Assembly: GCA_033439295.1 (NCBI GenBank)
Contig: JAVTLE010000007.1
Coordinates: 496,001 to 560,000 of the forward strand
Reading direction: 5' to 3'
Origin: Deuterostichococcus epilithicus
Taxonomy: Eukaryota; Chlorophyta; Trebouxiophyceae; Prasiolales; Stichococcaceae
DNA length: 64,000 bases
The first letter of the stretch is position 1, and the number at the start of each line of letters is the position of its first letter. The notes under the pieces are model-generated. The model was not told where the DNA came from. It did no database searches and worked only from the letters and a program-made list of their open reading frames with translations. Positions 1-64,000 of the stretch are shown in pieces. The position numbers and the translations under genes are program-made.

Positions 1-2523
1 GGTGCTCTCCAGCAGCGGCCACTCCGGCATGCTGACCTCAAACACCACCGAGCACTGGAAAGCGGTGCGCAAGGGGGTAGCGCCAGCCTTCTCGACCGCA
101 AACATCAGGTGCCGCCAGCAGCTGACGTTGCGGATTTGTATCACCGACGGCAGCCTCCACCCGCAGCCGCGGCGCATGCGGCGCTACGTCCCGTTGCGCA
201 ATGCGCAGCGTGTCACGGTTGCGGCATGAGCTCGCCAGAGCTCACAGCGGCAGCCTCACTTGGCGCAGCAGCTCCAGCCAGCTGGCAAGCATGCACAACA
301 GCCTGCTGAGCGGTCGAAAGCTGAGCGGTCATTGACCAAAGCGCAGGAAGGGCTTCGAGCAGACGCTGATGGTGGTGGACCAGCTCATCGGCGTCATGGA
401 GGCCATCGGGCCGCAGCGCGCAATCGACCTGGACAATGCCGCTCAGCGCGAGTCGTTGGACGTCATCGGCCGCATCGGCTTTGATACCGATTTTGCGGCG
501 ATCACCAGCATGGTCAGCAACTCGGGCGCCAACAGGGCGCTGGACGCGCTGCACGGCGGTGCGTACTGACGAAACTTATCGATAGCTTGAGGTCACGCTC
601 TGCAACCGGAAACAGCGCTGATGACAGCGCTTTCTGTTTCTCCATTTAGTATAGCGTTTGACAACATGTGCCTGCAGGCATCAAGGAGGGCATGGCGCGA
701 GCGACTGATCCGCTGCGCTTCTTGAAGCTGCATCGAAAGGTGAGATGCAGAAGCTTGTACTGCCGCTGGCCTGCCGGCGGGGGTTTCGGCATCAGCAGTA
801 ATATTTCTTGCGTCGGTGCTTATTGCAGCTGCATCCTGGCGGACTTGCATCAGGAAATTGCGAGGTCTGATCCGCTGAAGATAGTGGTATACATCCACAG
901 GAAGTGCGCAACGGCATCAGAGCCTGCCATGTGTATCACGAGGTCATTCGGGAATTGGCACAGAAGATGAAGGCGGACAAGCCACGATCGGACACCATCG
1001 CTGCGCACCTGCTGGCGATCAAGGTGAGCTTACCAATTTTCGTGCTCGCGATGCATGTAAACACCTGCATCGGCTTGTTGACGCACAGCACACTGTGGCA
1101 CAGCTTGTGTCGTCACAGTGACGTGCATTGCTGGTTGCAGGACCCGAAGACGGGCCGGCCGCTGTCCGACGAGGCCCTTGACGCCGAGATTGCTATCATG
1201 TTTCTGGCGGGCTTCGAAACGACGGGGCACACCATCGGCAACGCCATGTACGGGCTCTGCACAAGGCGCATCAAGTGCACCGCAGCCGCCGCAGATCTGG
1301 CGTCATCAAGAGGCGGCGTGCTCCCTGCCACAATACAGGACGACTTGCGCGTGCAAGGCTGAGATGCCCAATGTCACTGCCCGCAGGTTCATGATCTCGC
1401 AGCACCCGGAGGTGGAGGCCAGGGTGCTGGAGGAACTGGATGGCCTGGGGCTGCTGGTCACTGCCGCACGGCCGCAGCCGCGCCAGATGGAATGGGACGA
1501 CCTGGTGAAGCTGCCCTACCTGTCCTGCGCCATCAAGGTATCTGTGAAGCCTATCTGCATCTGGCCGTGCTGTTTGGAGACCCTGCATGGTTGACCGGTG
1601 GAGGAGCCGCTTCTGCTGGCAGCAAATCAGGATGATATGTGCTGCAGCACCGGACACGTCAGCTGTTGACGCGGGACATCGGTGGCGTCCTAATGCAGGA
1701 CTGCCACAGATGATCTTCTTTGGGAGACTATGCTGGCAGGATGCACACCAGTCAGGTGTAGCTCCTCTGCGCCTCACCTGCAGGAGGCAATGCGGGTGCT
1801 GCCGGTGTCGTCCGACGGCACGCTGCGCATCAGCCCGAAGGAGCTGGTCATAGGACCGCACACCATCCCCGCCGGCGTCGTCATGTGGATGCCCTTCATG
1901 TCCTTCTTCAACCACCCGCTGCAGTGGGACGACCCCGACGAGTACAGGCCGGTGCGCCTCAGGCGTCACATCATTGACAGGCATAATATCCTAGTATTCA
2001 CTGGCGCGTCACCTGCACCTGCACCTGCACGATGCTCCCTCAATCGAGACAACAGGAAGCTCCCTAGTTACCGCAGGAGCGGTGGCTGGATGCGGACGCG
2101 GAGTATGGCCGACAGCCCAACCCTTACAACGAGGGCGCCAAGTCCAAGCGCTTCTTCCCGTTCAGCCAGGGCCCCCGCAACTGCGTGGGGCGCGGCCTGG
2201 CACACATGAACTACACCACCACCGTCGCAAAGCTCTTCTCGCACTTCACCTTCCGGCTCGCGGACGAGGTGAATGGGTGCTACTACCGCGTGCGTCGTGA
2301 AACAGGTATCAGGACCTGTGCGCGTGCCACAAGGACCGGTGATCGACAGGGTCGGTTTAATGTAGCGTATTGAGATGTTCGGCCGCTGCGGCAGCAGATT
2401 TGTTGTCGCTGGCTGCAGATGGGCGGGCCAAAGACCATGCGCGCCAACGAGTACATGAACCTGACGTTGCACCATGCGCAAGGCGTCAAGATGCACTGCG
2501 TATCCCGCAGCAGGATGGTCTGA
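1..2523 (+). CDS. Cytochrome P450, 3' portion (N-terminus outside the window)
   Basis: Heme-thiolate monooxygenase, probably ER-bound. Eight exons join in phase: to 108, 347-558, 905-1023, 1141-1247, 1387-1537, 1784-1951, 2077-2268 and 2419-2523, giving 386 codons and a TGA stop. Landmarks in order are the helix C motif HWKAVRKGVAPAFS in the first exon, the helix I oxygen-binding motif AGFETTGHT in exon 4, the helix K region ending in EAMRVLP across exons 5-6, the meander segment PDEYRPERW across exons 6-7, and the heme loop FSQGPRNCVGRG with its cysteine ligand in exon 7. Family length is about 500 aa, so roughly 100 N-terminal residues (membrane anchor and helices A-B) lie upstream. All key residues are present and no frame break is visible in the sequenced part. 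I cannot assign a CYP family or substrate. Confidence 0.9.
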
Positions 2524-2754
2524 GCGGCACCAAGAGGGTGCTGGCGCACATGCAGCCGGGCAGCAATGACAAACAGTGTTGGTGCATTGACAGAAACATA
2601 GTTCCGTGACTTGAACACCCATTCTACTGTGAGCGAATTGGGGATGGCATCGTATACGACTGAGTAGTTTACAATAATCATCTGCAGCGCCGAGCGCAAT
2701 CCATACAGACTGAATTAGGGGCCGCAGACAGGCTTCCAGGCTTCGTTCCATGCT

Positions 2755-5700
2755 CTATCGAATCGATCTGCGAGCAGCAACCGAGCAGGAACGCATCAGA
2801 CGAGAGCGATTGAGCTTTCTTGTGGCATCAGCACAGTGATGCAAACTTGTGAAGCAAACCGCCGTCGCGCAGCGCCCACCTGTCCTGGGTATTGTGTCGA
2901 AGAACATATCGTAGAAGACGTGACCTGCGAACAGGGCGAAAGAGTGTATTAAAGGTGGCAGACTCGAGCGACCACCATTCCTGTATACATCGATCACAGC
3001 TGTGACCTCACGAGAACAGCAGCAGAAACAGGGGAGCAGCAATCACCTGGGTGCTGGTTGACACAGCACCAGATCGTAGAATACAGCTTCAAGCGGTTCT
3101 GGAACTTCTCCGCATCCCGCGGCTCCGCAAAGCCGCCAAAGGCGCCGTGCATCGTGTCGAAGTGCATCACCTTACGATCGGCCAGGCTCTGCGGAGACGA
3201 GCAGGTGCCAGATTGTCAGTCTCGCACATGCATCACAGCAGCCTCCTACAGGCTGCAATCGAACACACTAGACACCCACCATTACGGCGTCGGGCCAGCT
3301 GCATAGCACCGCGCTTCATCGATCAACAGCCCACATCTCATCTGGTGCCCTGATCGGCCGATATGAGCTGGCTTCGCCTGCAAAATGTCGTGCCTGGACT
3401 GGAACCCCAAAGAGGATTTTCCAGCCCCCGGCCTACCTGCAGAGCCGTTTTGAGCTGCGCATCCGACAGGCCCGGCTTCAGGCGCACAACCCCATCTGCT
3501 TCGGCTGCCGGTGCCGTGCCATCGGCGCAGCCCGCAGCAGTGTCATCGGCGGCGCAGATCTGGACGTGCACCCGCGAGCCGTTGATCTCCGCCGGCAGAC
3601 GTGGGTTGTCCAGAAAGGAGTACTCCCGAAAGTCGATCATGGGACCGAACTCCTCCGCCGGCCGCGGCACCACCATCCTGCAGGGGGATGTGCCATTATA
3701 TCATGTGGCAAATCAAAGCAGTATTGTTGGAAGTCGATCATGGGACCGAATCCTCCTCCGCCCACAGCACCACCATCCTGCGAAGGAACTTGGCAGGCAG
3801 AACAGTGGCTCTATTGGGTTGAGCGGAGAAGCGGTGCTTCCGAGAAACCAGCTGGCTCTTGGTCATGCCGTTAGCTGCGAGAACGAGGTGCAGCACACGC
3901 GCAGGACCACCAACACAGCATGCACAGACCTCGACAGCAGACTCTGGAGCCAGAGATTTGCGACACTCAGCAGGATCGCACCCCTCCAGGTCCATGACAT
4001 GGTCGAAGGGCGCAATGTAGGGCAGCACCAGGTTGGAACCCGGGATGACGCCATCGTGCGGCGCCCACCAGCGGTCCAGGCCCGCCCACATCTGGGGAAA
4101 CACCAGCGCCCGGCCCAGAGTCTGCGCCACCGCCCACGCGCTGCGCACCTGGCACAGGAGGAACGGAAACGACTCGCATTTCAGTATCAATTCCGCTTGG
4201 ATCGCCCAGCATCTGGGGTGACACCAGCGCCTGGCCCACCGGCTGTGCCACTGCCCATGCGTTGCGCACCAGCCACATGGGCCATAGAAGATGCCAGCGA
4301 CACTTGCGATACGTGGGCCGTGCTGCAGTGGCGCAAATTTCCATTCCAGATCCTAGCCAGAAATTGACCCAAAATTCTTGACACGCAGCGGGCGTGTCAC
4401 CTTCCGCAGCTGGTGGTGCACCTTGTCGAAGTGGACATGAACCTTTTCACCCATAGACCCTGGCAATCGTAAAATTGCACACCATGCTGCAGCTGGTAGT
4501 GCATCAGGTCGATGTGGAGGAAATTCCTACGACTTCTAGCCCCCCTACAGGATAGCGGCGGTCTGGAAGCGCACCTGCCGCAGCTGGTGGTGGACCAGGT
4601 CAAAGTGGCCGACGGTGCCGTTGAGCACCAGGCGGCCCTTTTCGCTCGGCACTGCGGCCGCCAGCATCGCCGCCGGCACGTCCGGCGTGAAGGCCAGGTA
4701 GCCACCCGGGCGCCGGAAGTATTCCGGCGGGTCCTACGAGCATGTGCGCATGGAATGTTGATGTCCAGGGGCCGTCAGCTGGCGGACCATGAAGCGGCAG
4801 CAAGTGTGCGGGCTGTCAGAAGCGGGACTGGATGGGAACTTTCAAGAGGATATGGCGAACGCAAAAGGAGAAGAAGATAGGAGGAAGGGGGCGCACATGC
4901 CACAGCATGAACTCCCGCATGCGGTGCCGCTTGCCAGGCGTCCCCGAAAACTGGAAGGTGGCATGCACCACGTACGGCTGCAGACCCAGCTTGTAGGGCA
5001 TGCGCTGTGTGAAGAAGGTGTGCCCGCTGCAGAACATGGACACTGGCAGAATGCCGAACTTGTATTTGCCGTCGTAGCCCCTGCGGCACAGGCAATGCGG
5101 CAGCACACTCGATCAAGCAGAGCCAGCACTCTCCGGCCACTGGTCTGCTTGGACAGTCAGACTGATGTCGATGGACTCGATTAGTTTCCTGCATTTATGA
5201 CTTGGGTCCTTGGCACGTCACAGTGAGCAAAGCAAGGGGCAGCCAGCAATGCAGCAGAGCCGGCTGGGGCAGCGGTACGGTGCGCTGGCTGGGGTGTAGT
5301 GAAGGATGGGGCAGAAAGGGGAGGGAGAAGTCCTCACAGGAACAGCCTGTCCTCCCGCCTGGGCTCGTACACCGCGCCGCGCACCATCAGGTCGTTGAAG
5401 GCGTTCTGGTCCCAGTAGTTAGGGTCCGCCACGATCTTGTCCACCCACTCCTGCATTGTGCAACACCCCAATGCAGCGTCCTGCTCGACAGCCCGCTACT
5501 GCTGAGTGTCATCTCAAATAACTATGTGCACGTGGGGACGCCAGCGGTTGGGGTCCGCCACAGTTTCTGTTCACGCACTCGTGCAATTTCAACGGCGTTC
5601 ATGGAGAAGAACCGATGCCAAGGACCCAGCAGTGCCATGCACTTGCTTACAGCCTTTGGAGCGCATTACCAAATGCCAACAGCAGGTCCCAGCAGCGGCT

Positions 5701-7580
5701 GCTGGCCCTCAGAGTCACCTCCGAACAAAACCCAGCGAGCAAGGACGGTGGCGCACCTTCACCATGGGATTGGCTGCCGGCTTAACCAGCATGATGCCGA
5801 TGTTGGCAGAAGACCCTGCGTCCGGAAAGTGCTCCAGCCCTTCGTCTGTCGCCGTCTCTCTCTGCAACCGTCATCGTTCTCTCACCACCCAGATTCGTGC
5901 CGAGATGCCTCCGGGCAGCACGACGACCGAAAGCCAGGACACCGATATTGGCCGCTCCAAGAGAGGCATGGCTGCGAGCAGCGATAGGATTCCCGAAAAT
6001 TCCTAACCGTCAGGACCTCACCAGGTGGTCGCTGGATGTCAAACAGTCCGCCTCCGGGTACTTTGCCATGTAGGGCAGCGGGTTGCGCATCCACACGGTG
6101 TCCACGTCCGACACCAGGATGGCATGCCCCATCCTGGTGAAGGTGTAGATCAGGTTGATCTTCTCGCGGCCCTGTGGTTTGTGCGCAGGTGGGTACTCTG
6201 CAGTCGTTCATTCGCTGAACCTGCTGGGCCTTGCTCTGCCATGCACAGTCATGCAAAGCAGCATTCGCAAGCAGACGCGCCCAGTCGAAAGCACAGCCGC
6301 AGGCGTGGTGCCAGGTCAAGGCAGGGGATGCAGCGCCTGTGAACCAAGGTCCCACCCAGATTGCATATGGTCCTGGATTGCATAGACCCCCCATCTGCGG
6401 GCTTGGACTCGGCAGCAGACGAAGCAAACATGTAAACAAAGGCGTGCACACCATCTTGTGGAAGTTCTCGGAGCCCCAGCCGAAGTCGTTTTCTGTGAGC
6501 CCCGAGTTCATGGAGAAGGTGTTGATGCCGCTGGAGGCCAGCTTTTCCAGTAATGCGTCATCCATTGCTCCAACTAGGTACGACGTGACGCCGACGCCCT
6601 TGACGTGCTCCACCCAGTTCATGACGAAATCGAGGTAGTGGTGGTTGGCCCACGTCACCATGATGGTGTTGTGCTCGTCCACCAGGCACTTGACCGCCGC
6701 CCTGCAGGGTTGGGGTGCCACTATCGCTCGCGGCACAAGTACACCTTCACACCCATGTTTTCAGTGCCTCGATTGTCCTTCGTATCGGGCAGCCTAAGCA
6801 TTGCTCTCAAAGTGACATTGCGCAGGAGACGCTGCAGAAAATCCTTCAGCTGGCCTGCACGGCAGCAGAATCAGAGGAACCCATGGACATCCGTGTGACG
6901 GCCCGCATGGCCACACAAATGCACAGGAACTCACTCTCTGAGCCGGTAGTCAGCCGGGGTTTTGGTCCACGTCGTCGGCAGGCAGCCCTTTGGATCTGCG
7001 CCGCCGGCGGCGGCCGCGGCCGCGACGGGAGCCGCGCCAGCTGCGACCGTCTGCTTTGCCGTCTCCTCTGCTTTCTGCTGCAGTGTGTCCGAAAACAGCA
7101 GCAGATCGCTGGCAGAGTGGCTGGCCTGCGAGGTGCTGGCCGCGGCCGCACTGCCGCTGCGGTTGGCCGCCAGCATGCGGTCCTCTGCATGGTGTATGTC
7201 AGTTCGTCAGCGTGGCATATACAGGTCAACACGTGCCGTGTGATGGTCTCCAGCGTGCAATCTGCCGGCGTGCACTTGCACGCTGCCCATGCATGAGCAG
7301 TCCAGGTGGTGGCAGCAGCAGTCAACAGACAGCAGGGGAAGGCGGCACCTGTCTGCTGCTGCTGCGCTGCCAGCCACTGGGTGATCGTAGGGGAAGCGGA
7401 CCCACCAAAGAGCCGCGATGGACCGCCCGAGGCCCGCAACCTGGCATACGTGCCCCAGTATAGCTGCAAGAGAGGCCTGTGAATCAGGTACGCCAGACCA
7501 ATGAGGAACACGACGCTGGCAATGCCGCGAAGGGACCGGCTGACAGCCCGCCTGCGCCGCCGGTACGGCGGCGGGGCCAT
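2755..7580 (-). CDS. XEG113-like arabinosyltransferase (GT77, nucleotide-diphospho-sugar transferase domain)
   Basis: Golgi type II glycosyltransferase of the plant XEG113/RRA family, which adds arabinose to hydroxyproline-rich glycoproteins in plants. The 7580 ATG opens an arginine-rich cytosolic tail and a membrane anchor (VVFLIGLAYLIHRPLL). The catalytic region starts near 6700 (VKCLVDEHNTIMVTWANHHY) and has the DxD site VSDVDTVW followed by LTSSDHL near 6020-6130. Further family blocks are DPNYWDQNAFNDL (about 5400-5440), LPVSMFCSGHTFF and VVHATFQFSGTPGKRHRMRE (4920-5060), GHFDLVHHQLRQ (exon 4733-4575), VRSAWAVAQTLGRALVFPQ (exon 4148-3982), AEEFGPMIDFREYSFLDNP (about 3600-3660) and IWCCVNQHPG plus HVFYDMFFDTIP (3070-2890). 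Joins 4733-4575, 4148-3982 and the following exon are in phase. The last exon and stop are approximate. Several introns carry decayed copies of adjacent exon edges, listed separately. Confidence 0.88.
3629..3782 (-). repeat. Duplicated exon start in GT77 gene, one copy frameshifted
   Basis: The segment 3629-3682, the start of the exon encoding MVVPRPAEEFGPMIDF, is repeated at 3731-3782 with the same GTCGATCATGGGACCGAA core. The second copy lies in the preceding intron, is one base shorter between the shared blocks, and reads out of frame (MVVLWAEEDS). It is best explained as a local tandem duplication of the acceptor and exon start that has since decayed. Confidence 0.75.
4200..4620 (-). repeat. 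Decayed tandem copies of exon edges inside a GT77 intron
   Basis: The end of the exon finishing at 4575 encodes GHFDLVHHQLRQ before its GTGCGC donor. Two degenerate copies follow in the intron: FLHIDLMHYQLQ at about 4485-4520 and HVHFDKVHHQLRK at about 4412-4440, the latter still followed by GTGACA. The next exon starts at 4148 with VRSAWAVAQTLGRALVFPQM. A degenerate copy, VRNAWAVAQPVGQALVSPQM, sits upstream in the same intron at about 4210-4280 and lacks an AG before it. The order in transcription is real donor edge, two ghost donor edges, ghost acceptor edge, real acceptor edge. Confidence 0.8.
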
Positions 7581-8844
7581 TCGAAGGGATCAGCGGCTGT
7601 CTGCACTGCAGTGCAGTACAACCGCTGCAGCAGAGGTTTGCTACGCTTTCGAGCGGCCGGATCAGACTGACGGTTCCGGGTCGACACATTGACTGGAGGG
7701 CATCCCTCTCAGATCAACTCGTTATGACCTTCGTCACACGGCACCGCGACGTGTCTCTGCAGCTATACTCTGAGCTAAGTCAACCACTGCAAGATGAGGG
7801 CAGCGGAGGTGCGGCAGCTTCCTATTCTGACAATGCCCAGGTCCGCAGGCAGGTAATCGCGCTGTTACGTTTGGAAATTAGGAACGTCAGAAAACTAGCC
7901 AGCCTGTTCAAATAAATAAATCAATGGTGCATTCAGAGCAGGTTCATGCGCTAGGTGCGAGTGCGGCCGCTGATGGCTCTCGCATTCACCATTCATAGTT
8001 TCGGAGAGCTGCTGTTCTTTTAAGACATGCTGCTTTCTCACGCTGTTCTCAAACATGTGAATGGCGCGCCCGGGATGTTTCCATATTTGGGGGAAAGTGA
8101 AGATAGCGAGGCGGGGGCAGTAGCGAGTGCGCGGCCGCGTCATTCCTTTCGAAACTCATGAGGGCCTCGGCAGCAACTTTCTGTGCTCTCGTCTTCTTCA
8201 ATCACTACAAAACAGCAGTGCCCATAGTCGCATTTGCCGTTTACCTATATCAGGCTTGAGCAGCATATTGGAGGCTTGAGCAGCATATTGGAGGACACTG
8301 TCAGAATTGTAATTTTCTAAAACAAGAACGGCGAGATATTCATAGAGCCGTCGCCTCGATGAAGAATTCCTCTGTCCTCGGTTTCTGCAATAAGATGCCG
8401 AGAGCAAGTGGCGTTCCCGAAGCTGGTTCTTTCCTTGTCGGTTTTCACGACGTCAATAACATATCAAGACTTGACAAACTTTGCTTAGCTAATACGCCAA
8501 AGCTCACAATATCATAAACAAGTTTTGACAATAAGGAAAGGCCAAAGGGACGAACAATGTAGTTTTTAGTTGAAAACATCCCTTTTGGCCACTTACGATT
8601 CAATACAAAGTTTCCATACGTAATTCTATGTCCATAATCCAAAATAATCCAAATACAATAAGAAAATAATCCAAACTAACAAAACCCAAGACCAAGCAAT
8701 GTTTACTAAAATCCAGGCTTGGCAGCCTAACACTGTAAGGTTGGGATCCAGCTGAATTTCAGTAGTTAAACAATATGAAGATTATTGTGAACGACTGGGT
8801 GTTCGGTGTTGCATCGTTCCAGCTCCTGCACCGAGGACATCACG
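7581..8844. other. Intergenic region, no gene recognised
   Basis: This 1.26 kb stretch lies between the start of the GT77 gene and the 3' end of the DHHC gene. The part from about 8440 to 8770 is clearly more AT-rich than the flanking genes. I see no supportable exon. It contains a perfect tandem duplication of about 20 bases (GGCTTGAGCAGCATATTGGA) at 8253-8293. Confidence 0.6.
8253..8293. repeat. Perfect two-copy tandem repeat, about 20 bp unit
   Basis: The unit GGCTTGAGCAGCATATTGGA occurs twice head to tail. It looks like a recent local duplication in noncoding DNA. Confidence 0.85.
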
Positions 8845-11460
8845 TCAAGCAGATAGCTTTCCGCCAGGACTGCTCGCAGCTGGCGGGTGATCGAGACCCA
8901 GTATCACGAAAATGCTGCCAGCCTGACGGCGCGGGTCTTTGGGCGCCTGGCCTTCCTGCTCTTGCCAATTGGCGGCTTGGTCACTGGTGCTGCCGCCGTC
9001 GTCGACGACGCACAAATGATTGGGCTTGCCACCTGTTGGCGCATGCGTGCGCAGGCCCCGCCAGAGGAACAGCAGCCACTGGCGTGCTTGGGCCGCTGTG
9101 GCCGCATCGCCGCCAGGCGCTGCTGCGCCCGGTGCAGCAGCCGGAGGCAAGCGGCGACAGACACGCGCAGCGGTTCCTTAGCCTGCAGCAAGGTAGCAGA
9201 CGAACAGTGTCACTGAGGAACAGCAGGCTCGTGATGGGTGCTGGCAGACAGCTGCTCCTCTCGTGATTTGATCCCACATTGCAGACAAGAGGACTCGTGA
9301 GTCATCTGCACGTATCTGCAACCACCAACGGCAAGCGAAATCGGACGTCAAGGGCACACCTGGCCATGCTCTTCGTAACGTACGTCCCAGTCGATTGCAC
9401 CGCCACCCCAGAAGCCCCAGCAGTTGGCCGCAGGGCCGGCGTCAAATGCATTTGCAAATGTGCCGTCGGGACCAATCAGATACTCGAAGCGCTGCCATCG
9501 CAGCAACTCATTGGTGGTCAAGTTGCCTGCGGCGCACAGCGCCGCGCGCCCCGCCAGCCCCGCATTGAACAGTGTGCACGGGACCTGCAGTGTTGCACCA
9601 GACAAGATGTGAGCGGTCGAGACAAAACTCACCCGACCCATTGCCGTGCTGGGGATGCTTGCAGATATCTGAGGAACTGCAACCTCGAAAGCCCGATCTG
9701 ATCCGCCAGGCGGACTCTTTCTACGTAAATGCGAACTTGCGAGTCGCACCTGCAGCAGCCCCAAAAGGACAGTGCCTGGATGAGCGGCGATGGCAGCCCA
9801 TGCCGTGCCCGCCCCGACAGCTCCCGGCGTCGCAAGTGTGACGAGAAACGCCGCGGTCAGCCACAGGAACAGCAGCTGTCCGCCCAGCAGTGAGGCGGTG
9901 TACAACGTGAAGTATCGCACGTTGCCCCGTCCTACGCAGCTGTGGAGCACCTGCATCAGCGCGCAGTTGCCATCATTCACGTCTCTGTGTGGTGCTTCGT
10001 ATTTGAGATTGGCCCTATTCTTGCTGTTCCAAGCTGTGGCTCCAGGCAGGTGACCATGCGAGGAAGAGGTACTCACCGGGCAGTGATGGTCCGACTCGAG
10101 CACGCACCTGCCAAAACAGGGCGCTGTATTGGTTGTGGCTCCGTGTAACTAAGTCAAAGGTGGCAGAAGTATCTCATGCATGGTATTGCTGCATCTCTGC
10201 ATAACAGCCACGAGTTGTCACCTGTCGCACAAGCTGCAGTGCTTGGAGCGTAGCGGCCGAGACGCGTTGCAGGTGCCGCACATACCCATCACGTCACTAG
10301 TGCCGCCGGCGCACGGCAGAGCCGCCTCCAGGTCGTCAGCTGCTCGGAGCGTGTACCCAGGCGACACCAACACCGCGCTGCAAGACAGAAAGAAGCGGCG
10401 CTGCTTCTGCGATAATGCTAATACAGCTCAGGCTAGACTTGCCTCACAGCTGGCACCTGCATGGCCGTCAGCGCCTGCGAGTCTGTAGGTAATGGCGGCG
10501 CCTGTTGCACATCCTGTCAACCAGTTCAAGTGGGCGCACCAAGCGTGCAGCGGCAGCGCCATAGCACCAAGCGCCGCCAGCGCGATGCACGCCGGCCGGT
10601 GCTGTGGCAGGGCCGGCAGCAGCACGCCCAGCGCGGCGGCATAAACGCACGCCTCCAGCGAAGCGACGGCAGCAAGCGGGAAGCGTGAGGCGCTCATGAG
10701 GCTGCGAAGCGAGATGGCGCCGCCTGCATGTCAGGTGAACAAAATGCTATCCCTGACCCCATGACGAGAAGGCACTAGCATAATGCATCATGGCACAGAC
10801 GGACGTTTGCCACACACAGAAGACGCCGCACCTTTGACCACGATGACATGTACGCCGGCCAGGAATGCGGGGATAACCGCGGTAAGCAGCAGCCATGCGG
10901 GCAGCAGCTGTGTGAGGCAGATTGCTGTTGTCAGCAGTGCAAAAGCCGGCGGAAACAGTGCATCGGCATGCGGCAGCCGCGGCCGCCTGGCAGCGGCTGC
11001 AGGCGGCGAATCGCACTGCCCCTGCACGATGGCGTGTCTCGAAGCGCAAGCGCCCTGTCGGTGGTCTCGGCATCGACTTGGCTGCTGCTTTTTGCAACAG
11101 CTGGGCTGCTGGCAGTGGCCTGCCGCAGAGCCGCCGCTGCTCCATGTTGTTTCGACTGCAACACAAAGCAAACGGCCAACCCCCTCGCACGATGTTGTAG
11201 CAGCCGATTGAGCATCCAGCAATGAACGAAGCGGCAAGCGGGGTGCAAGCTGGAGGACACTGCCGACTGGAGGATGCGAGCCAGAAATTGCCAAAGATAG
11301 AGGCAACAAGATCGAAGACTACCTTCGATTGGCGCTGCGCCACATCCTCGTTGGCGCTGCGGCTTCTCGGCGGCACTTTCACTGCGACCGGATGGCCTCG
11401 TCGACGGAGTGATGAGAGATTGTGCCTCCGATGAGCCTGCTTCATGAAGGACAAACTCAT
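8845..11460 (-). CDS. DHHC-type protein S-palmitoyltransferase
   Basis: Membrane enzyme that transfers palmitate to cysteines of target proteins. The zinc-finger core is split over two exons: CGTCNASRPLRSKHCSLCDR (about 10205-10290) and CVLESDHHCP (about 10090-10120), joined across a GT-AG intron. The DHHC catalytic cysteine is present. The next exon starts near 9940 with SCVGRGNVRYFTLY, followed by a membrane segment (LLGGQLLFLWLTAAFLV). The exon at about 9350-9600 has the family TTxE motif (LTTNELL) and the NxFDxG-like block ANAFDAGPAANCWGFWGG. Upstream exons encode several hydrophobic segments at 10500-10700 and 10830-10960, and SPGYTLR at the usual DPGY position. The N-terminal exon (ATG at 11460 or a neighbouring frame) and the C-terminal exon (tail to 8845) are tentative. 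No ankyrin repeats are seen. Confidence 0.85.
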
Positions 11461-12390
11461 GCATATCGGTCAACCAAACCTGTTTGAAGAATTCGCCGTC
11501 ACGCTACGAGTACTGCCTCTGCCTCAGCAGCTGCTGTGTGAGTCCTAGACGACGCGTGCGAACATCGCGCGTGGCAGTATGTACCGAGGCATGCAATCTA
11601 CCACCGTAGCAGCAAAACCTCCTACGCTTATGTAACTCTAATCGAGTTGTCCACGTGATCATGGCTAGTCATTGCGACAAAGTCAATCAACCCCCTTATT
11701 TTTTGTCGGCCAAGTGCAAGCAATGCAGGCTGCGGGCAGCCGGCATACTCGTACCTTGCACGCTGATGATGAGATACAGCCATGCGATGGTTAGGTGCAG
11801 CTACATCCGGGGTGGCTGTTGCGCTACAACTGAATTTATAAGTTTTGGCTTTTGGGGGTGACGGTCTTAGAACACCTAAAAAAAAAGACACAGCACCCCA
11901 GCAAAGGCCTCCGCACTTTAGGTATCGAATGCTTCTTCTTACACTAATTCAGGTATTCCTGCGACCCAAATGTCGCCGGGTGGACACGCAGTCAAGCATG
12001 GACTCGCCAATAGCAGTAACGAATTACGTACTAGAACAACACAAACCTGGGAACTACAAAATAAAGCAGGAAGTAGCGACATTCATGCAAGACCTGAACC
12101 TGCCACATGTGTACGAAGACGTACAGCGCAGGTAGGTGAGCTGTGCGTCATGAAATCCACGGTACCTGCTGGGTGATAAACCACGGATGCAGTTTGTTCA
12201 TTATGCTCGCATCAGGGAAGTTCCATCCTTACTCCACGTTTTGACGATCGAAGCATGGCGCAGTAACAACTGTCAACGGCGCTCGAGCTGCGCATTTGGC
12301 TCAACCGGGAACCCCAGCTGTATTCGCAAATGAGGCAGGAGGCCACATCTCAAAGGTTGCCGGGACGTGCGGCGAGCATCAATGCGCACC
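11461..12390. other. Intergenic region, no gene recognised
   Basis: About 930 bases between the DHHC gene start and the end of the next minus-strand gene. A 96-codon plus-strand reading frame at 11845-12135 has no recognisable domain, no splice support and unremarkable codon use, so I do not call it a gene. An A-rich tract occurs near 11876-11887. Confidence 0.5.
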
Positions 12391-13557
12391 TCAAATATGG
12401 CTTGGCAGCGGCAGGCGTTTCTTCGTGATCTGCAAGCCACACGGCGCACCATGCAGTCGGAGTTGAGTTAAAGTTTTTGAGTAAGCAGTGCAAGCACGCC
12501 TCGTAACTGCGCCCATGGGTGTAGTGAATGTATCAACGTTGCAGAAGCTCTCAGCCTGTAGCCGGCTGACAGTCGAAAACATCAGATGTTTTAAGTGCAG
12601 GAGATTATTGCGACAGCCAGAACCCTGCTCCTTGGATGGGCGCACCTTCAGCTTGGCCTTCCGCATGACCTTCCCGGCCTTGGCGTTGGCCTTGGCCTCG
12701 ACCTTGGCATCGCGCTCCCGGTGCGCGGCCGCCCGGCGCACTAGCTGCGCCTGGGCGCGGGAGGCGCGGCTGCCGCCTGCGCCAGCCGCGGCGGAGAGGC
12801 TGGCATCCTTGCGGCGGTCGACGGCGGCGTTCTGGGCCAGTTTCGTATGCTTCGCAGCCTGCAGTGTTCACATGCACGAAGACATGATGGCCCGGGCTGC
12901 TTGTGGCGCACACTATCAACGAAGCTTACATTGAAAACCTCGTGCAACCAGAAGAGCAGTATCGAGTCTGCCGGATTTGCTTCGTCTGCGGGTACGTGTG
13001 CGAGCGCCTTGTTTCTGTGCACTGCTCACCCGGATGGCAGCGACCTTCTCCTCGGCGGGATGCAGAATTGCGGACGACGCGGCGCGGGCCACCAGCTCCT
13101 TCTGGTCTGCCTCCTCTTTGATGCGCTGTGCCTTGCTTTCCGCAGAGCTCGCGCGGCGGTGGGCACCGCCGGCTGTTGCTCCGCCGGCCTTGTGCCGCAG
13201 CTGCGACGCTTTCACTGACGCCTTGGCTGCCTTCTGCCGCACACCCTCGTGCTTCACGGACAAACTCCAGCCCTGGTGCCCGTTGTGATGGCCCCCGCCC
13301 GGCTGGCCGCCAACCGGGTGCTGGCCGCCGGGGTGGCCACCGGCCGGGTAGCCACCGTCAGGGTGGCCGCTGGCCGGGTGGCTACCAGCAGGGTGCCGGC
13401 CGCCGGGATGGCCACCTATGGGGTGGCCACCGGCGGGGCGGCCACCGGCATGGTGGCCGCCAGGGACGTACAATGTGCCGGGATGTGGCGCGCCACGGGG
13501 GACGGGCGCGTAGCCTGCTCCGCCACCTTCAAACTTGTGGTCGGTGCTGCAATACAC
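12391..13557 (-). CDS. GGHP-repeat protein with basic, lysine/alanine-rich C-terminal half
   Basis: Not recognised as a known family. Two exons join in phase 0: a first exon ending at 13030 (donor GTGAGC after VAAIR) and a second starting at 12858 (AAKHTKLAQNAAVDRRKDAS). The N-terminal part holds about a dozen imperfect five-residue repeats of the form GGHPx (about 13290-13475). It is followed by a charged helical region rich in K, A, R and Q, likely coiled coil (KASVKASQLRHKAGG, SKAQRIKEEADQKELVARA), and a strongly basic segment (KVEAKANAKAGKVMRKAKLKV). The frame opens after a plausible acceptor (TATTGCAG at about 13545) with no ATG, so at least one 5' exon is missing from the model. The tail to 12391 may also contain an unseen intron. 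A structural or nucleic-acid-binding role is possible but unproven. Confidence 0.55.
13290..13475 (-). repeat. 15-bp coding minisatellite (GGHPx repeats)
   Basis: Imperfect tandem 15-base units built on GGTGGCCACCCG-like sequence encode the GGHPx array of the surrounding gene. Variation between units is mostly at the fifth residue (A, I, G, V, D). Confidence 0.8.
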
Positions 13558-13929
13558 AGTGGCATTTGAGTCGGTTGTAGAAGTATCTAGGACTTCTCAT
13601 CGGGTTGGCAGATGTGTGCTATTGCAAATACATACAACTACGTGCTGACAGTGAGCCGCACAGGTCCCCAACATGCGCCAAGCAGGTGTGCACCTGGTGT
13701 ACGATTTCTGGGGGCGGCCTTGCCCCCCAGCATTGGCGTCAATGGCCAGCCAGCGGCAACACAGCAGCGCACAACACCTGCACCGGAAAACAAGTGGAGC
13801 TGACAGCATGACGCTTTTCCTCTGCAGCGGAGCTAGCAGGATGTCCCATTGCCAGCATACTTGGCAGCTGTGTGGATGCGGCTGTCACGATTTCACAGTA
13901 CCGCTGTTGTCATTTTTTTGTTGGTTCTT
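13558..13929. other. Short intergenic stretch, possibly with a 5' exon of the GGHP gene
   Basis: About 370 bases. No exon can be assigned. A minus-strand frame at 13809-13597 begins with a short hydrophobic, cysteine-rich stretch, but it cannot be tied to the downstream gene by a clear splice pair. Confidence 0.4.
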
Positions 13930-15792
13930 CTAAGGAGCGTCCAGACCAAAGCCAAGTCCTAGGACAAGCAATGCGGCACAGTGCGGCATCCCACGTGTGT
14001 GTGCGCGTGCGGCGGGGAGTTTTTCAAAGTTTGTCGTTCGAAATATGTCGGTGGAGGACTCTGAAACCGCTAGGGAATACATGCTGCTGTCATAAGGCGG
14101 ACAGTGTCGCACAAATTGTTCTGACACAAGAGGATGCCACGAAGTGGTTTGAAAAGGCACCCACCCTGCAATGAGGCCGCCGCCACAGCAGTTACTACCG
14201 CCGCAGCCCTCGCAGCAGTCGTCGCAGCATCCTTTGCAGCCGCAGCACCCCTTGCAGCAGTCGCCACAGCCGCAGCAGTCGCAGCAGCCATCGCAGCAGT
14301 CGCACTTGCAGCAGTCGCAGCAGCCGCAGCAGCAGTCGCACTTGCAGCAGTCGCCACAGCCGCAGCAGTCGCAGCAGCCATCGCAGCAGTCGCACTTGCA
14401 GCAGTCGTCGCAGCCGCAGCAGTCGCCGCAGCAGTCGCACTTGCAGCAGTCGCCGCAGCAATCGCCACAGCCGCAATCGCCGCAGACCTTACTGCAGTCG
14501 CAACCGCAGGTGTCGCCACACCCCTCGCAGCAGTCGCCGGCGCACAGCCCGCAGCAGCCGCCAGCGCAGCACGCCGCACCGCCGAGAGCCACGTGCGGCA
14601 TGGCCGGCAGCGAAGGCAGGCTCGGCACGCCACCGATGTGCAGGCCGCCGATGCCGCCGCCCTGGCGTCGCCGGCTGCTGGCGAAGTTTGGGAACTTGAC
14701 CGACAACTGGACGTCCAGGTTGCGCAGCCACGGCTCGTTGGCGGAGGCCGCCCAGGACCGGGCGACATGGCCGCCGACGCGCAGCAGCCCCGCGATGCTC
14801 TTGAGGGCGCCGCTTGCCAAAAACTTTTGCAGCGGGAACCGCTGCAACAGGTCGATGCCGACATTGATGAGCGGGCCCGCGCCTGGGAACGCTGCGCACA
14901 GCATCGCCTATGAGCATGAGGACCTTGGGCTTTGTGGTTGGGGTCTAGGGTTCAGGGCAGTGGTGCGCATCTCCAAATCTGGGACAGACTTCCAGTGACA
15001 GATGTATGATATAACTACTGATTTTGGATGCCACGGTGAGGCAATGCGACTTGTCAAATGGGACATCCTTTTTGTACAAAGCTTTCACCACAGCTGATGC
15101 GCTCAAAGCCTCCTAGAAGGGAAGCAAACAGGAAGTAAGACGTACTTTCGCAGTCATGCCCAGCAGGCGGGTGACCATCTGCTCAGGCGTAAGGCCTGAG
15201 GCACCAGACAAAATTGCAGCAATTTCGCCGACATCAATGCCAACGACAGAGCTCATTGCCGGGCCCATCAGCTGCTGCACCCACGGCGACTGCAACAGCG
15301 GCCCCGCAAAGCCTGCGCCAGGAAGCAATAGATGGTTCGAAAGAAAACTCGAGATGCTCGGCCAGGCCGCAGGCGGTGACTGCTGGCCCAGATGGGCATG
15401 TAAAATTGTGTTGCGTATGCAGCGCAGGAGGACGAAGGCATGCTGTTGCTGGCACAGGACTCGGTTACCAAGCGGCTTACTGGCAGGGCCCTGGGAAAGG
15501 TTGACGCCAAAGCCCGCGGCCAGCTGCGAGGTCATGCTCTTGGCCAGATCTGCCATCATTGGCGGCACCTGCAGTGGCAGCAGGCACATTGTAAAGGCGA
15601 TGAGGCAGCAATACATGCCGAGGTGCTGATCCAAAGGCAAGTTGGGGGAATGCATCATCAAGCAGCAATGGCAATGCAACGAATAGGCCCCAAGCCCGCG
15701 TTGGAGAGAGCATAGATTTACGCTGGGCACGCCGCCAGGGCCGACTACGATGCCCGCGTCCAGGGAGCCAAACTGCTGGGCCAGATCGGCGA

Positions 15793-15823
<31 letters not shown>

Positions 15824-17488
15824 ACCGCCACACACGCCGCCGAAAGCAGAGCCCAGGTCTTTCCAGATTGCGCCTCCTGCCTACAGTAGGGGTTGCCGCA
15901 CAGCTGTTTTGGGTCCCAAAGTATGCATCCTTAGCGGCCTTGATGGACGTGTTATGCAGAGCACCGCGCTGTTATAAATATGGGTGGCAGCATGCACTGA
16001 AAAATGCATGGTGTGTGTTCCGAACTCTGCACCACTCACCCGCTCGATGTTGCCATCAGCAACGAAATTTTGCAGCGGGAAGTCCTGCACCAGGCCGCCA
16101 CCCACAGACTGCATGAGCGACTGTCCCGCCCCTGCCACCTGGTTGACGCCGCCCACCACCTGCATAGAGTGATCTCAATCGGCACACGTTTGTTTGGCTG
16201 GATGCACTTGCATCTGGCAAAACGCACATCTATATAATGACATGACCGTCACATGTGAACGTGGGTGCATGAGCTTGAGCCTGCTTCTTGAGAGGGCGAA
16301 GCAGGCCAAAGGACTCTCGAGCCACTGAAAGGGCTGGCTCCACACCTCATTGGCTGCGCCAGCCAGCCGGTTGATGCCATCAGCGAGCTGATTGACGCCG
16401 TTACCGACCTGATTGATGCTGCGGGTGGTTTGGTTGGCCTCCGCTGCCGTTGCCTGCATCGCGCAACAGTATTGCTTTACCAAGGCTGCGAGGCTGATGA
16501 ATTGGGCACGCTTTCTACACACGACTCTGGTCGCGCAACCTGCCCGACTTTGAGCAAGTCAGGATACTTTCGAAGTACCCATAGTCACTGCATGAGGTAA
16601 ACACGACAGGACTCCTGTCAACAGCGTCATCATACCATGTCTGAAGGACCTCTCGTGTTGCACATGAATGCAGTGCCTCTGGTGAGAATTTGTTGCAGGA
16701 TCAATGTGAGCGCCAAACCTGCATGGCGCGGGAGGTGGAGGCCAGGCCGCGTGCGACCACCTGCCAAGGCGCAAGGCCGTGCCGTGGCGGCGCACGAGCA
16801 GCGCTGCCGACTGGGTGATGCTGCTGATGTTGCTGCTGATGGCCATAGCCAGGCTGGTGCTGGTGGCCGCCGCCGCCCTGGTGATGCTGCTGCAGGCTGG
16901 AGCCGTGTGAGTGGGGCTGGCCGCCGCCGCCGTTGCCACCGCCGCCGCCGCCTCCATGGCCGTGAGCTGCCGTCCGCTGCGGGAGCAGGTCCGCAACGCC
17001 ACCGACCTTGGGGTCACTTCCGAGTGCCCCGGCCTCGGTGGCGGCCTCCAGCTGGCGCGCCCATGCAGAATCAGCGAAGGCCGCCGCAAAGTCTGCGTTG
17101 CCGTCAGATAGTCACAAGCCAGAAGTAATGCCCTATCTTGGTCAATTGGACAACTCGCACACCCGCACATGCTGCGCCACCAACCGGTTGGGCATGGCAT
17201 GTTAGCACCTTTCACCGGCGCTGCCACGAACAATCATGCAACGAGGAGAGCATGCCTGCACAGGATCATGCGATGCCGTGATGACCGCTTGCAAAGTGCC
17301 AAAGCCACATCAAATTCACCTTCCTTCGAACTGGTTACGACATGGTAGTCGCGGGAAAGTTGTTCACTCATCGCCTCGCACAGTTCTCGGACCTCTGTTG
17401 TACATTGCGGCTGGCCGTCAGGCCCCACTTGGATCGAGGGCCCTAGAGCGGCCAGTTGGGCCGCGAAATCTGTCGCTACTGTCGCCAT
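13930..17488 (-). CDS. Unrecognised Gly/Gln/His-rich protein with ultra-cysteine-rich C-terminus
   Basis: Eight exons join in phase: 17488-17320, 17092-16719, 16453-16346, 16159-16040, 15880-15722, 15568-15481, 15312-15146 and from 14882. The N-terminus (MATVATDFAAQLAALGPS) is soluble-looking. Exon 2 is rich in G, H and Q. Exon 3 has NQ-spaced repeats (NQVGNGVNQLADGINRLAG). Exons 4 and 8 share a related core (DFPLQNFVADGNIERV and RFPLQKFLASGALKSI), suggesting internal duplication. The last exon ends in about 130 residues of which roughly half are cysteine, in units such as CCKCDCC and GDCCGDCC. It may bind metal or form a disulfide-rich structure. No signal peptide is evident, which favours intracellular metal binding. 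The C-terminal end after the cysteine array (to 13930) is uncertain and may be spliced. I cannot name the family. Confidence 0.6.
14165..14580 (-). repeat. Trinucleotide-rich coding repeat encoding Cys-Cys arrays
   Basis: On the plus strand this is a GCAGCAGTCG-type tract with higher-order units of about 60-70 bases. It is open in several frames on both strands. On the minus strand it encodes CC-x-C-D-C-C units in phase with seven well-joined upstream exons. I therefore take the cysteine reading as the real one and the plus-strand poly-Gln/Ser and poly-Ala/Val readings as shadows. Confidence 0.7.
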
Positions 17489-18269
17489 CCCTGCAGGCAG
17501 CCTTGTTTAGACTCAGATAAATCATTCACTAAAGCTTGATTTGGTGTGGTGCATCTCAAGTAGGCCAGCTGGGCCTGCCTGCAGGGTGGTCGAGAAGGTG
17601 AATTTAAGGCCCATGCATGCAGGCCTGTATCCTACCCGTACCAAAGCCTGCTCCAAGCATGTCTTGCACATGGCGGATGACACGCATGCTCATCCGCCAA
17701 AGGAGTGGTGCTGAGTTTCACATCACGTGCGCTCATTGGGCAACACTATGATCGCACGGTACCTCCGTCTTGCCGCTGGTATACCAGAGCGAGGCTCTAG
17801 GCGCCTCAGAGAACTGTGGCTACCTCTAAGATCCTTGCTGCCGAGGTCACGTACGGAACGGGACGGTGTCGGCTGCCCCCTGACGGCGCGCTGCTACTGA
17901 TTGACCCCTGAACATACATGCACAAACGACGACCACAAGCAATCTTTGCTGCCCTCAGGAGACAGCAGCGACAGCCCGACTGCTAATAAAAAAGGATAGC
18001 GTCACGCAAAAGCGCATGCGTGGGGTCACGTGGGGCTAGAGTGCACTCAGCCATTGATGACGACCCTATTCCTATTGTGACCCCAATCGCATACCGATAA
18101 AGAGCGGAGCTCGGGCACTCTTCACTGATCCTGTATCTCATACGGCGCACATCTCAGCATTACAGGCTCTGCTATTCGCATGCATGTCGATTGGACCCGG
18201 GCGAGCCTTCTGAGACCAACGGTTCAGGGGAACGGCGCAAGCCCGCAACCTTGCACATCCGCGCCGTAG
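17489..18269. other. Intergenic region, no gene recognised
   Basis: About 780 bases upstream of the cysteine-rich gene and left of duplicated block A. No exon, repeat or RNA gene can be supported. Confidence 0.5.
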
Positions 18270-18284
18270 TCGAGTCCCACGCAG

Positions 18285-18660
18285 CGTAAGCGCTGCTGTC
18301 GATGAAGGAGCGAGTCCTCCTTCGCTATTGGCGGCTATAGCCGCCATCAGCAGCGTGTTGATCCTAATCCTCCGGTATACGAGAATGTAGCAGGCTATCG
18401 CACCTGGCTTACTCCCTTCTGATTGGTGCAATGGTTTTCCGGGACGCACGCGTCCAGCCGAGCCGCATGCAGGCTGCGGGAGGCGAGCTGATACGCGTCG
18501 ACGAAGCGTCCGTCGCGCGTGCACGTTATTCGGCCGAAGAGACAAGATACAGACGCTGGTTCGAATAATGATTGCGCTTCGAGACGCGTCTGTGCATCGT
18601 ACAGGACAATTTGAAAGTTCTTCAACCCTCGCAAGATTGCCAGGACACCTGCAAGGAAGT
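18285..18660 (+). pseudogene. Disrupted copy of a small conserved reading frame
   Basis: The sequence aligns with the 142-codon frame at 32252-32680. The hydrophobic start is still readable here (SLLAAIAAISSVLILILRYTR) but it runs into a TAG at once, and the frame is not open downstream. It may be a decayed gene or simply noncoding sequence shared by the duplication. Confidence 0.35.
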
Positions 18661-18892
18661 CACTCGGAAGTTTCGTGGATTAGAGATGTGGATAGAGACA
18701 CTGCGTAGAGGATCTCTGGATGCATGATGTGATGCATGGGAATATCAATACGACGATTCCCATGCCCCTAGTTGTAGCCTACTCGTATCACCGGGGTACC
18801 TGTGTTCGGAGCGAATGGACTTGCTCCCATAAACAAATGGGATGAGCGAGGATGAACGCGCAACGGCAACATCGAGTAGAGCACTGCTACGG

Positions 18893-20440
18893 TCATCCCA
18901 CGACTTGCATGCCTGGCAGCTCCATGTTCATGTCTGCGACATCCCAGGGCCCGGATGGAATGGCTGCACGACGCTGAACGCCAACGAGGGAGATGGGGCA
19001 CACGAACATGACAAAACACAGCACGAACACGTACAGGCACAGTAGGAGCGGCGAAAACAGCAGCAGGGCCGCGCATGCCAGGCTGCAGATGGCAGTGGTG
19101 ATGCCCGACAGCGCCGGGTGCCGGTCTGTCAGCGAGTGCAGCGCGTACGGAAGAACCAAGTACACCTCCAGACTGAGCAACACCTGCAAGTGGCGACACT
19201 GGAGGATTTGGAACGTCGAACCTTGCCAGGGTCTATTCTGCCCGCCCGCCCGCCTGCGCGACCGGCTGCTGCACGCGGTTTGCAGCCGCTGCTTGTAGTA
19301 GAACAGCCTATTATACTGCTGCTGGTGCTGCTGCTGCCGACCTTGCAAAATCCTACGGCACACGACAACGGAGCGTGGCAACGCAAAGCTGCATGCTCAC
19401 CTGGCTGAAGACCTGGAGGTGGCTGTCCAGCCTGCTGGCGATGAGCACGGAAGCAAACACCGCGGCGGCCAGCGAGATCGCGCCGGCCGCTTTGTCCGTC
19501 AGTGACAGCCGCAGTCGGTAGTCGTGCAGGAACAGGTGCAGCAGCAGCATGTAGATTGCGACGGCGACGACCGTGTCCGAGCTGGTCGTGCGAGTCAGCG
19601 TCTGCGGGCACACAGCAGTCGGCAGCGGGTATACGAAAGTGAATTTGCATGAGCTGGTGCTTGGAGTCCGGTCCTGCAGGCGCACAGCAATGCCAGGGTG
19701 CGCAAGAGCATTTCATGCACACGCGAGGTCAGCAGACCAGCCGAGTGAACATTGTGTTGCGGCCAGCGTGTGCGAGTGTACAGCCGCCATGTGTGAGTTG
19801 GTGGGCAAGGATCATCAGCAGTGCCACAGGTGTCCATGGCAGGAGGCAGACAGGAAAGGAACGTGTCTCATCGGCGGAAAGAATCAAGTTTCGATATGCA
19901 AAAGGTGTCGCACTCGCAGTAGCGGTGACAGGAGGTAGGTGCCCGCAATCAACAGCGCCGTGCGGCGAACTGCCAGCCCAGCACGCCGCGATGAGCGAGA
20001 GCTGCCCATGGTCATGGTGGCAAGGGCGGCGGCTCCCACAAAGTCAAACAGCAGCAGGGTGGTGGGGCCCAGCCTGCCCTGCAGAGGGCGCGGTGACTGT
20101 GATTTGTTGCCAGCAGGGTGCCGCGCAGGCAGGGAAGCACGAGTGCAGTCCACCTCGCTCAGGAGCCAGACTGATAGCAGAAACATTCAGCAGCATGCGG
20201 CGTCGTGTTGGATGCCTTTCTGGCCGCCCTTACCTGATGCAGGTGGACCGTGACAGCGCTAACCACGCCAACAATGCTGATCTGGCGCGCCACAATGCTG
20301 GCGTCCGCCACGGTCTGACGGTAGCTCCAAGCCACGTCCCGCTTCAGTACCAGCGAGCTGAGGAAATCGTCATCGACGTGGTTGTCTGGCACAAGGCACT
20401 CTTGCCAAAGGCGCCGCCGCTGCCCGCCGGCAAGGTGCAT
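18893..20440 (-). CDS. PIGC: PIG-C / GPI2, subunit of GPI N-acetylglucosaminyltransferase (intact copy)
   Basis: Multi-pass ER membrane subunit of the complex that makes GlcNAc-phosphatidylinositol, the first step of GPI-anchor synthesis. Four exons join in phase 0: 20440-20234 (69 aa), 20078-19914 (55), 19601-19401 (67) and 19183-18893 (96 plus stop), giving 287 aa against 297 in human PIGC. Family blocks are seen in order: LWQECLVPDNHVDDDFL, then LTRTTSSDTVVAVAIYMLLLH, DKAAGAISLAAAVFASVLIA with SRLDSHLQVF, LPYALHSLTDRHPALSG, and near the end VQRRAAIPSGPWDVADM, which matches the conserved GPWDEA ending. It is transcribed away from the truncated GT61 copy. All donors except exon 2 (CGA|GTGCGA) look standard. 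Nothing is missing, so this is probably the functional PIG-C of the pair. Confidence 0.92.
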
Positions 20441-21179
20441 GCCGCCTGGGGGGGCGCCCAATGTGTCTGTGCCAGTGCGACTGCAAACAGGACGCGAGCA
20501 GCTTTGTGTCTGCGCACTTGTATAGCAAGCAGACGACTTCCTCACACGGCAGGCAGACATGGACGACTCCATCTGCACGCTGCACCGAGGCCCGGTGGCG
20601 TACCCGGGCAACAGCACATCGAGTGGATGCTGTCTGTGCAAACACACCTTTGGGCAGCGCCTGTTACACTGATTGGATCTCAGCGCGGCTTTGATGACAC
20701 CGCAGCTGCCTGCATGTTGCTGCGGCAACACTGCACACTGCATGCATCAAGAAGTCGGTGGCTCGCCAGTGATCAGGTGTGTGCATAGCATTCGAAGCCG
20801 GTGCTGACTCCAGCTGATGTCCACGGCTTGCTGCTCGCTTGCTGACGAGAAACTGCAGTACGATGCACACTAGTTGAAACTCAAATTGAGACTGACTAGC
20901 GATCGCGGACCTCGCAACAAAGCTGTCGACACACGCTTCTGTATGACATTGCTGGATGTTGCACTATCATTCAGCCAGTCCGGGCATGCATTTGCACTTG
21001 CATGTCGTGCATCGCTGCAGGGTGTAGGCAATCGACCATGCTTGCTGGCTTCCGTTGCGGACAGGCGTGAACGCCATTCGCTTTTCAAGAAGTCCGCACA
21101 AGCCTGGTTTGATCAGCTCCCAGGTCCACACGCACGCGGGCTCGGTTATCGACCGTGTGACAATGATTTACGTGCGTTG
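20441..21179. other. Divergent intergenic region between PIG-C and GT61 (copy A)
   Basis: About 740 bases separate the two divergent start codons and correspond to 34831-35572 in copy B. They probably contain both promoters. No specific element can be supported. Confidence 0.5.
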
Positions 21180-21830
21180 ATGGTTCAGATCACCCTTGCT
21201 GCTCTCGCACCGCTGCTTCTGTACACAGTTTGGGTCTGCTCGGCTGCCATTGATCCTCGACAGTACGACACTGATTTCAAGCACCACTTGGTGTACTTTG
21301 GCATCGATTTCGTGGACCTGGTCTTCGGCTGCCGGGTTGCCAGCCACGCATGCTTCTACTCCTTTGCAGCAGACATCGGTGGGTCAGAGTGCTGATGAAC
21401 CTTGCACGGTGGAGCGGTGGCAACGAGACTGCAAGCTCGCCAGAGCATGACTCGCCACCGTGACGGCGCAGCTGAGCATGCCGCCGTGCGCCGGCGCTGC
21501 CACTCAGCAGAACCCTGTCACGCTGTCAGGCGCAGATGCAACAGGCATGGCGTGTGCATCAAGACGCGGTGCTGCTGCATCGTGCGGCGCAATTTGCCGG
21601 CCTGGCTGCTGGCGGCGTTCCCGAGCAGCTGGCCCGCAGAGGCGCAGAGGACCGGCCGGCGGGCCTACCTGTTTGGCCGCACCCACGGCCTGAACCCGAC
21701 GCACGTCGCCAGCCTGCAATTTCTGCCGCTCGTCAGGTGAATGGACCAGGCGGACATCGCGCTGGGCCAGGCACGCTCCATCCCCAATCCCAGCCTTGCC
21801 AAGATGGAAGATTCGAAGATAGCTAAATTT
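21180..21830 (+). pseudogene. Truncated GT61 glycosyltransferase (copy A)
   Basis: Exon 1 (21180-21378) encodes a signal/anchor and HHLVYFGIDFVDLVFGC. Exon 2 begins at about 21509 (EPCHAVRRRCNRHGVC) and continues through AWLLAAFPSSWPAE and YLFGRTHGLNPTHVASL to CTCGTCAG at about 21738. Both exons match the intact gene at 35573-37396, with a four-residue insertion (QRTG). Homology stops at about 21800, and the entire catalytic half is absent, replaced by unrelated repeat-rich DNA. An in-frame TGA also follows the last exon base. Confidence 0.85.
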
Positions 21831-22499
21831 CAAATTTTAATGGAAAAGGCAAGAGAAGGTACTGCGGGCTAATTGTAACTTGTGTGGCTTGCAAAGAAGG
21901 CGGCATCAAAGGTAGCAGTCCTTGCCTTTAGTTGAGAAGAACACGCGGTCTTCCTTTCATCTAGCTTTTCTTTGTACAGAGAAGGCGAGGCGGAAGGAAT
22001 ACCAAGTGGCTACCTTCCATCTCGGTTTCTTTCCCCTACAAGGGCATTTGGTACTGATATTCCAATCCACCGTGTTTATGAAGCTCGGCCCACAAGGCAG
22101 CCCCTCGGCCCGCCTTCCATCTTGCTTTCTTCCATCACAACATCTAGGTCCCACTTTTTGCGGGAAACGCTGTCAGGCCTCCAATTCCGTGCCGATCGCC
22201 GCCATCTTTTATCACTTGGGGTTTAAACCGGTGATCCTTGCGACCGTCCTTGCTTCCTCTACTCGCGCAGCATCAAACGCAAGCATGCTTGGAAAGCTCT
22301 GTTGAGCCTCCCAGGCATCGTTATAGACTGCCTCAGTACTCCAACAGCGCCTGCAGCACTGCCTAAGCCAGGATTACCTCAGCACCTCTAGCCTGACTAA
22401 GGCTTGCCGTTTGCACAGCCGTTTCAGACGCGTTTGCCGTTCAAACGCGATTCGAACGCGTTCAACGGCAGCCAAAATTGCCCAAACGCGCGTTTGGCC

Positions 22500-22790
22500 G
22501 AACCCTGCCTCCGAGCTGGCCGGCCGCACTTAGATATGTTGGGTAGCTCGGAAAGAAGGAAGAAAGCGGAAGAAGAGAAGTGTGGGGGCAGGCCCCCGAG
22601 CTGGCCGGCAGCACATTATTTTTGGCGCCGCCATGAAAGGAGGAAGAAAGGGAAGAAGAAGAACGTGTGGCAGGCCCCCGAGCTGGCCAGCAGCACTCAG
22701 AATATTTTCGGCGCAGACGTGAAGAAAGGGAAGAAGAAGAAGTGGGTGCGGGGCCCCAGCGAGGCTGCAGCACTTTGAAAAAGTCAACAT
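22500..22790. repeat. Tandem repeat, unit about 80-95 bp
   Basis: Three to four imperfect units start with CCCCCGAGCTGGCCGGCAGCAC and continue into an AAGAAAGGGAAGAAGAAG tract, beginning near 22503, 22593, 22674 and 22750. Confidence 0.75.
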
Positions 22791-22799
22791 TGAAACCTT

Positions 22800-23010
22800 G
22801 GAATGGAGGAAGAAAATCTCGGAAATGGAAAGAGAGAAGAGAGTCCCCCCTCTTGGCCAGTGGAGGGAGGAGGAGGAGGAGGAGAGAGAGGAGGTGGAGG
22901 GAGGAGGAAGAGGAGGAGNAGAGAGGAGGTGGAGAGGACTAGGAAGAGGAGGAGGAGAGCGAGAGGAGGAAAGAGAGGAGGGATGGAGGAGGAGGGGGAG
23001 GAGGAGGCAA
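22800..23010. repeat. Purine (GGA/GAG) tract
   Basis: Low-complexity purine-only stretch on the plus strand with one undetermined base at 22919. Such tracts can form triplexes and are hard to sequence. Confidence 0.85.
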
Positions 23011-23817
23011 CCGTCTGGTCTAAGTCTGGTCCGATGTGACCTCGAGTAACTGGCAAGGATGCAGGCTGCTATGATTCACCTCGGGCCAGACCGTGCTTTG
23101 CATACTGTGCCACTCCAAGCCAGCTATTCCACGTTTAGTCAAAGTACTTAGTGGGAATTTGTGTGAAGACTGAAACGAGCCTAGCAGTGCACTTTTTTGT
23201 ACCAAAAATGCAAGCTGAAAGGTACGTAGCAATGCCCTTCCTTGTACGGAATAAAAGCCAAGAAAGCAAGGTGGAAGGCTGCCCTGGAAACTAAGGGGGC
23301 CCCAAATTGGTTAACAAGAGCAAAAAATCTGTAATAAGGAAACATCTTCAATTTCAAAGTGTTCACGAAAGTCATCCACCATGCACCACAACATGTTTTA
23401 TGGTGGCACGCAAAAAGCGGGGCCACTCAGCAATGTGCTTGCCATCTACCAGTGTTTCCCGGTGTACACCCTTGTCACAATCAATCTGGCGACAAGATAA
23501 ATCGGCTAACAAGTCATCATCCTCAAAAATGAACCGTGAAAGGGTTGTCACGATCAGGCGACGATGTGGAACGTCACTACAGCAAGAATCATATCAAAAT
23601 CTCATCCTCAAAAATGTGCGTAAACGGCCAGTCTATTTGACATGGCCCGTCATCAGCGGTCTTGCATCTGCTGCAGCATTCTGCAGCGGCGCGGATAAGG
23701 CAAAACTACTGCAGCAATCTGCAGCAGGGGATCTTCGACGAGAAAGACGTCATGTGGGATGGTGGCTTTTGCTGTCTGTCGACCCGGCCCGCGGCAAACA
23801 GCGGCAGGCGTCCAGAT

Positions 23818-26800
23818 CTAGACAACAGGGGGTAGGATTACAGGCAGCTTGATGGGGAGCGCATTTACAGCGGCGTTGATAGTCTTGAAGATCTGTGCAA
23901 TGGGCAAAGACAGTGTCGTCAGTACCCATGGACTCGCTAATCCTCGTAACTGGATTGATATGCAAGAATTGCACATTACGTAGGGTCCGGTAGCATCCAA
24001 TCGTCATGCAGGTGTCAGCTAAGCGTAGACCGACGCACTTTCATGGACACACCCTGCGTGTGTTCCGGGAACGAAGTGGAACGGCCTTTTTACTTTCATT
24101 TGTGAATTATTGATGGCGACTATTTGGTACACATGGTACGCACCTGCTTGCCCTTGAGGGCGCTCAGAATGGGGGTGACGTCGGCGGCAGGCAGCTTGGC
24201 CAGGATGTTCACGGCGAGCTTCACGTCCACAGTTGCCGCAATCACAGCGATGATCTTGGCCTTAACCTGCAGGGGCATGTGTGCGACAAACCGTATGTCA
24301 GAACTTCCGATAATTCCGATGGAACTTGCACCAGAAGGCGGAGACGCGAAGTTGCAGAGCAGTAGTAGCTAGGTGAGCAGGTGAGCAGATCCGATGACGC
24401 ACAAGCTTTTCAGTTTTGCTGAAATTCAAATCTATCGTCTCCCTGTCGGCATCGCTTAGGCAGTACAGGCGCAGGTAGACCCTGATACAGTCCACCCGCC
24501 GTTGCCAACAGGACCAACACGAGCTGTATATTCAAGGGCGTCCAGTGGTTGCTGCACGCACCGTGATGGTGAGGATAGCAAAAATTTTGGCGACCAGGTC
24601 GAGGCTCAGTTGCCCGCACACAGTGGCGACGATGTTGACATCCAGGATGGTAAAGATTTTGGCCACGATCTGCATGGCACCCAGAAAAGCTCTTCTGCGC
24701 TGCCAGTCCATGGAATGCCACCGTGTTTCCCTCAATCACCCCCCCTTTCACACCCAACTACGTCATCAGTCCACACCACACGGGCTGAAACACATGACCG
24801 GCACAGCCCAACACCACCCAGCAGCTACTGCAGGCTGCGCTGCGACCCCACCGTGACATCCAGCAGGGCAAACAGCTGGACGAGGATGGCGATGTTCAGC
24901 TTGGCACAGATGGCAGCGGCGACCTGCACCCACGACGAAGCCACATTGGCAGAAGAACGTACGCACACCAACGAAATTTGCAACGAGGTATCCAAGAGGC
25001 CACAGCAGCAGCACTGTCGCTGCTGTGTGCATGTCTGAGGTCAACCTTCCTGTGAGCACCTTCAGTCGCATCGTGCACAATGCCTCTCCAACGGCTATAA
25101 GAGGCAGCAGAAGATGCACACCTGCACTGCAGCCTGGCAGGTCGACCCGCACAACACAATCCCGTTTGGGTTCCTGCACACTCAGGCGTTGCTGGGTGGG
25201 CGGGGACACACCTTCACGTCCAGGACAGCGAAGAACTTAACCAGCAGGGTGATTTCCAGCTTTGCAAGGATAGCGGCAGCAACCTGCAGGCGGGGCCAGT
25301 GACACAACTCAACTTGGGTTCAGGGCCCCAGAAGGGACAGGTTTTGTAGTTTGCAGACGTCCCCGGACCACTTTGTAAGCCCAGACGGTGTGCCCGCAGT
25401 GCAAGGCCTTCGCATGTGACACCACTCCGAGCTGCGGGGCAGGTCCGCCAGCAGCTAGTCAATGGAAATGCTTATTAATGATTGTGCTGAGCTATGGGCG
25501 CACCTCGACATTAAGGAGGGCGAGGATGCTGACCGCCAGGCCGATGTCCAGCTTGGCAAACACTTGAGCGACGATTGCGACGTCCAGGTACGCGCAGATG
25601 GCGGCGACAACCTGCGTGTGCGTGCAGAGGTGACGGTGTGATGTGCAGGCCGGCGGCGCAGCCCGCACAGTGCTGTGCAGGCCTCGCTCGGCTCAAGGCT
25701 TGACATTTGGATGCTTTGATGCGTGCTTTGATTGGGTGCTTTTAGAATTGCACCCGTGGCCGGACGGCCATCCACACAATCTGGCGGCCACTCTCAGACA
25801 TGTGCTGCAGGCGCGGGTGCAGGTGTGCACTGGCCTGGCCGCTTCTGCTTCGATGGTCCGGCATAAGTGCTACCATGTACATAAGTGCATACGTCGACTC
25901 GCAGGGGCTGCTGCTTACCTCGACCTTCACCAGGACGAACAGCCTAACCAGCAGGTCGACCTCCAGCATGGCATAGATAGCAGCAGCCACCTGCAGCCGG
26001 TGTCGCACAAGCAGGCTCATGTACAAAGCGCCAAGAAGGTGTGCAAAGTCATGCATGACTTGGAGGGCAGTGCGCAAGACACGGCGTCACTGGTGCGTAG
26101 ATGCCCGGAAGTGCGAACAAGTGGGATGCGCAGAGCGGGTGCAGCCTCAAGCGTGTCTCTGCAACGTGGGCAGGATCAGTAGCAGTTGTGTCGCCCGCTC
26201 ACCTGAGCGTCCAGGAGAGCGATGATCTTGACCACGATGTCGATGTTCAACTTTGCGAACACCGTCGCTGCCACCTCGACATCCAGGAATGCCACGATGG
26301 CAGCAACCACCTGTCACCACAGCAGTCAGCAGGCTGTTGTGCACAGTCTGGCGCCTGTATTTGACCTGCTGCTGTGACACAGCAGCCTGGAAAGTGGTGC
26401 GCGGCAGGTGCTGTTTGTAACACATGATATCAAGTGTGAGCCGCACGCAGTTTGGCCGGGCCATTGCCAATTGTTTGTCCGCAGCGCAGGGTTACATCTG
26501 CTACAGGGCCGAGCCAGCAGTGCACCAGCGTCGCTTGCGCTGGCGCACTGCAAACACCATAGCAGCCACACCACACAGTGGGCACATGCATCTGCCGACC
26601 AGCAGTTAGGAGTGTGTGGGCCTCGTCGACACCTTGACATCCAGGGTGGCGAAGATGTTCAGCAGCACGTCGATCTCCAGCGTCGACAACACCGGGCCCA
26701 GGATCTTGGCATCGATCAGGCCGCAGAGCTGCAGGACCACCTGTGGGCAGCATCGGAATTCGTCGGCCACAATTCGGACTGTATGTTGCTCTAAGTAAGT

Positions 26801-29800
26801 ACGACAGCCCTAAGTAAGTACGACAGCCATCACATCCCAGGACAAGTTCGCCGAAGCTCGCAGCAGCTCCGCAGCACGCATCGCATTGTTGCCGTCATTG
26901 CATGCTGTCTATTGACGCAACAGGCAAGCGCTGCGCCCGTCAGCTGCGCAACAGGGGCGGCAGCATGTGTGGCAAACGAGCTCGGACTGTGACTGCTTCA
27001 GAGTCTGGTGGGCTGTGCACCTCGACGTCGAGGATGGCGAAAATCTTGACCAGCAGGGTGACATCCAGCTGGGCCAGCACCGCCGCAAACACGGGGATGT
27101 CGATGTAGGCAACCAGCTTGATGATTACCTGCACATGCAACGGAAGTGCGCCATTCGGACAGTGCCAGACGTGGCAAAACCATAGCAACCCACACGATAC
27201 CAGTGCATATGACAAATAAGCTGCGGCTTGCGGTCGCACCTGCACATCCAGCACCGCAAAGATCTTCACCAGGACCTTCGCCTCCAGCTTGGCAAGAATC
27301 GGGCCGAAAACTTTGATGTCGAGGATGGCCGTGAGGGCGGCAATCACCTGCAGGGCGCAACATCGAATAATTATTGGTGCTGCGGGCTCTGAGGAGTTGC
27401 GGGGTGCGGCAGGGTTGCAGCGGGCTTTGCAATTGTCAAGTTGGCTCACACCACAGCCGTATATCAGTTCCCGCATGCCACAGCCATGCATCGAGTCAGC
27501 ATGTAGCAATGGCGTGGGATTGCTGGGTGCAAGTAGAAGAGAGGTCCGGGTCCCGTGTCTCGAGACATATACATAATTTCACAAGGAAATGAGCACAGGT
27601 GTGCAGGCGCACCTTCACGTCCAACACGGCGAAGATTTTGACCAGCAGGTCGACGTCCAGCTTGGCGAAGATATTGGCAACGATCTTGACGTCCACCAAG
27701 GCGAGGATCTTGGCGATGACCTGCGGCACACACACACCGTTTCCTTCCACTGTGGTGGCACTTGCGCAGCCCACAGAGGCCAGTCACGAGCGATGCACGA
27801 GTGTGCTCGTAAGCTGGCATTATGGCTGCGCTGGGTGGCGTCCACAAGCCTGGCAGGCTGTGCGGCTGACACGAGTCATGAGTACATGTGTACCTTGACA
27901 TCCAGGATGGCGCACAGCTTGACGGCCAGGTCCAGGTCCAGCACAGCAATGATTGCAGCCGCCGCCTGCACAAAATCACAGCACAATCACTATGCATGCC
28001 AGGTGTGGGACGAAACCCCTGACATGAAGTTCTGCCTCCACTCGCGCAGAAGTGTGCGAGTGGTTGGAAAGACTGCACTCAGGGGGACTGGCAATGATGG
28101 TGCTGCATGCCCCTGTCAACCTAACATAAAAGGCATGCGCATGCACTTGTGACCTCCCCGTGGTGCCTTGCTGGTGCCTTCCCGACTTCGTACAAGGGGT
28201 GGGACTGACAGTGTCAATGCCGCCAGGGATGGCAGCTGGATGGGTATGGGCACGCCTTGACATCCAGCAGAGCGAAGATTTTGCCGACGATTGTGATGTC
28301 TAGCTTGGCGAAAACAGTCGCGAGGATGTTGACATCGATGTAGGCGCATACTGCCGCAAACACCTGCACAGCCTTGGGCTCGGTCTCATCAGCCTTGGGC
28401 AATTGCCATTACTGGCTGCCCCACACATGCTCGCCGCAACAATGCACTTGGTGCACCGACATGCTCGAAGACGTTCACCATCGCCTGGGCACCCAGCACC
28501 CGCGAAGGCTGTATATCTGGGTTGCGTTCGACCAGGCATGCAGGCCATGCCGCAGCCGGCCTGATCTCGCTCGTGGGTGCGCTAGCAGCAGCTACGGCAT
28601 GCATGGTGCACGGGGGCGCCGGGGAGTGGGCTGCATGCTGACTGCACACCTTGACGTCCAGCACGGCGACCAGTTTGACCAGGTTTGGCACGTCCAGCTT
28701 AGCAAGCGCCGCGGCCGCCACCTTGGCGTCAATGAGGGCGACCAGCTTGGCGACCACCTGTGCAGCAGCATGACCACGCGGCCTCAGACTAGTGGACTGC
28801 CGCCGCTCTGGATGGCGCCGCACCCGGGTCGCCAAGAGTGTCAGTTGGCGGATGGGCGACACTGCAGCTCAGACTGCGATCGATCAATGCGTTGCACGTG
28901 CAAAATGCTGGCTGCACGGCCCACTTTTAAAGCTGCCAAGCGCAAAGCGCACGCATGTGCAACACGGCTGCAATGATGCGGTGCATGCCATGTCTGCACG
29001 CAGTAGGCAGGGGACTGCAGCGACAGCTCTCGTCGCAGATCGAGTGGCTGGGCTGAGGTGGTGGGACACGCCTGGCAACCATCGACCGGTGCAGTCTATC
29101 TGTCCCTACAACTACATGATATCGACAGCATCATGATCCACTCTGCAGCATGCCAGCAGGCACCACGGTTGGGCGCATCCATTTGCAGCACAAAGCTGCG
29201 CAGGATGGCCCAGGCTGCTGCGCGATGTATGTTGTGGCTTTTGATCGCACACCTTGACGTCCAGCTTGGCGAAGATGCTGGCAAGGAGGTCGGCGTCCAG
29301 CTGCGCACAGATCTTGGCGGCAACCTTCACATCGAGCTTGGCGAGGATTTGCACAACGACCTGCAACACACCAGCGAGTCACCGTCATGTAAATCAGGGG
29401 ACACAGCAGCGCGACCATGTGACAACAGTCATGCACATGGTTGCAAAGCCGCTGACGCGAGCTGCATGCATGCATGCCAGTTGAGCAAAGCACGCGCCAC
29501 CTCCTGCACTGCTCTCACCAACCAGATGAGAAGAGTAAAGAATTGCCAGAGGGCGCACGTTAACATCGAGGCGGGCGCAGATCTGGGCGGCCAAACGCGC
29601 ATCCAGCTGCGCAATGATGTTGACAATGACATCGATGTCCAGATCCGCAAAGAGAGAGACTACGGCGCCGTTGTCGATGTCGATGACTTTCTGGTAAAAG
29701 AGCTTGTTCAGGCTGCCCACCAAATCCTGCCAACATGCACAGACATGCATGATGGTGCGAAGAGAAAACATTGTGATCTGTTGGCTTGGGTTGTAATAAG

Positions 29801-30136
29801 CAGCACGCACATGTAGCAAATGCATACTGCGGCGTCGGGCATTCGCAAGACAACACATGCATCGCGTTGTGGGGCACACAGGACACCGATAAGGCGTGGC
29901 AAGCATGCCGAACGACGATGACCCACCTCGTTGGCCTTCTCGTGGTCGTTCTTGAAGAGGCTGACGAGTTGACCCTTGGCCGACTTGCCACTGGCGCCTT
30001 TGATGTAGGAGTCGATGATGTCGCCTTCATTGCCTGCGGCGGGACAACGACCAGCGCTGGGCAAAGTTTTGAGGAGGAACGTACGAGGATCCGGAACTCC
30101 ACATTCCATCTGCCAACCTACGACTTCAGGGGCCAT
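23818..30136 (-). CDS. Novel 12-residue LDV-repeat protein encoded by symmetrical exons
   Basis: Unrecognised. I can place 18 exons: 30136-29927, 29726-29559, 29360-29253, 28757-28650, 28363-28256, 27965-27894, 27720-27613, 27347-27240, 27128-27021, 26740-26633, 26310-26203, 25990-25919, 25611-25504, 25283-25212, 24923-24852, 24669-24562, 24266-24144 and 23892-23818. All joins are phase 0, giving about 647 aa and a TAG stop. Fourteen exons are exactly 108 or 72 bases, which is three or two 12-residue repeats. A typical exon reads VIAKILALVDVK then IVANIFAKLDVD then LLVKIFAVLDVK. The pattern is charged, three hydrophobic, K/x, I, hydrophobic, A, x, L, D, V. Exon 1 (GNEGDIIDSYIKGASGKSAKG) and exon 2 (LNKLFYQKVIDIDNG) are non-repetitive; exons 17-18 diverge and end in LPVILPPVV. 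No signal peptide is evident; the start at 30136 is tentative. Even positions are all hydrophobic, compatible with a beta-solenoid or a lipid-facing surface. Function unknown. Confidence 0.8.
24562..29726 (-). repeat. Array of 15 exon modules carrying about 40 twelve-residue repeats
   Basis: Exon-intron modules recur every 230-500 bases. Each exon ends in L-D-V-K/Q/E/N/T and a donor, mostly GTG or GTA, once GC (28256). Introns are short and not obviously alike, whereas the exons keep DNA motifs such as TTGACGTCCAGC and TTGGCGAAGAT on the plus strand. The array appears to have grown by duplication of whole exons and by loss or gain of single 36-base units within them. Confidence 0.8.
26790..26828. 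repeat. Tandem duplication within an intron of the LDV gene
   Basis: The unit CTAAGTAAGTACGACAGCC is repeated head to tail in the intron between the exons at 27021 and 26740. Confidence 0.8.
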
Positions 30137-32214
30137 TCCTAATCGTGACCCTCATGTGTCTAGCACGACTGGTGTTCACGCGCCGGCTGCCCACGCTGGC
30201 GCGGCGGTGTTGGTGCTGTGAGCTGAACGCTGCTGCCAGTTTACGTCAGGCACTCGAGCGTCAGCGATGTTGTCCCGGACCATACTCATAACACTCCGGT
30301 CTTCGAAATTAATTTCGAGTTCATCGAATCACCACGGGCAGGTGAAACACCCTTCGACTGGTTGACCGCGGCGCTCATGAGACAGCGCAGCGTATTGCAT
30401 CCACATTACACTTGATGCATCGGCATGCATGTGTTGTCTGTGCGGTCACATCAATCAGGTGACCCAATGAGGTGCGGCAAGTTGGCACAGCAAACTGCGA
30501 GGGTATTGCAGTCCAGGCCAGGGTTACGGACTGCAGATTGAAAGCGCGTCATTAAGTCAGGCATGCCGGCAGCTGACATGTCATGTCGTCGCGCGCTCAG
30601 GTGGGGTGTCTCATTCTATAGGGGCAAAGATCGCACCGTTCGTCCGCAGTTGGCGAGCTTCGCTCCCTGTGGCCGACAAAACCAGCAGAAGAACAACGGC
30701 AGCGCGGCCCATGGCATTTCGCATGGCTGTATAGCGCATGGCGCACCGCCTTGTTTATCCTGCGACCATGATGAGTCAGTGAGTCACGCACGAAAAGTTG
30801 TTGCCTCTGCTCAGCGGGCCGGAAACATCCGTGTCACTGAGACCGATGACGGTAATCAGAGATATTTTTTCTCGACATGTGCATGAGCTCATGAGCCAAC
30901 GAGACCACCGGCACAACCTGCCTGCATCTCCCTAACACGCAGTCCGTCAATCAATCTGACAGGTAGTCACCATCTAGCGCAGCATATGTCGCAGTCTCTT
31001 GGTGGGCTGTGCATCTGAGTGACTACGGACATGACTACGGACATAGCGTGCTGCAAAAAACGACATGTGGATCGGGCGGCGCCAGAAGTCACACTTGCGC
31101 ACAGTAGTACAAGTAAGTATGTGCCACATGAAGGATGGTCTCAACCTGCTGTCCGAGTCGCGACCGTCTGAGCGAGTCGGAGGTAAGATTATGGACGGCA
31201 AGAATCATGGCGCAGAGTGCTGACACAGACGCGCGTAGGCGTTCGAGTCCCAGCCACGGTTGTCGGTTAATATGAGCACCAGAAGCCGCCTGATGCTCGG
31301 ACGTTTCCTCACGCCTACTCAAACGAGCACAGGCACAGCCCCGCAACTAGCCCTATATATCTGGGCAAGCCCCCCTGTGCGCACCCAGATGTGCGCCAAA
31401 AGGCATTGCCGGAAGCGGTCAACCCAGGCTGTCATCACGAGCGAGGCTCGACCGTTGTCACGCGGCGGCAAATCATGCGCATAGTGTCTCCAATGCAATG
31501 CACCAGCGGGCGAGGCCGATGCACCACACAGACACAGCAGCAACCCTCAGAGACGCATGCAAGTTGTGTCGCAACAGCGTCACCGCAGCAGCCTCAACCA
31601 GCACTCCTCATGCATGGAGGCGAAACGCCTCGCAGTAACAGTCGCCACAGAGACGCAATCGCTTTGCGTCGCACGACTGCTATCACAAACAGCCATACGC
31701 GAACATTTTCCTGTCTTTTGCGAAAGTATTGCTGCATGCAAGCCCGCGAGACCCATGTTGGCACCCAAGACCAGGGGAGGTGTGCCGCAGCGCATACCTG
31801 ACTACGAAGGGAGACGGAGGCGGAGGTTGAGTGGTCGACGCGGCGCGATTTTCTGACAGTGAACTGTGTGAATGAAAACAGTGATTTGCCGATAAAAGCT
31901 CATATTGTGATCTTCTGCGACGGAAGGAGCTGGGGCGAATCTAGCAACCGTGTGGTACCTGTTGCGTTGTTCATATGTCGGGCGCACCTGCGTAGCGGTA
32001 CGATAACATTGTACCCGCACTCCTCCTACCAAGGTATACGGGTACAGGTTCCATATGGAAGGCCAGATTCACCCCAGCTCCTTTGTCCTTCCGTTAAAAA
32101 GGTGAAGAAACGGACAATCGTATGGTACAGCCTTGTGGTACAGCCCTGTACCACACGGTTACCCATCTTCAGTGCAGTGGATGAGAGGACGCCGGGATCC
32201 TCCACAACTCACGC
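30137..32214. other. Intergenic region of about 2.1 kb, no gene recognised
   Basis: This stretch lies upstream of the LDV-repeat gene and left of block B. No reading frame with domain or splice support was found. It contains a short tandem repeat (GACTACGGACAT twice, about 31019-31043) and a 13-base perfect inverted repeat pair at 31946-31958 and 32148-32160. Confidence 0.5.
31946..32160. repeat. Possible small inverted-repeat element
   Basis: AACCGTGTGGTAC (31946-31958) and its exact reverse complement GTACCACACGGTT (32148-32160) bound 215 bases. TGGTACAGCC is tandemly repeated just inside the right end. No target-site duplication is clear, so a MITE-like element is only a possibility. Confidence 0.35.
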
Positions 32215-32251
32215 CATAGCCGAGTTCAACCGGGCGTAAGCGCAGCAGTCG

Positions 32252-32680
32252 ATGAAATGGAGGAAGCCCCCTTCCCTACTGGCGGCTGTGGCCACCATCA
32301 TCACAAGCGTGGTTATCCTAATCCTCATCCGGTACACGAGATATCTTCAGGCTTTCGCACCTGACTTGATCCCTGTAGATTTGTGCGGGACGGACGCGTC
32401 CAGCCGAGCCAAAGTCAGGCTGCGGGAGGCGGGAGGCGGGAGGCGGCCTGATATGCGTCGACCGATGTCCGTCTCGCGTGCACGTTCGGCCGAAGTCAAG
32501 CAAGACAGTACTGTCGCGGCCGTCCGTCGTGCGCTTGTTTACATTCGGTGGCTCGAATGGTGCGGTGATTGCGCACTGTTATTGTACGACATCGCCCGAT
32601 TGCCAGGACATCTGGTAGGAAGCCACCCGGATGAAGTGGACATGCACTCATTACAGGATTCCGTGGACAGAGGTGCATGA
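32252..32680 (+). CDS. Hypothetical small membrane protein, conserved in duplicated block
   Basis: A 142-codon frame opens with ATG and a hydrophobic segment (SLLAAVATIITSVVILILI), then a charged region containing a GAGGCGG-type triplicated repeat at about 32427-32450. The corresponding sequence in copy A is disrupted. No domain is recognised, and it may be fortuitous. Confidence 0.3.
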   Translation: MKWRKPPSLLAAVATIITSVVILILIRYTRYLQAFAPDLIPVDLCGTDASSRAKVRLREAGGGRRPDMRRPMSVSRARSAEVKQDSTVAAVRRALVYIRWLEWCGDCALLLYDIARLPGHLVGSHPDEVDMHSLQDSVDRGA

Positions 32681-33229
32681 CACAGATGCATGATGTTACG
32701 AACCTGGCTCCGCGTGTAGTATGTCCATGGCAGCAGCTGGCCGCGTTAGCAGCGGGCTTTGGGGTTAATGAGGATGGCCGCGTCAACAGCTGGCATTGAT
32801 GGATTATTATGCTGCGGAAACCATTGGTGAAAGACGGTGTGCGGCGGCAGCGGCTGGTGGCACTCTACAGCAGCAATTGTGGTGGCTATTGTACTGTATG
32901 GCTGGCAGTGCTTCAACATATCATATGACGATGGAATGGACTTTTGCACAAATATTGAACGAGACCGTTATCAGCTTTACTTTCTGTCTTCAACCCAAAT
33001 CAGTCTGCGTGGGTGAGGCTGGAAAGGTGCTCTCTCTCTCCATCAGCCAGAGGATTATCACATGAGCGATTCCATGCCCTGGTTCTAGCGTACCTGCGTG
33101 GGCCAAAGGACTCGCTCCCACCCATACGCCAGGCAACAACACGCCAATAGACTATCGGATGAGCGAGGATAAACATGCAATGGCAGCACCAATCTATTCA
33201 GTTGAAGGGCACTACTACGGGCATCCCAC

Positions 33230-34830
33230 GACTTACATGCCTGGCAGCTCCATACTCCTGTCTGCGATGTCCTGGGCCCCGGATGGGATGACTGAACAGA
33301 GCTGAACGTCAACGAGGGAGATGGTGCACAAAAACATCACAAAACATAGCACAAACAGTACAAGCACAGTAGGCGCGGCAGAAACAGCAGCAGGGCCTGC
33401 ATGCCAGGCTGCAGATGGCGGTGGTGATGCCCGACAGCGCCGGGTGCCGGTCTGTCAGCGCATGCAGTGCGCATGGAAGCCAAGTACGCCTCCAGACTGA
33501 GCAGCACCTGCAGATGGCAACATTGGGAGGGTTTGAACTCGTCGAGGTGACCTCTGCCATTTGTATTCTGCACGCCCGCCTGCCTGCACGCCTGCCCACC
33601 AGCCCATCTGCCTGCGCAAACGGCTGCTGCTGCTGCTGCTTCCCTGTCAACCTCCTCCAGCACATGACATCGGCGCTTGACAGCACACAACTGCATCATT
33701 GCTCAAGATAACATTGTAGAATGTGAAGTTGCTTGAGTATATGTGGACAAATGAATGGGCCTCCAGGAGCTCGCCTGGCTGGAAGACCTGGAGGTGGCTG
33801 CCCAGCTTGCTGGCAATGAGCACGGAAGCAAACACCGCAGCGACCAACGAGATTGCGCCGGCCGCTTTGTACATCAGTGACAGCCGCAGCCGGTAGCAGG
33901 TGCAGGAACAGGTGCAACAGCAGCACGTAGATTGCGACGGCGACAATCGTGTCCGAGCTGGTGGTGCGAGTCAGCGTCTGCGTACCCACAGCAGTCGCCA
34001 GGGTGGTATACGAAAGTGAAGTTGCATGGGCTGGTGATCTCAATCGGGCTCTGCAGGCGCACAGCAATGCCAGGGTGCGCAAGAGTGCTGTCTGCACACG
34101 TGAGGTTACCAGCCCAGCTGCATGAATTTGGTGCGGCCAGCGTGTGCGAGTGTACAGCCGCCATGTGTGAGTTGGTGGGCAGCAGCGAGGTGGACAAACC
34201 GCTGATGAGCCCTCCGGCAGTCATCAGCAGTGTCACAGGCGTCCATGGCTGGAGGCTGACAGGAAAGCAACGTGTCTCATCGGCGGAAATCTACAAGGTT
34301 CGATATGCAGAAGGTGTCGCACTCGCAGCAACTGCGACAGGAGGTAGGTGCCTGCGATCAGCAGCGCCGTGCGGCGAACTGCCAGACCAGCTCGCCGCGA
34401 TGTACGCTGGCTGCCCATGGCAATGGCAGCAAGGGCGGCGGCTCCCCCAAAATTGAACAGCAGCAGGGTGGTGGGGCCTAGCCTGCCCTGCAGCGAATGC
34501 TGTGACTGTGGTTTGTTGCTAGCAGGGTGCCACGCAGGCAGGGAACTACGAGTGCAGTCCACCTCGCTCAGGAGCCAGGTAGGACTGATAGCAGAAACGT
34601 TCAGCAGCATCTCGGCTTAGTGTTGCCTATCTGGCTGATCCTACCTGGTGCTGGTGGACTGTGATAGCGCTGAGCACGCCAGCAATGCAGGCATCCGACA
34701 CGGTCTGTCGTTTGCTCCAGGCCACGTCCCGCTTCAGCAACAGCGAGCTGAGGAAATCGTCATCGACGTGGTTGTCTGGCGTAAGGCACTCTTGCCACAG
34801 GCGCCGCCGCTGCCCGCCGGCATGGTGCAT
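33230..34830 (-). pseudogene. PIG-C copy B, disrupted by several frameshifts
   Basis: Exon 1 (34830-34645) matches copy A but lacks seven codons in frame after SDACIAG. Exon 2 (34487-34323) is intact. Exon 3 (from 33977) has one extra base near 33897 (CGGTAGCAGG versus CGGTAGTCG), which throws the IASKLGSHLQVF region out of frame. Its donor is CAG|GCGAGC instead of CAG|GTGAGC. Exon 4 has a two-base loss near 33479 and a one-base loss near 33391, and the conserved GPWD ending is no longer readable. Several independent lesions argue for a true pseudogene rather than a sequencing error. Confidence 0.85.
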
Positions 34831-35572
34831 GCCGCCGGGGGGGACGCCCAATGTGTCTGTGCCAGTGCAACTGCAAGCAGGACGCAAACAGCTTTGTGCC
34901 TGGGCGCTTGTATAGGAAGCAGCCGATTTCCTTACACGGCACCAGTCAGCGACGCCTCCAACTGCACGCTGCACCGAGTAGCCGGGCAATGCACGTCGGA
35001 TGATATTTCGAGCGCAGCCACACCTTCGTATAGTGTTTGCTACACTTATAAGATCTCAGCGCTGCCTCGATAGAACTGCAGCCGCCTGCAGAGGCATGTC
35101 GCTGCCGCAACGCCGCTGTCGGTGCACGCGGCATGCATCAAGATTGTCGGCAGCTCGCTGGAGAGAAGATAGCTGTCATGTTATGGTCACAGCATTTCAA
35201 GCTGGTATAGGCTCCAGTTGAAGCCCACGGCTTGCTGCTTGCTGGTCAAACTGCAGCGCGATCCAACACTGAAATGATTTTAAGATTGCTTCTGAGACTT
35301 GCTTGTGATCGCGGCCTCGCAGCAAAGCCGTCGACACACACTTCTGTTTGACATTGCCGGAGGTTGCACTATCATTGCAGCCAGTCCGGGGATGCATTTG
35401 GACTTGCATGTCGTGCCGCTGCAGGGTGTAAGCTATGGACCTTGCCAGCTGGCCTCCCTCACAACACGTTCGCGAATCTAGCCTCCGCACAAGCCTGATT
35501 TGATCAGCTCCCAGGTCCACCACGCACGGGAGTTCGGTTATCGACCGTGCTGGCAATGTTTATGTTTTGTTG
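34831..35572. other. Divergent intergenic region between PIG-C and GT61 (copy B)
   Basis: Homologous to 20441-21179. Presumably holds the GT61 promoter. No specific motif can be defended. Confidence 0.45.
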
Positions 35573-37396
35573 ATGTGTCAGATCACTCCCACTGCTTTCG
35601 CGTTGCTGCTGCTGTACACACTTTGGGTCTGCTCGGCTGCCGCTGATTCTCGACGGCACGATACTGATTTTACGCATCACCTGGTGTACTTTGGCATCGA
35701 GGACGTGGACTGGGTCCTCGGCTGTCCGGTCGCCAGCCACGCCTGTTTCTACTCCTTTGCGGCAGACATCGGTGGGTCACGATGCCATGCCTGGCTGTTC
35801 TTGCACGTAGTGCTGTGCCAAGACTGCAAGCTTGCCAAATCATGACCCGCCACCGTGACGGTGCAGCTGAGCCCGCCGGCGCAAGCCAGCGCCGCCACCC
35901 ACTAGACGCCTGCCACGCCGTCAGGCGCAATTGCAACAGGCATGGGGAGTGCATCAAGACGCGGGACTGGTGCATCGTGCGGCGCAATCTGCCAGCCTGG
36001 CTGCTGGCGGCATTTCCGAGCCGCTGGCCCGCAGAGGACCGGCCGGCCTACCTGTTTGGCCGCACCGACGGCCTGAACCCGACGCATGTCGCCAGCCTGC
36101 ACTTTCTGCCGCTCGTCAGATGGATGGACCAGGCGCACATTGCGCCAGGCCAGGCACACTCCATGCTCAATGCCAGCCTCGCCAAGCATCAGCGCCCCCT
36201 TCCCACCTGACATTCCTGAGTCTCTGCGACGGCGTCAGCGTGACCTGTGCATGCAGGATATCGGACTCTGCGCTTGCATCCAAGAGCCATACTGGGCGGG
36301 TCACCCATGCTCTCCTTCCTGGCTCACGCATCGCAGGTGCTCATGGTGTGGGACAATGTGCCCGATGCGGGGCCGGGTGCATATGGCCTGGGCCTGGCGT
36401 CTGCTCTGGGGGAGACCCGCTGGCTGCCGGACATCAGGGGCCCGATCGTCTTCAGGTGGGAGCCGGCCACCCGCCACGACCTGCCTGGCATTCTGTAAGC
36501 ACGCGTGTGCAAGGATGTGAGGACAGCTCGATTGTAGGTCCTCGACCTGCCACTGCCGGTTTGAGCAGGCGCATCCGGCTGGGCGAGTTTGGGGACCTTC
36601 GGTTTCCGTACCCCCTGGACCAGCACGCATCCAGCTTGCAGCCCGACGCGGCGTTCCAGCGGCTGGCGGGCCTCATGAAGCGGCACTACGGCCTCGCGCT
36701 GAGACCTGCGCAGCGCCCAAAGGTGGTCATCGCGCTGCGCCGGCACACCCGCATCCTGGCAAACGCGGCCGAGCTGGCAGCCCGGCTGCTGGAACTCGGC
36801 GTCCAAGCCTCCATCGCCGACTTTGCGGGCATGACGCTCGAGGAGCAGGCACGTTCCTTCGCAAACATATGACACACGGGCACCTGCATCTGAGGCTGGA
36901 TAGTGGGACCGTCCCGGGCCTATCCCCTGAGCAAACCTGGGCAGATGTGCAACAAATATCCAAAACCTTCTACGCAACGCAGGTGCGAACGGTACACGAC
37001 GCGGCGGTGCTGGTTTCGGTGCACGGCGCAGACTGCATGAACCTCATGTTCCTGCCGGAGCGCGGGTCGCTCGTGGAGGTGCTGCCGGCACACCACGGCT
37101 ACGGCGTCCCCTGCGTGCTGCGCAAGGGCGACTACTACAACCTAGCCCGGCTGCTTGGCAAGCAGTACACGGAGTTCGTCAGCACGTCCAACAGCACCAT
37201 CCTGCGGGACTCGGGCAGGCAGCTGGCTCACTGGAACCACGTGAACTTCATCGGCGAGGTGACAGTGGACGTGGACGCAATTCTGCCGGTCATCACTTCT
37301 GCGGCGCTGCTGGCGTGCAGCGGCTGCGCCGATCTTGAAAACCACACCAGGAGACAATTGAAGCAGGATTCTGAGGTCAACCGTTCCTTGAACTGA
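35573..37396 (+). CDS. GT61-family glycosyltransferase (DUF563), surviving copy
   Basis: Golgi-type transferase of the family that includes plant beta-1,2-xylosyltransferase and animal EOGT. Exon 1 (35573-35771) starts at ATG with a signal/anchor (ALLLLYTLWVCSAA). Exon 2 starts at 35906, in phase, and is cysteine-rich (CNRHGEC, RDWCIVRR). Later exons encode QVLMVWDNVPDAGPGAYG (about 36330-36497), IRLGEFGDLRFPYPLDQH through LLELGVQASIADFAGMTLEEQ (about 36570-36849) and, from about 36983, VRTVHDAAVLVSVHGADCMNLMFLP. The last matches the GT61 signature VHGAxLTNxLFMP. It ends at TGA 37394-37396. The LEEQ/VRTV join needs a GC donor (CAG|GCACGT). The join between exon 2 and 36330 is unresolved: copy A has CAG|GTGAAT there but this copy has CAGATGGAT. 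Sugar and acceptor are unknown. Confidence 0.82.
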
Positions 37397-37862
37397 AGCA
37401 GTACGTTACCTACGTATGCAAGGCCTACCATGCTCAGTTTGTTCTGTTGGTTCCAGTCCTTGTGCGCAAACTTGCTGATTTATACCTATTCCGCTTGTGT
37501 GGGTCTGGCAAAAGGCCACGGAGGATCCACCGTCGAGCCCTAAATTGCTGTTGGGGGAGGGAAACACCTCTGGTGCACCTCTGGCAGGATAGCTGTACAA
37601 TGCAGACAGGAATTGAGTGTACGGCATTTCGTTCTTAGGGCATTGATTCAGTGGCGACGTTCCCCATGCAGTACGTCCCATGTCCAGTTCACCATCAGGT
37701 GAGCTGGCGGAGTCTTGCTCAGTTGTCCTGACTACATCGCGAGTCTCTGCAAGTGCAAGCGTTATGTAAAATTTTCCTTCCGAGACTATGCACATCCAAA
37801 AAGAGTGCTCCCACTTCTGCGCCTCCGGTGCACGCTGTCATCTGCTCATGTCGATGTGGCCA
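37397..37862. other. Convergent intergenic region, nothing recognised
   Basis: About 470 bases between the 3' ends of GT61 and the small mitochondrial gene. It probably contains both 3' UTRs. Confidence 0.5.
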
Positions 37863-38381
37863 TCAACCCATTCGCTTGGACTGCGTCCAGTGCACCGCCC
37901 ACGCGGGGATGGCCACACCGGCGCCAACGAGTCCTATCGTGCCGAGAGCAAATTTGAGCTTTCGCGATTTCATGCTCGTAATATCATACATATGTTCGGC
38001 GTGTATGTAGTCGTCGTAGCCCTGCGATGGGCCAAGCCTTAACGTCAGCTCATGCGCAACAGTGTGGAACGTGCAGCAGCAAAGTCAAGGGCCATCTGCA
38101 AAGTCGGGGAGGTGGCGCACTGAGGACGCACTGGCATGTGAGTCAGACACGTGCAGGTGTCACTGGCACTTGGCAGCCCGCATGCAGGCTTCACGAAGCT
38201 GGATGCGGGGGGCGCGCAAGCCCCAGATGAGGCCATGCAGGGGGTGCCGCTCCGATGCAGCGTTGCTCACCCCGGTGGAGTGACCGTGGCCACCAGCACG
38301 AGCGCTGCTGGTATGCACGGAGCGCGCTGCCTTCGGGGCCTGTGACAGGGCCCTCCGCACAGCGCTCAATGCTGCGGACAT
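37863..38381 (-). CDS. Small mitochondrial inner-membrane protein, COX7c-like
   Basis: Two exons, 38381-38271 (37 aa) and 38021-37863 (52 aa plus stop), join in phase 0 to give 89 aa. The N-terminus (MSAALSAVRRALSQAPKAARSVHTSS) is a typical mitochondrial presequence, rich in R, A and S without acids. The mature part has HAEHMYDITSMKSRKLKFAL followed by one membrane span (GTIGLVGAGVAIPAWAVHW) and a short basic tail. Size, single span and the glycine/proline-containing helix recall plant subunits of cytochrome c oxidase such as COX7c-like proteins. The subunit assignment is tentative, the mitochondrial call fairly safe. It is transcribed divergently from UTP15. Confidence 0.65.
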
Positions 38382-38829
38382 GTTGCCGAGGTTACAGTTA
38401 CAAAGCCTGCGCGTCTGCTAGTGCAGGCACGACCACTGCTTGAGCGCTGTGATCCTCGAACGAACACGGCCTAGCTGTCGGGTCCATACAAACTTCTGTT
38501 GTGCCGAAGCCTCAAGGGCTGAACGCTGAAGGCAAAACTCAGCCAGTGTTAAAACCTAACAGCACGTGCACTGTCTGACAGCCAGCCCCCAGCCGACAGG
38601 CTCACATGGCAACGCCTCATGCCTCCTCATCGACTCAAGTCCTGACGCGATAAAGTTTGCTGCTATCTCAAAAATGCTGGAGCCGACACGACGCCGCGCG
38701 CATCAGAAAGTTGCACAAATCAGCATCGCTGCCAACTTCGGCACGTCAAATCAGCAGCAGAGCTTACGGCGGCTGCATCATGGGTAGGGTAGGGGGCCCT
38801 TAAGACGTATACTATCCGAACACCGAGGC
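38382..38829. promoter_or_regulatory. Divergent intergenic region upstream of UTP15 and the COX7c-like gene
   Basis: A 448-base spacer between two divergent start codons, so a shared or adjacent promoter pair is expected. No TATA box or named motif can be supported. Confidence 0.4.
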
Positions 38830-41800
38830 ATGGAGATACAGACTGGGGAGTACCAGAAGCTTGCCATCAGGCAGTATCCGCAGCGCACGCTCCGTGAGAC
38901 AGCAGAGGGACGGTACTGGAAGCAATTTCGCGGCACAAAAACCCTGCAACAGGTCAGTGCAAATGTGTGGATGCATGCGACCAGGTGAGCTTTATAGTGC
39001 TGTGTGCTTCAGCTCAGCGCCGTAACCAATGATCATGCATGCTTGGTGCCGCAGGTTGGCGGCGTGACATACATTGACTTTGCCAGCGTGTACCCCTACA
39101 ACTACGCAGCCACCAGCTCCACCCGGGTGCGTGGCCCCGAATCCACAGATTCGTGTGGCCATATGCTGCGGCGCATCATGACGATTAGCTGCTCGATGCG
39201 GCACCCAGCAGCTGCTGACAGACACAGTATGAGACCCTGATGAACTCCACTGAATGCTGCACCAGGTGCTGCTGTACAACGGGCGAACGCAGCAGCTTGA
39301 GCGGCAGATCACACGCTTCAAGGACATCGCCTACTCGGGCTGCTACCGAATCGATGGCCGCTTGGTGGTCGCGGGTGGCGAGACCGGTGTCGTGCAAGTC
39401 TTCGACACCGCCAGCCGCAACGTGCTGCGCCAGCTCAAGGGGCACCAGCGCCCGGTGCACGTCGCACGCTTTGCCGCAGACAAGCTGCACGTGCTCTCGG
39501 GCGGTGATGATGCGACGGTGAGTGTCAGCAAGCTTAGCTTGCTCGGCAGACACATTCACACAGGGAAGCGCTTGGCACAGACGGCTTTACGCGCCTTCGA
39601 TGCAATGACGCGGTCCTGGTAGACGAAATATATGCAGGCACAGCACGCATCAGTGCTACAGGATGCACGCTGCCGGCTGCAAGCCTCATGCTGATTGTGC
39701 CTGTGATGCTGCAGGTGCGGTGGTGGGACGTCACCCAGGGGCAGCAGATCAGCCGGCTCAAGGGCCACACAGACTACGTGCGGGCTGCGGGCATGCACCC
39801 CCTCGACGGCAACACCTGGGCCACAGGTGAACGCCCAGAGCAAGCTAGATCGTCTGCCAAGCCAAGCACAGTGTAGGACAGCATTACATGGAGCAGGCAC
39901 GCCAGCAGGCAGCCGTGCATTGGAACCAGACAGCACTAAGAGGTTGCGAACAGCGTACTTCTGTTGTGACATCGTAGGTGGCTATGAGCACATCTGCAAG
40001 GTGTGGGACGTGCGGTCAAAGGCGGCAACCATGACGCTGGACCATGGGGCGCCGATCGAGGCGATGTCATACTTCCCCTCGGGTGAGCTCGCCCGCCAGT
40101 GCTGGGCAAGTTGCATCATGCTGCACGTCATCTGCTGCTTGCTCGCTTGCAGTTGGATGCCGCTGGTGTGAGGACTCTCGTGAATTGCTGAGCAGCCCTT
40201 GCCATGGGAGAAGGCTGCCGCCGCTGCTGCTGACTGCGCCGCTCACCCCGCCGAGACAGGCACGATGGCGGTCACGGCGGGCGGCACCAGCCTGTGCGTC
40301 TGGGACATGCTGGCGGGCGGGCGCCTGCTGGCGCGGCTGTCCAACCACCAGAAGACGGTGACGTGCGTTGCGGTGTCGCCGCTCGCCGGCCCCGCCTCGG
40401 ACGCCGCTCCACGCCTGCTGGCGGGCTCCCTGGACGGCCACCTCAAAATCTACGAGCTGGACGGCTTCAAGGTGGGTGCGGCATGCATCACTTGTGACCC
40501 TTCGTTTGTTTGGGTCGTGCAGGGGGTGTGCACACGCGGCATGCTGTCACGGCCGGCGCATGCGCAAGGTGTGGCAAGAGGGCGGTGTTAGGGTTCAGGG
40601 TAGCAACAGCGGCTTGGGCATTACAGCAGGAGGCGCGCTTGCACAACTCCCGCCAGTCAGCCCCCGACCTTGACGATGCAGCACAACACCCGGCTGCGCG
40701 AGACAAGGCTTCAAGGGTGCACCAAAACGAGTCTCGGGCGCACAGGTCACGCACGCCATCCGGTACCCGGCGCCAATCCTCAGCATGGGCATTTCGCCAG
40801 ACTGCTCCACGCTGGCAGTGGGCATGGCCAACGGGCTGCTGTCGGTCAAACGGCACGCAAAGCCGCCACCGGCGCCGGAGTTGGCAGGTGTGGCGAGCTA
40901 TCCCTCAGTGCTACATAGGCGCACCATTCAGTGCATCTTTGTGCTGACGTTGTGACACCGATGTGTCCCCATCTGCTAGACATGCGTGCACGGTCAAGCA
41001 CGGCATTCTATGGCTTTTGCATGCAGGTCAGCCGCCGTACAGGGTCAATAAGCCGCACTTTAGCGATCATCAACTTGAATTTTTCGTGAAATGAACAAAA
41101 CAAATATTTTCGAGGCAATTTGCCTTCGCCTGCAGGCCTGCCGCCGCGCAGGGTCAAGTACAAGCCCCGCCTGACGGCGGCCAGCTACCGCTACTTCCTG
41201 CGCGGCGCTAACGAGCGGGCGGCAGCGGACGACTTCCGGGTGGCCGCCCGCCGACGCGCCCGCCTGGCGCCCTTCGACCGCGCGCTGCGCCAGTTCAGGT
41301 GCTGCGCCGCTGCAGTCTACATCCTCGTGAGCCGCCTCGTGAGCCGCTATGAGGCAACGCCGGACTGAGCACCAGCCTCGGCCGTGGCTCAGTCCACCCT
41401 CCCAAGATCCCAAGGAGGCAGCGCTCTATAAGCACTCGGCTTGCAGCCGAGTGACGTGGAATTTGCGTCTGTCCATCTCTCTCCTTCACAAGGTGTCGGA
41501 ACGTGCTGAACTCAGATTGGAAATATAGATTTCATCTTATATCTGCGTTGCTACAGGTATTGAATGGGGCTCAACGCAGCGCTGGCTCTCTTGATCCACT
41601 TCAAATTTTGTAGCTCGTCATTCCAGCTGTGAGACCCCATTTTGCTGTGTTCTGCGGCTGGAGGTATCGGGAGGCGCTGGACGCGGCGCTGGCACGGGGC
41701 CGACCGGAGGTGGTGGCCAGCGTCCTGGGGGAGCTGTCCGTCCGCGGCGGCCTTGACGGCGCCCTTGGTGCGTGTACGTTCCGCCGCGGCCAGATTCTCG

Positions 41801-42447
41801 GCCGTCATCCTTTGTCTGCTCGGCAAAGCTGGATTTTCTGACACGCTGTGTGTTTGTGTGTAGCCCACCTTTCGGTCATGTCCGTTCAGCACTAGCTGAG
41901 CACCTCTGCTGCATGGTGGCAGGCAACCGCAATGCGGCGTCGCTGGAGCAGCTGCTGCGGCATGTGTGGCGGCGCATTGCGGACCCTCGGCACTCACGGC
42001 AGATGGCGGCGGTCGCCCATAGGCTGCTGGACATCTATGGCGGCGTGGTAAGTTGACATAGCTTCGCATCAGCACAATACTTTGCAATTCGAATGGCACA
42101 TGAAGCTCTGCTTCCCCTTGCGAACAACCCTTGCCAATGCAGCACTGCCAGGGGCTCGCTTTGGCTGCATCGAGGTCCAGGTGCATACAGCGCTTGCAGC
42201 TCCAGACGGGAATGATATGAGAGGAGGAGCAGGTGACGTTTTAACTATACGATGCTGCCGTGCTTTCCTGATGCCTGAAAGTGTGCCTCTGCAGCTGCAC
42301 TCGGCGCCGGCGCTCAGCGAGTTGGCCGCCAAGCTGTCACAGGAGCTCATGGCCGAGCTCAAGACGCAGACGCAGCTGCAGCGGCTACAGGGCATGCTGG
42401 AGCCGATCATCTCGTCGTCAGTCGGCCGCACCGTAGTTGCCTCATGA
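38830..42447 (+). CDS. UTP15: UTP15, U3 small nucleolar RNA-associated WD40 protein
   Basis: Nucleolar t-UTP component of the small-subunit processome, needed for pre-rRNA transcription and 18S maturation. Eleven exons join in phase: 38830-38952, 39055-39126, 39266-39517, 39715-39826, 39978-40082, 40260-40471, 40746-40887, 41136-41298, 41664-41767, 41923-42047 and 42295-42447, totalling 520 aa against 518 in human. WD40 repeats run from exon 2 to exon 7: VYPYNYAATSSTR, SRFKD-like TRFKDIAYSG, GHQRPVHVARFAADKLHVLSG, KGHTDYVRAAG, ATGGYEHICKVWDVRS, CVWDMLAGGRLLARLSNHQKT and LLAGSLDGHLKIYELD. The UTP15 C-terminal domain begins at PRRVKYKPRLTAASYRYFLRG and ends with LMAELKTQTQLQRLQGML. No frame break is seen. 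A decayed copy of the exon 8 start lies in the preceding intron. Confidence 0.95.
41025..41172 (+). repeat. Duplicated acceptor and exon-8 start in UTP15
   Basis: GCAGGTCAGCCGCCGTACAGGGTCAATAAGCCGCAC at about 41025-41060 is a decayed copy of the true exon start GCAGGCCTGCCGCCGCGCAG at 41132 onward. The copy would read into a stop (AATAAG region), so it is presumably ignored or suppressed by splicing. Confidence 0.65.
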
Positions 42448-42850
42448 GGGCAGATGGCACCGCCATAGCTCAGAGGGGGTCTTGGCCGCCGCTGAGCGGC
42501 ATCATGGACTGAAGCGCGACAAGTCTCACCAAATAAAGGCGCAGCTCATGAATTTCGTGTTTTCAAGGTGTCCAATCGCGGTTCAGGCAGGATCTACCTA
42601 GCATGATGCAGCTGTTTTCCCCAGGTTTTCCCGTTCAGGTTTCGACTTTCAAAAGGCTGGCGCGGCAGCTCCGACACCTTGATGACTAATCAGCCCTGCT
42701 TAACCAGGTCGTGGTCGCTTGCTGTATGCATACTCGTTTGGCCGTGTGCATGTAGACCCGAACCAACTGAATTGCTGCGTACGCATACATACCTCTGTCG
42801 ACCCGCCGCTCGCCTGGCGAACCAGCTGTCCTTCCGGTGCATCCCTAGCG
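42448..42850. other. Intergenic region, nothing recognised
   Basis: About 400 bases between UTP15 and the coiled-coil gene, containing the UTP15 3' UTR and presumably the next promoter. Confidence 0.45.
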
Positions 42851-43798
42851 ATGGCAGCGTACAACAGCAAGAGCACAGCAGAAACCTCGGCACAGACTTC
42901 GCCCCGGCACCCTAGTGAGCCTTTGGTCGGATTCAGGCTCACTTCTCGTGTCATAAGCTGCCACCTACAACTAACACGTGAATGGTCGATTTGCAGGCCC
43001 TGCAGATGCCCTTGGGCTCGCGGTTTCGGCAGTGGTGGCAGGAGCGGGCCTCGTGGCATACAAGCTGCTCATCAGGCTCCGATGGCACCGGCACCAACTC
43101 ACCGTTCGCACAGGTATCTGCGTATAGGCTTGTTCCTGGCACCGCCGAACAGCTCAAAGCGCAACATGAACGAGTGTTCAATCGTCGTCCTCTGGATGCT
43201 TTTGCAGAGCAATTAAACCGTGTCAACAAGGACCTGAACAGCACTAATACAGAGCTGCTCAAAACAAGGCAAGCCCACCCTGCCTTCCGAACGCTGCTTC
43301 CCTGTCTGACCGCCTGCGCCAGGATGATAACAAATGCATGGCAGCTGTGCAGGTCCGCGTTGGAAAGCAAGGTGGAGGACTTGCACGTGGTCATCACCAA
43401 GCTCGAACAGACCAGGTGAGTGTGGCCACTTGTCATGTCGTTCGCCGCTAGTGCTTGCCGCAGGTCGGCAATTTGCTCCGGTATGATATCAATTACACTT
43501 TTATTCTAACAGCTCACACGTATGTCGCAGGGGGGAGCTCGGAACCCGGACTTCCGAGAATCAGATCATGAAGCACGAGCTGCAGACGGCGAAGCGGTGC
43601 GCTAATGCCAACTGTATGTGTGGAGCATCTGCAGCGATGGTCGCACTCCTGGAATTTCGCATAGGTTGCCTGCTGACATATCATATTGTCCGTCCCTCTC
43701 GCTACTGCAGGCAGCTTGCCAGCATGCAGCAGCAGCTGGAGCGAACCAAACTGGAGCTGCGGTCGTCACAGAGCAATGGCATGTGGGGTGAAGATTGA
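42851..43798 (+). CDS. Single-pass membrane protein with cytosolic or lumenal coiled coil
   Basis: Unrecognised. Six exons join in phase: 42851-42914, 42997-43113, 43208-43268, 43353-43415, 43531-43596 and 43711-43798, giving about 152 aa. The N-terminal 22 residues are Ser/Thr/Pro-rich (MAAYNSKSTAETSAQTSPRH). Then comes one membrane span (LGLAVSAVVAGAGLVAYKLL) followed by basic residues (IRLRWHRH), and about 95 residues of continuous heptad-like helix (EQLNRVNKDLNSTNTELLKTR onward to QLASMQQQLERTKLELRSS). Small symmetrical exons of about 60-66 bases encode three heptads each. The third exon uses a GC donor (AAG|GCAAGC). By the positive-inside rule the coiled coil probably faces the cytosol, as in tethers or organelle-contact proteins. 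Function unknown. Confidence 0.75.
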
Positions 43799-44473
43799 AT
43801 GATTCTAGCAGTGCCTATCGCACCAGCCACCAGGTACCCGCCGTAGGGCTGCAAGTTGTCTTGGCATCGACGCCAAGCCCCAGATGTCTGGGGCGCACAC
43901 TGTGCCTCAAATGCTCCCCCGCACGGGAACAAAGGCGCAGCTGCCGCCAGCTTCGGAATTGCATGGTCGTCCTACTTTCTGTACCTACCATGGCCCTCGA
44001 ACTGATGATCAAACCTGCAAGAACTGGTGAGTCACGGCTGATGCTGTGCCATGGAACGGAACAATTGAGCGTCTCAGCAGAACTTTCGCGTTTAGAAACG
44101 GGTTTCCGATTCCAATTTTGATTTTGAGTTGTGTTGTCAATGTCCTACACCGGGGTGCAACATATCTACCCACATGTTCTGCAGGGCTGGCTGGTTGTAC
44201 CGACAGCCGATGCAGCCTGATCTCACGCTTGACTGTCCGGATTCAACTGCACGAGTTCGTTTGAAGCTCCCTCATGATAGCAAGCAACATCAAAAGGCCA
44301 ACAGATTTCTGCCTGCACAGCGCTGCACCGCTCTGATGAATGTTTGACATGCTGCCAAGAAGAATATAAACACATGACTCCGCTCGTTGGTGCTCCACGC
44401 AGAGGATTCTGCAGATGGGTCATCAAATACCACACACCCGCACATCGCACGTACGCTCCTGCCTGCCGCTCTC
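43799..44473. other. Convergent intergenic region, nothing recognised
   Basis: About 675 bases between two convergent genes. No supportable exon or repeat. Confidence 0.5.
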
Positions 44474-45738
44474 TCAAACCTGCCACAGAATGTCTAGCAG
44501 CAGCTTGCTAGTTGGACCCTTGTCCCCCAGCCTGCAGATGGCCATTGCAGACAGCTTCGTGCAGCCGCCCTCGGGCTTCAGCTGCACCGCGCCAATAAGT
44601 GTCTGCCGCTGCGGCTGCACATTGAGGCTGAGCTTCTGCCCCACGCCTGGCCTGCCGAGGCACACACACAAATGCAGCCTAAAAAGCGCACAAGATGAAA
44701 AACTTGACGCATTCCGATGGTCAGCCAACTCGTGAGAGAGTGCAGGGCACCGTTGAGATTGCAAGCCCCATGCATCAGATTGCCATCCTGCACATTCCCA
44801 CCTGCTCTTCAGCTGCAGTGCGGGGCCGGCCTCCGGGCTGTAGGCCGCCGCCACAGAGTGCAGCAGGGCATCATGCAGCTTGATTCGCGCCGTCAGCGCA
44901 GGCCCCTGGCGGCTGTCCCAGGCGGCCTTGAGCTTGCGCTCGCGGCCGGCGCCGGCGTACAGGGTCTGCGCCGCCGCACTGTGGCGGGCCAAGCAGTCGT
45001 GGCCCAGCTGCGTGCGGCTACTGAGGATGGCACCGACGTCGTTCGAACGCAGCACACGGCGCTGGTCAGACTGCAAAGGTCAGGGAATCAAGGAGTCAGA
45101 TCGGCGATTCTATGGTGTTTCGTCTAGCGGCGTCGGCCTGAGCAGCAACCTGCCAGCATCACGGCGGGCTTGCTGCGTTGCTTGAGGCTGATTGCCGAGT
45201 GACCGCCATAGAGGCGGCGTCGAGTATGAACTCATGTGAGCAAAATGCTCTGCGACCTATGGCTAACAGAAATGATCGCTTGCATTTCCTGGGTAGTTCC
45301 ACCTTTATTGCTGGGGTGGGGATCATGTAGAGCTTCCCTGCCGGCACTGCCTGAGCAATTGTGAGGCTGCCCCGCTTCAGCTCAAAGACAGCGTCCTGCA
45401 GTGTCAGCCCAGTATCAGCAACTAGCTTTATCCCGCTTTTGCTAGCACCAGATCGATCCGCCGGTTCTGGTTGATCACATTTGCATTGCGGCAGAATGAA
45501 CAAATGTTGGACTCGTGCACTGAAATTTTATAACGTGACCAGATTCGTGACGCCATGATACCTGGCTGGGGTGGCCGAGGCGGGCTGACCAGCGTTTGCC
45601 AATGACTCCTAGGCTGACTGAACTCAGATCGTTCTGCGAGCTGGCCTCGATCTTCAGGTCTGGCCTAACTTGCAGCACTGCAATCGTGCGGGCTTTGTGG
45701 CCCTCACATACAGATCTGACCGATCGAAGCTCTGGCAT
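44474..45738 (-). CDS. Unrecognised strand-rich protein, possibly an outer-envelope beta-barrel
   Basis: Four exons join in phase: 45738-45562 (59 aa), 45395-45303 (31 aa), 45070-44802 and 44651-44474, totalling 238 aa with a stop at 44474. No signal peptide, membrane helix or catalytic motif is visible. The sequence alternates polar and hydrophobic residues in short segments, for example TIAVLQVRPDLKIEASS, SVSLGVIGKRWSARLG, ALTARIKLHDALLHSVAAAY and QKLSLNVQPQRQTLIGAVQL. This is the look of an antiparallel beta-barrel, reminiscent of chloroplast outer-envelope pore proteins, but I cannot match a named family. The ATG at 45738 is preceded by no other obvious exon. It shares a divergent 5' region with the DUF1365 gene. 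Confidence 0.6.
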
Positions 45739-46151
45739 CTTAACCGTAGCAATAGAGGTAAAGGAGTTGTAGCAAATGACTCCTGAACAGCAGGAGGGCC
45801 ACAAGGCAGTCTACTGCGTTTGTGCAGCGCGAGTTGCGAAGGATCGCGCTCGAGCTGAATGTTGTCCTACTCCTAGCTTGTCTTACGACAAGACACATGC
45901 AGAAAAGTTGGAGACAAGCAAAAAGGCGGACCAGTCGTTGTGCACGTGCCTGTGCCAGTGTGGCATGACTACAAGCAGCGGGTCCTGAAGAGAGGGAAGA
46001 CTGTGCTGCGCGTTCTTCAGCACTAGGACTTAGTTTTGAGGGAGCATAAGACTTGCATTCCTGCATCCTGTCGCGCTGCTGTTGTTTATTGAGACATTGC
46101 ATCTGCTGTACTTCAGTCCACGTGCAGGACCTCGCCAGCAGAGGACGGGAG
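45739..46151. other. Divergent intergenic region
   Basis: About 410 bases separate the start codons of the strand-rich protein and the DUF1365 gene. No motif can be supported. Confidence 0.4.
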
Positions 46152-47765
46152 ATGAGCACGGCCGTGCTACTCTGCCAAGCCGCCGCTCTGCTGTGGAATA
46201 TCGCGCTTACCACACTTAGGATCGTGTTGCACCTGCCGTACGCCCTTGTGCGCTGCTGCGCCGCGGCGGCAGCGACGCGGCGGACTGCAGACTCGGCACA
46301 GTGCACATTTTACGAGGGCGTCGTGGAACACGTCCGCAGGCAGCCCGTGCACCATGCCTTCAAGTGAGCGCCACCGAGCATGCCACATGCAAGCGCTCTG
46401 CATTGCAGTCAGGGCGGGAAGCCTGTCGAGTGCGCCGCGCCCTGGCATGACGGCGCTGCCTCGCGCTCAGGTATCCTGTGCGTATGGCGGTGGTGAACCT
46501 GAACAACGCGCCGAGCTGGTTCGCGGGCCAAGCACAGGACCACATGACCGCGAACGAGGCGCGGCGCATGACCGGCACAGACGGTGAGGCACCTGCCCAC
46601 TCACCGCCAAAGTTCCAGCGGAGCACGCATAGACTGCTCGACCGCTCGACGCCGCAAGTCTGTGGCGCAAAGGTCCACCTGCCTGCGACCCCAGTGCTCG
46701 GAGCAACACTGAGCACAGACGCGGCGCTACATCAGGCTCATCCCTGATGCTGCTCTCGCCGATCACCCACCCACCCTGCACCGCAGGCGCGGTGCAGCTG
46801 CTGACGCACCCGCAAGCCGCGGGCTACGTGCAGAACCCCATCAGCGTATACTACTGCTCCAGTCGGGCGGGCGTGCTGCAGCGGTGCGTAGCGGAGGTCA
46901 CCAACACACCCTGGGCTGAGCGCGTGACCTTCGCCTTCGACCCGGCGGGCGACACCGTCGCCAAGTCGCTGCATGTGTCGCCGCTCATGGACATGCAGGG
47001 CCTCTGGTGCGTCGTCAGCTGCAGCTGGCGGCGCCGCTGCTTGCTGTCTCTGTATTGACGGATGAATGTTAATGAATGTCACGAGGCACAACATGCATGA
47101 TGCAGTGCTGCCTTGATGAACACTGCCCTCTCAGTCGACGTCCACCTCGGGTTCTACTGCTTGTCAGGCCGCTCAGCGACTGATACGCAAGTGCTGGGGG
47201 CTTGCAGGACTCTCAAGGCGCCCGCCCCCGGCAAGCGGCTGACGCTGTCTGTCAGCGTGCGCCACCCGGAGCTGGGCGACTTCTTTGTCGCAACCCTGGC
47301 GGCAAAGCGCTGCATTTCGGCCTCAGCGCCGAACGAGTATGCGGGCCTCACCACGCTGTGGCGGTGCGCAAGGGCCTGTGAAGCCGTCCCCATATCCTTT
47401 CGCTTGTCGCCCTGCTGTCGCCCTGCTGCTTCCTGACCGATGTTGGAATCCTGGCTCTGACACGCTGGGATTCATGATGCATTCCATGAGGAAGCGCACG
47501 CAGTCAAGGTCATGCCACAACCATGTATGCTCGACGAATGGTACTCCCTGTCGTGGCGGCCGCCAGGTATGGGTACGAGCCGCAGCGGGTGGCGGTGTGG
47601 ATCTACTGGGAGGCGCTGCAGCTGCTGCGAAAGGGAGTGCCGTTTTACGGGCCGCCGGGCGAGCGGGAGAAGACGGAGCTTAAGAAACGCATATCGGGCA
47701 GCAGCGAGAGGGGCGGCAGGAAGTTCCGCTGGCGGCCGGCTGCAACCTTTCCCTGGAGGACTTGA
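46152..47765 (+). CDS. DUF1365 family protein
   Basis: Member of a family (DUF1365) common in bacteria, where it often sits beside fatty-acid cyclopropane or amine oxidase genes, and also found in algae and plants. Its biochemical role is unsettled. Five exons join in phase: 46152-46363, 46471-46583, 46787-47006, 47208-47363 and 47567-47765, exactly 299 aa plus stop. The N-terminal hydrophobic segment (LLCQAAALLWNIALTTLRIVL) could anchor the protein. Family landmarks follow: FYEGVVEHVRRQPVHHAFKYPV, then VQLLTHPQAAGYVQNPISVYYC, AEVTNTPWAERVTF, KSLHVSPLMDMQGLW and YWEALQLLRKGVPFYGPP at the end. All conserved blocks are present, so it is probably functional. Confidence 0.88.
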
Positions 47766-48211
47766 AGTCCGCCTGTCCTGAATCACAAGCGACACAGAAC
47801 AAAACTCCTAGCTGTGGATGACAAAAACCAGAAATATGGGCTACCATACAGGCACCGAGATCGAATGAAGGACGACTCAGGCATCGTGTATTTTGCTGCT
47901 GTCTCTCGGGATGCTGGACCCGCATCCAGCATCTTCTGATGGATCCCCGAGTCGTTCTCAACTGAAGTTTGTGTGGCGCGCAGAAGGGCTCTGTACAGCC
48001 TCCGTTGCTGGCCTGCAAAACATACAGACTTGTCTCAGCTATCAGGTCACAGGGAGGGCGAAACACAAACATTGTAATTTCCACCAACTAACATTTGCAG
48101 ACCTCGGCACCTTTTGCCAACGTACCTGATGACAGAAGACTGCAGGCACAAGCCCAAAGGATCCCCGGTGACCCCTCGACGAACGTACTCCCCTCAGGCC
48201 ATGCCGTCACG
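47766..48211. other. Convergent intergenic region, nothing recognised
   Basis: About 450 bases between the 3' ends of the DUF1365 gene and the first GT71-like gene. Confidence 0.5.
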
Positions 48212-51200
48212 TCACCCCAGGCCCAGCCGCGCCAGGCGGGGCCGCACCCACCGGTTCCGGTAGTACTTCACCTTGTCGCCCAGCGATACGTCAGTGAAAC
48301 GCAGGTAGGGTCCCGACATCCCCCACCTGCACCAGACGCACGACCTGGCATGTAAGCCATCTATTGATCCCCACCACAGGTCTCCAGTGCTGCCGCAGCC
48401 ATACCCCGTGGCCTGTGGTTGTGCAGAAGCATGCTTGAACAGCACCAACAACAGTGTGCATGTATGCCCAGGCGCAAGCCGCTGCGCTGCGGCGGTGCAG
48501 CAGAAGATTTTGCTCGAGCGCAACAGGGCAGTGCACCTGAAGGGCCGCCGGAAGTCCATGCCGTTGTGCACTGGGTGGAAGCCGCTCAGCGGCTGCAGCT
48601 GCGCTGTCAGTGCCGCCAGGTACTCTGGCAGGAAGGGCGCGCACCTTCGACATGTGCAAGGGGAACTGGTTGAACCGTAGGCAACGCTGAGCATGTTATG
48701 CAAAATCGTGGATGGACCTGTGCACAGTGATGGCAGGCGAGACAGCAGGGCGAGCTCGTGATCGCATGTGGGGCGGCACCTGGAAGGCCCCAGGCCTCCG
48801 GGCGGCGCCGCAGACAGCAGCAACAAGACGTCGAGATTGATTCGCAGCAAGCAGTCCCCCAAGCATCGTTCTCACTCCAGAGCCAGCACTTTGGTCTGGC
48901 ACGTTCAGAGCTTAAACTGGTGACCATGATGCAACACAGAAGAGTCCCAATCCTCAATTAGCCTGACCGCAGGTGGGTCTGCATCTGGAAGGCCTCGCGC
49001 TCGAGGTCGCGCCCAAGGCCGGCGGTGGCATCCGAAAAGGGGCGGCCTCCCGGCTCCACGACCTGCCACCGCCTGCGCGGCATGAGATAGCTGCTGCGGA
49101 CAGGGCTTCACGCATGTTGTATGCAGCACATCCGATCCTATCCTTAAACTCGCCGGTGTCCTGGCCATGGAGCGCACTGCAGTCTGCAAGACCCAACAGG
49201 GGCTTGCATGCTGTACGAGGCCTTGGCAGCTTGCTGTGGAGTCGCCAACTGCTTCCATACATGACGCTGAGGAGTGGTCCTGAGGGACAGGGGTGCAGGG
49301 ATCATATCCGAGGGGCATTCGGCGCAGTGGCGCACCTGCTGTACGCTTCCATGGAGTGCGGCAGCTGCAGGTCCATCTTGGGCTTGAAGTTCGTGTGCAG
49401 GAACATTAGCTGCCCTACAATTGCCAGGCATAAAGGAAATAAAATCACTTTGCCACCCATCCAGCCAGTCCTGGCCGGTCCCGGCCCCAGTCCGGTCGCC
49501 GTGCTACAGCGGAGCCCCTCTCCGCCTCACAGCCTCGCTCATCATGCGGGCATCGCAGTGTCGCAGATGCGCTGGCAGCCGAGTCGGGCATGGCTGCGGC
49601 AGCGCACCTTGCTCGTCGTGCTGCGTCATGGTGTTGCCGGCAAACTCGTGCCAGCAGTGTGTCTGGCTCTTGTTGCAGTGCATCCTGCGGTGCCAGCACA
49701 GTCTGGCTCAGTATCAAAGCTTGCATCAGCACGAGTACCACAACTGCAGCGTCAATATGAGCTGGCATGGCGCCCTGTGCTCCCTGCCTCCGCTATGTGC
49801 ATGCTCATGACGCATGTTGACACGCTTTAGCAATCCGCGCTTTCTGACGCCAATGCTTGCAAAGCTCTGAGCGCATCGCATTGGTCTCCAGGGGCTGGGG
49901 CCACAATGCAGCACGCACTTTCTGATGCCGACGCTGCCGACGGGCGTGGGCACAAGGCTGTAGGACAGGTTGGCAGCCAGCAGCGCGTATGGAAAGGTTT
50001 CTTTGTCTCCCTTGCCCATGAAGTTGGACAGCAGCTCGTAGTAGAGCGCCGACTGTACGTTCAGAAAGGCCGCCAGCAACAGCCCACGCCACAGCCTACG
50101 GGCAATGAGCAGAATTCTTACCCCCTAAAGGCATGGTCTTAGGCAGTCGCAGCTCCCAGGACAGCGCCGACTGCTTGGTGGAGATTGCCGCCAGCAGTAG
50201 CCCGCATAGGACTCGAGCCACGATTGCATGCAAGGTTGTTAGCCATATATGAAACCTTCAGGTATATGCAACGTAGATGAAAGTTGATTGCTTGTACCAA
50301 TGATCGCCTGTCGGCTGAGTGCACGCGGAGATCTGACAGCCTCCAGTCACCATCAGCCATGGGGGTTCGGGTCAGCACCTGCGCCGGTGCAGCACCATCT
50401 GGCCGCTCTCGAAGCTGCCAACCGGTAACGTCGCGGGCGCCAGCCCCAGCACCGGCGCGAGGTCCGGCGCAGCGGACGCCTCCCAGTAGTCCGGCCACAG
50501 CAGCGCGCCCGTGCGTGTGTAGCCGGGACTGCCGAACAGAGGCGTCGGGTCCCGCATTGCGATGTTGTCAGAGTCCAGGAAGAGGACCTGTGGCGGTCAA
50601 GGGGCGCAATTACAATGCAGTCCGGCGGGAGCAGTTGCACCTAAGACGGATGCCAGGAGCTGGCTCTGATCTAGGCGCTTCCGCGGCTGCGACATTCATG
50701 AGGAGCTCACTTCCAGGGGGAAGGCTTTCAGGGCGATCTCCAACACAGTTGGGCCACTTGCCGCATTGCTCAAGCCTCACCCACAGCATGTAAGTACTCG
50801 GTGTGAGTACTCGCAAATACTTGCCTGCCAAGAATGCGATCTCCAGAAACCTACCTCCTCAAAGCCGCTTAGCAGCACGGTGGCGGCCTTCATGGTGAAG
50901 CCGTGCATGCGGCTCACAGCGTGCGGCAGCGACCGCACAGTGACGCCCAGCCGGGCCAGCGCCGCCTGCAGCCCCGTCGTCGGCAGCTCCGCCCCCGGAA
51001 AGAACATCTCCACCGGCAGCGTGCACCCTGTAGCGGGCCAGGACCAGGGCAGCACGCGTCAGCCACATCGTGGATAGGGTGTTTGCTCCGAGGGCGGTGC
51101 ACCCTGAAGATGACGTGTGATGCAGCTGGTTGTCTTCTTGCTGCAGCTTCCATCAAGCAGGTCCATGCAGCACCGTCGTGAGCCGCCAGTTCAGGTGCTT

Positions 51201-53389
51201 TGCTGAACCTCAGTCAGTCCTGGTGTGTGCACAGGGTCGACCCTCCAGAGAGCATCGCGCCAAGCGCCCTGGCGGCAGGTCGTGCGAGCCGACCTGTGAG
51301 CCGCAGCATGTGGACGCTGACCCAGGCTGGCACCATGTAGGGCAGGCCGCCGGAGAGGACCAGGATGCCGCGGCCGCCGCCGCCGCCGTCTGGGTAGGCG
51401 GGCGCTGCCGCGAGGAACGCCTGCCACTGCTCCTGTGCGCGCTGGACGTCCTTCCTGCGGCACGAGAGGGCCAGGCGGGGTGGGATGGCGCTGTCGTGTC
51501 GTCAGTTGCAAGCTGCATGCTGCATGCTGTCGACACAAGGTCCGGCATCAGCTCTGCCGCCTGGAACATCGTCCAACATGTGAAGCTGTGCTGCCTGGAA
51601 TGCTGCCATGTTCACTTGTCCAGGCCACGCCGCACGTGTGAGGCATGCTGCTGCACAGCCCCGCTGCAAGAGGCAGCATCTACACCTGTTCATGCGCTGG
51701 CCGTCGCGAACGAAATCGTGCTTGTGGGTGCGCTCCCCTGGCGCCTGCACTGCATGAGGCCCTGCAGCCAGCAGCGCTTGCTGCACCTGCGACAGCAGGA
51801 GGGCATCACAGCATGACGCTGCACTGAGGGCTCTGTGGGCGCGAGCAGCATGTTGCATGGTGCCCGGTGCAGGGAGCACTGAGGCTGTCTTGCTGCTCAC
51901 GGCACGGAGGTGGCAAAAGCAGGTCACTGGACACCCTGAAGGGATATGCACCTGTGCCCACAGCCGCGCTGCCTGTTCGTCCTGTTCGGCAGCAGCCGCC
52001 AACTGTCGCCGGGCCGAAGCCGCTGCCGCTGGCTGATGCGGCGTGGCCGCCGCTGATGTCTGTATGCTCATGTGTGATCTCAGCCTCGCCGCCTCAATAG
52101 CCGCTGTCGCTGCTCCTGCGTCCTGCTGCCTGCTGCTGCTGTTTGTCACTGCGGCCGCCGCCACAAGCGGCCGTCTGCTCAGAGCATGCCTGCCTGCTGG
52201 CACGCCCCGCCAGCCGCCAGCAATGTTCACTGTACGTGTGGACGACTGTGCAGTGCCGCCGCCGCGCCGGGCCAGCCTCCTGACGCCGGCCACTGCTGCG
52301 ACTTTTGCGGCACTAGCGCTGGCTTGCAGCTTGGCTGCGGCAGCTGCCCATGCCGGGTCGTCGTGCATGATGTAGCGCTCGGCCAGGTATGGCCCTGCAT
52401 GGCAGTAGAGGCTATTGTCTTGATTCGTTCAACAGCATAAGGTTGGCTTGCGTTTTTGCACTACGTAAGCGCTTGCTGCCAACGGTAGATCCTCGGCCCA
52501 GTGGCATTCACACTCACGCCAGAGCTTCTGAAAAGTTTCAGTTGAGCGATCCAACGGCACCCGACGTCACCCAATAGCAGCAGTCCTGCGCACCCTGCTC
52601 CTTGCACTTGAGCGGCGCCGGATACTGCAGGGCCTCCTGCTGATCAAAGGTGAGCCGGGCGCATGCCTCGGCGCACGTGTAGGGGCGGTGGTGCCCACAG
52701 GTCGTTCTGCACATGCAGAGACTGTCACACTCGGCACAACTGCACATCGTTGTAATTGCACGCCCACTGCACATTCGGCAATGCCATAGGCGCCTCTCCA
52801 AGTATTTCGACTGGGCATGTTCCTCAGAATCAGACGTCGCGGGTTTTGCCAACACCTGTGCGTCGTCCAGCCACCAGTGCACTCGCAGAAGCCGGCGTCT
52901 TTGGCAATTACCGCATAGCAGCTGCGGTCGCCAGATGGCACGCGAGACCTGTACACGTGCCAGGTTTATTGCTATGTCGCCAGCCTTCTGCGAGAGGCGC
53001 CTCGAGACTTGCCGCCAGCCATTTGCGAGAGACGCCTCAAGACTTGCCAAAACATCGTCAAAGCATCCATGAATGCGCATCTGGCTGCGCCGCCAGGTGG
53101 GCATGCAGCGGCCAAGGTATAAATGTGCAGAGTTCGTCGTGAGGTACAATGTGCCGACAAACGAGCTTTTGACTTGCCCGAATGGGCTGCAGGCCAGAGT
53201 GTGGCGCCATGCGATGCAGCCAGCGCCCACAGGCTCGCCCGCGGCGGCGCCCGGCGCTCGGCCGGTCATCAGCCGCAGCATCCCCACAGCCGCGTACAGC
53301 AGCAGGCCCAGCGTCGGGATTAGCACAGCTGCCGATGTGCAGCGCCTGCCCCGACGCCGCATGCTCCGAGGCCTCGAGTTTTGGAGCAT
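48212..53389 (-). CDS. Putative alpha-mannosyltransferase, GT71-like (paralogue 1)
   Basis: Golgi type II glycosyltransferase resembling the MNN1/GT71 'mannosyltransferase putative' family. Start at 53389 (or 53362) gives a basic tail and anchor (AVLIPTLGLLLYAAVGML). Then come two small cysteine-rich exons: SRVPSGDRSCYAVIAKDAGF with CECTGGWTTH (about 52860-52945), and CGHHRPYTCAEACARLTF (about 52600-52700). An Ala/Ser-rich linker exon follows (52380-51950). The catalytic region has RGILVLSGGLPYMVPAWVSV (about 51300-51400), LPVEMFFPGAELPTTGLQAA and KAATVLLSGFEEV (50855-51020), the DxD-like LFLDSDN with GALLWPDYWE and SFESGQMVLH (50390-50580), LLSNFMGKGDKETFPYALLA (49960-50060), HCWHEFAGNTMTQHD (49620-49680) and QLMFLHTNF (49380-49410). 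It ends LARLGLG-stop at 48212. Exon borders are approximate, but each block has a full counterpart in paralogue 2. Confidence 0.8.
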
Positions 53390-54282
53390 CTGCCCGGGGT
53401 GGCATCAGTCCGTCCGCCTGTGGCCAGCACCTACATTTTTGACAGTGATTGCGTATGGGATCTGTTGGTCCCCAGGTTCATATCTTCGTTGACGGCAGAG
53501 CATTTGCGAATAGTAACTGTCTACGCCTTCGCTCATATCGAAAGCTTTCATCTCACCTGCCCGCATGTGCGGTTTTGCGACAGTCCGCCGTTTGCAGCCC
53601 CGTCACTCGATGTGAGTGACGACTGGTTTAACTCGCCAGTCTTCTCCGCACTCGCTGAGCAAATCCAGGCCCACCAGACAGGCCGGTGATCCTAGATCGC
53701 TGCGCACCCTTGGGCCGGGACCGATCTGTTTTCCCACGTCTGATTGACGTTCTGGGTCATCCGGGCGCTCGTGCCAAATAAGGCTTCCAGTTGGAGCGAT
53801 AGCCACCACGAGAGGGCTGGCGAGATCGGCTGGCCGCGCCGGCGCCCTGCGAGCGCGCCTAAGGCTCGTCGCGGGCGCCGTCACACTTGCGCTTGGTCTC
53901 ACCTTCCTTGCGTCTAGCTTTCGATTCGTGCAGCAGGATCTGCCGACGGTGCGCCACGGAATTATATGTGCAAGTGCGGCATCGTGCACCTGTCAGTGGC
54001 GCAGCCATGCCGCCATGCCGTGTGGCCGATGTTCGCCGACCAGACAACGTTTCGAATCACAACCCTTTCCAATACATGTCGTCTACGGTTTGTGCAGCCA
54101 AGCTCGGAGCACCGTCACGCAGCATGGCGGCAACAGGAGCAACAGCAGTTTGCTGCTGGGACGACGCCAACGGTGCACATCTTGCATGGATGTTGGTTGA
54201 CTCCTCGCGACGAACGATGCACGCTAAGGCATTCTCGTCATGTCGCAGATGCGTGCTTGTGAATATGATCGTGACCTTGCAG
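53390..54282. other. Divergent intergenic region, probably with the 5' exon of the GT14 gene
   Basis: About 890 bases between GT71 paralogue 1 and the first securely identified GT14 exon. An N-terminal anchor exon for the GT14 gene is expected here. A plus-strand frame open from 54007 is a weak candidate. Confidence 0.4.
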
Positions 54283-56816
54283 GTGGCGCTGATGTTTCTG
54301 ACCCGGGGTCCGATGCCGCTGGAACCAGCATGGCGGGAGTTCTTCTCATCAGCGGCTCTCATCGAGCCAGTGTCAGAGGTACAGAGGGGATTACTCAGCC
54401 CGGTGGTTTCTTGTAAATCCAACGCGAATTGAGCTGGCCTTCCTCACGAAGAGCTGCGATCACGTCAGGCTCAAGCCATCAGCAATTTTGAACCAAAAGA
54501 CTGCACCACCTGCCTCCATTGCAGGTCAGCCAAGCTGGCGGCAAAGCGCATCATGCTCGACCGGCGCAGCTCGCTCCTGCCTGGTGGCTGCACCGCCGCC
54601 ACAGCAGCAACAGCGGCGGCGGCGTCATCGCGGCGCAGCAGCTGTTCACCGTTTACCTCCATCCGCCGCCGGGGCATGCCTACCCGGCCGCCAGTATCTT
54701 TGCAGGCCACGAGATCGGTGACCGGGTGCACGTGCTGTGGGCGCAGTGGTCGGTGGTGAGCCATTCTTGATATCTGAAAAGGAGCATGAAGCCTCTCCTT
54801 ACAATGCCCAGCTCCGCCGCAAAGCAACTTGCAGAGTGCTGCCATTGCGCTAGGCTATGAGCCTGCCAGTGACCTGTCGTGTCACCTACTGCGGCAGCCG
54901 TGCGGCATCGCGCAGCATAAGCATTCCAGCCAAGGCGTGCGGGACACCCAGGACCCACCTCGTCGCGGTACTCATCCAGGCCGAGGCGGAGCGGCGACTG
55001 CTGGCGGCAGCGCTGGCGCAGCCGCGCAACGAACGTTTCATGCTGTTGAGCGAGGCATGCCTGCCGCTGTACCCGCCGCACGTGGTTTGGGCAGAGGCCT
55101 TTGCGGCGCGCCTCAGCCGCGTGCACGCGTGCAAGGCCGACACGCCCGAGGACGAGGAGCGACGCAACCTCGCCAAGTGCGCTTTGCCGTGCCAGGGACC
55201 ATGCTTGGGCCGCCTTGGAAACTCCGTCCGGATCCCATGTGCCCTGATTCAGTGGTTTAGGGAGCGGTTGCAGACAGTTGCGGAGTCATCCGTCAGCAAC
55301 TGGGGAACACGCCCCAGGGGTCTGCCAACCTCGTTGGTCAGTCGTCTCGGTGGAATCAGCTTCGAATGCCTTCTTGTGTCAGGGCTGTGCTGATGCTGAC
55401 CGCTTCCTGCACACTAGGTGGGAGCCGGCCATGGCGTCGCGCCTGCTGCAGCGGCAGCACTGGCGGAAGAGCAACCAGTGGTTCCTGCTGACTCGCAAGC
55501 ACGCCCAGGTAGACTATTCTCTTTCAAACAAGACACGTTTTATAACAGAACTCAATGAAGTGGACCGCTGCCCGTGCCGACCGCAGCTGGCCTGCATGCT
55601 GCCTGCCCCCCGCGATCCGGCGATTGCCCGCTGGCCAGAGGCTGCTCTGGTTCACTGGGCAACGCTGTCCGCAGAACCCTGACTGGCCCCGAGCCGCATC
55701 CTGCACGACCACCTTGCTTACATGCCCCGCGTGGCTCCCTGCGGGCTGTTGATTGACCCTAAACCCTAGAACCCTAAACACTGAACCCCTGCCACGAGCC
55801 GCCGCAGGTGGTCAGTGAGGATGCAGAGGTGGCGGCCGCCTTCCGCCGGGAGTGCTACACCTTCGACAAACAGAGCGCCGACTTTGCGCTGGCGGACGTC
55901 CTGGCGAGCACCTCCGCCGCCACCGCGACCGCCTCCCGCAAGTGCGTCGCAGACGAGCACTACGTGCCGACGGTGCTGGCGGCGCACGGCCTGGACCGCG
56001 AGGTGTGGCTTGGCGCTCGGCGCAGCTGCAGTTGGCGCCTGCTGGGAAAGATACGACAGCGCAAAACTCCCCTGGGTTTGGATATGCAGGGTGGGGTTGA
56101 GGTCTGGATGGAGCCTGCCCAACTCACTAACAAGCCAAGAACAGATGGTGTCAAAACAGAGGAGGTCATGGTCGGTGGCTCTGGCGCGACAATGGGCCTG
56201 CGTGCGCAGACGGACTGCCAGGGGCAGAACACGCATGCGGAGTGGCGGTCGGGGGAGTGGAGCCCGCACTCCTACACCCCGGCAGAGGTCCCGGTGCAGG
56301 TTGTCTGGTGCGCATCTTGCATCTTCAGATCTTTGGAGAAAGACTAATGGCCAGATTGACGTGTAATCGCATTGCGCAAGCTTCCCTAGCCCGCCCTTCA
56401 AGCAAGGCTGATCCTGCATCCGGCACACCAACGCAACCTGACCAACCATGACAAAGACGAGTCGAAACCTCCTGCGGTCGCTGTGACGCCGCAGGCAGCG
56501 GATGAGGTGGTTCACCCGGGGCGAGCCGTGCCCTGCGGAGGCAGCCACGCGTTCCGCAGACGCCCTCTTCCGGCACCGTGGCGCCAGCCGCAGCTTGGCC
56601 GAGGAGCACTGCAGCAGCAGACATCAAAACGTCACAAAGCATGCTCGAGATCCAGCCTCAGGAGACTCTCCTACTGACGGGTCGTACCAGCCGCTGGGGC
56701 CGCTGTGCTCCATCATGGCACGCAAGTTTGGCGGCGAGACCGTCGAGGCGGTGCTGGCGGCCGGTGCTGATTGCGCGGCGGGGTATGGCTGGGCGCGCAG
56801 CTGCCTTGCCAATTGA
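54283..56816 (+). CDS. GT14-like (DUF266 / core-2/I-branching type) glycosyltransferase
   Basis: Golgi transferase of the plant/algal DUF266 group, related to beta-1,6-N-acetylglucosaminyl/glucuronosyl transferases. Exons joined in phase: 54283-54378 (VALMFLTRGPMPLEPAWREF), 54642-54755 (LFTVYLHPPPGHAYPAASIF), 54980-55176 (AEAERRLLAAALAQPRNERF and MLLSEACLPLYP), 55418-55508 (HWRKSNQWFLLTRKHAQ) and 55808-56002 (VVSEDAEVAAAFRRECY and CVADEHYVPTVLAAHGL). Then comes an exon at about 56208-56300 (EWRSGEWSPHSYTPAEV) and a last exon from about 56496 ending at 56816 (LGPLCSIMARKFGG). These match the family blocks for donor binding, the LLSESC motif, the catalytic-loop DEHY and the terminal CxxFARKF. 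The N-terminal anchor exon is not identified, and the join before 54642 is less certain. Confidence 0.82.
55754..55792 (+). repeat. Interstitial telomere-like tract (CCCTAAA variants)
   Basis: GACCCTAAACCCTAGAACCC followed by TAAACACTGAACCCC lies in a GT14 intron (55509-55807). It is a short degenerate run of the plant-type telomere repeat. Confidence 0.75.
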
Positions 56817-57444
56817 TGCATGTGTGTGGGGTGCCGATAACAGCCGAGGAATCTGGATGGCAGGTGGCGAATCGCCCTGTACGTTTTGGGCCTGTGGGCT
56901 CATTGTCCGGCAGGTTTCTCGTGCGCTTGCTGAAGCGTACCCCAGGTTACAGGTCGAGAGCCTGCCTGTCTCAACAGTTCGCACACCACATCCAACCGGA
57001 CAGTCGGACAACCTGAGAGCACAGATCTGCTTCACTGGAGGTGGTCAGAGTGAGACCAATGACACGCACGGACAATATATTGATCAGTGCGACTAACGGA
57101 CTGCACATGCCTTCTGATAAACCCTCCGCAGATGTTGAACGCGCAGTCAACATCCTCTGACGGCTCCCTGACGCAGCCTCTTCAACATGGCTGTAACGTG
57201 CAGCGGGTTTGATCATATACAACGACGCCCAGCTGGACACCTGGCTGTCACTGCCGCTGCCGGCCTGCATGAGAAGTGTGCACTTCTGCCTCACACATGT
57301 TGTCAGAACTGGACGAAGATGAGGGACGTTCGAGATGCATCACACCTTGTGCAGGATAACAGGCTCGGCATCTGTCACTATGGCACCTGATCCCAGTGTT
57401 GGGCGGCCATGAATGGGCTCCTCCTTGCAGGCCATGCCGCCGCA
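56817..57444. other. Convergent intergenic region, nothing recognised
   Basis: About 630 bases between the GT14 stop and the GT71 paralogue 2 stop. No supportable gene. Confidence 0.5.
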
Positions 57445-60400
57445 TCACCCCAGGCCCAGCCGCGCCAGGCGGGGCCGCACCCACCGGTTCCGGTGGTGCT
57501 TCACCTTGTCGCCCAACGACACGTAGGTGAACTGCAAAAAGGGTCCCGACAACCCCCACCTGCACCAGGCGCCAGCACCGGCACATCAGCCTGTCTTGAG
57601 CATGCTGCAAGTTGAGTCCTTCTGACCAAGTTTCTGACAGACCTCTCCCTTCGGATTCGCGTGTCTGCAGTCAGTCAGCATTATAGAAGCAGGGCTGGAA
57701 CGTTTCCTGATGAAGACACCTCGCAATACACTCCAGACTGACAGAGGCTTCACCTGAAATATCGTCGGAAGTCCATGCCAGTGCGTACGGGGTGGAAGCC
57801 GGTCAGCGGCTGCAGCTGCGTGCCCAGCGCTGCTAGGTGCTCTGGCAGGAAGGGCGCGCACCTGCACACGTGTAAAGGGAGAGGTGTTCCCTCGAACAGC
57901 AGAATCTGGACTGTTCCCCCCGTTGAGGTGCCGCCGCGCACACTCTGCTGGCCCTTAGCGAGCTTGCCGTTGCTGAGACATGGACCAAATACAGGGCAGT
58001 CTTCAGCATTCAGCGCTGGTCATCTCACCGCAGGTAGGCCAGCATCTGGAAGGCCTCGCGCTCGAAGTCGCGCCCCAGGCCGGCGGTAGCGTCTGCAAAG
58101 GGGCGACCCCCCGGCTCCACGATCTGCCACCGCCTGCACGGCACAGGTTTCACGTCGCCTTGAGAATTTAACAAGCACATGCGCTTTCAGTGCCCTGACC
58201 TCGTTGCGAGACCAGCTTGTACTGGCAAGCTGCGGGACGGGCAGGAAAGGCCGGGCACCTGCAGATTGCCGTGAAGGCTTCCTTTCTGGCGCCTTCCATC
58301 ACGAAACGAATGCGCATCCACACACGCAAGGCAAAAGTTGCTGAGAAACCGGGCCTCGAGGGACACGCAGAGCGGGATGCTAGGGGAGGGGTCGAACGAT
58401 TGGCACGCGACACCTGGTGTATGCCTCCATTGAGTTCGGCAGCTGCAGGTCCACCTTCGGCAGGTTGGTGTGCAGGAACATCAGCTGCCCTGCGAGTGTC
58501 GGGCAGATCAGCGTCCTCAGGTCTACTACAGATCGGTTCCAGAAGCAACGGTCCCTGAGCCCCGTCCGGCACGGCGAATCAGCCAAATGACACAGGACAT
58601 GCGCGACAGCTGCGGCGGCGCACCGTGCTCATCATGCTGCGTCATGGTGTTGCCGGCGAATTCGTGCCAGCAGTGCTTCTGGCTCTTGTTGCAGTGCATC
58701 CTGCAGCGTTGCCAGCCCCACATCAGATCTTGGTCAGCATGTGTCCGAATGGCAATGCCACCGCTCGTTTGTCGCCATCAGGTCTCGGATACCGGCACCG
58801 CAAGACGCATGCCCAGAACTCCAGCAGAATCCAATCGTTTGGGTGCAATCATTTGGATCACCACACCGAGAGTGAGAGCCTGCATGCCCTTGACTGAGTC
58901 AGGCCGCATTTTGGTGCGCACTTTCTGACGCCGACGCTGCCGACGGGCGTGGCGACGAGGCCATAGGACAGGTTGGCGGCCAGCAGCGCGTATGGAAAGG
59001 TCTCTTTGTCGCCCTTGCCCATGAAGTTGGACAGCAGCTCGCTGTACAGCGCCGACTCCACATTAAAGTAGGCCGCCAGCAGCAGCCCGCGCCACAGCCT
59101 GCGGCATGGAGGAAGGTTGCAGGTTGAACAAGATTGATAGCTTGAAGGTGCAGGCACGTACGAGAGCGCCAACTGCACTTTGGCCAAGGCTGCCAGCACC
59201 AGCTTTCCGCCACACCACAGCCTCTCTGACAATTCTTGAAGACACACGCGAGTGGCCTCGCGCATCTGCAGATGCAGAGCCAATTAGGGTATAGGCATGG
59301 CCAAATTCAAGCGAACATCCGAAGATACCTGATCACAGGAGGCAGACCGAGGACAAGGGAGAGCAGCACCTGCGCCGGTGCAGCACCATCTGGCCGCTCT
59401 CGAAGCTGCCTCTCGGCAGCGCCGCAGGCGCCAGCCCCAGCACCGGCGCGAGGTCCGGCGCAGCGGACGCCTCCCAGTAGTCCGGCCACAGCAGCGCGCC
59501 CGTGCGTATGTAGCCGGGACTGCCGAACAGCGGCGTCGGGTCCCGCACCGCGATGTTGTCAGAGTCCAGGAAGAGGACCTGCGGTGGTCAAGGGGCGCAG
59601 TGGAGCGTTGCTGATGGCAGCCAGGTGCTGAACAGAGGAGGGCGTTTCCGCCACCGTGGCATGCACGGACCGATTTTATTCACCAGCTTGAACAGTAACA
59701 GCTCTAACAGAAGCCTTGACAGCCTTGACAACTGCCACAGTAGAGCCTGTATGCCTGACCGTGCTCTCCACTCCAAGCGCCCCTCACTCTCTGTGTTGCA
59801 GAATGTTCCAGCCCACCTCCTCGAAGCCGCTGAGCAGCACGGTGGCGGCCTTCATGGTGAAGCCGCGCATGCGGCTCACGGCGTGCGGCAGCGCCCGCAC
59901 AGTGACGCCCAGCCGTGCCAGCGCCGCCCGCAGCCCCGGCGTCGGCAGCTCCGCCCCCGGGAAGAACATCTCCACCGGCAGCGCGCAACCTGGAGTGAAA
60001 CTGCCTCGAGCATGTGCATCAGCATGCTCGGAGATGCGCTCGGCCACAGCGCTGCCATCGAGGCCGCACATGCAAGCAACTCCCTGCCTGTCTCTTGTCG
60101 CCCGACGCTAATGCTCCCTTGTGAGATCTTGTTCATACGCTCTACTGCTCGCATGGCGCACCACTGCAGCGTGCCTCTCAGAGCCACGCATGAACCGACC
60201 TGTGAGTCGCAGCATGTGGACGCTGACCCAGGCTGGCACGATGTAGGGCAGGCCGCCGGAGAGGACCACGATGCCGCGGCCGCTGGTGGCGCTTGCTGGA
60301 AACGCGGGCGCGGCAGCCAGGAACGCACGCCACTGCTCCCGCGCACGCTGCACGGCTTCCCTGCGGCACGGCAACACGGGACTGTCTCGCAATGTTCACG

Positions 60401-62344
60401 GGGCTGTTTGTGGGAGGGAAAGCCGGGGGGTGGCCGCGCTGTGTGCAAGCGCGCGAGAACATCAGCAGCTGCAGCAGTGAGTAGGTGATGAGTGCAGAAA
60501 GGAGCCTTGGTGGGTGCAGGAAGGAGCCTTGGTGGCTGGATGCGGCAGGTCACCGCTCGAGGCACGGCCACATCCGCCCCATCAGGACGTGAGCTGCTCC
60601 TTGCATGAGGCATCACAGAAGCCGCTGCGCCACGGAGAGGCAAGCAAAGGCAGATACGGATGCTCACCTGTCCATGCGTTTTCCAGAGCGCACGAAGTCT
60701 GATTCGAATGTGCGTTCTCCTGGTGCCTGTACCACGTGCGGCCCAGCAGCCTGCAGCGCCTGTTGCACCTGCAACAAGAACAATCCTTCGCATCACTGTT
60801 GATCCGCCTGTGTGTATTGCAGCGCACCGTATCGCCATGGTGCCCAGCAAGGATCACAGAGAGTCGTGCGGCTGTCCTCCGAAATCACTATGGCAAAAGC
60901 ATGCCGCCCAAAGGTCCAGAGGGGCATATGCACCTGCGCCCACAGCTGTGCCGCCAGTTCGTCCTGTGTAGTGGCAGCCGCCGCCAGCCGCCGGCACGCA
61001 GGCGCCCCCGCCGGCCGATGCGAATTGGCCTCATCTGATCTGTGCCTGCCGTGGCGCGGCCTCTGCAGCGCCGACGCTGCCGCGGCCAACCCTAAGCCCT
61101 GCTGCCTGCTGCTGCTGCTGCTGTGCGCCACTGCAGCTGCCGTCGTGAGCCGCCGGCTGCTTGGCGTGTGGCAGGCTGTGAACACGCGTTGCCGCTCGCG
61201 GGCGGGATGCCGTCCACTGCTGCCGCTGTGCTGGGCCAGCCTCCTGACACCGGCCACTGCTGCGACCTTTGCAGCGCTGGCGCTGGCCTGCAGGTCGGCT
61301 GCTGCCGCCAGCCATGTCGGGTCGTCGTGTGGGAGGTAGCGCTCCGCCAAATATGGCCCTGTTCGGCGGACGGGAGCGCATCCCTTCTCAACACATGGGC
61401 GCAAGCGGCGATGAACGTCCAGCCTCATGGCACCGCGAGGCAGCTGCAGAAACTGGCTGTTCACATGTAGGCAGGGCAAGTGGCGTCTCGTACCGAAGTG
61501 GGGAGCACCACGCACCCTGCTCGTCACACTTCAGCGGCGTCGGGTACTGCAGGGCCTCCTGCTGGGCAAAGGTGAGCTGGGCACATGCCTCGGCACACGT
61601 GAAGGGGCGGTGGTGCCCACAGGTCGTCCTGGCCACGCAGAGGCAGCCGCGCTCAGCACGGATGCATGCAGCTGGAACAGCCGGGCTGGGGCAGCCAGCA
61701 ACGCAACAGGTGCAAAGCAGCGGACAACTAATTGCGTTCCTTTGCACAAGATCGGTCACTGTCGATGTGTGGCTGTGGCAGTTCACCTGTGCGCCGTCCA
61801 GCTGTCGGTACACTCGCAGAAACCGGCGTTCGTGGAGATGACCTCGTCGCAGCTGCGGTCGCCGGCTGGCACGCGAGGCCTGTGTTAGGGATTGCAAACG
61901 TATCGGCAAAGCACTACGTGACCTCCCTCAAGTGAACTCATGTGAGCTCCGTCTCGAGCCTTTTACATGATCAGCCACTAAAGCATTGTGGGAGCGTCCC
62001 TGAACATGCATCATCTGGCCGCGCCGCTGGGTGCAGCGCGCGCAGCGGCGGATGTTTTTGACAATGGTGCAGAAGTTGCGAAAGGCTATCTGCCAATAGA
62101 TTGTTTCAGCGACGTGCCCGAATGGGCTGCACGCCATAGTGTAGCGCCAGGCCACGCAGCCGGCGCCCACAGGCTTGCCCGCGGCGGTGCCCCGCGCTCG
62201 GCCAGTCGTCAGTCGCAGCATCCCCACCACCGCGTACAGCAGCAGGGCCAGCGCCGGGAGCAGCACAGCTGCTGGTGTACAGCGCCTGGCTCGACGCTGC
62301 ATTGTCCGAAGCCGCGATTTCTGGGCATTCGCCTCGGGTGGCAT
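57445..62344 (-). CDS. Putative alpha-mannosyltransferase, GT71-like (paralogue 2)
   Basis: Same architecture as paralogue 1. ATG at 62344 gives a basic tail and anchor (AVLLPALALLLYAVVGML). Cysteine-rich exons follow: RVPAGDRSCDEVISTNAGFC (about 61790-61880) and CGHHRPFTCAEACAQLTF (about 61550-61620). The linker exon has HDDPTWLAAAADLQASASAA (about 61350). Catalytic blocks are RGIVVLSGGLPYIVPAWVSV (about 60210-60290), LPVEMFFPGAELPTPGLRAA and KAATVLLSGFEEV (59810-59990), FLDSDN with GALLWPDYWE and SFESGQMVLH (59390-59580), NFMGKGDKETFPYALLA (58980-59040), HCWHEFAGNTMTQHD (58620-58690), QLMFLHTNL (58470-58490) and FLQFTYVSLGDKVKHHRNRW near the end. No disrupting lesion was seen. Coding blocks are much more alike between paralogues than introns. 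Confidence 0.8.
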
Positions 62345-62847
62345 CAGTCCATCTGCCTGGTATTATCAGCACTTGCATTTCGTGCGGTGATCATTTTGCG
62401 ATGCTTAGAGAGTGCTTCTGTCTTCGATCGATCCCGTCAATTGCATCTGAGGTATTAGGCGCCTTCACCCGACCCATTCATGTGTACGACAGTTTGAAAG
62501 CCACCTAGCAGCTGCGCCGGTCCAATGCATTCACCGATGCTGATGATGAAGTAGCCTCGCCGATCCAATCCAGGAGTCACTCTGCCACGGCGACCTTGCG
62601 TGCTTGCAGTTTTGGCTGAAGTTCATTGTGTGCCGCGCCGCACAATCAGTCCCGCCTGAAGCACAACGCCTGAACCACATTGTGCTGCCTCGACTGATGA
62701 CAGCAATTCGAACATCGAAACCAACTCACACACTCCCGATATCTATTCTCACGCTGACCTCAAGTCGCCCAGAGTGTTATCAACACGGCTAGCGGCCCGG
62801 GTACATCGAGCCGCTGCCATTGCGGGGTCATGATACTTCATGATGGC
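62345..62847. other. Intergenic region, nothing recognised
   Basis: About 500 bases between the start of GT71 paralogue 2 and the stop of the next minus-strand gene. Confidence 0.5.
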
Positions 62848-63789
62848 CTAGTCAATGTATTCGAAAGGGATGTTGAGGAGCGAAAACACAAACTCCCACA
62901 TCGCCAGCTGGTGCCACGTCTGCGACCGCAGAACACCCTTGGGTCAGCTCGGGGGCGATTGACCAGCGTCAACGATGCCGCTGTTCAGCAGCATGCTGCG
63001 TGTCGGCGTGTTGCGCTATGATGTGTCACGCCAATCATGCATGATGATGCAGATGAGTCTGAGACTCTCTGCGTGGGGTGCAGTCGCATGCTGTACCAGA
63101 TCTGCACCTCCATTCCAAGAGCACGGCACTGCAACTTGAGAGGCGTGCGGCTGCAACAATGCAATTCAAATGTTGTAAGGATGTAGAACTGTCACCGTCA
63201 GCTGGTAGCGCCAGTGCACGTACACCCTATCCACCAGCAACAGCGTGCCGTCCAGGAGCATCTTCTCCAGGACGGCAAAATCGCGGCCCTCGCCCAGGGC
63301 CAGGGACAGCACCACGAAGTCGTGCTCGCCGGCCTGGCCGCCCAGCCACGTGCTGAAGTCCAGCATCTGCGGTCAAGATGTCAGGGCTTGGGATCTGAAC
63401 CTCAAGCGCAGCCGCCTGTGTGATCCGACCTGTGCAGCATTGCTTATGCGGGGTAGGATGTGCCGTGCCGGCCTCCGCCGCCCTGGTTTATGCGCAAGTT
63501 CCTGCAGCAACGCCCCGGCGTGCGGCACCTGCACTGGGGCGCCTGTTCACAGACTACAACGCTGGGCTGTCAGGGTTCCGAGCGTAACGCAGCCGCGCTG
63601 ACTCGTCAGGAGCTGTCGAACCTCGACGGAATCCTTTGCCTCGTACAGTGCGGGCGCGGGGCTCTTGGCGGCCGCCGGCGCGGCGCAGCCGCGCCAGCTG
63701 TGGCAGCCGGCTAGGTGCTGGCGCCACCAGGATCGGTGGCGCGGGCTGCCGCCGCCGCCTGGGAGGATCAGCGTCTGAATGTCCGACAT
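62848..63789 (-). CDS. FkbM-methyltransferase-like protein, 3' part (continues past the right edge or into unresolved exons)
   Basis: Two exons are secure and join in phase 0: 63366-63196 (57 aa) and 62919-62848 (23 aa plus TAG). They encode MLDFSTWLGGQAGEHDFVVL, then ALGEGRDFAVLEKMLLDGTL, LLVDRVYVHWRYQ and finally TWHQLAMWEFVFSLLNIPFE. This resembles the C-terminal half of FkbM-type SAM-dependent methyltransferases (D-F-V-V-x-K-M-D-x-E-G-x-E-x-x-V-L). However, the K-M-D of the usual motif reads S-L-A here, so activity is doubtful. A likely upstream exon covers about 63789-63610 (SMSDIQTLILPGGGGSP to DSVEVRQLLT), but its join is not resolved. Confidence 0.5.
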
Positions 63790-64000
63790 GGAGACATCGT
63801 ACCTGCGGCAGTCAACGGGTTCATGGAGTCGCTTTGATCGGAAAAGCCCTTTCGAGCCATTTCACCACAATGGAGTCTGGACAGGAATGCAGGGGACCGC
63901 AGGAGCCGTGGGTGGTCAGGCGGCCTCTGCCGCGGGCTGGTGCTGTAGCGCGTGTGCGACTGTGGAGCAGCACTGACTCTCACTTTGACACGCCAAACGC
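63790..64000. other. Right edge, not interpreted
   Basis: About 210 bases that may hold further 5' exons of the FkbM-like gene. No exon can be defended. Confidence 0.3.

Follow-up and report, generated by a model that had tools for sequence, protein, structure and literature searches.

In eukaryotes, tandem helices arranged in an elongated superhelix are found in the alpha-solenoids (ARM, HEAT, TPR, PPR, Sel1, ankyrin, and PUF), whose units span approximately 30–45 residues and contain two or three helices. Natural superhelices built from 12-residue helices are, to our knowledge, found solely as short bacterial domains (MgtE, FliG, and FlgY). The MgtE N-terminal domain (MgtE_N) precedes CBS and membrane domains and, like FliG, is cytosolic in bacteria. 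The SLC41 proteins, which are eukaryotic relatives of MgtE, lack the MgtE N-terminal domain (PMC6410215). ARM-like motifs of FliG are described as stacking between molecules (PMC7355467). FlgY of the Campylobacter jejuni E-ring is described as having a signal peptide by prediction; its MgtE_N-like superhelix is right-handed and four-membered, and crosslinking of the protein yields higher oligomers (PMC11870540). A term search of a 2024 review on alpha-solenoids (PMC11514114) returned no mention of MgtE.

Here, we describe a repeat gene of the alga Deuterostichococcus epilithicus. In the genome (46.8 Mb in 21 contigs), the chlorophyll a/b-binding family PF00504 is matched 39 times at the exon level, and the organism is therefore photosynthetic. 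The window, i.e., the whole stretch of DNA analyzed, comprises 64,000 nt (positions 496001–560000 of contig JAVTLE010000007.1), and the gene occupies window positions 23818–30724 on the minus strand. We estimate at roughly 0.55 the probability that its product is a secreted or endomembrane, very apolar superhelix of the MgtE/FliG type, enlarged by exon duplication and acting as a self-stacking scaffold.

Like MgtE_N (PF03448; 2yvy, 8gps, and 8gpv), the algal repeat combines a 12-residue short-helix period with a register defined by a terminal Leu and a helix start. It differs in the extent of the array (approximately 490 residues, compared to 102 positions in the MgtE_N profile), in being far more apolar, with V at sites usually occupied by Pro or polar residues, and in being predicted to be secreted and encoded with one module per exon. 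The ARM-like domains of FliG form a short-helix superhelix of the kind proposed for the algal protein, but FliG belongs to a bacterial motor and has few repeats, as opposed to approximately 41 algal units, and the FliG_M profile (PF14841) remained below its cut-off of 25 (7.1 bits, E 8.5). FlgY, likened here to the algal protein on its published description, is bacterial, and its superhelix comprises 56 residues following a long helix. The eukaryotic alpha-solenoids share tandem helices in an elongated superhelix with the architecture proposed for the algal protein, but no Pfam match to ARM, HEAT, TPR, PPR, Sel1, ankyrin, or PUF was detected in the product.

Gene model and coding evidence

Three-frame translation combined with analysis of splice sites yielded a preferred model with 19 exons and a product of 642 aa. 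All 18 acceptors end in AG, and the donors are GT in 17 cases and GC in one. The proposed exon 1 (30637–30724, with alternative starts at 30739 and 30712) encodes a putative signal peptide, MRNAMGRAAVVLLLVLSATGSEA, followed by RQLRTN, and exon 2 (29927–30033) encodes a non-repeat N-terminal segment. Exon 3 (168 nt, 29559–29726) encodes an N-terminal cap helix and repeat units 1–3. Ten exons of exactly 108 nt each encode a module of three 12-mers, designated a-b-c: exons 4 (29253–29360), 5 (28650–28757), 6 (28256–28363), 8 (27613–27720), 9 (27240–27347), 10 (27021–27128), 11 (26633–26740), 12 (26203–26310), 14 (25504–25611), and 17 (24562–24669), the last with unusual CGQL and LTI motifs. Four exons of exactly 72 nt encode b-c modules: exons 7 (27894–27965), 13 (25919–25990), 15 (25212–25283), and 16 (24852–24923). 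All 14 are in phase 0. Exon 18 (123 nt, 24144–24266) encodes degenerate C-terminal units, and exon 19 (23818–23892) encodes the C-terminal tail, which ends in LPVILPPVV before a TAG stop; this exon may also begin at an in-frame acceptor located earlier. The polyadenylation signal TGTAA was absent from the approximately 400 nt 3' of the stop codon.

Two introns have distinct features. The one after exon 6 is of the GC-AG type, with its GC donor at window position 28255 (minus strand). The one between exons 9 and 10 (27129–27239, 111 nt) is in frame and free of stop codons; if retained, it would lengthen the product by 37 residues and leave the reading frame intact.

A first-pass annotation of the window had described, with no strand named, eighteen phase-0 exons, fourteen of them 72 or 108 bases long, and the same set was recovered on the minus strand by the splice-site model: 16 repeat-bearing exons, plus exon 2, which carries no repeat, and the final exon. 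The product of approximately 647 residues given in that annotation does follow from its apparent start, ATG 30136, which shares the frame of exon 2 (18 exons, 647 aa), but a probable signal-peptide exon further upstream had been missed, and its inclusion brings the product to 642 aa.

Elsewhere in the window, an open reading frame (ORF) at 18893–19381 (minus strand) matched GPI2/PIG-C, a subunit of GPI-anchor synthesis (PF06432, E 1.8e-10). Matches below the cut-off were seen to glycosyltransferase 61 (PF04577) in two adjoining ORFs at 35931–37396 (plus strand), probably exons of one gene, and to DHHC palmitoyltransferase (PF01529, E 9.6e-5) at 9348–10103 (minus strand).

The GC content at third codon positions was 0.79, compared to 0.57 in introns. 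When like units were compared (exons 4–17, which hold 38 of the 41 units), codons differing by a single base totaled 1102, with 581 synonymous and 521 non-synonymous; these counts, taken without a neutral model, suggest purifying selection on the repeat units. The exon alignment was then used to search proteins: of 4609 candidates, three metagenome ORFs fell within the limit of E up to 1, with E values from 1.6e-8 to 2.5e-5. When compared to a set of 11 exon segments of 36 aa, with the 24-aa exons and exon 18 left out, each ORF was best for one exon. ORF P0003 matched exon 3 (34 of 54 residues identical, and 25 of 36 over the 36-aa segment), P0002 matched exon 5 (25 of 36, next-best exon 20 of 36), and P0001 matched exon 17 (29 of 36, next-best exon 17 of 36), with CGQL and LTI retained. 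Judging by these best matches among 11 segments, exons 3, 5, and 17 were probably already distinct before the lineages split. The letters following the exon end in the ORFs (VR, VH, and VR) fit a GTG-type donor in the same place, as read from protein letters alone. The contigs of P0002 and P0003 are both 1668 bases long and are possibly one contig. With three metagenome ORFs matching exons 3, 5, and 17, the gene is, on sequence grounds, real and conserved. The earlier proposal of a real repeat protein with a 12-residue unit and strictly modular exons holds.

Relatives in the collections searched were very few, being limited to these three ORFs. A phmmer search of 5.8 billion proteins with the 642-aa product, in which the 7999 candidates sharing most words were scored, gave no result, and neither did a 216-aa two-row alignment among 8000 candidates scored. 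Searches of genome contigs (90 pattern matches) and viral contigs (83 pattern matches) with a further alignment confirmed no relatives. No match in the window reached an Rfam gathering score. Within the D. epilithicus genome, a DNA query produced two matches and two 36-aa queries produced 11 and 13, all within the repeat-gene locus; these queries detect single exons only, and the gene is probably single copy. A PF03448 scan of the genome missed even the repeat gene, presumably because its exons are too short, and is uninformative on paralogues. No description of the protein was found in the literature covered, which includes a minority of subscription papers.

Repeat organization and the MgtE_N match

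The repeat array consists of 41 tandem 12-residue units in an unbroken register (residues 86–577 of the 642-aa model), in agreement with the approximately 40 units counted in the first-pass annotation. Identity at spacings of 12n (n = 1–9) was 0.30–0.43, whereas all remaining spacings averaged 0.10. A second level of repetition is the 36-aa a-b-c module, to which the 72-nt exons contribute b-c. With a, b, and c assigned by the place of a unit within its exon (38 of the 41 units, exons 4–17), identity was 0.465 within classes and 0.330 between classes, a difference matched by none of 5000 label shuffles. Based on this difference and on the b-c content of the 72-nt exons, the module is three 12-mers. 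The commonest residues, including some ties, are VVAKIVALLDVK for class a, VAAAILAKLDID for class b, and LLVKIFALLDVK for class c.

Apolar or aromatic residues make up 72% of the array, which is rich in V and I; its GRAVY is 1.55, and 231 of 474 19-residue windows exceed 1.6. Acidic residues (40 D and 8 E) almost equal basic ones (38 K and 3 R) in number, and 31 of the 40 D are at unit position 10. All eight Cys occupy position 6, and Ala is found in 22 of 41 units at position 3 and in 36 of 41 at position 7. Positions 4 and 12 are mostly polar, and polar residues at position 8 are largely confined to b units.

The whole protein matched Pfam MgtE_N (PF03448) at 123.6 bits, compared to a gathering score of 25.9. 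The first-pass annotation had known of no named family with this pattern and had itself listed a strong match to an existing repeat family as evidence against its reading; such a match is now at hand. It was the only Pfam match above the cut-off in the 642 aa, with no CBS or MgtE membrane domain detected; the ARM, HEAT, and TPR repeat models were unmatched, and at E up to 10 only MgtE_N and FliG_M were listed.

A stretch of 20 units (240 aa) scored 62.2 bits against MgtE_N, and 61.6 bits when residues were redealt within columns. A full shuffle, a reversal, and a parity-keeping permutation of the 240 aa (one each) gave no MgtE_N match. Fifteen random permutations of the 12 positions gave no match in 13 cases and scores above the cut-off in two (31.8 and 38.5 bits). 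The match therefore needs a particular order of positions, yet the profile can be reached by non-relatives. Scattered weak matches to other Pfam families were also seen in the permuted controls. Four separate 96-aa blocks of eight units each, covering 32 of the 41 units, scored 40.7, 21.8, 34.2, and 26.8 bits, i.e., three above the cut-off and one below it. All four matched in one register, the one expected from solved MgtE chains, with equal lengths in protein and profile. In the MgtE chain 2yvy, 72 residues form six ungapped 12-mers, such as PKAKAAEVLSHL and SPEEQAEYLKTL, and its closing Leu falls at the same PF03448 profile position as L9 of the algal unit; thus, LD-VK-VVAKIFAK aligns with the end of an MgtE helix, the cap, and the following helix.

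Other comparisons gave weak or negative results. An hhalign comparison of the repeat to three MgtE chains was not significant (probability 2.9%). Hydrophobicity correlations with three MgtE chains peaked at other shifts (0.51, 0.63, and 0.43) than the expected one (0.35–0.43). No matches to the repeat were found in the PDB by phmmer or by a four-row profile, and an NCBIfam scan was without result. None of the three metagenome ORFs reached the PF03448 cut-off (best 13.2 bits); P0003 weakly resembled MgtE_N (E 0.13), and P0001 and P0002 matched no Pfam family. The hhalign, hydrophobicity, and PDB results, together with the hydrophobic moment described below and the richness in V and I, weaken common descent more than they weaken the fold. 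Descent from MgtE is unproven, and the sequences are also compatible with convergent evolution of a 12-residue pattern. A protein truly descended from the MgtE N domain and still able to sense magnesium would account for the PF03448 match, but such a role is most improbable: the product shows no match to the partner domains of MgtE, the sole PF01769 match in the genome is just below the cut-off and on a different contig, the near balance of charges and the concentration of D at position 10 do not favor it, and the product appears to enter the secretory pathway.

Fold of the repeat unit

The first-pass annotation had inferred a beta structure and a poor fit to a helix from the alternation of hydrophobic residues. 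AlphaFold2 models of two single exons contained helices only, with three in exon 8 (36 aa) and four in exon 3 (56 aa), and no strand (pLDDT 68; pTM 0.31 and 0.38). The first PDB match in a Foldseek search with the larger, exon-3 model was MgtE; matches were weak (best E 2.6) and mostly to MgtE and flagellar switch entries, with most of those ranked after MgtE being titled FliG or flagellar C-ring. This structural evidence, which contradicts the proposed beta structure, consists of single-exon models at moderate confidence and not of the long superhelix.

The alternation itself is real: when the units are averaged, their hydrophobic moment peaks at 180 degrees (0.515, compared to 0.146 at 100 degrees); for positions 1–10, the moment was 0.426 at 180 degrees and 0.287 at 100 degrees. 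As an argument it would mislead if the unit is a helix of approximately ten residues plus a turn, because the polar positions (4 and 12, joined in b units by 8) recur every four residues and would share one side of a helix. A beta-solenoid or beta-sheet filament, as suggested earlier, would explain the strict alternation at odd positions and the peak at 180 degrees, and it fits the V or I at positions 1 and 11, which are beta-formers, and a mean Chou–Fasman propensity slightly higher for beta (1.17) than for alpha (1.13). We nevertheless consider it very unlikely given the strand-free models, the in-register MgtE_N match, the scarcity of turn-type residues (6 Gly, 4 Pro, and 10 Asn among the 492 residues), a small number for the turns of 12-residue coils, and the Asp at position 10, which suits a capped helix. 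A helical MgtE/FliG-like fold is, on the models and the profile match, very likely.

In the architecture that we propose, each of the 41 units would form an alpha-helix of approximately ten residues and a two-residue turn, with D10, located just before the modeled helix start, as the N-cap. Stacked together, the units would build a single extended superhelix resembling the ARM-like MgtE_N/FliG type, in which helices a, b, and c constitute the 36-residue module encoded by one exon, and the rod would be lengthened by duplication of phase-0 exons. The polar positions would create a narrow exposed side, with most others buried between neighboring helices: positions 2, 5, 6, and 9 would form the core, including the Cys at position 6, and positions 3 and 7 the close-packing side. 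A mostly apolar helix surface would be expected if each helix is packed by the neighbors before it, after it, and one module away. Against this architecture, the strict three-helix period is broken by the b-c exons, and against a broad polar side, most a and c units have an apolar residue at position 8.

Secretion and possible functions

Exon 1 encodes what appears to be a canonical signal peptide, with a basic start, an AVVLLLVL core, and an S-E-A cleavage site, and its phase-1 donor fits exon 2. Of the 2305 ATGs that the window contains on its two strands, four passed a filter for signal-peptide features and a phase-1 donor, with thresholds chosen after exon 1 was known; three of the four are in the exon 1 frame. 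This amounts to two independent sites in 128 kb of strand, one of which lies just upstream of exon 2. An upstream signal-peptide exon at 30637–30724 is thus likely, as far as such sequence features can tell. If translation instead began at ATG 30136 or elsewhere, the superhelix would be a non-secreted, intracellular scaffold; the evidence for exon 1 consists of sequence features, the 642 residues contain no N-glycosylation sequon, the ATG is in frame with exon 2, and the bacterial MgtE_N and FliG are cytosolic. We regard this as unlikely, as signal features with a phase-matched donor are so rare in the window, albeit by a post hoc filter. A second signal-peptide-like ATG with a phase-1 donor, at window position 13060 (plus strand), is possibly the first exon of another secreted protein.

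A secreted or endomembrane self-stacking rod is favored because ARM-like motifs stack in FliG and FlgY, and FlgY has a predicted signal peptide. The rod would serve as a structural scaffold at the cell surface or in an endomembrane compartment, and its ends and apolar flanks would allow one molecule to stack on another, much as happens with the ARM-like motifs of FliG and FlgY. We put forward the self-stacking function itself tentatively, as a plausible role with somewhat less than an even chance. An extracellular, polymer-forming rod of more than 40 single 12-residue helices, independently evolved or derived from bacteria, with its length set by exon number, is possible but rather doubtful.

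The main functional rival to the self-stacking scaffold is lipid handling, in which the helical superhelix would bind or carry lipid and offer an apolar groove or flat face to wax, algaenan precursors, or membrane. The apolarity of the repeat would suit this role, as would apolar positions 1, 7, and 11, at which the MgtE chains examined carry mostly polar residues or Pro. Approximately 41 stacked helices would, however, bury more residues than a short MgtE domain does, so that lipid may not be needed to account for the apolarity, and no lipid-binding Pfam family was matched; we therefore consider lipid handling unlikely.

If it is indeed a secreted superhelix, the array, which would be far longer than any MgtE/FliG-type superhelix known to us, would show how a solenoid of approximately 41 helices grows through exon duplication, and it could serve as a natural model for designing rods. 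It also advises caution, as the perfect odd-even hydrophobic pattern seen here seems to be that of short capped helices and not of beta strands. On the more doubtful reading as a polymer-forming rod with its length set by exon number, the protein would represent a class of eukaryotic alpha-solenoids whose module is minimal, each 12 residues giving one helix and each exon a block of three. As a secreted array, it may be a new component of the algal cell surface.
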